A stretch of 64,000 nt of DNA from positions 416,659 to 480,658 of the forward strand of contig KN832568.1 in NCBI GenBank assembly GCA_000827205.1, written 5' to 3'. This DNA is from Plicaturopsis crispa FD-325 SS-3. Lineage: Eukaryota; Basidiomycota; Agaricomycetes; Amylocorticiales; Amylocorticiaceae. Position 1 is the stretch's first letter; each line of letters starts with the position of its first letter. The notes beneath the pieces were generated by a model, which was not told where the DNA came from, ran no database searches, and saw only the letters and a program-made list of their open reading frames with translations. Shown here one piece after another: positions 1 to 64,000 of this stretch. A program made the position numbers and the translations under genes.

Positions 1-1289
1 ACTTCAAGTCCACGAAGTGGAGACCACGTACGGAATGGGCAGGATGCCGCGTTTACGNGGAAAAGGCCATCTCGCGCACTGAATTCGTCATGCTGCGATT
101 TCTTGTCCGGGGCGTTCATATGATCCCCGCGTTTGATTCATTGAAGCCTCCGATACATTATCTCAACGACACTGTAGATGGAGACATATTTTTACGGGCG
201 GGAAATTAATACAATTTGCCTATATCATACGTAGTACGTGTCTCGCCGGATTGTAGTCGCGATCTCAAGCAAGTTCCCTGGTTCTGTAGCATCATACCTG
301 ACGGCTACCTGACGATGTCAGACCAGGCCAGATCTTGAGGTTGGGTGCGTCTGATCAGACCCTACCAGGCTATATTGTTTCATTGGGTCTGATCAGCTAA
401 AAAATACTTTTCCGACAGTTGACTCGTTATATTGTACCGCTACAGATGAAGTGTGGCATTGATATAGCGCAGCTATGGTCACTATGGTGGCCGTGAGTAC
501 CAGTAATGAGAGGTAATGAACTCGGGGGGTAAAGTAATGGGGATAATGCTAAAAGTTCATATTGCACCGTTCAATAGGACTCATTATCGGTAATTACAGA
601 CACGAAACCTCAATTAGCAACCTCCGGTTTTCCTGATGGCGGCACAACATATACTTGTTGCCCAAGCTAAGGATCGACGATCGACGCGTCTATACTGAAT
701 TCTGCACCGACCCGCGAACCAGATAACCATCCTGACCTTGCCAATCAGCAGAATATTCGCCCCAATAACGATACCGTTGCTCACCGTTGCGCTAGTGTTG
801 CGCTTCATCGAGCAGTGCACTTGTAAACTCAAAGTTTCGGCAAGGAAACAGAAACGCGAAGGCATCGGCATACGAACTCGAAGCTGTCCAGGAAGTTTTG
901 TATGCATGTGCCTGCGTCGTGGGGGACTCGGAGACGAGGGCAAAGCGCTGGTCCCTGATATTTGAACTCCGCGGCGTTACCGATTAATGGACGATCTGCG
1001 CTCGAACTTGCAGCCCAACTCTCGAGTAGGTAGTTCACAGTGCGAAATCTGCTCACAAGCCCGCATTTCCAATGCACGGAAACATTTGCACGCACTTCTC
1101 CAAAACGATCGCTTGGCTCTCGGCGCTCCCGCGGTGGAAACGCTAGGCAGGTTGAAGTGGTTCAAGATTGTCGTTCAGGTCCCCGCTGGACACTGCGGCG
1201 ACGGATGAGCTGTAAAATCCGTATATCATGGTGAGCCCTACTTTATAGCATTCGTCTCGCTACTAGGTCTTTTCAAACCAAATCCTGCG
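1..1289. other. Left-edge region without a supported gene
   Basis: No open frame here has convincing codon structure, splice signals or family resemblance. The stretch holds one ambiguous base near 58 and a short perfect hairpin at 351-396 (listed separately). It probably includes the upstream region of the TEA-domain gene that starts at 1290. Confidence 0.5.
351..396. repeat. 12-bp perfect inverted repeat (hairpin)
   Basis: CTGATCAGACCC at 351-362 is repeated as its reverse complement at 385-396 with a 22-nt loop. It could be a terminator-like structure, the tip of a decayed MITE, or chance. No target duplication or second copy was seen in the window. Confidence 0.55.
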
Positions 1290-2278
1290 ATGGCTTACTG
1301 CTACACTTCCACGTTGACGCTGGACCATCTATCAGACCCTCAATCCGATCACTCAAGAACAAACCTTTTATCCTCCACCCGCAGGAGCTGGAAGATGTGT
1401 AAGGGAAAAAAGGAAGTCGTCTGGTCTCCAGCTCTCGAGGACGCATTCCTTGCCGGTGAGTAAATTTTCAAGCCCAGTTGACTTCGAACGGTCTCTTATT
1501 TTGCTCGTGACAGGTTTAAATCACTACCGACCGCCACAGTTTACAGACCTAAAATCCTCCCGGCCATTCCCAAAGCGAAACAAAATCATTTCGGACTGGA
1601 TTTTCAATGCTACTAGAGTACGCAGGACACCACGGCAAGTCGGGAGCCGTATCCAGCAGATGCGAGAAAGTCGAGCGGGAAGAGAGTGTGAGCACAACAC
1701 TTTCCGACCCTTCGTCTCTCTGACTGGTTTAATTGAAATGCACAGATATCGCGCTCTTGGAGGGCAGGTACCGCGAGCTGCAATCAATAGGAAAACGCGC
1801 TCAGCTACCGCACAATTCGTCGGGGCCGTCGTATACCATGGTACCAACCCCGATCGCAGACTCCGCGGGTGGGCCGGAGGGCCTCTCAGACCTATCCAGT
1901 GATCACGCTGTATACCCCCCTCAGTCCGACACGGTATACACGCCTCTGCACCCTGAGGTCGGCGCCGGGATCCTGCAGGACTCTCTGCTTCCCGTCCCCG
2001 TCTCCTGGGATCCCCTCTTCTCCATCGATACATCGAGTGTCGATGGGCAGTCGGCTGCGAGTCCTCAGCGTCCTGTAGGATTCATGAATGTGGACAAGAC
2101 GGTGCGTCCTCTCATACTTCCGTTATACTTACTGCTAATCCGTGTGCAGGGTGACGAATGGGGCTGGACCGGAATCACAGACGGTGGAGAGCCTACGACC
2201 CAGTCTGACGCGCATACGTGGAAAACGCTCGACGTTGAGCACATGGACTATGACAAACTCTTCTTCCGAGTCTCCTGA
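1290..2278 (+). CDS. TEA/ATTS-domain transcription factor (Tec1/AbaA family)
   Basis: Four exons fit: 1290-1455, 1514-1687, 1746-2101 and 2150-2278. All introns are GT-AG and the frame closes exactly, giving 274 residues. A TEA DNA-binding domain spans roughly residues 46-115. It starts with a Trp-containing helix (VVWSPALEDAFLAG), continues with a PKRNKIISDWI helix, and ends with the recognition helix RRTPRQVGSRIQQM, which matches the family's KQVSSHIQ signature. The domain is interrupted by intron 1, a position that hides it from a single-frame search. The rest is Ser/Pro/Asp-rich and may be an activation region. TEA factors in fungi control development and filamentation by binding CATTCY-type sites. 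The protein is short for the family. Start chosen because this ATG is in frame with the domain and the spliced frame is open from it. Confidence 0.85.
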
Positions 2279-3642
2279 GGAGAAACCACGATGCGAATGC
2301 GCGACTCATGTTAGTTATCTTCAGCCCAGTGATATTGAACTACTTGCATTGCTCGAGATCCTCTTCCTCCTCCACCTCTTCATCGATATGGTGTTGTTAC
2401 TTACTGGAGTAGCAATCTTTGACAGCCTTTCTTGACCTTTGACTCGTGCGCAACTTACGTTCGAACTTCGGAACCCTGACGTTTCCGTCTTGCGACAGAC
2501 GCAGGCCGAGCAAACTGGCATTGTCTCCATTCACCAAAAGCAGTACGACCAGCCTCTACAAGTGTATGGCAATCTTTGCGACTGCACGGCGCCTAAGTAT
2601 TCCTCGGCCTTTCTATCATTCCCTGTTGTGAAGTTCAGTTGAATAGCCCTTTTTTTCTTGCAGAACATACCGTTAGGAGCGTGCGTGGGCTCATGCCGTG
2701 ACGCTCTTCGGAGTCTTTGCAGTGTTTCGATGGCATCGTCGATCGCGCATGAGATGGAAGTCTCTGGAAACTCTCGGTACCGCAAGTCACGGTGCACAGT
2801 GCATTCCGAGAACACACGGTCCATGAGCTGTGCGTCTTCTCATTCTCATGCATATTGGCTTTGGCACTTAAGTAGCTCCCGAATACGCAGAGCACGTCAC
2901 AGTCGGCTGCTATCGACTCTATCAAACAAGGGTCGCGTATGCAACCTACTGCTTGCACCTTCATTTGCGCTGCAATTATCGACTCCCGCTCATCTTTTCC
3001 CATCCATCCCTCCGCGCCCCCGCCGACTCCAGGGACACATATACCACAACCCAGATCTGTTGACTTTGATCACCCTTATTGCAGGCGCGGATCTGATATT
3101 GTGATGGGCCGCCATCTATCATGGGGGTTATCGCTGCGTCGGCCTTCCCGATACTCATACTGATTTCTTTGCCTCGACGGGGGCGCACCTAGACCCCCCG
3201 AACCTCCTCGTACGCTGGGGCCCAGCTGACAGGTCAGACGAACATCACAGGTCGTGAGCTCATCGCCTTCTGTACCAATTTCCTCAGTCCTGCGAACTTG
3301 ACCACTAATATGGCGCGATTAAAAACTTAGGAGGTTTCTGTTCCTGGCCTAAGCTGGCCAAATATCGAGGCGAGTAGACTGATCGGGGCGCGCCAGGTGA
3401 CCGTCGAGGTGATCGCAAAATCCGGGGTAAATCGGAAGATGCGGGGTGGCCAGTTTTATAGTGGCAAGCCGCGACAAGTTGAAACGCTCTAATTTGAAGT
3501 CCCCATCGCTTGCTCTTCGCTATCACAAGCTATCACATGTAGTCGCCCATTCTTTCCTCGTGCCACTACATACTCTGTTTTCCTATACGATCCTGTTCTA
3601 AACACCGAGTCTGCTTAACGTTGGCTTAACGCTAGCGACGAC
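2279..3642. other. Intergenic region between two transcription factor genes
   Basis: About 1.36 kb. Several short open frames exist on both strands but none shows a domain, a believable intron chain or consistent codon use. The last few hundred bases are likely the promoter and 5' leader of the bHLH gene. The size is in keeping with the long upstream regions common for regulatory genes. Confidence 0.5.
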
Positions 3643-4986
3643 ATGTCCACGCCGCTCCTGACGCCCGCAGAATCCATGGCGTTTCACTCGTTCTTGTCTT
3701 CCGTAGACCCAGAATGGGTCATGCACACCGAAGACGGCGCAGTGCACGTACCAGAAAGCCCTGCGCAGGGGAAGGAGGCGCTCGCAAAGGCAACCAAGGA
3801 TCTCATGTCCCTCGACTCTGCAGACGGCTGGAACCACCCCGCCCACCACAAACTGCACAACGGCCACCGCAGAGACGAGGCAGAGCTCGCATCTCGCATC
3901 GCTGCACATCTCAGCAACCACGGGCACGACCACGACCAACCGCAGCCAGGACAGCATCACGGCGAACACGGCCGCATGCGGCAGCACCAACCGCACCCAC
4001 ACCACCCCGAGCGCCCCGCGTTCCTCCAGCACTTTCATGCGCAGACACGATCGCAGTCGCAGCTACCCTCGCCGCACGCCCAGCCGTACTTTTCCTTCCA
4101 AAAACAGTCTTCGCCAAACGACACCGCGCAGCCGCAGTATTCGCCCACGCACGCCATTGCCCCCGAGCACACCGTAGGATCCGCACCGTACCCCTCCCCG
4201 CCCGTCGAGAACGCCTCCCCAGCGTCCGAGGCGTCGACATACCATTCCCCTTCGCTACCGCCGCCCACGAGCTCGAAACGCGCCAGCACGCACTCGGCGG
4301 CCGCATCCAACAAACGCGCGCGGCCCTCCCCACCTTCGTCGTCCTCCGCCTCCGCCTCGTCCTCTTCCACGCTGAAGCAGCCGCAGACAAAGCAGGCCCT
4401 CCTCTCGCCGTCGCAGAAAAAGGCTAATCACATCCAGTCCGAGCAGAAGCGTCGCGCGAACATTCGCCGAGGGTACGAGGCGCTGTGCGAGACGGTCCCC
4501 GCCCTGCGCGAGGCGATCTTGTTGGAGGAGCAGGAACAGGCGGCGGCGAGTGGGCGGAGGAACGACAGCAGAGGTGGAGGGACGAAGAAGGGGAAGGGCA
4601 AGGCGAAGAGAGGCTCGCAGGATGACATAGAGAAAGCCGATGGCAGAGCCGGTCCACGCAGTGAGAATGTCGTGCTTCAGAAAAGTGCGTACTTTCCTCT
4701 GGTCTGCCATACCCGGTAATGGGCTCGCTTGCCGGTCCCGGGTATCGAGCAGATCTTTTCCCGAGTTGTTTCTGACTACCTACACCTCTCTACAGCCATC
4801 GACTACATCCAAGACCTAATATCCGAACGCTCTGCACTGCTCACACGTCTGCATGCGGCCGCTGCCGTCCTACCGCCCACGCACCCATCGCATCCCTCCC
4901 GCCTGCCGTCGGAAGAACGGCTTTGGGAGCGAGAATGGACGGGCGGGCATGGGCACGAAGATGAGGACGAGGAGTACGACGAATAG
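3643..4986 (+). CDS. Basic helix-loop-helix transcription factor with long loop
   Basis: Two exons, 3643-4684 and 4796-4986, give 410 residues. The N-terminal half is low-complexity (His/Pro/Gln/Ser-rich). A bHLH domain starts near residue 258 with the basic region HIQSEQKRRANIRRGY, which carries the H..E..RR E-box-contacting pattern, followed by helix 1 (EALCETVPALREAI). Helix 2 (VVLQK then IDYIQDLISERSALL) is split by the intron. Between the helices lies an insertion of about 50 residues, rich in Gly, Lys and Arg, far longer than a normal loop. The tail is acidic. Family members bind E-boxes as dimers; the exact partner and targets cannot be told from sequence. It resembles fungal INO4/MLX-like factors only in the domain. 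A simple GT-AG intron of 111 nt separates the exons. Confidence 0.88.
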
Positions 4987-5544
4987 CGGCTTCTGCGTCG
5001 CTCGTTTCACCAGTCTGATGCTTTTGGAGCCGGGACGGACGCCTTGGTGCTCTGGAGTTTCTATTTGTTTATGATATAACTACGTTCCCGTCGTCTTTTG
5101 CCTTGCTGTCCCACTTGTCAATGTTATATCCACACCACTTGTACGTCGCATATACAACTCCGCAGCATAATCATTTCAACGAGTTTGCCTAGCGTTGCAT
5201 ACTGATTCAAGCTTCCGTGAGCACCGTTGCCGGATACTTGGAAAGGATGGTAATCGAATGGTGCGTTCGAACCTCGTAAAGGCAGCTGAGGTTCAGGAGT
5301 AAGTGGGTCTTGCTGGAGTTCCTTTTCGGCGCGGGAATGACGGTGGTCTAATCCGAGACCAAGTCAAGAGCTACTTAGCGGCAACGAGCACTTCCCCGAT
5401 GTGGTGCACCGCTACTGTGTCTCTTTGGCGTCTTTACTCTAAATTATAAGGGATCTGATAAGGGATCAGATGCTCAGAGATGGCGGAGCAAGTATAGGAA
5501 AAAACACTCACCTACTAGAGTACACGCTCCCAACTGCTCACAGC
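4987..5544. other. Convergent intergenic region
   Basis: This is the 3' flank of the bHLH gene and of TAN1, which run toward each other. I see no gene. A small partial palindrome (GATCTGATAAGGGATCAGAT) sits at about 5453-5472. Confidence 0.5.
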
Positions 5545-6711
5545 CTATACACGAGTCCCCGCCTCCCCGAACTGCTCCTCCGCATGCTTTGCATTCGCGA
5601 GCTCCATAACATTGAACTTGAGCAGACGGTGGTATCCCCTGACCATGCTCATGCCACATGCGCCCTGTCCCTCTTCGTTAGTGGCACCATAGGCGAGTCG
5701 GATAGCATGTTTCATCTTGCCTTGAATATCTCTACTAGGATACACGCCTCTGGATCCTCTAATTGAACCGTATTCCCCTCTGGCATGCATTGTGCAATCT
5801 CCTGAAGAACTGTTGCGCGCGATAATGCTGCGTGACTGCGCATGCGCATGTCTATCTTGTACTGCGTGAAGAATGTGAGCCAAGGAGCTCGGGGAGGGCG
5901 CTCGGAGATAACTCACGGTGAAGTGCTCATCCGGGTGTTCCGAAAAGAAAGATGCAATGGTTTGTTTCGCTAATAGTACGATTTCGGGGATGTTGGCGGC
6001 GCAGGTTGCCGACACGGGGACGAGACGTTGGGTGTATCTAAAAAAAAGTTGTCGATGCAGGCAGAAGGTGATACTGCAATACACGTACTTTGTACGCGAT
6101 GCACCTGTGCTTTGGACGACCTCGAGGTGGGTCCTCACTAACTTAACGGGATCGACGGGGGCTTTGCAAGAGATGAAAAGGACTATTGGAGGGCCTTAGC
6201 GCGATTCTAACGAGGTCCTCTACAGACATACCACAGGGAATTTCTGTCTTGCACTGGACTAGGGGCTCTCAGCGATCGGCCTTTGCGAAGGAGAGAGGTC
6301 ACGCACTGAATCGTTGCTCTTTCCTTGGCCTCTTCAATGATGATAGCTCCTTGGCAATCTGAGTCTCTAGATCTTCGTCTTCGTCATCCTCCTCACTTCC
6401 ACTGCCCACACCATCTTCCGGCCAGAGCTCCGCCGCAACCTTATGGCGAGGTCAGGACACGATTAAAATATTACGGCAAGGCGTGCGCACCGAGTCAAAG
6501 AGATCGTAGAGTTCTCCGACTGCTTGTTTCTCCTTCCCCTTCACACACGTTACCCACACACCAGGCCCTTCGATGTGTTTTCGGGTCCATGTCGGCGCCC
6601 CATCCTGTACGCGTAGAGGTGAGCCAATGCAGAAGCAAGGGATGATAGGAGTTGACTACTGACAGATCGGTATTTCTTTCTTTTGGCGTGGTTATCTGGT
6701 AGTGCAGGCAT
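5545..6711 (-). CDS. TAN1: tRNA acetylation THUMP-domain protein TAN1
   Basis: Eight exons give 265 residues: 6664-6711, 6491-6604, 6307-6439, 6232-6258, 6089-6182, 5917-6037, 5721-5861 and 5545-5664. The protein opens with a basic tail, then IEGPGVWVTCVKGKEKQA near the N-terminus, an acidic segment, and the THUMP region: IPCVLFISCKAPVDPVKLV, YTQRLVPVSATC, YKIDMRMRSH and CGMSMVRGYHRLLKFNVMEL. TAN1 binds tRNA and acts with the acetyltransferase Kre33/NAT10 to make ac4C12 in tRNA-Ser and tRNA-Leu. The length is close to the yeast protein (about 289). One exon is only 27 nt. The last intron (5665-5720) begins with GC rather than GT and has a good branch site (CACTAAC). Reading through it meets a stop, so the GC-AG intron is needed. 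Confidence 0.92.
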
Positions 6712-7184
6712 TCCGCTCGAGTATTTACAATGAACCGATTCAACTAGAAGTACGAGATCGCTGCAACAGAGAAAGACGCGACGAAAAGACGCGTTCAACT
6801 TGAACCACGTCGATTGCCTAATTAGGAGCCTCAGGCTGACGCCACCCCTGAGCGCTGAGCAGTTGTTGTTGAACGCTCTATTTTACTCTACAGCATGCAA
6901 CTTTTCTCCAAACAGCTATAGTCTGGCTGTCTCACCAGTAGGCTCCTACAAGAAGATGCGCCTCCTTCGTGGACTAGGATATTGTACTTACAGGTAACAA
7001 TTGTCGTTTCAACGCACTACCCGGTGACGTGACTCGGATGTTTGAGCTTTGCATCCGCCGCCCCCCGCGGTCCCGACAGAACGATACACCGGTGCACAGC
7101 GGATAGAACTCAGGGATTTCATAAAACATCCTAGAGTGCCATGCATTTCATCCCCCATTTCGCGCCTCCATCGACTTCGCCACT
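6712..7184. other. Divergent intergenic region
   Basis: About 470 bases between divergent TAN1 and the membrane-protein gene, probably containing both promoters. No gene or recognisable element seen. Confidence 0.5.
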
Positions 7185-9526
7185 ATGGCTGCGGCAGGAC
7201 CTACAGGAACCGCGGAGATCATCTTCTCCAGCAATGGCATGCAAGTGCTTAGCGCAATGATACAATTTCTAGGTAAGTTCTCGCTGCCACCCAGAAGATA
7301 TTACCTTTGGCCTGCTCACACAGCGATATAGGTGTATCCATTTTGGCACACTGTCTTAGCCGCCGTATCTATCTCGCGGAGTGCTCCTCAATTTCCTGCA
7401 TTCGGCAGCTTCCCTGGACACGCCTATGCGTTCTTGCTATCTTCTTGGATTCGTGGTTATTCCTCTTTATCGGTGCGTCAGAGCGATACTTTTTAACACA
7501 ATTGGATGCTAACTGGCTGTTCTGTTACATTCTTGGTCGGGATGTCCCATTTTAGGCGGCATACTGATATTCGGCGTTGGTCTGGACATCCAGAATATCG
7601 CATGCTCATTGGCGATATTTTCCTGCATTGGATTCTACGCGTCATCAAAAGTCTTTATATATCTCTTCCTCCGTATGTTCAACTAGCACCTCTATGGAGC
7701 AACATTCTAACGCTATCGATATATAGTCGAGAAATTGCACATCGTATGGTCACCGATTTCGGGAGTCAGGCGCCTCAAGTCCCCTGTCTATATCGTTTGT
7801 GCTTTCACCATTGTAGTGTATAGCGCCATCATAGCTTTATTACTCGTCGGTGCGTCTCAGTCTACCGTATCGCATGTCGAGCAGGACACTTACGTTTATT
7901 TTCGTTAATGTACAGGAAGGATTCACGAGTTCAGGCCTAATGGCACCTGCGTAATTGGTCTTAGACCTTTAGCGTCGATACCCCTTGTCTCATATGACCT
8001 GTGCGTTGTAGTTCCATGGTTCTGTTTCTCATTTACTGACCTAGTTTTACGTGATCTGGACTTGATGCACAGATACGTGAATATTTTGTTGACGTCCCTC
8101 TTCCTATGGCCACTATTCCGGTCGCAGCATTTCAACCATAAGCTGCGACGCGTCGCAATGCGGACCCTTGTGTATGTGATAATGCGGCCATTCATTACAT
8201 TTATCATACTCACTTTCAAAATAGTGCTTCTGGCATCGCACTCACGACATCGACGGTCCGTGCTTTATTTTCTCTCTTGATGATCGTGTAGCATTAGAAG
8301 CTTATCCTTCGTCATAGGCCAACATCCTTGTTTTAAATCTTATGCACGGAAAAGAATTGGGTTGGGTGTGTCTAGGCAGCTGCGGGGCGGACGTGCGTAT
8401 CCTCCATAAATTCGAACCCGTATCGCCCACTGAACGCCGTCACGCTCCTTAAGGTTATATGCAACTCCGTCGCGATTTTCTGGGTGACCGACCGCGGAGT
8501 CACCCCTCCGACTGCAGCTGCAGCGATTCGGAAAGTGCCAGTGACCCTCGGGATTCGGAGATCCCTAGATAGTGGCATGAGTCCAAACATGCAAATGAAC
8601 CACCATTCACCGGAAATGGCCGCTATCAACGACCGAGGCGCATACTTTGACCATTCCACCGGCAGTGGACCCTCACGATCCAACTATTCCGGCGACGTTC
8701 CCCGTGTGGCATACCCTGGAATACGGGACCACAGGCCAAGACTCCCTTCGTGGTTCTCGTCGGCCCATTCAGATAAACCTGATACTCCCGAGGATATGGA
8801 GGTGCGTGTGCTATCCCTTTTCTTCCTTTGGTGCCTCTACATCAGGAAAAAATCGTGGTGGCTGAGAGCGTCTGAGAGCTGCTGACAAGCCTCTCAGCTC
8901 CTCAGCTCTCTCAACGACCATCCCGGAATTGAGAGCTGCTGAGAGCAGCTCTCAACACTCTCAACTGCCTCGTGCCCTTCGCTAATTTGCCTCGCCGCCC
9001 GATCCCATCATATTCTCGTCCTAATGTGTTTTTTGCGATTGTGTCCGCTGGATTCAGACGAACAGCATTTGCAGTCGGTCCTCGTCTATGTCCTTACTTT
9101 GTTACATGTGTATTTGCCTAGATACTGTGCTCATGCTGTACATGAAAATTTTGAGTGTAATATGTAGTCCTGGATTAGCGGGCTGCACCTGTTGAGCTGC
9201 GTAGATGCGAGGAAATGGCTGTCGAAGTGTTCGAGGAATCAAGGCACGATTTGCCCACGTGGCACCTCTCAATCGCTCTCAGCTCATTCTCAACCTCTCT
9301 GCCAGACTTGACAACAGCTGAGAACGCTGAGAGCGCTGAGAGCTAAGCGAGCGTTTTCCCGTTTTGCAGATGTAATGACCCGCACAATCCTCTTCAGGTC
9401 ACGGTGACAACAGAATGCAACGTTTATGACGACGAGGAGACCGCCGAGATCATGCGGATAACGAGATCAAGTGGTGAATCTAGTCACCGTGACTTGGAAG
9501 CTGGCACACACCCCGCAATAAGCTGA
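7185..9526 (+). CDS. Agaricomycete multi-pass membrane protein of unknown function
   Basis: Ten exons close exactly to 411 residues: 7185-7272, 7332-7472, 7556-7672, 7727-7849, 7916-8000, 8073-8171, 8225-8255, 8318-8392, 8454-8801 and 9398-9526. The product has about seven hydrophobic segments, for example FGVGLDIQNIACSLAIFSC and YIVCAFTIVVYSAIIALLLV. Two short motifs are conserved in a fungal-only 7TM-like family I recognise but cannot name: CVIGLRPLASIPLVSYDL and NILLTSLFLWPLF. The last membrane segment is followed by a hydrophilic Ser/Pro/His-rich cytoplasmic-type tail ending in an acidic patch. Function is unknown; receptor-like topology does not prove receptor activity. Exon 7 is only 31 nt. 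The last intron is 596 nt against 43-83 nt for the others, because it holds a repeat-ended insert (8861-9344). Confidence 0.8.
8861..9344. mobile_element. MITE-like insert in the last intron of the membrane-protein gene
   Basis: Both ends are built from variants of the word GCTGAGAGC, present in direct and inverted orientation. They lie at 8861-8990 and about 9268-9344, flanking an AT-richer core without coding capacity. The unit sits inside a 596-nt intron. This is the pattern of a non-autonomous DNA transposon with complex terminal repeats, perhaps hAT-like. I could not define a clear target-site duplication, so the exact ends and superfamily are uncertain. The host intron keeps good splice sites (gtgcgt at 8802 and ag at 9397), so the gene is probably still expressed. 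Confidence 0.6.
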
Positions 9527-9908
9527 CCAGACGCGTTGCATGAAGTACATGTGCGTTTTCATGCCATATCTTAGTGGATAATGCTCAGTTCCACTGACGG
9601 CCTTTTCCAGTAATAATATTCATAATTTAATTCTGCTAGAAAGTGTTGACTCTGCACTCCACCGCATGCCTCTATAATAATGCTTGAGATAAATTATGTA
9701 GGCTGCTATAGATGCGAATTTCCTCAGAAAAAGGTCAGCACCGTACTTGGTGTTCCGTTTATGGAAGTCACTGCCACGCGCGTGCGATGCTCAGATGATC
9801 CTTCTCTCAACCTGCCGCTCTGCTAAATAACGCAGACCGGTATACGACTCTTTACTGTGTCTGAAATCTGAAGGCGCATATCTTGCTGCCAAACTCTTGA
9901 TTTCCACC
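9527..9908. other. Intergenic region
   Basis: About 380 bases between tandem genes on the + strand. It should hold the polyadenylation region of the membrane protein and the promoter of the capping-protein gene. No other feature seen. Confidence 0.5.
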
Positions 9909-11216
9909 ATGGCAGACCTTGTCGATTCTATGCTTGACCTGATGCGGCGGCTCCCGCCCACCCGCGTCGAGGAGAACGTAGCCGCGCTCGTCGATATCTG
10001 CCCGGAGTATGCAGACGATCTCTTGGGGAGCGTCGACCAGCCTTTAGCCCTGAAAACGGACCATGCAACGGGCAGGGACTACTTAGCGTGCGATTACAAT
10101 CGCGATGGGGAGAGCTATAGGTGAGCGGAGTCCGTGCACAGGAAGCCGGTACGCGTCTGGGTGGCGGGTACGGGTGGAAATGCTTTGTGCATTACCTGTA
10201 GGCCCTTTGGAGGGCATGCTTGTACATGATACAGAATGGCGCGTATTTATTGTCTCGTCCATCTCTAGATCGCCTTGGTCCAACGAATACGACCCCCCAC
10301 TGGAAGACGGGACCGTGCCCACTCCCAAGCTCCGCAAACTCGAGATCACCGCAAACGAAGCGTTTGACACCTACCGGGAACTGTATGTTATCCTCGCCCG
10401 TATCTGACCTGCTGTGGCCATTGACTTCCGGGGCAGGTACTATGAGGGCGGTGTATCGTCCGTCTACCTGTGGGATCTGGATGATGGCGGGTTCGCCGGT
10501 GTCGTGCTACTAAAGAAAAGTGAGTGGAGCATCGCACAGCTGGGGCTGAGGTAGCTGATGTCCTTCAATTCGGTTTCCAGCTATGACACCGTCAAGTCCG
10601 AATGAACCTTCGGGCTCGTGGGATTCCATCCACGTATTCGAGACCGCCGAGCGCGGGCGGCAGGCGCATTACAAACTCACCTCGACAATCATGCTGCAGC
10701 TCCTCACCAGGAAAGGGAATGAAGGCACCGGCAAGGAGCAGGGCGAGAAGCACGCTGGTGATAATGGGTGGAAACGAGATGGCGAAGTCAGCCTGAGTGG
10801 GAGCATGACGCGACAGGTGAGTTTCGTGCATTCAGTTCCCGGGGCCTGACGCTCCATCTACTGTTGTGTTGCCCTTGGATTGCCTGCCTGAATGCTGACG
10901 CATGCTGTCAAGACGGAGCAGGATTGGCCACTGCAGGACTCCTCATCCCACATCACGAACACCGGGAAGATGATAGAGGAGATGGAGATCAAAATGCGGA
11001 ACCTGTTGCAGGAGGTGTGTATATGTTACTTTGCTATGCATGCACAGCTCCAGGTTATCTCTCCTTTCATTCACTGACCGCGGTGTTGTTTCAACTCAGG
11101 TCTATTTTGGGAAGACGCGGGACATTGTCTACGACTTGCGCAGCCTTGATAACCTTGAGAAGGCGCGGCGACAGAGAGAACTGCAGAAAGAGCTGGTGGG
11201 TTTCATCAAGCGGTAG
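9909..11216 (+). CDS. CAP2: F-actin capping protein beta subunit
   Basis: The spliced product begins [17 protein letters not shown] and keeps the family signature stretches [41 protein letters not shown] and [10 protein letters not shown]. It ends in [11 protein letters not shown] followed by a basic helix ([15 protein letters not shown]). About six exons are joined by GT-AG introns; the first intron, after ESYR (about 10121-10268), is the longest at about 150 nt. CapZ beta pairs with CapZ alpha, caps actin barbed ends and limits filament growth at cortical patches. The C-terminal helix is the actin-binding tentacle. A Lys/Gly-rich insert near [17 protein letters not shown] looks species-specific. 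Start taken at the ATG in a good context (ccaccATGg) that gives the family N-terminus. Confidence 0.95.
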
Positions 11217-11808
11217 TCTGGCCCGAACCCGGGTACCTATACGGGTACCGGCAATCCTCGCAAAGGTGCTCTTGGGGGTATGTTGATCCGCTCACTCTGG
11301 ATCTCGTAGACGTCGAGATGTTCGAGAGGGCTCGAAGTTGTATTTTTGGAAGCTGTACGCCATACATGCATGAACTGCAGACCAGACGCGTAAGATACTG
11401 ATGCAGACGGGAAGTTCAAGTAGTCGCGGTATACCGATGACTGGCCTACACATGGAGAAGGGTATAGTATACCACTGCTATTCGGCGGCTACAAGATAAA
11501 AGTTTATATCCCAAGGCCCACGAACGAACGAGCCGATCGTGATCGACAAGATAAGTGCTTAGAGGTTAGAACGTTAGATCCTTCCAGGGCCAGAATCCTT
11601 CCCATCTTATCCTTCCCAACTAGGCGCTGAGATGCAAGCTTCAGCAAGCGGTGCATGTGGTGTAGAATGAAACGATCGGCATTCAAGAGATCGGCAAAGG
11701 CGATGAAAGTCGTGGACGGCCGAGACATCTTCAATCGCAACGACACACGAGCGTGGCCCGACGGCTTTGAATGCTGGAAATGAGATACATCCAATGGATA
11801 GCGAACGT
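11217..11808. other. Convergent intergenic region
   Basis: About 590 bases between the 3' ends of the capping-protein and cyclophilin genes. No frame or repeat here could be supported as a feature. Confidence 0.5.
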
Positions 11809-12575
11809 TCACCGCGATGCTAACGCAGCGTCAGCGATGGGGTTCGCGTGTATGGTGACCTGCACAAGGGGTCCATCAGTACTAGCATCAGAGACTGACG
11901 CGATAGATAAAGCTCACATGCGTCAACTTGATTTCACTGAGCGGTCGGTTTTTGTTGTTCACAGGCACACGTTCCATCGCATCGAGCGTCGAGTCGGCCC
12001 CATCTATTACCTTTCCAAAGATGGTGTACTTGCCATCGAGGTGTGGCTGCTTTGCATATGTCACAAAAAACTGTGATTTGTTGGTGTCTGGGCCGGAGTT
12101 GGCCATGGCCACCATTCCACGCGCATTGAACTGAATAGCACACTCAATTAGATGCATGGGAGTGGAATACGAGATGTCGTACTTTGAGTGTTGATCGTAT
12201 TTCGTCGGGGAAGGGTTTCCCCCATATGCTTTGGCCACCTTTGCCACCACCGGTGGGGTCGCCGGTTTGGATCATAAAGGTTTTGATGTTGCGGTGAAAA
12301 ATGCATCCATCATAGTAAGAAGATGCGCAGAGCGCGAGGAAGTTCTGTGTGATGATAAGATAGGATTCTGTGGCCGAGAACACGAGTGTCGCCCCACCTC
12401 TGCGGCCTTTGGAACGGCCTCGCAAAATACTTCAATCTGCAATAATGGTTTGTTTGACACGGGGAAAAAAGCAACAGTTACATACCTTGAGTTCACCGTG
12501 CGTCGTATGCAGCGTTACCGACTAGTTATCACATCAGTTTACAACAGAACACTTGAGAACGAACGAACGGACCAT
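11809..12575 (-). CDS. Cyclophilin-type peptidyl-prolyl isomerase, PPIL3/Cyp10 class
   Basis: The spliced product reads [26 protein letters not shown], then [36 protein letters not shown] and [20 protein letters not shown], and ends in [13 protein letters not shown]. Active-site residues of the cyclophilin fold are present: the FHR arginine, the Gln in MIQTGD, the NKSQFF motif and the terminal [12 protein letters not shown] segment. At about 160 residues it is a single-domain enzyme of the PPIL3 type, a group linked with spliceosomes in animals. The start codon sits directly before an intron: exon 1 carries only the ATG as coding sequence. Introns also interrupt at GELK/IEVF, KAAE/NFLA, STLK/FNAR and KLTH/VTIH. 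A region of 150 bases separates it from the divergent G-alpha gene. Confidence 0.92.
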
Positions 12576-12725
12576 GTTGACGGCGAGACTTTAAGCAAGA
12601 GATGGCCGAACTTTGACGCTGCGGCGTGAAACCCGGTAAAGACCCACGTGGCCGGAAGCTTAAGTCTCTTATGGACAGCGCTCCGATACGTCTGACCCTC
12701 AGATCTCTCCTCTCTTCCTACCATC
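12576..12725. promoter_or_regulatory. Short bidirectional promoter region
   Basis: Only 150 bases separate the start codons of the divergent cyclophilin and G-alpha genes, so both promoters must share this interval or overlap the 5' leaders. It contains a CACGTG core in the context acCCACGTGgcc near 12642, an E-box that bHLH factors can bind. No TATA box is evident. Confidence 0.5.
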
Positions 12726-14775
12726 ATGTTGCGTGCTCAACACCGCACCCCTTCAATCTACAGCCAGGACGACCCATTGACCCTCGCTCTTCGCCCTCCG
12801 CCGCAGGAGACAGATGCTGAGCGTCGCGCCAGACTTCAGCGAGAGGCAAACGCGAAGCGCATATCCGAAAAGATAGACGAGGAATTGCGTCAGGAACGCG
12901 AGAAACTGAAGAAAAGGAAAAGCGATGTCAAGGTCTGCCTCTTTCTTCGTGTTATTAGAGGTGTATCCGCTCACTGTTGACGTCGCGTCAGTTACTTCTT
13001 CTCGGTCAATCCGAGTCTGGAAAGAGCACCCTCCAGAAGCAATTCCAGCTCATGTACAGCCCCGGCTCGCTGGAATCCGAGCGCATCTCCTGGAGAATAG
13101 TCATATACTTCAATGTGCTACGCTCTGTAAAGCAGATCCTTTCGACCCTCGAAGTCTGGGGTGATATTGACGACGAAAACGACCCTCTCTTACAAGAAGA
13201 AGATTCGCCTGTACCTGGCCTTCGCACTCCCGTTTCTATTGCCAACCAACCGTCTCCTACTGCCTCCCTGCTTACCCCCGGCTCTCGTCGTACCTCACAA
13301 ACCACCCGATCCTCGCACACGGTCGTCGCTGAGTCTAGCCCAAAGGCCGGCGAGACTACGAAGGAGAAGTACAAAGCTGAAATTTCGTATCTTCGCATTC
13401 GGCTCACGCTTCTCCTTGGTGCCGAGGAGCACCTCGCGCATCGCCTTAACGGTGGTGTTCCGGCCGCAGGGTCCGGCAAGGGCGGAGTGTATGTCCGCAG
13501 CGGCTGGCAAGCCCGTGCTGTGGAAAACAGCAGTTTGAAGGCCCAGTGGGGTGACAAAGACCGCGGAGGTAGTGGCCGTGGCAGCTTCGCAACCGAAGAT
13601 GAAGGGATGGATGACCTCGTGGAGGACGTTGCAACTATGCTCGACTACTCCGAGAAGGACATCCAGCAGTTGTGGAGCCATCCCATCGTCAAGAGTCTCA
13701 TTGCCACGCGCAAACTGAGGCTCGAGGAATGGTCTGAATTGTACGCGTTTTTTCCTCCCTCTTTCGCGTCGTCTTTTGACATCTGGTTCCCTAAAACAGT
13801 TTCTTGAACGATCTCGTCCGCATCACCTCCCGCAATTACGTACCTTCCACCGGTACGTTCTATTTCTTATCTCGCCGCTGACCATTCCTAACGCTTGCTG
13901 CAGATGACATCCTTCATGCGCGCATACAGACCATGGGTGTCGCCGAGCATTTCTTCGATGTTAATATCCACGGCAAGGCCGTCACCTGGCATCTTTTCGA
14001 TGTCGGTGGTGCCCGCGGCCAGCGGCATTCCTGGGTCCCGTACTTCGACGACGCAAACGCCATTATTTTCGTAGCTCCCATTAGTGCATTTGATCAAGTA
14101 AGTTGATATTCTTCATTGGTTTCATCTAGGAAAAAACGACTTTGAACGGCTGGCTAATACTTTTTCTGTAGTACCTCGACGAAGATTCACGAACGAACAG
14201 AATAGACGACTCTCTCCAGCTTTTCACGCAAATTTGCTCCAACCCCCTGCTTAAGAATGTGCATCTCGTGTTGTTCCTAAGTAAGTTAATAGATCTATAT
14301 GCATTGGACTCTAGGCTAAATGCTAGCTTTGTAGACAAGATAGATCTCCTGAAAAAGAAAATTGACAAGGGCATGAAAGTTCAACGATAGTGCGTATAAT
14401 CTCACATATCTCACCGCCGTAGCCAGTTGTACTTACAGTTGTGCAGTATCACGTCCTTTGGCAATCGCCCGAACGATTTTGAGTCTGTTGTCAACTACTT
14501 CCGCGCGCATTTCTTACAGGTGCGTCTCATTCCGTGAACGCCGTGCGAACGCTGCTTAACGCCTTACGTTTGATAGGTCCATCGTCGCAACAACGAGAAC
14601 AAGCGCGTGCTGTACACACATTTGACCAGCGTAGTGGTATGTCTCATGGTGTCTTTGGCACTGCATGCACCGGCTAACCAAAATATCGCAGGACACGAAA
14701 ACGACCCAGAGCATCATCGGAAACGTTCGCGACTCCATCTTCCGAGGCTATCTCCAATCCGCTGCACTCGTCTAA
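12726..14775 (+). CDS. Atypical heterotrimeric G-protein alpha subunit
   Basis: The spliced frame runs from MLRAQHRTPSIYSQDD to RDSIFRGYLQSAALV. G-alpha hallmarks are the P-loop GQSESGKSTLQKQF, switch region FDVGGARGQRHSWVPYF, the NKID-type base motif (FLNKIDLLKKK) and a C-terminal helix. It departs from canonical G-alpha in three ways. The N-terminus lacks Met-Gly and so a myristoylation site. The catalytic glutamine of DVGGQ is alanine. An insert of well over 100 residues, rich in Ser/Thr/Pro, lies in the helical domain between IDDENDP and the LVEDVATMLDYSEKDIQQLW segment. Expanded sets of such divergent G-alphas are known in agaricomycetes. Loss of the Gln predicts slow GTP hydrolysis, which is an inference. 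About eight exons, GT-AG introns. Confidence 0.92.
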
Positions 14776-15531
14776 TGCATTATCTCCTTCATCCTCTCTG
14801 GGCTGTCTGTGTCTGTTACTGCCAATTGCAACTATACCACCCACTGCGCGTCTCCAGTTGCTCTCCCACCTACCACACATCCTGAACGATTGGACGCTCC
14901 CGGCTGCTTACGCTAGACTGTACCATATGTAATGTTTCCATCACGATCCACGACCCACCTCACCGCACCGTGGTGTCTGTTTTCTGTCTGTTGTTGTTCA
15001 AATCATAAGTATGTACTATGGTTTCGTTCCTCTGCCCATCGCCTCCGTACAGTTATTACCATCGTCCTATCTTGCAACGCTCTCTGCAATTATTTCTCCT
15101 TCTTTGGGCCCTGGGTAATCCACGACTTTCTTTTATGTACAGCCTAGTCTCACTGTCTCTTTCTCCTTCGCCCATTACAATTAATTGCATCGTTCAATAA
15201 ATTATTGTTCGCTCAGACTTTTTCGTGGGCTCGTCGAAGATGCTCGTGGTCCGACGCGAGTCTAGTTCGTCCAGACTCGCCGGTTTCTTACCGCGTCGTT
15301 TCCTTCCCCCCAAGCTACAGCGGGCGCTTCGTATTATAGGCGCCTGCAAAGAAACTTCATAATTAAATCGTAGATCTCAAGAATCTGCAGGTAGGTAGCC
15401 TCGTGGACCGGCGCGGAAGCCTCGCCTCGCGTCCTCCTCGTGTCCTTAGATCGAGGAAAGTACAAAAGATAGCTGATAATCGAGCTTGACACTAGTTTAC
15501 CTCCCTCACGAACACTATTTCCTTGCATATC
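14776..15531. other. Intergenic region
   Basis: About 755 bases, pyrimidine-rich in its first 400 (likely 3' UTR of the G-alpha gene). The end near 15480-15531 should be the leader of the HEN1-like gene. No gene supported. Confidence 0.5.
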
Positions 15532-17195
15532 ATGGAGGACGATGCTATACTGGAAGAAGATCACGAACAGGAAAGCAGCGCGCCGTTAGAGGTCAGATTC
15601 TTCCCTCCGTTGTACCAGCAACGTCGGATTTGGGTGCTAGACATCCTCAGGCGCGAGAACGTCACTCGGGTACGACTTTTCAAAATCCAAAGTGAAGGTT
15701 AAATATTACATTCTCATGGGTATCGTACGCGCACGCAGGTAGTCGACGTAGGATGTGGCGAGGGCGAGCTCCTGCGCGCACTCTCGCAGCCCGCCTTCTA
15801 CCTCCGCCCGGAGTACGAGACGAACAGCACGACACCCGTGTCTCCCGCCTCCGCTTACCCCGAGGAGTTCACGAACCTGCACTGCACGGACATCGCGGGC
15901 CTCGATGTCTTGGAGCCCGATCTCGGGTTTGCCGTGGAGGCGACGGCGCCGCCGAAGGAGGACGAGGACGTAGTGCGCTGGGAGCCGCTGGAGGCGAAGA
16001 TCTGGAAGGGCGGGCTCGAGGTGTTCAACCCCGCGTTCATGGACTTCGAGTGCATCGTCTCGACTGAAGTGTACGTACGCCACACCACGCTACGCCACAA
16101 TATTTTCTTGGCGCTGACGAGCTGAATGTGTGATGCGCCCGCAGAATCGAGCACTTGCCGGAAGACGTGCTGCCGAAATTCGCTGACATGCTGCTGGGGG
16201 TGTACCACCCGCGCTTGTTTTTGGTCACGACGCCCTCGTACACGTTCAATGCGCGATTCACGCCGCCGGGCGTCACAGAGCGCAATGGGTTTCCGGATCC
16301 CACTGGCCGCACCGACAGGGTCTTCCGGCATAGCGACCACAAATTTGAGTGGACCGTCGAGGAGTTCAAGGAATGGTGCACGACCGTAGCAGAGCAATGG
16401 GGCTATGACGTCATTACGGAGACTACGGGCAGAGCGGTGCAAGACGACCCATGGGGACGCGATGCAGAGCTTGGCGGCGCGAGCCAGAACGCCGAGTTTA
16501 GAAGACGAGACGACCAGGAGTCGGTGCAGAAGCGCGCGCAGGGACGACAGGCTGTATTGGACAACAGAGAGGAGTCGCAACAGGAACACGAGCTGTTAGC
16601 GACGCACCAGCACACCGCACACCCGCTGGCACAGAAGCCGGCAGGAGTCGCAGAAATTGCGGATGCAGTCTGGAAGTCGATGATTGCGTCCCGCGAAGCC
16701 TTCGCTCCGATTGAACAGCTGTGGTTCGACAAGAACGTGTCGACCTTGTGCGGAGGGTGGCTTGAGCGACTGATTCAAGCCGTCGAGCAGGACGAGCGGT
16801 TCGAGTTGTTCAAGGGCGAAGCCAAGTCACGGTGTGGCTGGAGGGTGGGCTTAGTGGGCGTCGTCGAGCAGGACATGGATTCATGGGAACCCGTAAGCGT
16901 GGGCGACGTATCTGTGGATCCTTTCGAAAGCTGGTCCGGTGATTCCGGGGGGAGTTCTACCGTTCTGGAGGGCGACAGCGACGTGGAGAGAGACGAAGAG
17001 AGTGGGCGGGAACTGTACGATGAAGAGGACGCTGCTGATCAGTGGCCTGGAGAGGAAGGGGAGGGTTGGGGGTCTAACGACTGGCCGGAGGATGCTAAGC
17101 CTTGGGCCAATATCAAAGGGACTGAGGACGGTGACTGGGGGAAGGAGGTTGACTGGAAGGACGAAGACGGGTCAGACGTCGCGGTACCTCCCTAA
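15532..17195 (+). CDS. HEN1-like small RNA 3'-terminal 2'-O-methyltransferase
   Basis: Three exons (15532-15669, 15739-16070, 16145-17195) give 506 residues. The SAM-binding motif I is VVDVGCGEGELLRAL near residue 48. The HEN1 metal-binding signature is split by intron 2: ECIVSTEVIEHLPEDVLPKF supplies E and EH, and RHSDHKFEWTVEEFKEW supplies the second His cluster. TPSYTFNARF matches the family's TPN.E.N.LF. HEN1 enzymes methylate the 2'-OH of the 3' end of small RNAs and protect them from tailing and decay. Here the catalytic domain is at the N-terminus with no La or dsRNA-binding domain. The C-terminal third is a Glu/Asp/Trp/Gly-rich tail (repeated W-G/E clusters such as DWGKEVDWKDEDG). Its presence implies small-RNA silencing in this fungus, an inference. 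Confidence 0.9.
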
Positions 17196-17352
17196 TTTCT
17201 TTAACTAAGGGTCTTAAGTATGTTTGTATGCAGTAATATCTCCCATTAATGCAATAAATGCTACAGAACTGGCAAAGCGTATAAGCAATGGATCATAATG
17301 CGAAAGAGTGCACAGACGTACGTGTAATAGTAGTCGACCGGTGCACCCATAC

Positions 17353-17689
17353 TCAGTGGCCTACTGCGCCGGCCTTGAACGATTTCCGGGGTGCTGTATG
17401 CGCCCAATATCAGTGAGCTGCTGGAACAACAGTCTTCGGCGTGAGCTCATACCTTCCAGTGGGTGCACTTGCGCAAGATACGTGATCATCCACATAAGAT
17501 AGCACGCGGCAAGGGTGAGCATGATGCTCGTCCGAATGACACTGCGCAGACGATATATGAGCCTGTGTTCGCATGAGGCAGGAAAGCGGCGTACATTTGG
17601 TGGGGTCCCTTGGGAACGAAAAGCCAGGCGCAGGCCATAAGGCCGACAGCAATTACTAGGAGAAATAGGACCGGTAAGGACGTCGACAT
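17353..17689 (-). CDS. VMA9: V-type ATPase subunit e
   Basis: A small two-helix membrane protein built from three exons. It starts MSTSLPVLFLLVIAVGLMAC, passes through WLFVPKGPHQ, then a second helix IMLTLAACYLMWMITYLAQ and ends HPLEAPRKSFKAGAVGH. This is the V-ATPase e (Vma9) pattern: two membrane spans, the PK..HQ loop and the LHPL.APR.S motif. The subunit sits in the Vo sector of the vacuolar proton pump. The length of about 75-80 residues is normal. The frame is split at HQ|I and E|A by short GT-AG introns. Its 3' end lies 157 bases from the convergent HEN1-like gene. Confidence 0.88.
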
Positions 17690-17906
17690 GACTGCAGCAG
17701 TTAGAGATGTAGAGGCAACCGTGCTGGTGAACGCGTCCAGTAGTGCGTGTGAAAAAGGACTTCGCCGCGAGAGACCTTGCGCAACGTCCTCCTCTCTTCT
17801 CTCTTCAAGCTTGCACAAGACTCCGTATAAAGTAGATAAAAAATTCCAAATATTATTCTACGCCGACAGCGGTACATAGAGGTGTATAGTATGTAGGAGC
17901 CACAAT

Positions 17907-20270
<2,364 letters not shown>

Positions 20271-23154
20271 CTATCGTCTCTCAAACCACATCTGAGGTGT
20301 GGCGCCCAAAGTGATTTGGTCCAACTTGACGGGGAGCTGGTCGCCCAGTAAAATATCCGTGCATAGCGCAGGGGCTCTAAGAATGCCCTGAAGCCCGATC
20401 TCTGGCACGACAAGCTTGCACTGCGAGTCCCGAGAGGACAAGTTCGTTTTCAGACGCGTGCCCACTATGCCCACAAGTCGCTCCAGCGGATCCGGAACGT
20501 CTTTATGCCCTCGCGGATCTGCCATCCACCTCCGCAAGAACGACAGCTGCCAGAATGCTTGGTGCGGCCGCTGCTGCTGCTTCCTGCGACTCTCGTAGAG
20601 GCTCATGTCCGCGGCAAGCACCTCAAGCTCCTCCGTGGAGAAGAGGGGCGGTGCTGTAGGGTTTAGGAGGGCGTGCTTGATCTGCCAATGCATTGCCAGG
20701 TCCCCGTATCGTCGCAGAGGCGAAGTGACGCGGGTGTACCCCTCCCCGGGCCGGACACCAAGCAGCCAATGTTCGGCAGGCTCGAGCGTGTACCCGCTGT
20801 CGCCAGGCATGAGATCAGCCTGCAGAGTGCTGAGGAAGTCCACCTGTCCGTACGCGTCGCGGCGGGCAAGGAGGTCGGCGGTGGCCTCCTCACTGATCGC
20901 GTGCGGTTGCGTGGATGCGCGCCTGATCACGGGTATACCACGGTCGCGGCAGAACATAGAAGCGGCGCGCGCAGCACCCTTCATGCACTCGGCGACGATT
21001 CCATTGGCGCCTGTGAAGGGGAACAGAGCGGGAAGCACTGCATATGTGATGTCAGGGAAACCACGCGAGATGTGCGGCTGTGAAGCGTGGATGGGCACTG
21101 AGGGCAACGGTTTTGGACGGATACTGATTTCAGCCACAGGACTGCCCCAGCAGAAGATGTTGTTGTTGTACAGCTTGCGCTGCATCGCGCGGGCGACTGT
21201 TAGCAAGTTCGACAGATCGCGTCGGGCTTGGTCGTCCAGATTGGCAGGCGTGTCGGGTGGCGGCGCGTTACCGAAGGGATATTTCACTTCCTCGACGTCA
21301 GGGAAGCCCATCGCTGCGTTAACCGCGTTATATGTGAGAGTGTGGAGATTTTTGACGATCCCAGCCCTAACGTTGTAGTCGGCCATTTCTCCGTCAGCGG
21401 CCACCCGGAAACTGAAGGTCATCACTTTCTCGGGCTGTCCCAACGCCGACGCGTTGCCCAGACTGGACTTCTCGACGAGCGACGCGGGCAACATGGGCAC
21501 GGAATCGTGGATGAGGTATTGAGTCTCCATCCGTTTGCGGGCGGTCCGCTCAGCCTCATGGCTCGGGGAGAAGTGAGCAGTCGGGTCTGCTATGTGGACG
21601 TGTACCCAGAACGACCCAGGATCCGTGGGGACGGGCTCTATGGAAAGACCGTCGTCCAGCTCCTGTGCACCTTCTCCATCTATCACATAGACACGCAAGT
21701 CGCCGAAGTCGTGCCGTATAGACTCCACCTCATCTGTCGCAGAGAGACCATCGGAAGGCGGCGATACGCTAGGCCCATCGGAGACATGCGCAACCGGAGT
21801 TTTGTGGATATTCGCCAAGCTCTCCGCGTTATTGCGCGAGTGGGAAATGAAGCTAATGTCTTGCCATGGAGCCAAGACGCCGAGCTCTATAAGAACGTCA
21901 TGGGCCATCCAACGGTCGATCGGTTGCTTCCAGTCGCGGATAGGCTTCAGCACAGATGAGAGTAGAACCTCATGTCGATCAATCTGGATAGAGCGTTTCA
22001 TGTGTAAGCATTGTAGGAGGAATCGGATGATGAGAGCGTCTGTTTCGTTGAACACGGGTACGTCGAACGGCTTGACTGTGGGGGGTTCCGACCACGAGTC
22101 CAGCGTCCGCTGCTTGTTCTCCGCAATTATGCGCCGGACTTTCTGCGCGAACACTTTCAGATACGAAGATTTTTCCCGAGACATCGCTGCGACCGCCTGG
22201 ATCGCCTTTAAATCCGCCTCCGGGCGGACATAGAAAGTCTGGCTCGCGCGGTACTTGGTCGTGTCCGCTACAAACTGCTCGCTAGCGTCCATGAGGAGCT
22301 TGTGCACGGCGAAGATGCTGATTATCGAGTGGTTGGCCCCAGGATTTATGATGTCGGCCACCTCCTTCACTGTGACCTTAGACCACTTTTGTGGATCCGG
22401 GTGTCTCAGCTGCTGGTAAAGCGTAGAGGGGGCCCGGATGCCAACTGTACACCTCTCGGCGTACAATTTCTTCCGGAAGTCGTTCATACGTTTAACGAGT
22501 TCCACGCGCGCTGCAGTCTCGGTTGCATCCTGGGGAATCTCCTCGAAACCGCAGCGGGAAACGATGTCGGGTGAGACGAAGGATGGAATCGCAAACATGA
22601 TGTCCCCACGGAGATGGCTCCAAAGTTCGCCACGCTCCGTCAGAGTGCGAACATGCCACCGTTGGAACGCAAACTCCTCCCCGACCACAATGCCTTGGGT
22701 GGTCGTTTCGTTTCTACGGCGGCATCAGACATTGTGCATATTGCAGATTACAGTGAACGTACCGTCGTATCTCCACGAGTGCGCCAGGCTCAATGGACAG
22801 ATCTGGCGCGTCAAATTCCTCGTCGTGAGCTTCGCGGTCGTGCCCCACGAAGCTCAGCTTCTCATTCGACGGGAAGCGCAAGGATTTGTTGGCAGTCACG
22901 GCTTTCTTCAGCTCCACCTCCTCCCTTCCCCTGATCCTCGTCTCCTTGAGTCCATAGTTCTCCGGGCGCGCTGCACGCTTCGTGAACTCCGTGAGCAGAG
23001 CATGGGCCTTATTCACGTCCGCGTCCTGCGAGCGGGGCGGTTTACGCGCTCCTTGTGTCGATATAGAGCGACATGCGCGAGATGACGGTCCAGCCTGGTT
23101 AAGACATGGGCTCGCAGGGCCACTGGAAAGGGATTGAAGACAACGTCGGTGCAT
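20271..23154 (-). CDS. DSS1: Mitochondrial RNB-family exoribonuclease (DSS1 type)
   Basis: Two exons give a protein of about 950 residues. The N-terminus from the chosen ATG (MHRRCLQSLSSGPASP) is basic and hydroxylated with no early acids, like a mitochondrial presequence; an upstream in-frame ATG at 23229 adds an acidic stretch and is less likely. The RNB domain contains VYVIDGEGAQELDDGLSIEP, which carries the catalytic Asp cluster with Glu in the third-to-last acidic position, as in the fungal mitochondrial Dss1 group. It also contains HVHIADPTAHFSP, LTYNAVNAAMG and TSPLRRYGDLAMHWQIKHAL. DSS1 works with the SUV3 helicase in the mitochondrial degradosome, degrading RNA 3' to 5'. A 48-nt intron at EIRR|NETTTQ joins the exons. 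Divergent from the next gene over 186 bases. Confidence 0.9.
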
Positions 23155-23340
23155 AGGTGGTCGCTGTAGACTCCAAATAATTTGGCGTTCAATGAAATTG
23201 TCACTATTTTCCCCTCCGAGATCCGACACTCATCTCCGACGCGGAACGAAATTATTTCTGTGCTGCTACATAAAGTGCACCTAAGATAAAAGCAATCACA
23301 TCTGAACTTTTGTCTGCACTACCTCCCGGCACTCTAGACC
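23155..23340. promoter_or_regulatory. Bidirectional promoter region
   Basis: This 186-base interval separates the divergent exoribonuclease and nuclear-protein genes, so it must hold both promoters. No TATA box or named site is evident. Confidence 0.5.
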
Positions 23341-24474
23341 ATGTTCAAACGCGTTGAAAAGCGTCGCCGAAAGAAGGAGGAGGAAGAGGAACTCGGCTTG
23401 AACGACGATATGAAGGAAGTGCTCGGCATGCAAGACACAGATTCGGACGAGTCTGAGTCGGACGACGAGTCTGAGGACAGCAGTGAGGCGAGTGCGGAGG
23501 ACGAAAGAGTGGGTGGGGGACTGAAAAAGCGAAAAAGGAACGCCGAAGCTGAGGATGAGGATGTTTCCGAGGAAGGCAGTGGTGAAGATGCGGAGGACGA
23601 GGACGAGGACGGCGACCGCGAGCTCGACGGCGAAGACAGTGAACACGACTCCGACTCTGGCGACGACGACGGTGAACCGGACGTTCGACCGCCTATACCC
23701 GTATCCGCTGCTCTCCTAAACCCACTATACCCCACGCCTCAAGACGCGTTAATACAAGCGTGTCTGGTCTGTCCCGACAAACTCCTCAAAAATGAGGGCA
23801 TGCAGCAGGCGCATATCGCGTCTAGAGTGCGTTGATATTAAATCCCTCCGTTACACCATTAATTATCTGTCCCCAGGCGCATATAAGCCATTTCAAAAAG
23901 TTTGTCAAGGCAGCAAAGAAGGCAGGCGCGGACGACGATGCATGGGACGTCGTCAGCCAAGTCCTCACGCCCAGGCCCACATCTCCTCCCGTCGAAGGTG
24001 CCCCCGTCTCAAAACGTGCTGAAAAACGCGTGCGTCCTCCATGCCTCCCCGTCCTGGTTTTTTTTCTGACGCCGCTGTTACTTCGGGACACAGAAAACCA
24101 AGCTTGAAAAACTAAAGAAGATAAGACAGCTGAAAAAAGACAAGGTCAAGGCGTACAAAGAGGCTCAGGCCGCGAAAGTAGCCGCGAGAGCTGCGGCCAG
24201 TCCAGGCTCCGCTCCCCCAGCCGACGCAGACGCAGGTCGGCCCAAGAAACGCCCGAAGAAAACGCACCAGGGGGAGCCGTTCAAGCTACGCGAACCGCGC
24301 CGACCAGGGGCAATATCCGGGACAACGATTAAGGAGAAGAGTGGGCGGAATAAGGCGGAAGGCAAACCCCCCAAGGGCGCTCGGCCAGATCGCAAGGGGA
24401 AAGACGGCAGAGGGAAGGGCGATGGAAAAAAGCGGAAAAGTGCGGACGAGGCAGTCTTGAAGATAATCGACTGA
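23341..24474 (+). CDS. Acidic/basic nuclear protein with CxxC...H zinc-finger-like motif
   Basis: Three exons. The N-terminal third is highly acidic (long Glu/Asp/Ser runs) after a basic start MFKRVEKRRRKKEEEEE. Then comes LLNPLYPTPQDALIQACLVC, followed by PDKLLKNEGMQQAHIASR and AHISHFKKF. This places a C-x2-C pair ahead of several His residues in a zinc-finger-like spacing, interrupted by an intron. The C-terminal half is Lys/Arg-rich (KKIRQLKKDKVKAYKEAQ; RPKKRPKK) and ends VLKIID. I recognise this as a conserved fungal type with nucleolar, ribosome-biogenesis character, but cannot give a name. The composition suggests RNA or histone contact; that is inference. Start is the first ATG of a strongly biased frame. 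Confidence 0.75.
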
Positions 24475-27333
24475 TTCTCCCAGGATTCTCCCTCAATGTA
24501 ACGGATTTCTACGGTCGTTGACTCTGATCAGGCCCAGGACCGAGAGCGTTGCTCGCGCTCACCTGTACACAGGGCACACACCGCACATGGACGACATAAA
24601 TTGGAAGCGATATATAAGTGCGCATACGTATGTTCTGCGTATGTTACTGCCGGGCAGAATGAAAGAACTCAACTACAGTACCTGACCATGCGGCCCAGCA
24701 GTTCACGTACGGCAAGTCGGTGCACAATAGGGAGAGAATGGAGAGCAGTGATTGCGTATGCCCCGCCGAAAGACAACGGCATGCAGGTCCTTCGACTTTC
24801 GCAGTCGACATATGACACCATGATCAGCCTAGGTTTCGACCTGTAGAAGTTGCTCGCCATCTTGATGCTGGGGGATCCTTGGGCTGCCTGTGCCAAGACG
24901 AAACACCAGGGTACAAGTTGTATGGCGCACTATGTCGACAGGATGGCGCTGGACAAGGCGCGACCAACGTCGGCGGATTTTTTGGTGCGACCCGTTGCTC
25001 GACGGAGACGCAGACCATCTTCGCAGAACCTTAGTGTCAGCGTCGAATTGAGGTGTGTGCACGCACCTCATGAGCAATGGAAGGGTCGAGAAAGGCGTTC
25101 GTCCAACGCAAGCATGCGGCTTGGATGGCTCTGTCTGGACGGTCTCGCCCGCGGGTTACATACAGCAAGTATCGTCGACCATGAGGAGAGGTTAACGTTA
25201 CTCTGCGGACGGTCATGCATGGCCGCAAGCGAGGACCGTCCGATCTTGAGGGTCGACTGCCCAAATTCTTGGGGCAGTTTGTTGACCGGGCATCCAGCGC
25301 TTGTTGATGTATGTTTTGCAGGAGCTTCGCATCATTGCACATGCGGCTGCGAGGGAATCACTATTCAAACGTCAATCAGATGTCGATGTATGACATAGTT
25401 TCGAGCACTCAACTGTAGGGCACCGCGCGTACGCCTGTGTCCGTGAGAAACGTTTACAGTGTCGATGTTGGGTAACAGGCAGCATCCAGTCATCCACGAG
25501 ATCGACGAGATTTAGCGCTGTTGTTGAAGGTTACGATGCATGCGATTGTTGCGGGATCTCTACCAACATTGCAGCAACGGCATAGGTGGCAGCACACAGC
25601 ATGCATTTTTCCACGGCAGTCCTTGAAACCCGTTCGAAGGTTTGCAAGCAACAGGACAGCTTCTTTCCATTGAGTCTGACAATGGGCCTAAGTATCGTGA
25701 GAGCATGCGACACATCCATCCAGCGTGTACGCCATATTATTGAGACCTAAATGCAAGTTTCAACCATCTCGGATGGTCCGCAGCACATAAGTAAGTCGTG
25801 ATGGACGCACTGGCAGAGGTTCATGGTCCACATGGCGAGCAGTACCAGGCACAATTTGGCAATGAGCTGCCGAGGACGCCGAATGACGCCGAATTGCGCG
25901 TAGAAGTTGTCCTAGAGAGACCACAGCGAGCTCAATGGGCGTTGGGACAGCGAGAAGAGTCCATGATGTATAATGCGGTGCGGTAATGCATAGAAATTCA
26001 GATAGATTAATTTGGTATCAATCGACCGAATAGCATGCATACCTTTCAGCAGCCTGAGCCGTCTCGGTGCTCTTTCTAGAGAATAGAGCGAAAGCAAAAT
26101 TCGGAACCGACGATGTGAGCAACCACGGTGCGGCGGCCCGTTGAAAGAGAGCAGGCGCAAAGGATTCCCTAATTTTGACGCCTATGTTTAGCAGAAGATA
26201 CGAATCACTGGTAACAGAATATACACGCTGGAATCAAGGCTCTAGGGTTGGACCCTGTCGACGATTTGAACAGATTTTGGGAAACGAGAGCAAGAGGAGG
26301 AGGAGGCTGAGGTTCGAGATGAGGATTATGAAAGCCGCGGGTAGCGAAATGCGGCATTTGCCGACAACCCTCCGTATCTTTGAAACCTGGCAGTCGTTGC
26401 TTGGGCGTCGCTCCTGCTCTCACCGGCCTGTTACGCTACTCTGCCGCGCTATTTCCTGAGAGGGTAGCATACTGCACGACTACCTTTACTTGCTGTCTCG
26501 GAGAGAGAAACGCACTATAGACGGGATGCGAGAATATGACGTCTTGTTCTCATAAATCGTCCTATCTCAGACGTTTAGCTGCCTCCACATAATTATTCTG
26601 CTATATATCGCAGATTCCGCTACTGGGGGCATCCTTCTGCTTCTGTTTCTATCAGACTGTCCACTAGTCAGACAACCGCGTCAAATGGGGGTCAGATGGT
26701 CAATGATACAACACTGATATGCCACCCCGTGTTGACCAGAATCAACAAAGCACTGGTGCGTCACAGCAATATGCCTGTGCATTTTCCCCTCCTACGCTTC
26801 TGCCATGACCGGAACGCTGCTGGCCGCAACTGGCCCGATGAGCAGGAAGTAGGAAAGAGATGCATGCATGCATGTACATGTGCTCTCACCGAGCTGTGTC
26901 CCAACTTTCTCAACGAACACTGACAACGAGCCGAGATAGCGACAAGCTTCTTCCATATCACCGCAACATCTGGATTCTGTAACATGGTGAGTCTTCCTTA
27001 ACATACGGATATGGTAAGGGTTGGACAGAATTCACCATCCTTTAGGCGGCCTGAGCCTTTTCGCTCTTTCGCGCACCACGAGGATCCGTTGCCCCCCGCA
27101 GAGCATCCTTCTGGGCGATCTTGTGCCATGATTATACAGAGTCCTATACAGCCCGACATCGAGCACCTCGGAATATTTGGACGGAATGGCGCCTGATGAC
27201 GCGCGATGGTCCATAGAACAGGGTTCCCTTCTGAAGGAGTATAAAGGCATCCTGCTAAGATCCTGGTTGCTCCACTCTCGAGTCTTCCCGACGAGTACCC
27301 CCGGTGTCCCCGCGATCCTCACGAGCTCCAACA
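24475..27333. other. Gene-poor interval
   Basis: About 2.9 kb without a supportable gene. Longest open frames (for example 24850-25398 on the plus strand) have no domain and poor codon character. On the minus strand between roughly 25000 and 26000 some short coding-looking stretches are broken by stops, which may be the residue of a decayed gene, but I could not identify it. The last 100 bases carry the protease promoter. Confidence 0.45.
27239..27247 (+). promoter_or_regulatory. TATA box of the aspartic protease gene
   Basis: GTATAAAGG lies about 90 bases upstream of the protease ATG at 27334, the normal position for a TATA box of a strongly expressed secreted enzyme in basidiomycetes. No competing element is seen nearer to the start. 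Confidence 0.6.
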
Positions 27334-29074
27334 ATGTTCCCCTCCAAGGCTCTCCTCTCGCTCCTCATCCTCGCTGTCTCCTACAGCAGCGTGGAAGCGA
27401 AGCCGGTCATTGCTCGCGACGCCTCCAAGATCTCCCTGCCGTTCGCCGCCAAGATCAATGCGACCGGCGCCGGGACCATCGCGGCTGCTGACCGTGCTCG
27501 TGCCAAGGTCCTGAAGGAGAAGGCACTGGCGAGGCAAGGCTCCAGCAAGCGCGCAGCCAGCTTCGACGTTGACAACGCCGTGGTTACCTACGTTTGTGAA
27601 ATTACCTCATTCAGCGCACCTGCCATTAAGTTGCCCCAATTAATAGACCGCTAACGTCGGTGTCGGCTCTCCCGCCACGGATTGTAAGTCCTTTTGCCGC
27701 AGATCTTCCACGCGTACTGAGCGCAATTTTCTGTAGACACCCTCTTGATCGACACCGGTTCTTCGAACACGTGGATTGGTGCCGACAAATCGTACACCAA
27801 GACCTCGACGAGCAAGGACACTGGTGGCTCAGTAGTAAGTATTTCCCAGAAGTTCACTCTTCAACTGGTCCTCAACATTTTTGCTCCCAAATCAATAGTC
27901 TGTCACCTACGGTTCCGGCTCCTTCTCGGGCGAGGAGTGTAAGCGTAATTTGGACCGGCTTCAACGTTGTTTCTGACAGATCTATGACCCTTAGACACCG
28001 ACACCGTTACTCTCGCCGATGGCCTCGTCATCACTGGCCAAGGTGTTGGTGTTGCCTCGTCCGCGTCTGGCTTCAGCGGTGTCGATGGCATTCTAGGTAT
28101 TTTCTTCGACGGTTTTGACTGGTAAAGACCGGCTCAAAAGTTGTGATAGGCATCGGCCCCGTTGACCTCACCTCCGGCACGGTCTCGAACGCGGACACCG
28201 TTCCCACCGTCACGGACAACCTGCTCTCCCAGGGCACCATCTCCACGGAGGTCATCGGTATCTACTACGCGCCTGCCGCAGAATCCGACTCTACTGGAAC
28301 TCTCACCTTCGGTGGCACTGACTCGGACAAGTTCACTGGCGACATCGTCTACACTCCCGTCACCTCCACATACCCTGCCAGTGCTTACTGGGGTAAGCGG
28401 CGTTGCCAATATCTGAGTCCTCGAGTCTCATTTCTTCGCAGGTATTGACCAGACTGTGACCTACGGAAGCACCTCCATCTTGAGCTCCACCGCCGGAATC
28501 GTCGACACTGGTACCACTCTCGTCAGTTCAACCTTTGCGTCTATGTGTACCATCAATCGTGCTAATCTACATGTTGCATCTATCAGATCCTGCTCGCCAC
28601 TGATGCCTACAACAAGTACGTTAAGGCGACTGGTGCCAAGGAAGACAACAGTGTTGGACTGCTCTCGATCTCCCAGAGCCAGTACAACAGCCTGTCCAGC
28701 CTGAACTTCGAGATTGGCGGCTCCACCTTCTCGCTTTCGCCCAACGCCCAGATCTGGCCCCGCTCTCTCAACACTGACATCGGTGGCTCTGCCGACAGCA
28801 TCTACCTCGTTGTCGCTGACGTGCGTCCCTCGAGTGTTTCAAACCAGGAACAACACGCTGACACTCTTCTCTTTCAACAGCTCGGAAGCAACAGCGGCGA
28901 GGGTCTCGACTTCATCGACGGCTACACCTTCTTGGAACGGTACTACTCGGTGTTCGACACCTCCAACTCCCAAGGTAAGCGCCCCCTTGTCTTCGGCGAA
29001 TACAGGATCTAATATCTGTACTTTCTACAGTTGGTTTCGCCTCCACGGCGTTCACCGACTCCGAGTCGAACTGA
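27334..29074 (+). CDS. Secreted pepsin-like aspartic protease (polyporopepsin type)
   Basis: Multi-exon gene (about nine short exons). The product starts with a clear signal peptide (MFPSKALLSLLILAVSYSS) and a propeptide to about residue 85. The mature chain has catalytic motifs LLIDTGSSNTWIGADKSY and STAGIVDTGTTLILLATDA, the flap region SVTYGSGSFSGEEYTDTV, and ends GYTFLERYYSVFDTSNSQ then VGFASTAFTDSESN. Stretches such as GFSGVDGILGIGPVDLTSGT and NAQIWPRSLNTDIGGSADS match polyporopepsin of Irpex and relatives. It is an A1-family acid endopeptidase acting outside the cell. It lacks the usual disulfide cysteines, as polyporopepsins do. No GPI signal. The TATA box at 27239 fits a highly inducible gene. 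Confidence 0.94.
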
Positions 29075-29452
29075 ACATTGACACGAAATTGACGGCCTCT
29101 TTTACTTATGGGTATTGTTGTAGAAAGGAAATAAATTTAACGTTAACGCTGTACTCATTGCTGGTGCCCCCGAGGCCGTGTGCACGCTTTAGCAAGTGCC
29201 ATTGAAAGACCGTCGAAACTTATGCAGCAGCGTTTCGCCTCAGAGTGAGTTGCCAGTGCCAAGGGTGACAGCGTCACGGTCACGCGACATAACCAGTGTG
29301 ACGCACTGGGACGCGTCGACTTCGCGTTTCTCTTCCTCTCCGACGACCACCACACTTTTCGCGATATCTTTTCCTCTTTCCTACCATCTTTGGCAGGGAA
29401 ATACCTACGATATGGTCCTAACTGAGTTGCACTCAACTACTCGGTGAAGAGA
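29075..29452. other. Intergenic region
   Basis: About 380 bases between the protease and the telomerase gene; contains likely 3' UTR and the telomerase promoter. No gene or repeat recognised. Confidence 0.5.
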
Positions 29453-32400
29453 ATGTCGAACGAAACAAGGGCTTCCTTGACTATCGCCATACTCGAGGCT
29501 CAATTTCACAGCGTCAAGAGCCTGCAGGGTTATCTGAGAGAAACTCTTAATCCGGATGCACACGGCGGCTATGGATTTACTCCCACAACCGCAGATTCAC
29601 GGGAATATCGGTCGCTCATAGAGACGACCTATGTTGCACTGAAATCGATCCCAGAATGTGGCCGCCGTATCGACGTGTTTCCACCTATGGAAGATATGCA
29701 CGACGTACGTGTCTAGTCTCTTAGCATACCACCTTAAAATTTGAACGAGTTTTAGGTGATTCAAAGAGCACATGTAAAGCTGCTCCTTAAAGCGACCAGT
29801 AGAACGTCAAACGTGATAACGGCTGGGTACCGACTTGTGAGTCTGCTGGCCCCTTTGAAGAGTGGCTCAGGCCCATGTGCTGACGCTCAATTTAAGAACT
29901 CGTCTTTTGGTGGTGGTGGCGCGCGCGGGATCACCAATCCTTTCGTGAACACTATTGTGACGGCGTTACAGGCGCCGGAGTGGGAGACACTCCTACAGCG
30001 GTCAGTATGCGACGTTATCACTTCGTTCTGCGCTCGCTCATGACAAGATATCAGAATCGGGTCGGATGCTATGTTCCGCCTCTTGACAGACACCGCAATA
30101 TTCGTGGCATTGCCGAATGACTGTCTATGCCAAATGACGGGGGAGCCCGTCATATATGTTCAAAACCCAGACCTCCGTTTGAATCCTCCTATAGACGCGG
30201 TGGTGCTCAGATCTGAGCCTAAGACGGACCACCCACAGAAGCGCAAAGCCCAGAGTCCTCATGACGACGAACCTCCCGTCAAGCGTTTACGTCTGCAGGA
30301 ATCCATACGCTCAGCGAATTCTATTGCTAGCAATGGACTTCACTCCAAGAGCCAGACACGACAGACTGTGAAGTACGATATTTCGCTGCCGTAATTTATG
30401 TTCGCGTCTGATGCTTGGTCTAGGCTCTCCCCCGCAGATGTATCCTTCGTCAGAGTTCGGTTATTCTATGCACGCCCGGTACATGTACCTCATACCGGAC
30501 ACATCGCCATTGGCCTTCCACCGAAACGTATGTGTTCTCATGTTTTGAGCTTGACCTAAAAGTACTGACAGGCTCCATTGTATGATAGACATACTTAGTC
30601 GATTACGGCCTTCATATGAGAAGCCCCGACGACAACAAAAATACGTCGACCCCGACCCGAGGAAGGAAGCAGAGAACGCCAGACATCTCGCGAAATACGT
30701 GTTCCCTAGACAGTATGGGCTATCGAGCCCCTTCTGCCCCACCATCCAGTCGAAGAGGGACGCATTCAAGATCCGGGAGTACTCTGATAGGGAGAATGAG
30801 ATCAAGGTCAGAGTTCCTCTGTTTGCACGCTATGCTCGTCTCAATAGCACTTGCAGACGAAGGGATCGTGTAAGACCCCAAAACGTCTGAAGGATGTGTT
30901 AGGTCTACTGGACAAAATAATCTGGAGGCATGGGAAATGTGCATACAAGCCACTGCGAGACAAAACCTGTCCGTCAAAGGTATCTCTAACCCATTGAAGA
31001 TACCACTTTGTACTCATTAGCCGTACTTGCACTTGTAGATCAAGGACAGTGACAGTGCACCACTTGATAGCAGTGTTATCCTGGTAACGATTGTCTTTTC
31101 TCTGTTGCCTTTCCCCGTTGACGATGCGCTACCGGTAGGAAATGATGTCGGAATATTCCTCTCAACTCCGCACTCAACCATCCGCTGCCGATATCTCTGT
31201 GGACTCGAACGGAAGGTCAATTGTCGCTCGGGGCATGTCTCAAGCAGAGAGGCATGTAAGGCATAAACCTCGATTCGCGGAATTTGCTTGCAGTCACGTC
31301 GAGGTAAATTTGCACCTAGGAGCCTGTTTTCTATGTTGCTTATACTTTGCCCAAGGTCTATCGGTACGCCGCATTGATCACGAAGGCCGTGATTCCCAAA
31401 GCGTTCTGGGGCTGCGATAGAAATCTCAGACACGTTCTGCGTCGTAGGTCTATGTTAGCTTGCTCTGTTATCGAAAGACCTGACTCAGGGCATCTTGCAG
31501 ATGTTAAAGACTTTATCAGCTACCGGCGCCATGAGACTGTTAGCCTGCACCATGTTTTGCAAGGCTTCAGTACGTCCGAGTGCGACTGGCTTATGCCGCC
31601 AGGGAAGGCCGCACAGCGACAAGCCCGTGTTTCTGTCTCAGATGCCTTGAAACGCCGCGAACTCCTCGAGGACTTCATTTTCTGGTACTTTGATTCATTT
31701 CTTCTGCCTCTACTCAAGGTAAGTACGCGGCATTGCTCTGGGGAGCGCTGGTTTCTGTAGGCTTACGTTTTCTCTACAGACCACGTTTTATGTCACGGAG
31801 TCGTCGGCTTTCAGGAATCAAGTGCTGTACTTCCGCCAGGACGACTGGGAGGCTCTCTGTGCCCCTCTTATCGAGAGACTCACGTCGGGAACTTTCAAGA
31901 AAATACCCCAGGTGCGCTTTGACTTTTTCTATCTGCACTGGACCTGTTCTGAATCAAGGTTATGTAGAACGATGCTGAGGAAATCCTGCGGCAGCGCAAG
32001 CTCGGATTCTCCTTCGTGCGTTTGCTCCCAAAGGACACCGGCGTTCGTCCTATAGTCAATCTCCGAAGACGGAAGCCAACAGCGAACGCAAGTGTGTTCT
32101 CTCCACTCTCCGCGCGCGTTTCTAATGTCTGATATAGGGCCCCTATGCAGCTCCCGAGCAATCTATTAATCAGATTCTACAAGCCGCTTTCCAGATTCTC
32201 ACCTACGAGAAGGTTTGTGAGATAGTAGAAACCCACTCAACAGTGATTTATGTCGTATGATCACAGGAAAGACAGCCGGAGCGCCTTGGTGCATCGGTAT
32301 TTGGACCCAACGAGGTGTACAAAAAACTCAAGGCGTTCAAGACAAAGCTCTCGGGAAACGGCACATCTGGAGCGCTGTGTGTTCAACTCTCTTCCCTATA

Positions 32401-34285
32401 ATATCGTGCCTCTGTACTTACGGGAGTGACTGTACAGCCCAAAGCTATATTTCGTCAAAGTGGACGTCCAGGCGTGTTTCGATACAATTGAACAGACCAA
32501 ACTGCTTGAGATCTTACGAGAATTGATATCGGAGGTCAGTATTAGCTCTGCCTCACGTGCTGTAGCGCCGTGTTGATTGGCGGTTATGCATAGGATACAT
32601 ACGTGTCGCAACGTTATGGCCAGGTGTCGTCCGTCGCTGGAAAGGTCAGGCGCAAATTCGTCAAGAAAGCCGTCCCCGAAGGCAAGCAGGTTACACCACA
32701 ACCAATACCAACGCACTCATTGACCATTTCCGACAGACGAGACACCTCATTTTCTGACTTATGCGGCGCAATTGGCGGATGTTATCAAGCATACGATTTT
32801 CGTTGACCAGGTATGATTTAGGATGTTGGGCTTAAATACCATGACACGCGCTAAAAGCATACGCAAGGTCACGTATCCTGCTACGAGGACGCAGGAGATA
32901 CTGGCTCTCCTTGAGGAGCATATCACAGACAATATCGTCAAGGTATCAATCAGGTTTCTTTTCCATCTTAGTGTACGCGCCCATGCTCTATTTGTTCAGA
33001 TTGGCGAAGATTATTACCGACAGACCATCGGTATTCCGCAAGGATCGGTCCTGTCCGCCTTGCTCTGTTCGTTTTTCTATGGCGACATGGAGAAGCGATT
33101 TATGAAATTTACGCAAGACCTGCAAAGCGTAAGCTAACCCATCTCCTCGCAATACGTGTCGTTTCTGAACGGCTAGCCTCACAGTTGCTACTACGGCTCA
33201 TCGACGATTACTTATATGTGACAACGAGTCTATCCAAGGCCAAGGCTTTCCTGGATATGATGTACAGAGGTATGCAGTCTTTCGTGTCGCTTCATACTGC
33301 CGTGCTAATCCACGCGAGCATTCAAGGACATCCGGAGTACGGGTGTTTCATTTCGAGGGACAAGACTATGACGAACTTTGACTACGACGCTCAAATTATG
33401 AATTCTCCAGAACCTAAACAGAACTGTAAGCACACAACGAAGCAATTCTACGATATACTAAGCGTTATGTAGGCTTTCCATGGTGTGGATATCTCATCAA
33501 TATGAAAGACCTGTCTGTGTCGGTCGACTATACCCGCTATCAAGATATCCGTGCGTATCTTCTAATCATTGCTATGGGCCCGATATCTTACAGCCGACAA
33601 CAGCCTTGGAAAGCTCATTAACGGTGGACAAGGGACGCCGTCCAGGCGCCACATTCAATTACAAGATGCTTCAGTAAGGGGACCTATATTCGCTACTTCG
33701 CGCCGCAATTGACCGTGTATGCCAGGCTGGCCAAAGCTAGGAGCCATATAATATTCTGCGACATGACTCTGAATACGGAGCATGTCGTGTACCTAAACAT
33801 ATACCAGAATTTCGCCCTCTCCGCCATGAAGATGCATGACTACATACGGTGCTGGGGAATTAATCCTACGAAGAGTGCCAAGTTTATTCACGGTGCGCCG
33901 CGCTGTCATTTGCCTGGTGCAGTTCGTTGACGCGCATAGCAGATACCGTACGCCAGATGATCTACTATGCATATGCGTCAATAAGGAACAAGGCCTCGAA
34001 CTCCGTCGCAAAGGCGGGTGCCGGCAAATGCGACATCCAGAAGGCGCCTGTGGTCTGGTACGTTTCCCTGGCTGAATCTCACGGGTGATACCGTGCTAAT
34101 ACACAATCGGTAGGCTTGGTACGCACGCCTTCCACGCCGTGCTGTCGCGCAAACCAAAAGCGTATGCGCAGGTGATCAAGTCCCTGGCGTTCGAGATGTC
34201 CTTGCCGCAGCATCGCAGGTCTCGCAAGCGCTTCCGCGGCCTGGTCGCCCAGGGCCTAGCAGGGGTTTCCCAGATAAATTTTTGA
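29453..34285 (+). CDS. TERT: Telomerase reverse transcriptase
   Basis: A long gene with at least 14 short introns. The TEN region includes MFRLLTDTAIFVALPNDC and CQMTGEPV. Next come the TRBD blocks NRLRPSYEKP, KYVFPRQYGL, HGKCAYKPLRDKTCPSK, WGCDRNLRHV and the T motif FWYFDSFLLPLLK/TTFYVTES. RT motifs follow in order: 1 NQVLYFRQDDWEAL, 2 VRLLPKDTGVRPIVNLRRR, A YFVKVDVQACFDTI, B RQTIGIPQGSVLSALLCSFF, C LLRLIDDYLYVT, D YGCFISRDKTMTNFDY, E FPWCGYLIN. The thumb contains GRRPGATFNYKMLQ and YLNIYQNFALSAMKMHDYIR, and the end is GLAGVSQINF. Catalytic aspartates are present in A (DVQACFD) and C (DD). It extends telomeric DNA using the telomerase RNA. No lesion was seen, so it looks whole. Start is the ATG at 29453, which gives a typical N-terminal helix (SLTIAILEAQFHSVKSLQGY). 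Confidence 0.95.
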
Positions 34286-34611
34286 ACATACCTGCGACGT
34301 GTCGGCAATAACTATCCGAGCTGAATAACGATATGTGCTAAATCCTATGCGTTTGTGTGTTGTTGGTAAGAGAAAGTCCATAGCACGTGGCTGCTTTGTA
34401 CCTGGTCCCGAATGTCACGACGTTTCTCAAAGTCTTTGCAATTGCCGAACAACCGGTATCGCACCACAAACCTCGGTTTACGATCTCTTTATAACCGTGT
34501 ATTTCTCGCAAGCAGACCGTTCAGTTTCTCTGCGTTTTCCCCTTCACTTTGCAAGCCGCGTTCGCATCTAAACACACCGTTTTCACGCACCTTCGTAACC
34601 GAGTCCAATAT
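34286..34611. other. Upstream region of the glutathione peroxidase gene
   Basis: Interval between TERT and the conventional peroxidase start at 34612. From 34412 it is open in frame with the peroxidase and encodes a basic, Ser/Phe-rich leader (see the peroxidase entry). The first 125 bases show nothing recognisable. Confidence 0.5.
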
Positions 34612-35434
34612 GGGTTTCTACGATCTTAAAGCCGAGCAGCCAGGGGGCAAGACCTTTGCATTCGAGGAGCTCAAGGGCAAGGTTGTTCTGATCGTGAACA
34701 CCGCGTCTGCTTGCGGTTTCACACCCCAATAGTACGCAGACTCTCCTTTGATCGTATCGTCCCGGAACTAACTGACGACCTTGGCGAGCAGCAAAGGTAC
34801 AAGAATACATAGTACGCAGATCTAGGATACTCACTTACGAATGTCGTCAGGTCTGCAGGCTCTGTATGACAAGTACAAGGAAAAGGGGTTCGTTATCCTC
34901 GGATTCCCTTGCAACCAGGTGCGGCACCTAGCGATTTCTCGTCCTTGTGTCAATACTCACACGACATGCATATGATTCAGTTCGGTGGACAGGAGCCCGG
35001 TGACGACAACGCCATCAGCGAATTCTGCACATTGAACCACGGTGTCACTTTCCCGCTGATGAAGAAGTCGGATGTCAACGTGAGTGTATTTCTGGCTCTG
35101 CGCTGCCGCTACATTTGTTGACCGGGTCCTCTTAGGGTGATAACACCAACGAGGTGTACAAGTGGCTTAAGGCTGAGAAATCTGGCCTCCTCGGGCTCAC
35201 CAGAATCAAGGTACGTCTCGTCCTCTATTGCGTTCTCAGTCGGCTAATAACACACCTTGTTTTGCAGTGGAATTTCGAGAAATTCCTCATCGACAAGGAG
35301 GGCAAGGTCGTACACCGGTAATTACGTTTTGCTAAGATCAGCGCATCGGCCACTGCTGACAACCTACTTTCTATAGCTGGGCATCCACCACCAGTCCCGA
35401 GGCCATCGATGCTGAGGTCGCGAAGCTGCTATGA
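34412..35434 (+). CDS. Glutathione peroxidase (thioredoxin-dependent, Cys type)
   Basis: Conventional start at 34612 ([20 protein letters not shown]). Motifs are [16 protein letters not shown] with the peroxidatic Cys, [17 protein letters not shown] with the resolving-Cys region, and [18 protein letters not shown], supplying the Gln/Trp/Asn of the active site. Last residues are [11 protein letters not shown]. Like yeast Gpx3 it should reduce hydroperoxides with thioredoxin. Exon 1 ends in TA at 34731; a 5-nt exon CAAAG at 34792-34796 and an exon from 34851 complete TyrLysGlyLeuGln, exactly the family sequence. An upstream in-frame ATG at 34412 adds 66 residues, rich in Arg, Ser and Phe with almost no acids ([20 protein letters not shown]...), like a mitochondrial presequence. 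Both starts may be used. About six exons. Confidence 0.93.
34792..34796 (+). other. Five-nucleotide microexon of the peroxidase gene
   Basis: CAAAG is bounded by AG before and GT after (gcgagcag|CAAAG|gtacaag). Joined to TA upstream and GTCTG downstream it restores Tyr-Lys-Gly-Leu-Gln, the residues found in glutathione peroxidases after CGFTPQ. Without it the frame and two conserved residues are lost. Confidence 0.85.
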
Positions 35435-35907
35435 CTAGACGGCCAGGACCTGGCGCCTAAGCTGTAGTGGTGGTGGATGATTATTGGATAAATGCCTGCA
35501 TGAGCTCGTTCTCAGATGTCAGGAATAATATGGTAGATGATGCATGATGCATGATGAGAGGCGAAATGTATGTACAGTATCTTGTAAATGCACAAGCTTT
35601 GTTTTCTTCGTTAGCCCTTCGTCGCCAACACACAATCAACACAGGCAGTCAAAGTATAAGAATACAAGAACTTGAAGAGCCGCCCTTTGACGATGGCTTG
35701 GCCCTTTGACCTCGCTTTGACCGCTATCTGTCTACCCTTGTACTAATTCCTGGCCTATAAATCCTCGTATACACTCCTCAAGCTACCCATACCACCTGCA
35801 TACCACTCAAGTCGACCTACGCTTTCTGTTCACTCCTCCCTTGCAATCATCTCGCATCGCCAAGTACTGTATCCCTAGCACCTCTGTATTCCAACCCAAC
35901 CGATACC
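35435..35907. promoter_or_regulatory. Intergenic region with TATA box
   Basis: TATAAAT at 35756-35762 lies about 146 bases upstream of the next ATG and is followed by a pyrimidine-rich stretch, a typical basidiomycete core promoter. The word CTTTGAC recurs three times between about 35685 and 35735. A short direct repeat of ATGATGC is found near 35540. Confidence 0.5.
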
Positions 35908-37115
35908 ATGTCTTTCACAACCACCGCCCGGATGTCCCGAAGTCGATACGCAGTCGCAATCGCCGGTGCGACCAGTCCCTTTGGTACGCCCCTCCCGCAC
36001 GCGCCCTGCCAATAATGCGTTACTAACATATTCGCGTCGCGTGTTGCAGGCCAAACGCTCGCCGAGACATTCCTTTCCCCCAAGAGCTACGGCGCGTTCT
36101 TCTCGCAGGTCATATGCCTCGTGGAGGAAGGCCCGGAGGACGAGGCTGCTGCGAGCGCGCTGAAGTATGTAGATAGAGGCGCGCGCGTCGAGGGCGTCGC
36201 GTATACCGCGGCCGGACGCGTTTCCCTCAAGTCCGCGTTGAATGGCGTCGACGCCGTGGTGAACGCGCTTCCCCACCAAGACTCGTCACTTGGATCCAAA
36301 TCAGATATCTTGTTCGAGGCTGCGTTGGATGCCGGAGTGACCGTGTATTTTGCAGGAGATTTTGCGGACAGGTGCGTGCCCGTCGGGTATATATGTACCT
36401 CATGGACTGATAGTCACGGTGCGCCTGGCATAGCCATCCGTCCGCTGGTCAAGACGATTTTGACGACAGCGCCTCAACGGCCGAAAGCGACACGTCCGTC
36501 GACTCAGTCGAGGAGTTCTTCCGCGAGGCCGCATCTCACAGTATCCCAGAGCCTCCTCCCGCGTCCGATTCCGACTCTACATCGTCCTTCTCGAGCGACT
36601 CGGACGACGACGAAACTCCACCTGCCCAGCCAGCCGCTCGACACAGCACACGACACGATAGCAGATGCCATGCGCTTCTCCAGCAACGCGGGAAAAGTGA
36701 GAAGGTCAAGGTCGTTCATGTGCATACCGGGATGTTTTTGGAAGATTTCGAGAGCGTGCGTACCGCGTCCAATTATCTGCCAGCGCCCAGTGTCTCAACA
36801 ATTATACTGATTTTTGGGGAAAAGTCAAATGGTTATTTCGCAGGCCCCGTCACCTCCAGATCCGACATGGCGCGGTCCATAGCGGAGCTGATAATACTAC
36901 ACGGCACACGAACAACCATTCCTGACGAGGTACGCATTGCAGGCTGTATACTCGGTGAATCGCGCGACGAGCGGACGCCAGACGAGAATGACCTCGTCAA
37001 CCCTCAAGGGTCCGTGTGGGAATGGACACAGTGTGGGCTTGCGGCGGAGGAGCTTGCGCGCAGGCAGGATCGTCACATACCGCGAAAGAGCGAACCGGCG
37101 GGAGATAGCGCATAA
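35908..37115 (+). CDS. NmrA/isoflavone-reductase-like NAD(P)-binding protein
   Basis: Starts MSFTTTARMSRSRYAVAIAG and carries the dinucleotide-binding loop AGATSPFGQTLAETFLSP, split by an intron inside the Gly motif. Further Rossmann-fold features are GVDAVVNALPHQDSSLG and GVTVYFAGDFAD. About four exons are needed: breaks after SPFG, after DFAD, and after LEDFES. The middle exon inserts a Ser/Asp/Glu-rich stretch (DDFDDSASTAESDTSVDSVE and SDSDSTSSFSSDSDDDE) of some 80 residues, unusual in this family. It is followed by KVKVVHVHTGMFLEDFES and YFAGPVTSRSDMARSIAELI, again family-like. Substrate unknown. Members bind NAD(P)H and act as reductases or as regulators (NmrA); which applies here cannot be seen. 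Intron 3 placement is the least certain part. Confidence 0.75.
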
Positions 37116-37424
37116 CCTTTGTATTATGACCCAGCGTTATGTGTGTGGCGCACACTTTAATCACGTCGCTTGAAAGCTCGACGGCCAGCGCGTTTGGTCC
37201 ATAGTTAAGGCAAGGGCTCGATTTTGGGAGCGGGATAGCACCTAATGAATATCCACGCAAAAGAAAGAAGATGAGTCGGCGGTAGGTGTATGTAGTACAA
37301 AGTACTGAATCCCCCGGTGGGCTATTTCCACGTTGTCTCCAGATCCGGGCTTCATTGGGGGTAATCCCAATGCTGTATGTGCGATATCCACCAGTCAGTG
37401 AATGACCCAGCAAGGGGCAGTACA
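37116..37424. other. Convergent intergenic region
   Basis: About 310 bases between convergent genes; presumably the two 3' untranslated regions. Nothing else recognised. Confidence 0.5.
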
Positions 37425-39014
37425 TCAACGACGTACCTCTTCTTCTCGTCGCAAGGGCTTGCCCTCTGCATCTAGATATTCGATGTCAAAGCCATCGTTA
37501 CGCAGAGATCGGAGTGGCTCCAAATCAGCCTCCGGGATGGGACTTAGGCGTATCCAGTCAAATTGCATGCGCTCGAGGGAGGCTAGGGCAGACTGCGTTG
37601 GCGGGAGCGCATTGTCCGGCATGCACCATCGTGAACGGACCATCGCAGCTAGTGCGTGCGTGTTGACCCAAAGGTCATGCAGATTCAGCACCCGCAGGTC
37701 CGGAAGGCATTCGCGATAGTCATTGGCCGCATTCTGCGTAGAATTGTTGCGGTCGAGAGCTGCAATGACTTTATCACGGAACATGGCCATGGAATCGCGG
37801 CGAGAGGCACTCTCGGTGATCTCTAGTATGCGGAGAGAAGAAAGGTGGTGCAGACATTCGATGAACTCGTCCTCCAGTATGTATATATAAGCAAGGCTGA
37901 GGCGGGTCAAATGGCAGCGCGCACGGAGGAGGAATGATAACAAGACCCCGGGAGGAAGGTCGAGTAGTTTTGAGCTGAACTGGAAATCCTGCAGAGCGGG
38001 TAGGACCAGTCGTTCGAAGAATGCGAGGCCATCTTGGGCAGAGACACGCAAAGAGCGTAGTTTTGGAGCTTCTACGGGTCCGTAGTCTGTGCTATCGTGT
38101 TTAATCATGCCGTTCAAAACGCATTCCACCAGATCTGGGACCTCCATGAGTATCTTGAGCCAATCGCAGTCAATGTAGTAGCAAACGGTCAAGTGTGTCA
38201 ATCTGCTCCATGGTAAAATGGGGGTGCGTGCCAAAAGCCCATTTAGGTTACGGTAGGACACCTTGCGCAGCCGGGGAGAGTGCTGGAAAGCCGTTTGCGT
38301 GAAGACATGTTCGTTGAACACCTGAACGGAAAGCGAGTCCAGGGACGTGAAAAGTTTGGATTTTCCGTAGCAGATCTCTCTAGGAATGTGGGGGACCGTG
38401 AGATCAAGATGCGTCCAGCGCGCCGCATGGGCCATTATGAAGGCTGCAAGCTCTGGCAGGTGAGGGTCCGTGCGTATCGAATATTTCGCTGTCAGCGTCA
38501 AGGGGACATTTCCGGAACGCTGAAGCCAAAATTCCGACGCAGGAATCTGCGGACGATGGTCGCGATTGTTGCTGACAAGGTACGCTGACGCCCAAAGGTG
38601 TGGGGTTGATACGGCGACCTGCCACCATTTCCGACATACACCGCCTAGTCGCAAGACAGCAACATGTATATCGGCGGCTTCTTCTGGAAGACACTCGACG
38701 AATATGTGAGAGAGCAACTCGTTGGGGAACCGCCGAAATGGTGACAAGAGGCTAGCATTGACATCCAAGCGTCTTCGGAGGTTTTGTTGCTCGCACGCAA
38801 GCTGAGCGAGGATTTGCTCGAACCGATCCATTTCAGCTTCGACGATGGACAGGTTTGCTGCTGCATCGAGGCTATCTTGCCGTATGCGGAGGATGTCCAC
38901 TCCCGATGGCACTTCGTTGGTCAGGAGGAGATCATGGAAAGCCTGACGGTGGTCTGGAAGTGGAGGTCGTTCCGGTACGACGGTCGTTCCACAGTTCCTG
39001 CACGAATCATGCAT
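37425..39014 (-). CDS. F-box/leucine-rich-repeat protein
   Basis: Single exon, 529 residues. An N-terminal CxxC pair (DSCRNCGTTVVPER) is followed by a coiled coil (residues about 55-85: DRFEQILAQLACEQQNLRRR). The F-box is FRRFPNELLSHIFVECLPEE near residue 92, with the usual WKKVALSTPxLW-type end (KWWQVAVSTPHLWAS). After it come irregular leucine-rich segments (RKVSYRNLNGLL; LRSLRVSAQDGLAF; LRILEITESA). This architecture is typical of the large F-box family of agaricomycetes, whose members bring targets to an SCF ubiquitin ligase. The target cannot be inferred. It ends GKPLRREEEVRR. Confidence 0.9.
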   Translation of the reverse strand: MHDSCRNCGTTVVPERPPLPDHRQAFHDLLLTNEVPSGVDILRIRQDSLDAAANLSIVEAEMDRFEQILAQLACEQQNLRRRLDVNASLLSPFRRFPNELLSHIFVECLPEEAADIHVAVLRLGGVCRKWWQVAVSTPHLWASAYLVSNNRDHRPQIPASEFWLQRSGNVPLTLTAKYSIRTDPHLPELAAFIMAHAARWTHLDLTVPHIPREICYGKSKLFTSLDSLSVQVFNEHVFTQTAFQHSPRLRKVSYRNLNGLLARTPILPWSRLTHLTVCYYIDCDWLKILMEVPDLVECVLNGMIKHDSTDYGPVEAPKLRSLRVSAQDGLAFFERLVLPALQDFQFSSKLLDLPPGVLLSFLLRARCHLTRLSLAYIYILEDEFIECLHHLSSLRILEITESASRRDSMAMFRDKVIAALDRNNSTQNAANDYRECLPDLRVLNLHDLWVNTHALAAMVRSRWCMPDNALPPTQSALASLERMQFDWIRLSPIPEADLEPLRSLRNDGFDIEYLDAEGKPLRREEEVRR

Positions 39015-39401
39015 GGCTAATACATATGCATCATATGTTCACAAACGTGAGCATAGGATCTGTACTAGGGAAACCGACGGAGAAACTTACTTAAGTGTGT
39101 CTTCGTAGTTCCTGCAACCTCTCGGACTCGGATGCCCTGGTACACCCTTGGACCTGAAATGAAATACCGTCAGAAAGAAAGAAAATTGAGGATGACCGGT
39201 TTGAACTACTCACAATGCGTCGCCGAGGACTTAAAGTCTACAAAAATAAGTTCCCACGGTCAGTAAAGCCAGGGATCGTATACAGCAGTAAACAATCGCA
39301 TACTGATTTGCTTATACTATTACTACCTGCAGATACGTTGTGTATACGTCCTCATTTCACTCACCTTCACCCTATTTCACCTCTGAATAAGCGTATTCAC
39401 C
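39015..39401. other. Divergent intergenic region
   Basis: About 390 bases between the divergent F-box and VPS51 genes, probably holding both promoters. It has a CACC/TCACC-rich run near 39355-39400 just before the VPS51 ATG. No gene seen. Confidence 0.5.
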
Positions 39402-40191
39402 ATGTCTCAAAGTGCCGAGTCTTCACGGCCGTCATCGCCACGGAAAACGATACCGAGACCTCTGACTTCCCCGCTTCGACCCTCGTCGCCGCTACCGGTA
39501 TCTGCTGCTGCTGCCCTGTCCCCGTCAGCGCGACGTGCTTCGACGACGATGCCCACTACGCCGCCGCCGCCGCCAGGAGAGCAGCGCTCGAAAACGCGTG
39601 CGCGCGACCTTCTGAGGAAGCACTATGGCTTGGGAGTCGGTCCGCCCACACCACTTCCAGGGAAACAGCTGGACCCGATGGATTTAGGTGCGCGTTGTCT
39701 CAATTTCTCTCGGTCATTCGTGCTGCTAATTCCGGTGTGTTGACGGAAAGATTCTCCCGCATTTGACGCGAGGTCGTACTACGAGCAACTGATAACAACG
39801 TCGACATTGCCCACCCTGCTGAAACGAGAGAACGAGCTTTCGCATGGTGAGTCTTGGACCTTGACGAAATACTTGACTGCTCAACGTGAGTATCATATTA
39901 GAGATACGACAACTAGATAGTGATAGACAATCACTCGTTTACAACCACCACCACGAATTAATTGCAGCAAGCGATACCATAGCGGCGGTGCGAGACCTGT
40001 TGCATTATGATTCCACGGTCGTAGTTACTGATAAATCATTCTTGCAGATGAAAACGCGTGCGGAAAGTCTGGACGGAGAGCTTGACTTGCTGAAAGCAGC
40101 GTTCTCTGAAATTTCCCGCTTAGGTGCCGAAGTCGCTATTGAGCAGTCCTCTGAGCCACGTCGAAGAGAAGACAACACGTCGGAGTCATGA
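39402..40191 (+). CDS. VPS51: GARP/EARP tethering complex subunit VPS51
   Basis: Four exons. A disordered Ser/Pro-rich N-terminus leads into RARDLLRKHYGLGVGPPTPL, then DSPAFDARSYYEQLITTSTL, PTLLKRENELSHEIRQLDSD and QSLVYNHHHELIAASDTIAA, then MKTRAESLDGELDLLKAAFS. These are the Vps51 landmarks (RxLLxxYYGL; LDxDSPxFDxxxY; LLxxENELxxEIRQLDSDxQxLVYENYxKFIxAxDTI). The protein is short (about 200 residues), as in yeast, while animal versions are much longer. VPS51 joins Vps52-54 to tether endosome-derived vesicles at the Golgi. An intron between TIAA and MKTR must be removed; read through, it adds about 21 residues. Confidence 0.9.
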
Positions 40192-40430
40192 CCCTTACGT
40201 GCGTGAAGTTTCTCTTGCAGCAAGCTATACCACTAAACCACCGTAGCATTCACGAGTCGAGACATGGGCGCGCTATGCAAGTCTGCTACATCTCCGAGAC
40301 GCTGTACAACACGGACTATCCCAAATAACCTGCATTACATATACCAATATCAAAAGGAAAGGACATTACATCGTGGATACATTCTCAAATAATCAATAGA
40401 TAGGCCTTAAAACACACTCGGGTCCCTGAG

Positions 40431-41479
40431 TCAACGTGCGGGCACCAGAAACTCTGGCTGCCAGTTTGCTCCGAGACGGTGCGATAGTTTGGTGATCACG
40501 ATTTCGGGCCCGTCAATGCCCATCGAGCCGTCGGGACGCATGCCGATCGCCCAGTTCTCGTACCCCCGCTCGACGGCTACATTTCGCGACTAGCGATGGA
40601 AGAATAAGAATCGCGCGCGTCAGAAGTGAGAGCGCAGCAACATACCTTTATGTCCTGCGTGAACTTCATTATGGCCTTCGCGACCCGTGCGAGCACCAGG
40701 TCGCGGTCGACGTTGCCCTTGTCCGTAGCAATTCGCACCGAAAGCGGGTCCGAGCTATACCCCGGCCACTGCATGCCCTCACATCAGCGCGGCGCATCAT
40801 ACGTGCCATGAAAGACGACTGACCAAGATACGGATAGTGATCTGTCTGCTATAGTCGTCCGCGGCCTGCACCACCGGCGGGCCCGCCAGGCGCTCAGGCC
40901 TCGACGAGATGACCTCGCGGACACTGACGCCCGGCGCGGACGCCGTGAGCTTCTGGAACAGGATGCGCGGCAGGTGCGGCACCGTCGGCGCGTAGCCGCT
41001 GTAGTACCCCTTGGTCTCGGAGAAACGCGGCTGCGGGACGCGCGTCAGCGGCCGCAGGGCGCTGTTAGCGTGCGGCGGGAGGTCGGAGAGCGAGGGCCGC
41101 CGCGCGTGAGCGCGCTGGGAGTGGGTGCGCGCGCGAGTGGAGACGAGCGGGCTCGGTGGGGGCGAAGTGTACGCGTGCGACAGGTGCATCGTGGACGCAT
41201 GCTTGCGGGGTGGGCGGGGCGTGCTCAGGGAGGAGGTGGCGTACGGGTGGGGGTATGGGTAAGGGTAGGGGGTCTGTTCCCGAGGGCGTCAGACTATGGC
41301 ACGCAGACAGGAATAAGGACACGCACATATGGGCGGCTTGGGCCGAGGGCATGGGCGATCGACGAGGAGGAGGAGGAAGGGGAGACGGGGGGCGCCGGCG
41401 CGTGTCTCGGGGTCGAATAGTTAGTGTAATGATAGTAGTCGTTCGCCGGGAAGGCCATCCGGTGGTCGTAGGCGCTCAT
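40431..41479 (-). CDS. Pro/Ser-rich protein with conserved C-terminal domain, unknown function
   Basis: Four exons. The N-terminal half is low complexity (MSAYDHRMAFPANDYYHYTN; PYPYPYPHPYATSS; Pro/Arg-rich). A compact C-terminal part begins near PRILFQKLTASAPGVSVREV and continues TIRILWPGYSSDPLSVRIAT, then DKGNVDRDLVLARVAKAIMK, FTQDIK, then VERGYENWAIGMRPDGSMGI, ending VITKLSHRLGANWQPEFLVPAR. Periodic hydrophobics suggest a folded domain of about 130 residues. I have seen this arrangement in basidiomycete hypothetical proteins but know no function. The first intron was placed with the acceptor at ...gggaacag, because other acceptors in this stretch meet a stop. Confidence 0.7.
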
Positions 41480-41826
41480 AACTCGATCAACGAGAGTAGA
41501 GAGAAACTAGGGAAAATCCGAAAAAAAGAGGGTCGACGGGGTTGTTGTTGAGAGCCATTTTGAAAGCGACGCTCGGTTTTATCGTCGGCGGGTGGCATTG
41601 ACGGGGTAACCTCGCCCTTTGTGCCACTCGGGCGGCGCGCAATGCAACAAAGCGGAGTGGCGCATTCAAGAGCGCCCTTGAGCAAAAGGCGGGTGAAAGG
41701 GAGAACGGACAGATAAAGCACCGTCAAAGCTTGGGCTGTATTTGCTGACCGAGGTGAGATACAGTTACATTTTACAGATTCACGTACATGTACACATTTT
41801 TGAATTTAGATTCCTTTCGTATTGTT
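41480..41826. other. Intergenic region
   Basis: About 350 bases, the upstream region of the Pro-rich protein gene and the 3' flank of the DUF427 gene. No feature recognised. Confidence 0.5.
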
Positions 41827-42727
41827 TCACGTTCTCGCCTGTTTCTTCCCGTCGACCCAGACGTCAACCTTTTCGTCATAGAATGCGACGTATCCTTTGA
41901 TGCTTTCGCATTCCGGTAGTGGAGCGCGGTACCACCACACGACGTCGCGGATCGTTTGCCCGTCGGGCAAGTGGACATCATAGTAATTGGCCACACCCTT
42001 CAGATTGCAGCATCAGAGTAAGTCGAAATTACAGAGATGGGGACTTACCTTGTACGGGCATTGGGTAGTGAGCGCGGAAGGCACAAGGAGATCGAGGCGG
42101 CAGTCTGTCTTTGGGATGTACGTGCGTACGGGAAGGCTGGTTTCGAACAGTAGCTTCGGCTTGACAGTACGGGCGACTTCAATGCCATTCACTTCCACGC
42201 GGACCTCCCGTGCAGATTGTAGCACGTCCACCCGCTGAAGGACATGTCGTGAGCTGGTCAAAAGGTAACCATTGCGTATCAAGCATTGAAACGCACCTTG
42301 TATGGATCCTTGGGATGTACGAAGACTTCCTCCTCCTCTTCGAACCATGCGTCCATAGCGCCGAACATGATTTTGAGTAGTCCCGCTAGCGCATGATCAC
42401 CGTCGTACTTGACCACGGACGATGGTGCGTGGCGACTCCCGACGACGAGATTGTACACCGTGCCCTCGTCGGAGGAGCCAGATCCAGTCGACTGCAGGTA
42501 TTTCTCTGGGAGATCCTGATGCCCGAAGAAATAAACCGGATAGTAAGGTTTCTCCCATCTATGAGCACGAGCAGACTCGTAAGGATATCGATGCAACCGC
42601 AGTGCGACATTTCGTCCGCTCACACGAGCCGCGCTTCGCAAGTATCGACGACAAATGTGCCATTGAAAAGGACTCGGACGCGTTTTGGGGTGGACTCGAT
42701 GTGCAGTTGACCGGAAGGGGGTTTCAT
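41827..42727 (-). CDS. DUF427 domain protein with two repeats
   Basis: Spliced from four exons; starts MKPPSGQLHIESTPKRVRVL and ends VDVWVDGKKQART. Two DUF427-like units are visible. The first is RVRVLFNGTFVVDTCEARLV followed by WEKPYYPVYFFGHQDLPEKY. The second is EVRVEVNGIEVARTVKPKLL followed by FETSLPVRTYIPKTDCRL, CPYKGVANYYDVHLPDGQTI, VVWWYRAPLPECESIKGYVA and FYDEKVDVWVDG. An acidic patch (WFEEEEEVFVHPKDPYK) lies between them. DUF427 proteins are a widespread family of unknown biochemical role with a small beta-rich fold. The stop follows ARTGA; a longer frame on the track is a shadow. Confidence 0.88.
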
Positions 42728-43265
42728 GGTGGTGGCCAGAGGAAAGCGATCGACAGCACAGTACTCAAGTACCCCGGTTCGTTCAAGTGGTCCGCAAGAG
42801 ACTGTGACATGGTTCCGAGGCCGCGGGGAAGTCTTATGTAAATCTCAGCCACTCAGCGATATCTGACGGGTTCAGCTGCAGTTCAGCGGCGGAACCGATC
42901 TTGCAAAGTACTGTATACACCAAAACCGTTGTCTTAAGACTTCCAGGAACGCCTATTACTAGCGGGTGATTCGGTAAGCAGTAAAGTTCGGGACCGCATT
43001 GATGTCTCCAGGCTCAACAAGATGCAGCTATGGCTCTTAGCGGCAGCGACGACCTTGGGCTGCGAAAGAAATGACTCAAATATCCAGTGCACTCCAACGA
43101 AAACAGAGGACCTGAACTCAAGGCACGGGGCAATGCAGTACGAGTCGTTCCTGACCTCTTCGGTGCCGAGTCTTGCATTTTCTCCTATGTATTGCGCGAC
43201 GTACTTCAACCTTACCAGTTACAACCTACTTTTCCCTACCCGCTCAGTGGTAAATTCTAGCAATC
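42728..43265. promoter_or_regulatory. Divergent region with elongation factor 2 promoter
   Basis: About 540 bases between the DUF427 and EF2 starts. The last 70 bases before the EF2 ATG are pyrimidine-rich (around 43205-43250), as expected for the leader of a highly expressed translation gene. The stretch ctacccgctcagTGG just before the ATG could be the end of a leader intron. Confidence 0.5.
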
Positions 43266-46064
43266 ATGGTCAATTTCACCGTCGACGAGATCCGCCAGCT
43301 TATGGACAAGCCAACAAACATCCGTAACATGACTGTTATTGCCCATGGTGCGTCAATATCAACCACGCGTAGAGCGCGTCCACTGAACAAGTTCTACAGT
43401 TGATCACGGAAAATCTACACTCACCGACTCGCTCGTCTCTAAAGCCGGCATCATCTCTAGTGCAAAGGCCGGCGATGCATTGTTTATGGACAACCGACCC
43501 GATGAGAAAGAGCGCGGCATCACCATAAAGTCGACCGCCGTATCTATGTACTTCGGGATCGACAAAGAAGATGTCTCTGCTATCAAGCAGAAGACTGACG
43601 GTGCGTTATTATTATTATTCTCGCCGTAGAGCTTCGGGCTGATAGTCCACAGGCAGCGATTTTTTGATCAACTTGATTGACTCCCCCGGTCACGTCGATT
43701 TCTCTTCGGAAGTCACCGCGGCTCTCCGTGTTACCGACGGAGCCCTCGTCGTCGTCGACTGCGTAGAAGGTGTCTGCGTGCAGACCGAGACCGTCCTTCG
43801 CCAAGCCCTCACTGAGCGCATTAAGCCTGTTGTCGTTATCAACAAGGTCGATCGTGCGCTCCTCGAGCTGCAAGTGACGAAGGAGGACCTTTACCAGTCC
43901 TTCCAGCGTACCATCGAGAGCGTCAACGTCGTGATCTCAACGTACAATGACGAGGCTCTTGGTGATGTACAAGTTTACCCCGAGCAGGGTACCGTCGCTT
44001 TCTCTTCCGGTCTACACGGATGGGGCTTCACCCTCCGACAATTTGCTGCGCGTTACTCGAAGAAGTTCGGCGTGGACAAGGAGATGATGATGACGAAGCT
44101 GTGGGGCGACAACTACTTCAACCCGGCCACGCGCAAGTGGTCATCCAACGGTGTCGATAACGATGGCAAGCCCCTCGAACGTGCTTTCAACATGTTCGTT
44201 CTCGACCCCATCTTCAAAATCTTCGACGCCGTCATGAACGCGAAAAAGGAGCAGCTGGTACCCATCCTTGACAAACTCGACGTCAAACTCACAGCGGGAG
44301 AGCGTGATTTCACAGGCAAAGCTCTCCTCAAGGTCGTCATGCGCAAATTCCTTCCCGCCGGCGACTCGCTCCTGGAGATGATCGTTCTCAACCTCCCCTC
44401 CCCCACCACCGCTCAGAGATACCGTGTCGAGAGCCTTTACGAAGGACCTATGGACGACGAGTCTGCTATCGGCATACGCGACTGCGACCCGAAAGCTCCC
44501 CTCGTTGTGTACATATCCAAGATGGTGCCCACATCCGACAAGGGCCGTTTCTACGCTTTCGGTCGCGTCTTCTCCGGCACCGTCCGCTCCGGACCCAAAT
44601 ACCGTATTCAGGGCCCGAACTACATTCCTGGACAGAAGGGAGACCTTTTCATCAAGTCCGTGCAGCGCATCGTGCTCATGATGGGTGGCGGCGTCAATCC
44701 CCTCGAGGACTGCCCCGCAGGTAACATCATCGGTTTGGTCGGTGTTGACCAGTTCCTGCTGAAGAGCGGTACGATCACGAGCTCCGAGACCGCGCACAAC
44801 ATGAAGGTCATGAAGTTCTCCGTGTCTCCCGTCGTGCAGGTCGCTGTCGAGGTTAAGAACGCCGCCGACCTCCCGAAACTTGTCGAGGGCCTCAAGCGGC
44901 TGTCGAAGTCCGACCCTTGTGTCCAGGCTTGGGTGAACGAGTCTGGTGAGCACATCGTCGCTGGTGCAGGAGAGCTCCACTTGGAGATCTGCTTGAAGGT
45001 ATGGCATCCTCCATCATCGTAGGCGTTCAGATGTTAACAAAACATCAAATATCAGGATCTCATCGACGACCACGCCGGTGTACCTCTCAAGATTTCCGAC
45101 CCCGTCGTCGGATACCGCGAGACCGTCAAAGCGGAATCCTCTATTGTCGCCCTTTCGAAATCGCAAAACAAGCACAGCCGCCTCTATGTCACGGCGCAGC
45201 CTCTCGACGACGAGCTCTCGCTTGCAATTGAGTCCGGCAAGGTCAGCTCCCGCGACGATTTCAAGGCGCGCGCTCGTGTTCTCGCAGACGAGTACGGCTG
45301 GGATGTCACCGATGCGAGGAAAATCTGGTGTTTCGGCCCGGATACCACTGGACCCAACGTGCTCGTCGATGTCACGAAGGGTGTGCAGTACTTGCATGAA
45401 ATCAAGGACTCGTGTATTGCTGGATTTCAGTGGGCAACGAAGGAAGGTGTCTGCGCTGAGGAGACTATGCGTGGTGTTCGTTTCAACATCATCGATGTGA
45501 CGGTACGCGCATGGCTGGGAATTAAGTTTTCCTGTAACTTACGATTATGGCCTGTAGCTCCACAGCGATTCCATCCATCGTGGTAGTGGTCAAATCATGC
45601 CTGCCTGTCGTCGCGTCTGCTACGCAGCATGCCTGCTCGCGACGCCCGGTATCCAGGAGCCTGTCTACCTCGGTCTGTCCGAGCCCACTCCGTTTCTTGC
45701 ACGCTCACTAATTCTTGTTTTTGCAGTCGAGATCCAGTGCCCTGAAAACGCTATCGGCGGCATCTACTCATGTCTCAACAAGCGCCGGGGACAGGTGTTC
45801 AGCGAGGAGCAGAGGGTCGGAACGCCCATGTTCACCGTGAAGGCGTACCTCCCCGTCTCGGAGTCCTTCGGCTTCAACGGAGAGCTCCGTCAGCACACGG
45901 CGGGACAAGCCTTCCCCCAAGCCGTGTTCGACCACTGGGAGCTGATGAACGGCACGCCCCTCGAGAAGGGAAGCAAGCTCGAGGAGCTTGTCAGGAGCAT
46001 CCGGGTGCGCAAGGGTCTTAAGCCCGATATCCCCGCTCTCGACACATACTACGACAAGCTGTAG
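43266..46064 (+). CDS. EFT1: Translation elongation factor 2
   Basis: The N-terminus [20 protein letters not shown] leads to the GTPase P-loop [20 protein letters not shown], split by an intron. Switch and G motifs follow: [35 protein letters not shown] and [15 protein letters not shown]. Domain IV contains the diphthamide loop [18 protein letters not shown], with the modified His in the usual IHRG context. The end is [10 protein letters not shown], the EF2 terminus. EF2 catalyses ribosomal translocation with GTP in the cytosol and is the target of diphtheria-type toxins through diphthamide. About six exons with short introns: after IAH, after TDG, after ICLK, after IIDVT and near PVYL. Codon use is strongly biased, as expected for a highly expressed gene. 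Length is about 840 residues, normal for EF2. Confidence 0.97.
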
Positions 46065-46394
46065 TCCTCTCCGCTTATCCATCCCTCGGTTGGAGATGTG
46101 TTACGAGTGTTACGACTCTTACGAGCGGTCACGATAGTGTTGTATGAGTTGCATTACCTTATTATCTTTCCCTTGCACATTGCACAATTCAACTTATATC
46201 ATCTGTACCGTACTGCGATCATTGTGTATTTATCTCGTATATATCGGTTGTACTACGGATCGGCGTCCACTCTGTCTGGTCTGCATCTATACTACACTTG
46301 GACGAGGTGGGGGACGGCAAGAGGACCGTGACGGTGGCGCGCAATGGTTTGCAGTGAAAGTCTAAGATGATCGGGCCGCGGGCCCCTTATGTAC
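46065..46394. other. Intergenic region
   Basis: 3' flank of EF2 and left flank of the foldback element, including the left copy of its target-site duplication (46386-46394). No gene seen. Confidence 0.5.
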
Positions 46395-46688
46395 CAGCCT
46401 CCAAACCAGGCGCGGGGTGCGGTCAGTAAATACGAGAGCGCGATGGTTGTACTAGTTAGCGTTGAATACACGGTTTCCCGCCACTCGCGCGACCCCGCCA
46501 CATAACAAACAACCCCATACTAAACCTTAATTCTGACTGACCGCACCCCAACGCCTGGCAAAACATTGCGTTGGTCGTGTTTGGCTTCTCCGGGAAACGG
46601 CCGGCAATTTCCAAATGTATCGACCGCGTATGAGGCGCGCAATGCGCGCCGCACGCGTCGCGGCATAGGCGTCGCGCACAAGTGGCAT
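46395..46688 (+). repeat. Foldback arm 1
   Basis: Left arm of the foldback element, starting CAGCCTCC. It is the reverse complement of 46905-47198. A nested inverted repeat around CCAGGCG...GGGTGCGGTCAG runs from about 46406 to 46558. Confidence 0.9.
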
Positions 46689-46904
46689 CGTGTGTTTCGA
46701 GTATAGTAAAATACAAGCAAAGTAGGATCCATGCTCAGTGCCCCCAATACACATCTTTTCGAGCATCCCCACTCCGAACGTTAGTTAAGCTCGGCACTCG
46801 CGGTTGCGCGTGGTCTTTTCAGTGCCGCAATGCCGTCGAGCTCGCCAGCGGGCGACACAGATTGTAATTTGACGTCGCTGCTCAAGCGCCGTGCATGCGG
46901 TAGC

Positions 46905-47198
46905 ATGCCACTTGTGCGCGACGCCTATGCCGCGACGCGTGCGGCGCGCATTGCGCGCCTCATACGCGGTCGATACATTTGGAAATTGCCGGCCGTTTCC
47001 CGGAGAAGCCAAACACGACCAACGCAATGTTTTGCCAGGCGTTGGGGTGCGGTCAGTCAGAATTAAGGTTTAGTATGGGGTTGTTTGTTATGTGGCGGGG
47101 TCGCGCGAGTGGCGGGAAACCGTGTATTCAACGCTAACTAGTACAACCATCGCGCTCTCGTATTTACTGACCGCACCCCGCGCCTGGTTTGGAGGCTG
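46905..47198 (-). repeat. Foldback arm 2
   Basis: Right arm of the foldback element, equal in length to arm 1 and, by eye, identical to it as reverse complement, ending GGAGGCTG next to the second target-site copy. Confidence 0.9.
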
Positions 47199-47312
47199 CT
47201 TATGTACTATCTTAACAAGTTCCTCCTTTCCTTGACCCACGACCGCCGTTCTCTGCCTTTGCCAGTTGGCAGTCTCTCGGTCGTATTTGACGGTCTTCGA
47301 CGCTAAACAGCG

Positions 47313-49321
47313 ATGTCTTCAACGGGGTCGTCGAAGAAACCGATTTCAGAACGTTGTGAGTCACTGCTTTCCTTTGTCTCCACTCATCGACATTCAAGTG
47401 AACGTACAAATCACTCCGGGCAGTCTGCACATCTGACCACGACGTCGTTCTGAAGGCCAGCGATGGCATGCATTTCCATTTCTATCGCAAGAACTTAAAG
47501 GTTCACTCGGAGGGCATGCTACCAACTGGCGACGCTACCGAGCAGTCGACTGCAGAACCCGAGACCATATCGCTTGAGGAGTCCTCAGAGACCATCGACC
47601 TGTTACTGCAGTTCATGTTGCGCCAGAACCAGCCCACTCTCCAAAATGTCTCATTCTCGGCTGTACTTGCGCTGGCGGAGGCGGCCGAAAAGTATCGCGT
47701 TTACTCAGTAGTAGCGCCATGTCAGGTTCATATGCGGTACGCTCTTTTAGCAGCATCATTCTACATCTTCACATCTGTTAATATTGAAGGTATCAGAGAG
47801 ATACTGCCTCAGAATTCCCTGGAGATTCTGGCGTATGCGGGGAAACATCGACATGCAGAACTAGCCGATCTTGCGGCCGTCCCTACTATCAAGAGTTCGC
47901 TGAAGGCTGTTGTTGAGTCGCTGTCTACGATATCACTAGATCTGGTTGTTTCCTGGGTACCCGTTCCATACCCTCGCGGCAAACACTTTCTCATAACTGC
48001 GTGTCTATTCAAGATACGATATCGGGAAACTTGGAACGATGCATTTATCCATGCTCAAGAATCCCTCCGCATGCGCTTTTCGCAGTGTTATGGGGGTTGT
48101 AGATCTGCGGGGACTTTGTCTCTCCATTTCAAGGGGCAGCTTGGATCCTTGTTGGGTATGGATGACATTTTTGTTTCTGTTATACAGAATGATTGCCGTT
48201 ATTGCTCCCCTGGTCTCGTCGCCTGGAAAAACGAAGTGATGATGACGGTCAAGAAACTTGCAGCGTTCAGTACGCACAGCAAAACGTGGTTCGCAAATAG
48301 GATCGACGGTCGGGCGCTCGAAGATGGTGAGTCCAAAATATACTATTGAATCACTACTTGATGCTGAACAACGCAGCCCATAATGAGTTTGACAACGTCG
48401 TAATCATCCAGTCTTGCGACAATGATTTTTTTAGGTTTTCGCGAGACAACCTAGCTGTTCATTCAGAGGGCTTTGAAGGCGCAAGCGCCATATCTTCGAG
48501 CACGTCGATTAGCGCACCGGAAACTATATGTCTTACAGAATCCTCCGCGACACTACGTCTCCTGTTACAATTCATGTCAAGCCGACCTCAGCCAGATCTA
48601 TCCAAAGCGTCATTTCGCGATCTAGCAAATGTATCGGAGGCGGCCGAAAAATACCAGGTCTACGCCGCCTTGCCACCCTGTAAGGCGCACATGGCGTACG
48701 TTTCTCGTTGACTGCTGAAGTTTGGAAACATACTAATCCACGCACACTGTTTGTCTGAAGACGTGCTCTTCCTCAACATCCGTTTCCGGTAATGGCATAT
48801 GCCGCAAGACATGGATATATGTCTCTCGCAAACGAGGCCGCGGAGCTGGTTGTCGCCATGCCTTATGAGGCAATCCTCGCAAAATTGGCTTCCCTTCCCA
48901 TGGATTGCGGGGTCGCTTGGGTGCGTGGTTCTGGCCGGGCTGCCGTATTGACTCACAAAGATCGTTCATCCGCTGAACCTTATAATAGAGCCGCTATCGT
49001 GAACGCTGGATGCTGACTTTGGACCAAGTGTATTCCACACTCGACGCATTGCAATTGCACAATTGCAACTATTCCGAATGCAAATGTCCTATCACTGGCA
49101 AGATTGCCATGAAGTTACATGGCAAGTGCGCGATGTTGCAACCTTCAGCACTTGACGAACTCTCGAGATACGTCACGTCACTCCCCAAGGCGGCACGCTA
49201 CGGTGAACCCAAGCATCCAGAAGGCGTACTATGCGGAAAGTGCCAGGATATCGTCGTTGAGTGGATCAATGCGACGAAGGAGAAGGTAAAAGGCATGAAA
49301 AAGTTTAGCGCATACGTCTAG
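47313..49321 (+). CDS. Tandem (double) BTB/POZ-like protein, copy 1
   Basis: Unit 1 starts MSSTGSSKKPISERF, then after an intron CTSDHDVVLKASDGMHFHFY, RKNLKVHSEGMLP, a linker LDLLLQFM-like helix (IDLLLQFMLRQNQPTLQN), LAEAAEKYRVYSVVAPCQVH and ILAYAGKHRHAELADLAA. Its C-terminal part has an arginine-rich helix and Cys pairs (SQCYGGC; DCRYCSPGLVAWKNEV). Unit 2 repeats the plan: EFDNVVIIQSCDNDFFRFSR, DNLAVHSEGFEGAS, RLLLQFMSSRPQPDLSK, VMAYAARHGYMSLANEAAEL, SRYRERWMLTLDQVYSTLDA, then CNYSECKC and LCGKCQDIVVEW. A 50-nt GT-AG intron at 48327-48376 joins the units in frame. Read unspliced, unit 1 stops at 48349 and an ATG at 48361 would start unit 2, so two separate genes is the alternative. BTB domains mediate protein dimerisation and often recruit Cullin-3; function here is unknown. 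Confidence 0.8.
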
Positions 49322-49748
49322 GCAAGTTCCCGACATGCTTCAAAGATCTCGCATTCGCTAAACTGTGTCCAGAAAGCGACGTTAGGTGCATATAGCTTGA
49401 CATGCTTGATCAGCTAAAGCCTTGTAGCATCTAGCTTAATTTTGAAACAATACGAACCATGTTCCTTTCTCGTCGTGATACGTACTTCCCAGCACTCTGC
49501 GACAATCCACCATAGAAAAGCATCATTGGCGGCCGACCTTGGATCTTCAAGGCTCGTTCAAGCGGTGACTGAGCTCCTCAAGCACATTATACGGTGCGTC
49601 ATCTGGCTTACACAAAGTACACTTCGTTTCTGATCACGAACAAGGCCAGGTTTTGGCCATATATTCTAGCCAGCAACATACCGCGCATTGTGTGATAATG
49701 GACATCCAGGGTCACTAGGAGTCACCACCGCGAAAGCTTGATTTACGC
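49322..49748. other. Intergenic region
   Basis: About 430 bases between double-BTB copy 1 and a partial copy. Two open frames here have no match to the BTB units that I can see. It may hold decayed remains of the missing 5' part. Confidence 0.4.
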
Positions 49749-50051
49749 GTGCACACGACTGCACGCTTCGGCGATGCCATGAGTAAGTGCGCTCGTTCAG
49801 ATGCTCCTGCAAAGACTCGGCGTGCAGTGCTGGTCGCTGGTGCCCGATGTGTGACGGCATTTGAGAGATTTGTCACGACACTTCCCCGTCCCTCGAGTCA
49901 GCCATACGACGGCGGCGCACGACCGATCAGCCCGCTGGATGGGAGGCTTAATAAGAACTGCCAGAGTGTTGTTGCTTGGTGGCTAGCGGGGACCAAAACG
50001 ATGGTGTGGGGAATGGAGAAAAATAGCTCTTACATCGATGCAAAATGGTGA
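49749..50051 (+). pseudogene. Partial BTB-unit copy (C-terminal module only)
   Basis: The open frame aligns with the end of unit 2 of copy 1: AFERFVTTLPRPSS against ELSRYVTSLPKAAR, then NKNCQSVVAWWLAGTKTMVW and GMEKNSSYI against GKCQDIVVEWINATKEKVKG and MKKFSAYV. The BTB part is missing and no start codon or splice acceptor gives a complete product. This looks like a truncated duplicate of the family. Confidence 0.6.
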
Positions 50052-50279
50052 GCACGACGAGGCAAATGCTTTTCATACGCAAAAAGGCTTTTCAGACGCA
50101 AAGCTCACGCGCTCACGATTACGGTAGAAAGGACTTTGGTATAGGTCACAGGTAATGGTATTGATCCACGTAGCAAATGCCAGGCTATTAACGACAACGA
50201 GGGGCGAACCGGTGAAACGTTAAACAAGACAAACAGAGAGCCCAAAGAAATCAGACAAACCGCCGCTACATCCAGCTCT

Positions 50280-51591
50280 ACTTGAGCTTCGCCTTCAGCT
50301 GTGCGACCTTGACTCCGCGCTCCCTCTCGTCCACACCTCTCAGAACCCGCACACGCTCAACCTCCTTCATCTTCTCCGCCATCCTCTCCGTCGCGCCCCG
50401 CGCGCCATCTCTCGCGACCTTCAAGCTCTCCTCCCTCTCCGCCAACTCCGCCTCCAACGCGCGGAACTTGACTTGCGCCGCAAGGTACGCCTCCTCGGCC
50501 TTGAGCGTCGCGGTCAGCGTCTTGGTGTACGCGCTGTGCGCAGCCGCCTCGCGTTTGACCGCGGTTTTTTGCAGTTTCTGGAGCTCGGCGAGTTCGGCGA
50601 TGGATACGGTGAGCGCAGCTTTCTCCGACGCGGCCTCTTTCTGTATCACTTTCGATAGACGCTTGCCTTGTTTGCCTATCCGAGAAACGTTGGTCAGTAT
50701 GTTTATAGTGAGACAGAAGACGATGGTTGACATACGTTCGTCTTTCTCGATGGTTTTCCGCTGCTTGGGCGTGAGCAGTTCCTCGGCGTTCGAAGCGCGG
50801 AAATGAACGCTGTCATCAATGTCAGGCTCGGCGGCGGGTCCTGAGGTAGCTGCGCCATTGATGAAGGTGGATCCTTCATCCGCCATTCCATGTAAAGATC
50901 TCCTGTACTCCGACTTGCTTCCGTGCAGGGAGCCGCGGACTGAGCGCGCAGGGCGAAGGCTTTCATTGGGAGTGGAGGCGACGCGGCGTTTAGTGCGCTT
51001 CGACGGTTTCGAAGATAGGGTATCACGGTCTGCAACGGAGCGGCGTGCAACGGACCCAGGGGACGGAGACGATGCCGAACCACGCATAGACTCGGACGCG
51101 ATACGCTCCTTCACATCGCCTTTAGCCAGGTGTCCGTTTCCGTTCGCCTCATACGGAGGGGAATCGTAAGTGCGCGACAGCGGCGCGTCGGCGTCGATGT
51201 CGCTGTCCTCGGGCTCCTCATCGTCTGTGTCTACCGGGTCGGCAGCTTGCTGCGCTATTGGCGTATGCTCATCAATCGACTCTGGCGTCGTCTGCAAGTC
51301 ACGGCTAGGGTCATGCGCGATCGCGACAGAAGGCTGGCGCGCAACGTGCGCCTTCTCTTCGGTGGCGAGGGTCTCGTCTGGGTTCGGGCCAGCAACGCTC
51401 CTGCTATTCGAAGCTTCAAGACGCGCTTTCGATTCTGCGGCGATCTTGGACTCGGACTTTGACATAGGGACGTCCGTCTTGGACTTGGAGTGGCTAAAGA
51501 AATGCATGCGGGGCTCGTCGGCGTCGTAAAAAATCGTATTTCCGCTGTCCTCGTGTTTGGGTTTGGGTCGCGGAGGTAACACGGGGGGCAT
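50280..51591 (-). CDS. Disordered N-terminus plus coiled-coil protein
   Basis: Starts MPPVLPPRPKPKHEDSGNTI. The first 290 residues are disordered with Ser/Asp/Glu/Arg-rich stretches and Lys/Arg patches (KPSKRTKRRVASTPNE). The last 150 form a continuous coiled coil (KVIQKEAASEKAALTVSIAE and LAELQKLQKTAVKREAAAHS), ending in VAQLKAKLK. One in-frame intron (about 50675-50731, gtatgt..ggatag) at KDER|KQGK should be removed; retention adds about 19 hydrophobic residues. The coil is rich in Ala/Glu/Lys/Leu with heptad spacing. It resembles basidiomycete proteins I have seen called DNA-binding protein Ncp1-like, but that name is uncertain. Function unknown. Confidence 0.75.
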
Positions 51592-52231
51592 GTAGCTTTC
51601 TGTGAGTCAAACACTGTCAGTTCAGTGTCAAAATATGAGGTTCATGGTAACGCACAATTTATAAAGAGCAGGACAAGTCAGAAATGAAGGGATTGTGGTG
51701 GTCGGGAGCAAGATGGCAAAATGTTCGCCTTCCCCGCATTTTATTTATACGGTCCATTTCTCGGAGAGACTGGTGACATCATAATGCCCGATCCACCCTT
51801 TTAAGGCAATCAATTTTCCCGAAATGGTTTAGGTTCCGCGACTCCGCCCGGCGGAACGTCATTTTGTGAGCCTCGAGGCAAACGCAGGACACATTCGACT
51901 AGTCTAGAAAGTTCATCAGACCGCGCGCACCAGACGTTCTCTGAAATACTCCATGGCCAGGGCGAACGCGTCGGAGAAAGACGGCGAAGCTGGAAAGCAG
52001 TTCATGCGGACTCGGTAAGCCATGATGATATACACGCGCGGCCAGTGAGTCGAAGAAGCTGAATAATTATTGTGCTCAAAACCTGGTGTAAGAAACTATC
52101 AAGCACCCTGAGACGGAACGCTCAGAGAGACTTGGACCTACAACGACACTCACCGTATAAATACTGATAAATCCAGGGACCAGCGGTTCAAGTCGGTCTC
52201 CTTTCCTTCACCAGCGCCTTCTCGCGATCAC
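51592..52231. other. Intergenic region
   Basis: About 640 bases between two minus-strand genes. It should contain the coiled-coil gene's promoter. No gene or repeat found. Confidence 0.5.
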
Positions 52232-54461
52232 TCAGTCTCTCTTCGAATGGCGCGAATACAGTACGTGCCCCGCATCACCAAAAGCATCCTCGATTAGACT
52301 GGCGTGATGTGCGCTCCTGGGCGTAATCGCACATTCGAACGGCTCGGGCCCAGTCAAAATGCCCTGCGAGACAACCAGTAAGTACATGCCGATGTCTATG
52401 CACGGGAGGACTTTACGCGCCTTGTGGTAGTTGAGTATGTCGACTGGGATGGGAAGACGCGTCTGCGGGTCGACAGCAAGGTCGAAATTGAATGCCCATA
52501 TCAGGTTCATTGCATTGAGCATCTATATGGTGAAAGTCCGGTCAGTTATACATGTAGTATCGTTTCACAGCTGCGTATCTCACGAGGGAATTGTTGGCGA
52601 GATGGATTCCAGGGCAGATACGCTGTACCCAACGAATGTTATCCTTAGCTAGCATCCACTGAGATAAAACATGGAGCTCACCCTTCCGCAACCAAATGCC
52701 AGGGTATGTCGAAAATCCCGATCGTCAGCGCCGGGTTTGGTTCCGTACTCGGAGCGCAAGAAACGGTCTGGCTCAAAAATGTCGGGGTTGTCGAACATGT
52801 CGCTGTCGTGGAATATACCCCCTAGCATGGATGAGTGAGTGGACTGTAGAAGATACGAGTTATGCAATGCACGTACATGTATTCACGAATATAGTGGAGC
52901 CTTTGGGGATGAGGAACCCGCCAAACTAGAGCCATGCCAATCAATTGCAATTTTAGTGTTACTGGATATCTTGACGCACTTCCTCGTCTGCTGTAGCAGC
53001 ATGTGGCACGCCGAGTGGGGCAACAGGCCTCCATCGATGCGCCTGACATGTTGATCTCTGATAAGCACATTTGACCTCAGGCTGATGCTGAGGCGAGAGA
53101 CTCACCTCCTTCACGACGGCTTGGATATACGGGAGTTGCGCGAAGTCTTCGAGGGTGGGCAGGTGTTCCCACGTCACTACGCGGTCTATCTCCTCGTGCG
53201 CCTTTCGCTGGGCTTCCGGAAATGCAGTAAGCGCGAGGATAAGGGTTTGGAGGAAGTATGAGGTCGTGTCCGCTCCGCCTTCTATCGTCGCAGCGCCAAA
53301 GTACCTAAATAATACATGCATATTAATCTCCGCTTACCATAGTGATATGGCACTTACGCAGCCATTTCCCTCGTCATCCTAAACTCCTCTCGACGCCGCA
53401 TAACTTCTTCCATGTAGCAGCCACTCTCCGCGCCTTCCGTCAAATTTTCCTCGACTTCCCGCAGAAGCCCAAGATGCAGCTCCCTCTGCAGCTTCCGCAC
53501 CTCCTTCGTAAGCGTCTTCCAGGGCGCAAAACGCTCCGGGACGTATTGAAGGATGGGGAGGAGGTCGAGGGGCGGGTGCACGCCGAACTCGAGCGTGTGC
53601 TCCCACAGCCCCTGCGAGTGGAAGAACGCCGTCGCTTCGTGAGTGTCGTAGCGCGGGCAGCGCTTCCCGTACAGAACAGAGAGAATAACAGACATCGAGT
53701 ACCGCCTTGCGTGCTTATAGAAATCCTAGACATGGCGGGCACGCGTATTATGGATCTCTGAGCGGAAAGAATCGAACAACGGGAGGACGCGCCTTGGGAT
53801 CCTTGAGGATGTCGTACATAAGCTGCGTAGCCTCTGCCTTCTGGATTGGCAGATGCCGCGCAGTCGCCTGGGGCGTCAGAACGGCATGCGCCGTCTTCCG
53901 CAAAGTACGCCAGGGCTCGGCTGTCCATTAAATAACGCAATCTCACGCGGTGCAACGTATGATCACAGTGCGAGAATTTGACGTACGGTAACGCGATAGA
54001 ACGAGGTTTAAGCCGCCTGCGACGCGGTCGGCGAGGAAATTTGCAGGGCGGTCCGCCGTTGTGGCGCTCGCGCTTTTGTCCATGAAGGACTTTACGATGG
54101 CCGCGCTTGATATGACGATGGCCGTACTAGGGCCGAGCTTTAACTGTGGAATCGTACTCCTGTGAGCTCATACAAACTATTCGCGGCACCTAAACGCACG
54201 GAGTATATGGCGCCGTACTGCTTCGCCCATTCTGTCAACCTTCGTCGCAGCGTTGTGCATCAGTCGTGCCGGGTACTGATCTTAAATATCTACGCACCTG
54301 AGATGTGTGAATTCAGTGGGGAAGACATGTAAGTTCCCCAAGAGTGACAGTGTCGGTGGTCCAGGCGGAAGTCCTGCCTCGCGCATCCCGATTCTCAGCA
54401 AACGGGTCACCAGATACACGATCGCACCGAGTATGATTGTCGGCGCGATCAGAGACGACAT
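52232..54461 (-). CDS. Cytochrome P450 monooxygenase
   Basis: Starts [20 protein letters not shown], an N-terminal membrane anchor, then the proline hinge [14 protein letters not shown]. Later landmarks are the C-helix WRTLRK, the I-helix [17 protein letters not shown] (AGADTTS-type), the K-helix E-x-x-R rebuilt across an intron (VVKE|AHRWRP), [13 protein letters not shown], the PERF-like region FEPDRFL, and the heme loop [18 protein letters not shown], split by an intron inside GR|RICPG. It ends LYSRHSKRD. Eight or more exons. This is an agaricomycete secondary-metabolism-type P450 bound to the ER; substrate and CYP family number cannot be assigned. It sits between double-BTB copies without a visible metabolic cluster. 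Confidence 0.92.
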
Positions 54462-55213
54462 TGCATGGATGAAAGCAGCGGTTAGTGATCTGCTAGAGCA
54501 GGTACTGTAACTTAATAGGGCGGCTCTGGGAACGAGCTTCAAGCTTCAAGTTAGTGGCGAGAATCGCATCACTTCTCCGGCGCGCGACGTCGAAGAAGGT
54601 GGATATGTTGAGGACTTTGTGTTCTGCTTTGCTTTTGGCTGGCTGCCTCAAGCTGAGCTGCTGAGACGTTCATACGTTCCCGCTCAGGTTCCGCTCAAGC
54701 AATAAATCGATTTTTGATAGAGATTTGTTTCCGTTGATCGGTGCCAATACGCGTTCCTGTATGCTGCTTCCTGCTCTCAACGACTTCGCCGCTGATGCAA
54801 TTTTTTATTTATCATACGCAGATCTTTCCTCGCCTCTAAACTCGGCGCGACAGAGGCTTTTTTGTGAGACGGGCCATCTGTCTCTCGTCCTCACAGCGCT
54901 CCCCTTGTAGCTCGTGTCACATAACGTCAGGCGCAGGCACCGAATCGGTACCACTCGTTGTATGGACAGGTGTGGGGCCCAGTATATCGAAGGAACTCCG
55001 TACCGTAAATCCCAAAGCCCTGCAAACAACCAACCGAATACTTATACCGGGACGCTCGACTCGGCCGCGCGATATCTTTTCTCCCTGCTTGCTCTGTGCT
55101 AGGCATGTCCATCGACGTGCATATTCCCTACGCTCTTTGAACCTGTGTCTACGCCGACTTCTCCCTGTATTCACCGTGACTGGACCCTCCAAAGCCTTGC
55201 CGCGCCCTTTAGG
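54462..55213. other. Divergent intergenic region
   Basis: About 750 bases between the divergent P450 and DUF6534 genes, presumably holding both promoters. Contains a short repeated GTTCCGCTCA near 54675-54700. No gene supported. Confidence 0.45.
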
Positions 55214-56862
55214 ATGGTCAAAGTCCAACTCGTTTTGGGACCGGTCGTCGTATCTGTCGTCTTGAACGCATTCCTGTTTGGGCTGTGTGTACTGCAATTT
55301 AGCACGTACTATGCGTCGCAAGTGAAAACGAAGCCCTTGATTAGGTGTGTGTGTCGAGTTTCTCGCATGTATACGGATACATTTGAACGTGTTCCATAGG
55401 CTGTTAATAGCATGGGTCATGCTGCTGGATACGTACCATACAATTACATCTGTCTATCTCCTCTGGGATTACGTGGTCACCAACTTTAATAACGAGGAGA
55501 TCTTGAATAAGGTAAGTCCAAGAGTGCCATTAAAATCCCAAGTTAACACCTTCGCAGAGCCCGTGGCCATTCCCTTCTACCCCGATTGTTACTGCACTGT
55601 CCGTCGCCTTTTCAATGCGGGCATCTATTTAATGCGCTGACGATAAGACGCGTGCAGTGCATCTGTGCCGATCCAGCATTATCTTGCATGGCGAATCCAG
55701 AGATTCTCTGGTTCATGGTGGATTTTCGGCATAGTTTCGGCAATGTCGGTGCTGCAAGGCATATTTGCCTTTGCCTCCGCGATAAAAGCACTTCTCGTGC
55801 CTAAGTATGTATCCATGCCCTTTGACCCGTCTCACAGATGTACTCAAGATCGTGTTCCTGCAGTATCAGTGATTTCGACAAAGTTATCCCTTACGTGGAT
55901 ACCTGGCTTGGGGTCGCAATGGCCTGCGACCTCACTATCACGTTCGTCGCATCTCTTGTATTCGCCCTTTTTTGACCATTGCTGATAATCACGATACTAG
56001 GGCATTGCTCACGAAGTATCTGCGACAGTGCCGCACGGGCTTCCGCCGCACGGACAATGTCATCGCACGCATCATCCGTTCCTCCGTTGAGACCGCGGCA
56101 TTCGCGTTCTTCTTTTGCATGTACGTCGCGCACTTGATCTCGAGCGACATTGAACTTATGCGCATGCACTCTTGTAGCATGGATTTCATAACATTCGTCA
56201 GTGTTTGTTGAAAGACGTTTATAGCTGGTATATTTACGAGCCGACAGACGATTCCGGTGCTTCAAAATACAAACTTCCATCTAATATTTGCATTAGTACG
56301 TCTGTGCTATCTTCCGTTCGACGAATGGGCGCTCACCTACAATCTTCGTAGCCAATGGGTCGCATTTACACGTGCGTTCAAAATCGCAGCCATTGCCCAA
56401 GTATACTGATAAATATTTTTTCTCGGCGTCACAATAGCAACACACTGATGACGGTGCGTACGCATTCCGTACTGGCCATGCTCTCGCGCTCATATTTTCT
56501 GCGGACAGACCATCAACAGCCGTTCAGAACTACGCATTAAACTCGATGGCGTCCACGACACTACATTCGAGCCCACTGTCAGTCACGCCAAACCTTCTGC
56601 CCCATACGCTCATTGCAGAAACTGACTCGTTTTTCAGCACCCGGGCGGTATCCCCGTGTTTGCGCGCACCGCTGATCCGGAGCATACTGGCGCGGTACTG
56701 ACCGTCGACGTGGCGGAGGAGGAGAATCAGAGCGACGAATCGCATCGTCGGCCGAGCACGGGTTACGACGCGGGCAATCAGATTGAGCTCGACTGTCGGA
56801 AGTATGAGCATTCGGACGCTCATGGGTCGGAGCGGGAGGTCAAGGCTGCTCCGGTTGCTTGA
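55214..56862 (+). CDS. DUF6534-type multi-pass membrane protein
   Basis: Starts MVKVQLVLGPVVVSVVLNAF with a long hydrophobic segment. Subsequent exons give LLIAWVMLLDTYHTITSVYL, SPWPFPSTPIVTALASVPIQ, HYLAWRIQRFSGSWWIFG, DTWLGVAMACDLTITFVAS and CRTGFRRTDNVIARIIRSSV, followed by ETAAFAFFFC. These are the marks of the DUF6534 family (PWP..STPI, then PIQxYLAWRI; RTGFRRTD..I). The last exon is a polar tail (GGIPVFARTADPEHTGAVLT; EEENQSDESHRRPSTGYD). Family members are agaricomycete seven-span membrane proteins of unknown role. Gene structure is reliable through RTGFRRTD; the exons between about 56110 and 56640 are tentative. Confidence 0.75.
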
Positions 56863-57024
56863 GCATGATCTGTCTGTAGACAAGACTGTTGAATAAATGT
56901 GACCATTCCGTTTCTGGGCGTGCATTCACGATTACATGCATCGCAGACAAATTACAGAAATATTCTTTATTGTATTGTTCCTCAAGCAGTACACTTTCCA
57001 ATTCGCTGTGCATCGAAATCAAAT

Positions 57025-59123
57025 TCAAAGGAGAGAACTGAAAGTCGGAATACCCTCTACCATCGTAGTCACTTCCTTCTTCCACCCAATGACTTTTTCA
57101 GCGCAAGTCGGACAATAACCATCTGTCCATACACTTGGACCCCACGTCTCGGAGCGCCGGGAAATATTGGCTGTAACGAAGTCACAGACGACGTCCAAAC
57201 GAAGCAGTGAGTCGTAGGCTGCGCCTAGTCTCAAAGCTATTGTCGCAGCCATCCTCTTCCGGCCTGGCATCGCAAGGCAACGTTTACTCTTGGGGTGCTC
57301 GATAGATTCGGTGTCTGCATAAGGTTCGGTGTCTGCATCAGGTTCGGTGTCTGCATCAAGTTCTAGCCAGGCATTGAGTCTGGCATGGGCGTGTTTCAAT
57401 ACTGATAGCCAGCCCTGGCGATAGCGTGTCTAGGGGAATGTATGATGAATTAATATGATCAAGTCTAGAAAAAGGCGAATTGCGCGTACCCAGGCCAGCA
57501 CATAAGACGAAGGTAATTTGGATAGAGGGAGGAGTTCGTGAGGGCCTTTACTGAGCGTGACCCAGGCTGCTTGATCTGCAATATCATGATAACCATGCCT
57601 AGCGGCATATGCCATGACTGGGAACGGGTGTTTGTCGCGTGCCAACCTGCCGATAACAGTCAGTGCTTGATCCCCGGGTTCCGCTGAGTCAACGTACACC
57701 ATATGCTGTTTGCAAGGAGGGATTGCTGCATAGACTTCGTACTTTTCTGCTGCTTCCGCTAGCAATGCTAAATCTTGGAAGCCAAGTTTGCGGACCTCAG
57801 GTTGGGACGTCCTGGACATAAACTGCAATAACAATTCAATTGTCCGACCAGTTTCCTGAAGATGTATGACTTCAGGGGTAGAGGTGTCCCCGGCACCGCG
57901 TGAAATGGAATTTCCACCTTCAAAGGTAGCCGAATGTACAGATAGATGGTCGCGGAAGAACGGGAATTGTATGTTGTCGCACGATTGGATGATGATGTCG
58001 GAGCCTTCTGTACACCCTGTCATGAAGTTTCCCCTTGAACATCAAATAAGCCTCATCATATATCCTGAGTTTGAGCTCACAATTATTCACGGGCACTTGT
58101 ATGGTCGGATCCTGGTAGTACGCAGTAAAATCTAGCATCGCGTCGACCTGTTGTTCCACTGCGTTCCACCAGGAGGTGTACTCTTCTCGGCACATTTGAA
58201 GATGGCCACATTTGCAGTCATCGATGGAGCCTCCAGCCATGTAAGCACCCCAGTCTGTGACGACCCTGCGCAGCCCGACGACATCGACATTGAGCGATAT
58301 CTCCGCCAGTACATTCCTAGTCGTGCAGGAGTCACCAGAATTTTGAAAAACGGGGTCGAGTAACTGGCAAGCCTTCATGTGTATGCTGTGCCACCTTTCT
58401 GCGTAACAGATCTTCCGGCACACGTGTACTGATCAGGATTGATACGAATGAATACTCGGTCAGCGAAAACTCACCCAAGAAACTACTAGATCCGGTGAAA
58501 GGAGATAGAGAGTGTCTGTGACGGTTTGCGGTTCTGCATCCAGTGTAAACGGGGCTGCAACATTGGCGAGATCAAGGTGTCCGTATTTCAGGGCGAATTC
58601 AAATATTTTCACAGGATACTGAGGAAGCGTGTCTCTGAACGGCATATGAAACTACTGCATGAGTGCCGACGTAGATAGTGAATGACCGGTGCACGCACCT
58701 CATATACTCTTCGCACGGTCTTACGGCGGAATAAACTCGATACTTTTCCGCCGCGGTGGCGAGCAATAGGACATCGGGAAATGGACGTCCTTCAAGGGAA
58801 GGAGGCAGTTGCTGTAACATGAACTGAAGCAGTAGATCCAATGTTTGGGATGCTTGGTCGACCGAGAAAGTTTCGACACCCGCGCTCGAGGAATTCGCAT
58901 CGAGCCTATCCGCGTCTAGAAGTCCCTCAGAGTGGACCTGGATATTCTTGCGATGAAAGTTAAAGGCGACGTGATCGCTAGAAATCAGCACCACATCGTG
59001 ATTCGAGGCGGAAACTAGCGATACTAGAGTGAGCGTCGGATGCAGCGACGGGACAGAGATTGACGACGTACAGCGTTCGGACACGGTGACGTTGAGGCTT
59101 GGGCTGTTGTCGGTGATGTCCAT
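57025..59123 (-). CDS. Tandem (double) BTB/POZ-like protein, copy 2
   Basis: Unit 1 starts MDITDNSPSLNVTVSERF (intron after SER), then SASNHDVVLISSDHVAFNFH, RKNIQVHSEGLLDADR, LDLLLQFMLQQLPPSLEGRP, ATAAEKYRVYSAVRPCEEYM and KIFEFALKYGHLDLANVAAP, and a C-terminal part with CKCGHLQMC. Unit 2 has CTEGSDIIIQSCDNIQFPFF, RDHLSVHSATFEGGNS, ELLLQFMSRTSQPEVRKLGF, VMAYAARHGYHDIADQAAWV and TRYRQGWLSVLKHAHARLNA, then DGYCPTCAEKVIGWKKEVTT and ends IPTFSSLL. A 64-nt intron (58017-58080) joins units in frame (VNN|WCTEG). Unit 2 carries a short threefold repeat of about six residues (ELDADTEPDADTEPYADTE). An ATG at 58023 exists just upstream of unit 2, so a separate gene is possible but the fused frame is exact. 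Same orientation as copy 3. Confidence 0.8.
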
Positions 59124-59463
59124 GGTTACGTCGGGGAGGAGGATAGGGTTGTTAGTACTTGGAATCTAGCAAAGTGCTTGAAGGCCCTGCGAGGAAATTA
59201 GACGCCGCCTGCGTGCTGCCTCATGCCGCAGCAGTAGAAGCACGGAAAGAGCGACAGCGGAAAGAACGTACCTGTCGACCCCATGCCATCCTCATTCAGG
59301 CCTCGAAGGCGAAGGCTGCGCAGCAATCGATAACCCCAAGATGACCCACTATAAGTCTATAACGGGGAACGAAGTAAGCGTCAGATGATGCACGCGGAAG
59401 CAGGGTGGACATTACATTGTACTTTGCGTACTGCCAGTATACATCGGGATACAAAAATCGTGA
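59124..59463. other. Intergenic region between double-BTB copies 2 and 3
   Basis: About 340 bases holding the 3' end of copy 3 and the promoter of copy 2. Nothing further recognised. Confidence 0.5.
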
Positions 59464-61419
59464 TCAAAGGTACGAGCTAAGCTTTGGCACTCCTTGCACC
59501 ACCTTGTTCACCTCGTCGCGCCAGGTAGTCACCCGCACCTTGCACTCTGTGCATAAGCCGGAGTCCTTTACCGTACAGCAGATGCCATAGATTTTCAAGA
59601 GTGATGCAGAGTCCCCTCCGAGTTGCAGAGAGATCCTGCTAGCGGCAGTGGTACGGCAGCAGGCGCAATCTACAGAGCACGACTTGACCAGCTGACGATA
59701 AGCTGCGTGGAGCGCAGACACCCAGCCTTCGCGATACAGTGTCTGGACATGTCGAGTTAGATGCGGCTAATTGTCAATAGACGTGCATACCAAGGCCAGG
59801 GCATATTCCATGGGAAACGATTTTAGCTGCGTACGGACTGTGTCGGGTGAGAGAGGAACGGCGCGCTTCGCGGCCTGATCAGCGATTGAGAGATGGCCGT
59901 GTCTGATGGCCCATCCCATGACTGGTAGCGGGTGATCAGGCATCGCAAGTCTACGAGGAACATATGGGTCGTATCGATTAGCTTTCGAGACTTCAAATTT
60001 GGAGGGAAAACCCACTGCATTGCCTTCCTGCAAGGCACCAAAGCAGTATACACCTCGTATTTCTCGACGGCCTCTGCAAGGTCTGCTAGATCTTCGAACA
60101 GGATGCCACTAAGATCAGGTTGTGGCAGCCGTGACATGAAGCGCAGTAAAAGCTCGAGTGCCTTCGACGACTCCCCGAGGGAGACGATCTCTGGTTTATC
60201 CTGGGTGCATGTCGCGGAATTCGCCCCACCGAAACTTTCCGAGTGAACAGCAAGGTTTTCCTTGGAAAATCGGAATTGTACTCCGTCACTGGATTGGAGG
60301 ACAACGTCGTATTCGTCGCGCCAAACTGGGAGGTGCGTACTGTGAGCCTATTGGCCATCAAGGGGAGGGTGAAAGCGCACCATTAAAGAAGTCCAAGACC
60401 TGTTTCTTGGGGTAAAGGTGCTGGCTGAAGCTGCTGAACTTCTTCACCGCATCTATCTCTGATTTCAAGCTAATGCACCACTTGGAATGCCAGAAACTCT
60501 GATCGTCCGATGCGCAAGAGAAGTCGCTCATTGCTTGTACTGACCTCAGCCCTTCCAGAAGTTCTAAGGCTATGGCCCTAATCGATTTCCTGCAGCCAGC
60601 ACAGCTACCGGTCTTGGCACCAAGACTGAGAGTTTTGAGAGAACGTGATGCGCGTGCAAGAATAACATTCCATTGTTCCCGGTAACAAGCCTGGGCGTAG
60701 ATCAAGCATTTCAATCAGCTATGGTTTCAAGAGGAATCTGCGGGAGCTAAGGCTCACCCAGGACACCGCTAGGAGCGAAGGGAGGCGAGCTAAAGCTTCG
60801 CCGACTTCCTCTGGTGGCATTTTGATGGTGAAGGGGGCTGAGTAATCGGCCAGATCAACGTGCCCATACTTGACAGCGTGGGCGAGGATATCGAGTGAAT
60901 GTTCGGGAAGGATGCTCCTAAAAACGCGAGTTCAGTAGGACCCATACGAAGGATTAGTTTGACACGTACCGCATGCGATCCTGACAGGCTGGCAAGGCAG
61001 AATAAACTCCGTATTTATTGACTGCTTCGGCAAGCGCAACCATATCCACAAAAGGGAGTCCTTCGAGGGAAGGGGGCAACTGCCGCGACATGAATTGGAG
61101 GAGTAAGTCCAACGTCTTGGACGTTTCGTCGACCGCGATCGTATCGATCACCACGCTCGAGGGCTCCTCCGCATTGCTCGTAGCTAAGGGATTGGTATCT
61201 TTAGTGTCTGTGTTCAAGAACCCCACGGAGTGCACTTTGATGTTCTTGCGATAAAAGTTGAATGCGACGCGATCGTTCGATATCAATACAATGTCGTGAT
61301 CTGTAGCGCTAACTGCAACGACACGGATATTAGCCAGCGACTACGGCACGAATCAAGGTCGCCTCACAGCGTGCGGAGGTGGAATCCTTTGGAGATTTGG
61401 AGTGGTCAGCGGTGCTCAT
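59464..61419 (-). CDS. Tandem (double) BTB/POZ-like protein, copy 3
   Basis: Unit 1 starts MSTADHSKSPKDSTSARF, then SATDHDIVLISNDRVAFNFY, RKNIKVHSVGFLNTDT, LDLLLQFMSRQLPPSLEG, LAEAVNKYGVYSALPACQDR, EHSLDILAHAVKYGHVDLAD, ACYREQWNVILARASRSLKT, GSCAGCRKSIRAIALELLEG and VKKFSSFSQHLYPKKQ. Unit 2 begins VWRDEYDVVLQSSDGVQFRF, then SKENLAVHSESFGGAN, ELLLRFMSRLPQPDLSGILF, DLAEAVEKYEVYTALVPCRK, VMGWAIRHGHLSIADQAAKR, LYREGWVSALHAAYRQLVKS, then CACC and LCTECKVRVTTWRDEV, ending KLSSYL. The joining intron (60326-60380, gtgcgc..ctcccag) is GT-AG and in frame. Here unit 2 has no ATG of its own before the BTB, the best evidence that the two units form one protein. Confidence 0.85.
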
Positions 61420-62154
61420 GATTTGGAATGAGATGAGAATTTGTCCGGGTGGTCGACCATATAGTCAGTTAAGCGCCGCCTGCCTGCCACCTCGTGCACA
61501 GTCGTAGAACCACTCGCAGAAGCACAAGACTAGCCGTCGCAGTCTGTGTCAGTAGCATCTACGCCATTTTGGCTCAACTCAGGTAGCTGAAAGGTTTAGG
61601 GCGTCCAGGTAAAGAACGTGGTTTGCTCTGTGCAAACGTCGAACAGCGGGACCAGCGTGCATTTCGTAGCACCCTGACGATCCAGTTACGATTACTACTC
61701 GCTCCGCTGCACCTCGTAGAATGTACTCACCTCTGTTGTTCCCGAGCGCTGAGCATCCCTTCCGAGTCACGTCCGCAGGAATTTCATTGTACAGTGCGAT
61801 GCGCATCCTGTGCGCATCACAAACGGCGTGAACACAACTCACAGACCCTAGTGTCCTGATTAAACGCCTTTGAACGCCTACTAGCAGGCATTAATATTGC
61901 TTTCTCTTCAAGGAAGAGGTTCTGCAGAAATCCAACGGGCACTGGTAGAGAGAAATAAATTGAGCTTTGCAAGTTGTTTGCAAGCGATTTAAAAGTTCTC
62001 AAATTGAAATAAATAATTGTTTTGTCGGTGCGGGGTGGCGCGGTCACGTGATACAAATTATTGCAGTAAACGGACTCAAATAATTATCGACTTTTGCTCT
62101 TTGACCACAACCACCACAACGCCTGTATTCGTTTGACCATCCAAATACTTGTCT
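61420..62154. other. Divergent intergenic region
   Basis: About 735 bases, AT-rich between 61900 and 62100. No gene supported. It should hold promoters for double-BTB copy 3 and the large nuclear protein. Confidence 0.5.
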
Positions 62155-64000
62155 ATGATGCTGGAGACAGGGCAGGACGATGCCAGCTGGGTCGTGGCGG
62201 ATAGCGAAGGCGAGGACGACGCCGTGTTTCTCAAATCGCGACAGCCTGTGTCGAATGCAAACGGTGCGCAATTACTTCTACTTTGTGCTCTGTGTAATCT
62301 GTACTGAACAGTCGCTTAATGAGCGTGCAGTCTCTTCGATCCAGAACTCTGCACATTCGCCGAAGCCGGTGGGCGACACCTCTGCTATATCCTCCTTCAC
62401 GCCCAACACCAGCATCGCACCCCGTCCCAAACCTACAGCCGCATCCAACATCTCCACCTTCACTGCAAACGCATCCGGCTCGTCATCGAGCAATCCACCG
62501 TCTAGGCCGAGACCCCGACCGCGTTTCGCAGGGAAACCCTCGCCTGACTCTGCGACCGCGATCGCCTCCGCTATCAACGACGCGTCCTCCCTTCCAAAAC
62601 CGAACGAATCGCACACATCGCCTATTCAATCTGCATTGCCTCCGCAAGACCTCTCGCTTTCCGCTGCCGAACGCGCAAAGACGCGCAGACGGACCGCTGC
62701 GAAACCAGTAGCGGGGCCGTCGAAACAGACCTCCCCGATCAAGGACTTCTCGGGCCCGCGTATCGAGACACTCGACACCGGCCGCACGTCGCCCGACATC
62801 ATCGAGATCCCGAGCTCGGACGTGGAGGAAGACGAGCTCGAGGACGAGTTATCTCTCCTTCCGCGAAACCCCAAGCCCAAACCCAAATCGAATAAGACCG
62901 CGGCCTCCGCGTCCAAGCGCCCCTCGGACGCCCCTCACCCTCTACCAAAGTCGGCCAAACGCGCGAAGACGACGCACGCGGAGAATGAGCCGCCCGAGCT
63001 CGGGTCGATCCCGCTCGCGAGCTCCCACCCGCACCCCGGCCCGTCCAGCTCCCTCCCTCCCTCCGACCCGCCGCCGCCTTCGACTGCCTCCCATGCGCCG
63101 AGCCCGAAGCGGAAACGCGATGACGCACAGGACGCGCAGCGCGATGCAGGACAAAACGCGCAGCGCGATGCAGGACAAAACGCGCAACGCGATGCAGGAC
63201 GTGACGCGCAACGCGATGCAGGGCGTGACGCGCGAGCGATGCCGCCACCGCCGCCCACCTTCTTCGCCGGGTCCTCCTCGTCCGTCGTCGGGGCTCCGAT
63301 TGTAGATTCGGGTGTCGAGCTATCGTCCGCGCCGCCGTCGAAAAAGGCGAAGAAGAGCGGCGATGCGGATGCGGCGAAGGGAAAGAAGAAGGCGGGAAAG
63401 AAGGCTGCTGCGAAGAAGGACGGGGACGGCGCGCTTGAGGTGGTGATCGAGACTGGGAAGACACGGGCGAGACCGAAGCCCAAGGCGAAGGGGAAGGGTA
63501 AAGAGAAGGAAGTGTTCAAGAGCAGCGAGTTCGTCGACAGCGACGACGACGCTCCCGCTCCCGCTCCCGCTGAGCCGCCTCCCGAGAAGACGGTCCGTGT
63601 CACTGCGAAAGAGCCGATACCGGATCCGGACTCGGAGCTGTCTGTTCTCGAGTCGGAGGTAGAGGCGGCGAAGTCGAAGAAGGCGAGGGCGCCGAGCAGG
63701 AAGAAGAAGAGCCCTGTTGATGAGGCGCCGGTTGCGGAGCCTGTGAAGAGGAAAGGGAAAGGGAAAGGGAAAGTCGTCTTATCCGAAGATGAGGACGAGG
63801 ACGAGACCGTGCCCGCCGTTAAACCAACGGAGAAAGAGAAAGAAGTGGAGCCCGCTCGGTCGACCAGCCCCGCACACATCGAGGTCAAGGTAAGTCTCCA
63901 TCTGCTCCTCAGTAACGCGCCCGCTCATAAGTATAACGTACCCTTAGGAGAACCGCGCCCCTGCCCGTCCTCCAATCCCACCTCCCCGACAACCCGCATC
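62155..64000 (+). CDS. Long disordered Lys/Ser/Pro-rich nuclear protein, 3' end cut by window edge
   Basis: Starts MMLETGQDDASWVVADSEGE; an intron follows after VSNAN. The long second exon is almost wholly low-complexity: Ser/Pro/Asn-rich, then IIEIPSSDVEEDELEDELSL, a Lys/Ala-rich stretch with several nuclear-localisation-like clusters (SPKRKRDD; SKKAKKSG; KGKKKAGKKAAAKK), a tandem repeat of about seven residues (QRDAGQNA) from roughly 63120 to 63225, and acidic blocks (SDDDAPAPAPAEPP; LSEDEDEDE). An intron starts near 63892 and the next exon (ENRAPARPP) runs off the window. Composition is that of a chromatin- or nucleus-associated scaffold; identity unknown. Confidence 0.7.

What the first reader, a model, noticed from the sequence alone, without database searches (positions are those of the whole stretch)
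47313..61419. Family of tandem double-BTB proteins expanded in one locus
Three genes each encode two BTB-like units with Cys-pair modules (CxxC type) after each unit. In all three, a single canonical intron joins the end of unit 1 to the start of unit 2 in frame. In copy 3 the second unit has no ATG, so it cannot be an independent gene. Known BTB proteins usually carry one BTB plus Kelch, MATH or BACK. Two units in tandem with a putative zinc-binding C-terminal module look undescribed to me, and local copies plus a fragment suggest recent birth by duplication. Predicted to dimerise or assemble Cullin-3 ligases; function is inference.
Basis: partly seen in the sequence, partly recalled or inferred. 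Interest (0 to 1): 0.75.

Follow-up and report, generated by a model that had tools for sequence, protein, structure and literature searches.

The report
Doubled BTB gene family in mushroom
A mushroom-forming fungus carries a small family of genes in which one ordinary protein-binding (BTB) gene has been doubled end to end into a single longer protein; the doubling looks real and old, but proteins with two BTB domains are already known in other organisms, so this is a neat new variant and not a new kind of system.

Summary
The host is Plicaturopsis (Plicatura) crispa FD-325 SS-3: public protein PLICRDRAFT_45358 equals my model of C letter for letter. Five more doubles were found outside the window (D-H), one with a stop codon in unit 2. 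All 8 unit 1s form one clade, all 8 unit 2s another: one unit duplication, then copying of double genes. Single-unit relatives share intron layout; the linker intron sits where they have a leader intron.

Corrections: the terminal CxxC is in 8 of 8 unit 2s but 1 of 8 unit 1s; window copies are 38-42% identical, so not recent; tandem BTB proteins are known (LZTR1, RhoBTB1, S. pombe Btb3). Probably a tandem-BTB adaptor, perhaps for Cullin-3 (inferred, untested). New variant of a known kind.

The parts
47313..49321 (+). Copy A, double-BTB gene. Exons 47313-47355, 47424-47736, 47797-47956, 48014-48326 (unit 1), 48377-48695, 48761-48920, 48989-49321 (unit 2); 546 aa
   Evidence: spliced model, one terminal stop, intron phases 1-2-0-1-2-0; public model P0001 covers only unit 1
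48327..48376 (+). Copy A linker intron (50 nt, GTGAGT...ACGCAG, phase 1) joining unit 1 to unit 2
   Evidence: unspliced reading of unit 1 stops 7 codons past the donor
57025..59123 (-). Copy B, double-BTB gene. Exons 59123-59072, 59014-58699, 58634-58475, 58411-58081 (unit 1), 58016-57698, 57646-57490, 57429-57025 (unit 2); 579 aa
   Evidence: no public protein for it was returned by the searches
58017..58080 (-). Copy B linker intron (64 nt, GTGAGC...TGACAG, phase 1); a second in-frame acceptor 12 nt downstream (intron end 58005) is possible
59464..61419 (-). Copy C, double-BTB gene. Exons 61419-61368, 61312-60970, 60917-60758, 60690-60381 (unit 1), 60325-60016, 59950-59791, 59742-59464 (unit 2); 537 aa
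   Evidence: identical letter for letter to public PLICRDRAFT_45358 = P0003
60326..60380 (-). Copy C linker intron (55 nt, GTGCGC...TCCCAG, phase 1); unit 2 has no in-frame ATG of its own
49719..50051 (+). Degenerate fragment resembling the C-terminal module of copy A unit 2 (similar part about 49866-50036)
   Evidence: score 84 against A unit 2; 1000 shuffles reach at most 46; not listed by tblastn at E<=10

Best explanation
Each gene encodes one polypeptide of about 540-580 residues with two copies of the unit [BTB - BACK-like helices - helical C-terminal module]. Shown by sequence: a single-unit gene with a short leader exon and intron phases 1-2-0 was doubled once. The last exon of the first copy now splices, by a phase-1 intron, onto the BTB exon of the second copy, at the place where single-unit genes have their leader intron; the stop of unit 1 and the leader exon of unit 2 are gone. 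The double gene was then copied to at least eight loci. Unit 2 kept the terminal CxxC; unit 1 lacks it in 7 of 8 copies. Inferred: the protein works as a tandem-BTB adaptor of the LZTR1 / Btb3 kind. The two BTB-BACK units provide pairing and cullin-binding surfaces, probably with Cullin-3, and the variable C-terminal modules bind partners or substrates. Unit 2 is likely the conserved working half and unit 1 a diverged partner domain.
Against: No transcript or protein data. The public model of copy A ends between the units. Copy E has an in-frame TGA ten residues past the junction, so that copy should make only unit 1. No Cullin-3 contact was tested; no substrate is known. The best Foldseek E-value for the double is only 4e-4, and the C-terminal modules have no clear structural match. 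A two-domain PDB chain that matched over 215 columns (4u2m, Miz1-BCL6) aligned at rmsd 19.6, so a canonical BTB dimer within one chain is not supported by that comparison. Some VIA rows for the double skip between units or have rmsd above 5. Pfam finds at most one BTB in each of the six Plicaturopsis proteins scanned and a BTB in 1 of 4 units scanned alone (C2; not C1, H1, H2).
Confidence: 0.6

Rival explanations
1. The double protein is real, but it is a scaffold or regulator outside Cullin-3 ligases, for example a nuclear BTB-BACK regulator in the manner of plant NPR1 or BTB transcription co-factors.
Against: Many of the best matches are named in their titles as parts of Cul3 complexes (SPOP, KBTBD2, KLHL3, KLHL22, A55), and S. 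pombe tandem-BTB Btb3 is a Cul3/Pcu3 adaptor (passages).
Confidence: 0.25
2. Each locus holds two adjacent single-BTB genes that annotation (and this study) has wrongly joined.
For: Public model of copy A ends in the linker intron; A and B have an ATG just upstream of unit 2, inside the predicted intron; no transcripts seen.
Against: In-frame phase-1 junction in 8 of 8 copies including the highly diverged H; no unit-1 stop before the junction in 8 of 8; no private start for unit 2 in 6 of 8; five of six public models found cross the junction; linker introns of only 50-64 nt. True neighbouring single-unit genes on C1 and C4 do not offer such a junction.
Confidence: 0.05
3. A drifting local duplicate family on its way to decay, with no conserved job.
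For: Copy E nonsense codon; degenerate fragment beside copy A; the C-terminal module of unit 1 evolves fast, e.g. C-E dN 0.95.
Against: dN below dS in both units in the 7 pairs computed, most of them old; 7 of 8 copies are intact over about 540-580 codons.
Confidence: 0.1

Closest known systems
Single-unit agaricomycete BTB family (Mycena P0011/P0012/P0014, Marasmius fiardii P0008, Tetrapyrgos P0009, Amylostereum P0013, Cyathus P0017; 10 loci examined in the host genome)
   Same: Same BTB + BACK-like + C-terminal module; of 10 relatives from elsewhere looked at, 7 have the terminal CxxC and 7 a Phe-Ser/Thr-x-Phe tail; the host's single-unit genes share the intron positions
   Different: One unit per protein
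Marasmius sp. AFHP31 P0020 (430 aa)
   Same: Two units of the same profile (64.9 and 61.2 bits) in one protein
   Different: Its halves are each other's sisters (100/98): an independent doubling, though on long branches
LZTR1 (human)
   Same: Two BTB-BACK units in tandem, Cul3 adaptor (passages)
   Different: Has a Kelch propeller in front; no counterpart of the C-terminal module was looked for
S. pombe Btb3
   Same: Fungal BTB protein; both its BTB domains are needed for binding Pcu3 (Cul3) (passages)
   Different: Grouped with the BTB-ankyrin proteins (PMC1257465, passage)
RhoBTB1/2/3
   Same: Two BTB domains; in RhoBTB1 these plus the C-terminal domain are needed for recruiting the substrate (passages; RhoBTB1-3 from the listing)
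   Different: N-terminal GTPase domain
Trametes pubescens TRAPUB_1680 (P0010, 542 aa)
   Same: Agaricomycete protein with two BTB stretches by Pfam
   Different: Weak match to this family (44.6 and 15.3 bits); probably another subfamily

Membership tests
BTB/POZ domain proteins (PF00651) | Sequence match to the BTB model at the curated cut-off (20.5 bits) | tested here: met
   Met for one unit in P0003 (unit 2, 26.4 bits), P0006 (unit 2, 30.5), P0005 (unit 1, 20.9) and P0001 (unit 1, 21.2); not met in P0002 (18.7) and P0007 (none). Units scanned alone: 1 of 4 met
BTB/POZ domain proteins (PF00651) | BTB fold in each unit | tested here: met
Tandem BTB-BACK proteins (LZTR1-like architecture) | Two BTB-BACK units on one chain | tested here: met
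Tandem BTB-BACK proteins (LZTR1-like architecture) | Kelch, ankyrin or GTPase partner domain | tested here: not met
   Pfam shows nothing but BTB at its cut-off in the six Plicaturopsis proteins scanned
Cullin-3 substrate adaptor | Binds Cullin-3 | not testable with these tools
   Needs a binding experiment; the genome holds three cullin loci, not told apart here
Cullin-3 substrate adaptor | BTB followed by 3-box/BACK helices that contact Cul3 | tested here: inconclusive
   Helices after the BTB superpose on chains from Cul3 complexes (A55, KLHL3, KEAP1), but contact residues were not compared
Zinc-binding module | Complete set of metal ligands in the C-terminal module | tested here: inconclusive
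   CxxC in 8 of 8 unit 2s and one further Cys conserved in the seven rows of alignment A2; no fourth ligand identified; CxxC absent at that position in 7 of 8 unit 1s

The most novel reading that the evidence does not exclude
Agaricomycete single-unit BTB genes repeatedly turn into single-chain double adaptors, helped by a phase-1 leader intron that lets the last exon of one copy splice onto the next copy's BTB. In Plicatura this made an obligate, asymmetric two-BTB adaptor: unit 2, which lost its leader strand, keeps the ancestral C-terminal module, and unit 1, freed from it, evolves new partner specificity. The eight-member family would then be a natural series of built-in BTB heterodimers.
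Probability: 0.3. Interest if true: 0.5.

Novelty: new variant of a known kind. Interest (0 to 1): 0.35.

Why it matters
It gives a clean example of how a BTB gene doubles into one polypeptide, with the intron that made it possible still in place and single-unit relatives, some in tandem, in the same genome for comparison. If the two units pair within one chain, the family would let one test how fixed BTB heterodimers change Cullin-3 adaptor function. It also shows that Pfam's BTB model at its cut-off finds at most one of the two units in the proteins scanned.

Tried and rejected
Two adjacent genes wrongly joined: rejected for the reasons given under rivals. Two same-strand neighbours that could have been further doubles, C4d-C4e and C1c-C1b, were tested and look like separate genes. 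Recent local birth: rejected on divergence. Cys modules after both units: rejected for 7 of 8 unit 1s at the terminal position. A canonical BTB dimer inside one chain: no support from the one two-domain match looked at (4u2m, rmsd 19.6); no coordinates of the model were in the Python box, so inter-unit packing could not be inspected. Sequence search of the PDB with the double profile gave no BTB entry (3 chance-level hits). tblastn of copy C against plasmid records: no match. The PF00651 search of the genome gave 44 exon matches, of which only those related to copy C unit 1 or H unit 2 were examined for doubling, so eight is a lower bound. Alignment A1 held 7 of the 8 doubles (E left out). Paper searches: the listings of eight searches showed no description of this family: BTB+POZ+Agaricomycetes+'gene family expansion' (0 papers), Plicaturopsis crispa+BTB, BTB+fungi+Agaricomycetes+F-box+mushroom, tandem/two/double BTB (20 of 27 listed), expanded agaricomycete families (15 of 34 listed), Btb3+Pcu3, P. 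crispa genome, lineage-specific BTB (10 of 40 listed). Beyond listings I saw only passages of PMC1257465, PMC10123110, PMC10413933, PMC8154269, PMC8893723 and PMC2785787. Each protein search scored about 8000 candidates that share words with the query, so absence of doubles in other species is not shown.
Full report
WHERE IT IS. The window is bases 416659-480658 of contig C15 of a 33.2 Mb genome in 49 contigs. A protein search with the spliced copy A protein returned Plicaturopsis crispa FD-325 SS-3 records, and one of them, PLICRDRAFT_45358 (P0003, 537 aa), is identical letter for letter to my independent spliced model of window copy C. NCBI lists the species as Plicatura crispa, Amylocorticiales, Agaricomycetes.

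CHECK OF THE OBSERVATION. I wrote a spliced protein-to-DNA aligner and modelled the three genes. A (47313-49321 +), B (59123-57025 -) and C (61419-59464 -) are single open spliced frames of 546, 579 and 537 residues. Each has two units, and each unit has a phase-2 intron after the BTB and a phase-0 intron at a conserved position (Trp in most units); a phase-1 intron precedes each BTB. Read without splicing, unit 1 of A and of C runs 7 codons past the donor to a stop, and B's runs 53 codons, out of frame with unit 2. Copy C unit 2 has no ATG of its own; A and B have one, 6 and 3 codons upstream, inside the predicted intron.

THE FAMILY IN THE GENOME. A six-frame search of the whole genome with copy C unit 1 shows pairs of units, 957 to 1172 bases apart, at further places. 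Five of these are doubles as well: D and E just past the window, F about 50 kb past its end on C15, G on C3, H on C35 (loci L061-L064). All 8 join unit 1 to unit 2 in frame by a phase-1 intron; the intron phases are 1-2-0-1-2-0 in 7 of 8, and H lacks only the leader intron. D uses a GC-AG intron at the unit 1 Trp. E carries an in-frame TGA at codon 296, ten residues past the junction; the public model P0007 (295 aa) ends there. Of the six public models found, those of C, F and G are identical to mine; that of D (P0006, 455 aa) crosses the junction, agrees over 442 residues and then differs; that of E crosses it and ends at the TGA; that of A (P0001, 302 aa) agrees over 172 residues, keeps a 57-nt intron and ends in the linker intron. 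For B and H the searches returned none. Eight is a lower bound: the BTB family search gave 44 exon matches, and only those found by copy C unit 1 or H unit 2 were examined.

CONTROL FOR MISJOINED NEIGHBOURS. Single-unit genes of the same family also lie in tandem on one strand. For two such pairs I asked whether a splice from the end of the first to the BTB of the second exists: C1c-C1b gives none, C4d-C4e only one poor candidate of 290 nt in another phase; C1c has its stop straight after the usual tail. The doubles are thus unlike true neighbours.

ORIGIN. A maximum-likelihood tree of 35 BTB+BACK cores puts the 8 unit 1s in one clade (100/98) and the 8 unit 2s in another (98/94), apart from 10 single-unit cores of the same genome and 9 from other sources; H's two units are long branches. 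So the unit was doubled once and the double gene was then copied. With a Marasmius double added, the 16 units group together with moderate support (87/73), and the unit 2 clade drops to 90/94. Of 10 single-unit genes of this genome (C1 and C4), 9 have the phase-2 intron after the BTB (C4d was modelled as phase 0) and 7 the phase-0 intron at the Trp; C1a and C1d came out unspliced there and C1c one phase off, which may be modelling error. In 8 of 10 a short ATG exon with a phase-1 intron just before the BTB can be found; C4b and C4e gave none, though by eye C4e has a similar leader with a GC donor (sequence). The linker intron therefore sits where a single gene has its leader intron. The simplest reading is a tandem duplication followed by loss of the first copy's stop and the second copy's leader exon. 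In the models the leader strand is present in unit 1 and in the Mycena single unit (first strand at residues 13-19 and 12-18) but not ahead of unit 2.

AGE AND CONSTRAINT. Unit for unit, A, B and C are 38-42% identical. Of seven gene pairs analysed (28 are possible; none is between two window copies), six have synonymous differences at or near saturation over the whole gene; only D-E, outside the window, is closer (dS 0.65). dN is below dS in both units throughout. This is an old family under constraint, not a recent birth. dS is uneven along D-E and C-E, as gene conversion would give.

CYS MODULES. The terminal CxxC is in 8 of 8 unit 2s. In unit 1 it is at that position only in copy A; C1 and F1 have a CxxC earlier, the other five none. 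Of 10 single-unit relatives from other sources, 7 have it near the C-terminus and P0011, P0016 and P0019 do not. The module thus looks ancestral, and unit 1 has mostly lost it. Zinc binding is inference: I see a CxxC and one more conserved Cys in the seven sequences of alignment A2, not a full ligand set.

MECHANISM. Most likely a tandem-BTB adaptor with two BTB-BACK units, as in LZTR1, where BTB1-BACK is said to be required for dimerisation and both units may contact Cul3 (passage), and as in S. pombe Btb3, where both BTBs are needed for Pcu3 (passage) and which acts in Chk1 loss (passages). In RhoBTB1 the two BTBs plus the C-terminal domain make the substrate-binding part (passages). The genome has three cullin loci (not told apart here), fitting the Cul1, Cul3 and Cul4 set reported for fungi (passages). 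BTB/POZ proteins are among the ubiquitination genes with conserved developmental expression in complex fungi (passage), but nothing here shows when these copies are expressed. Cul3 binding is inferred, not shown.

NOVELTY. Tandem BTB proteins are known, including in fungi; two further agaricomycete ones turned up here (Marasmius P0020, whose halves are sisters, so an independent doubling; Trametes P0010, probably another subfamily). What is new, as far as the listings of eight paper searches show, is this particular doubled family, its intron-based origin and its spread to at least eight loci. The single proteins are already in public databases as hypothetical or BTB domain-containing proteins. 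I rate it a new variant of a known kind.

Noticed in passing
window 46395-46688 and 46905-47198: A perfect inverted repeat: 294-nt arms, 100% complementary, 216 nt apart, ending 114 nt before the ATG of copy A. Partial copies on C28, C8 and C5; perhaps a fold-back mobile element, or an assembly artefact.
   Followed up: partly
Marasmius sp. AFHP31 protein P0020: A second, independent double of the same BTB unit: halves align with score 166 (500 shuffles reach at most 54) and are sisters in the tree at 100/98, on long branches.
   Followed up: partly
Trametes pubescens protein P0010: A 542-aa protein with two BTB stretches by Pfam, only weakly like this family.
   Followed up: partly
L061 (copies D at 911-2892 and E at 5161-7148) and window copy C: Synonymous divergence is very uneven along D-E and C-E (e.g. 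D-E unit 2 BTB 1.8 against C-terminal module 0.24), as gene conversion would leave.
   Followed up: no
window 47313-49321: The public model of copy A (P0001, 302 aa) keeps a 57-nt intron and stops in the linker intron; likely a mis-annotation.
   Followed up: partly
window about 57305-57365: Short repeat in the unit 2 C-terminal module of copy B (repeated Asp-Ala-Asp-Thr-Glu), not seen in the other seven copies.
   Followed up: no
L061:1577-1627: Copy D uses a GC-AG intron at the unit 1 Trp position; 51 nt without a stop, so retention would also stay in frame.
   Followed up: no
L067 (C1:227000-236500) and L066 (C4:712500-720500): Same-strand neighbours among the single-unit genes (C1c-C1b; C4d-C4e), each with its own stop before the next gene: a plausible precursor stage of the fused doubles.
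   Followed up: partly
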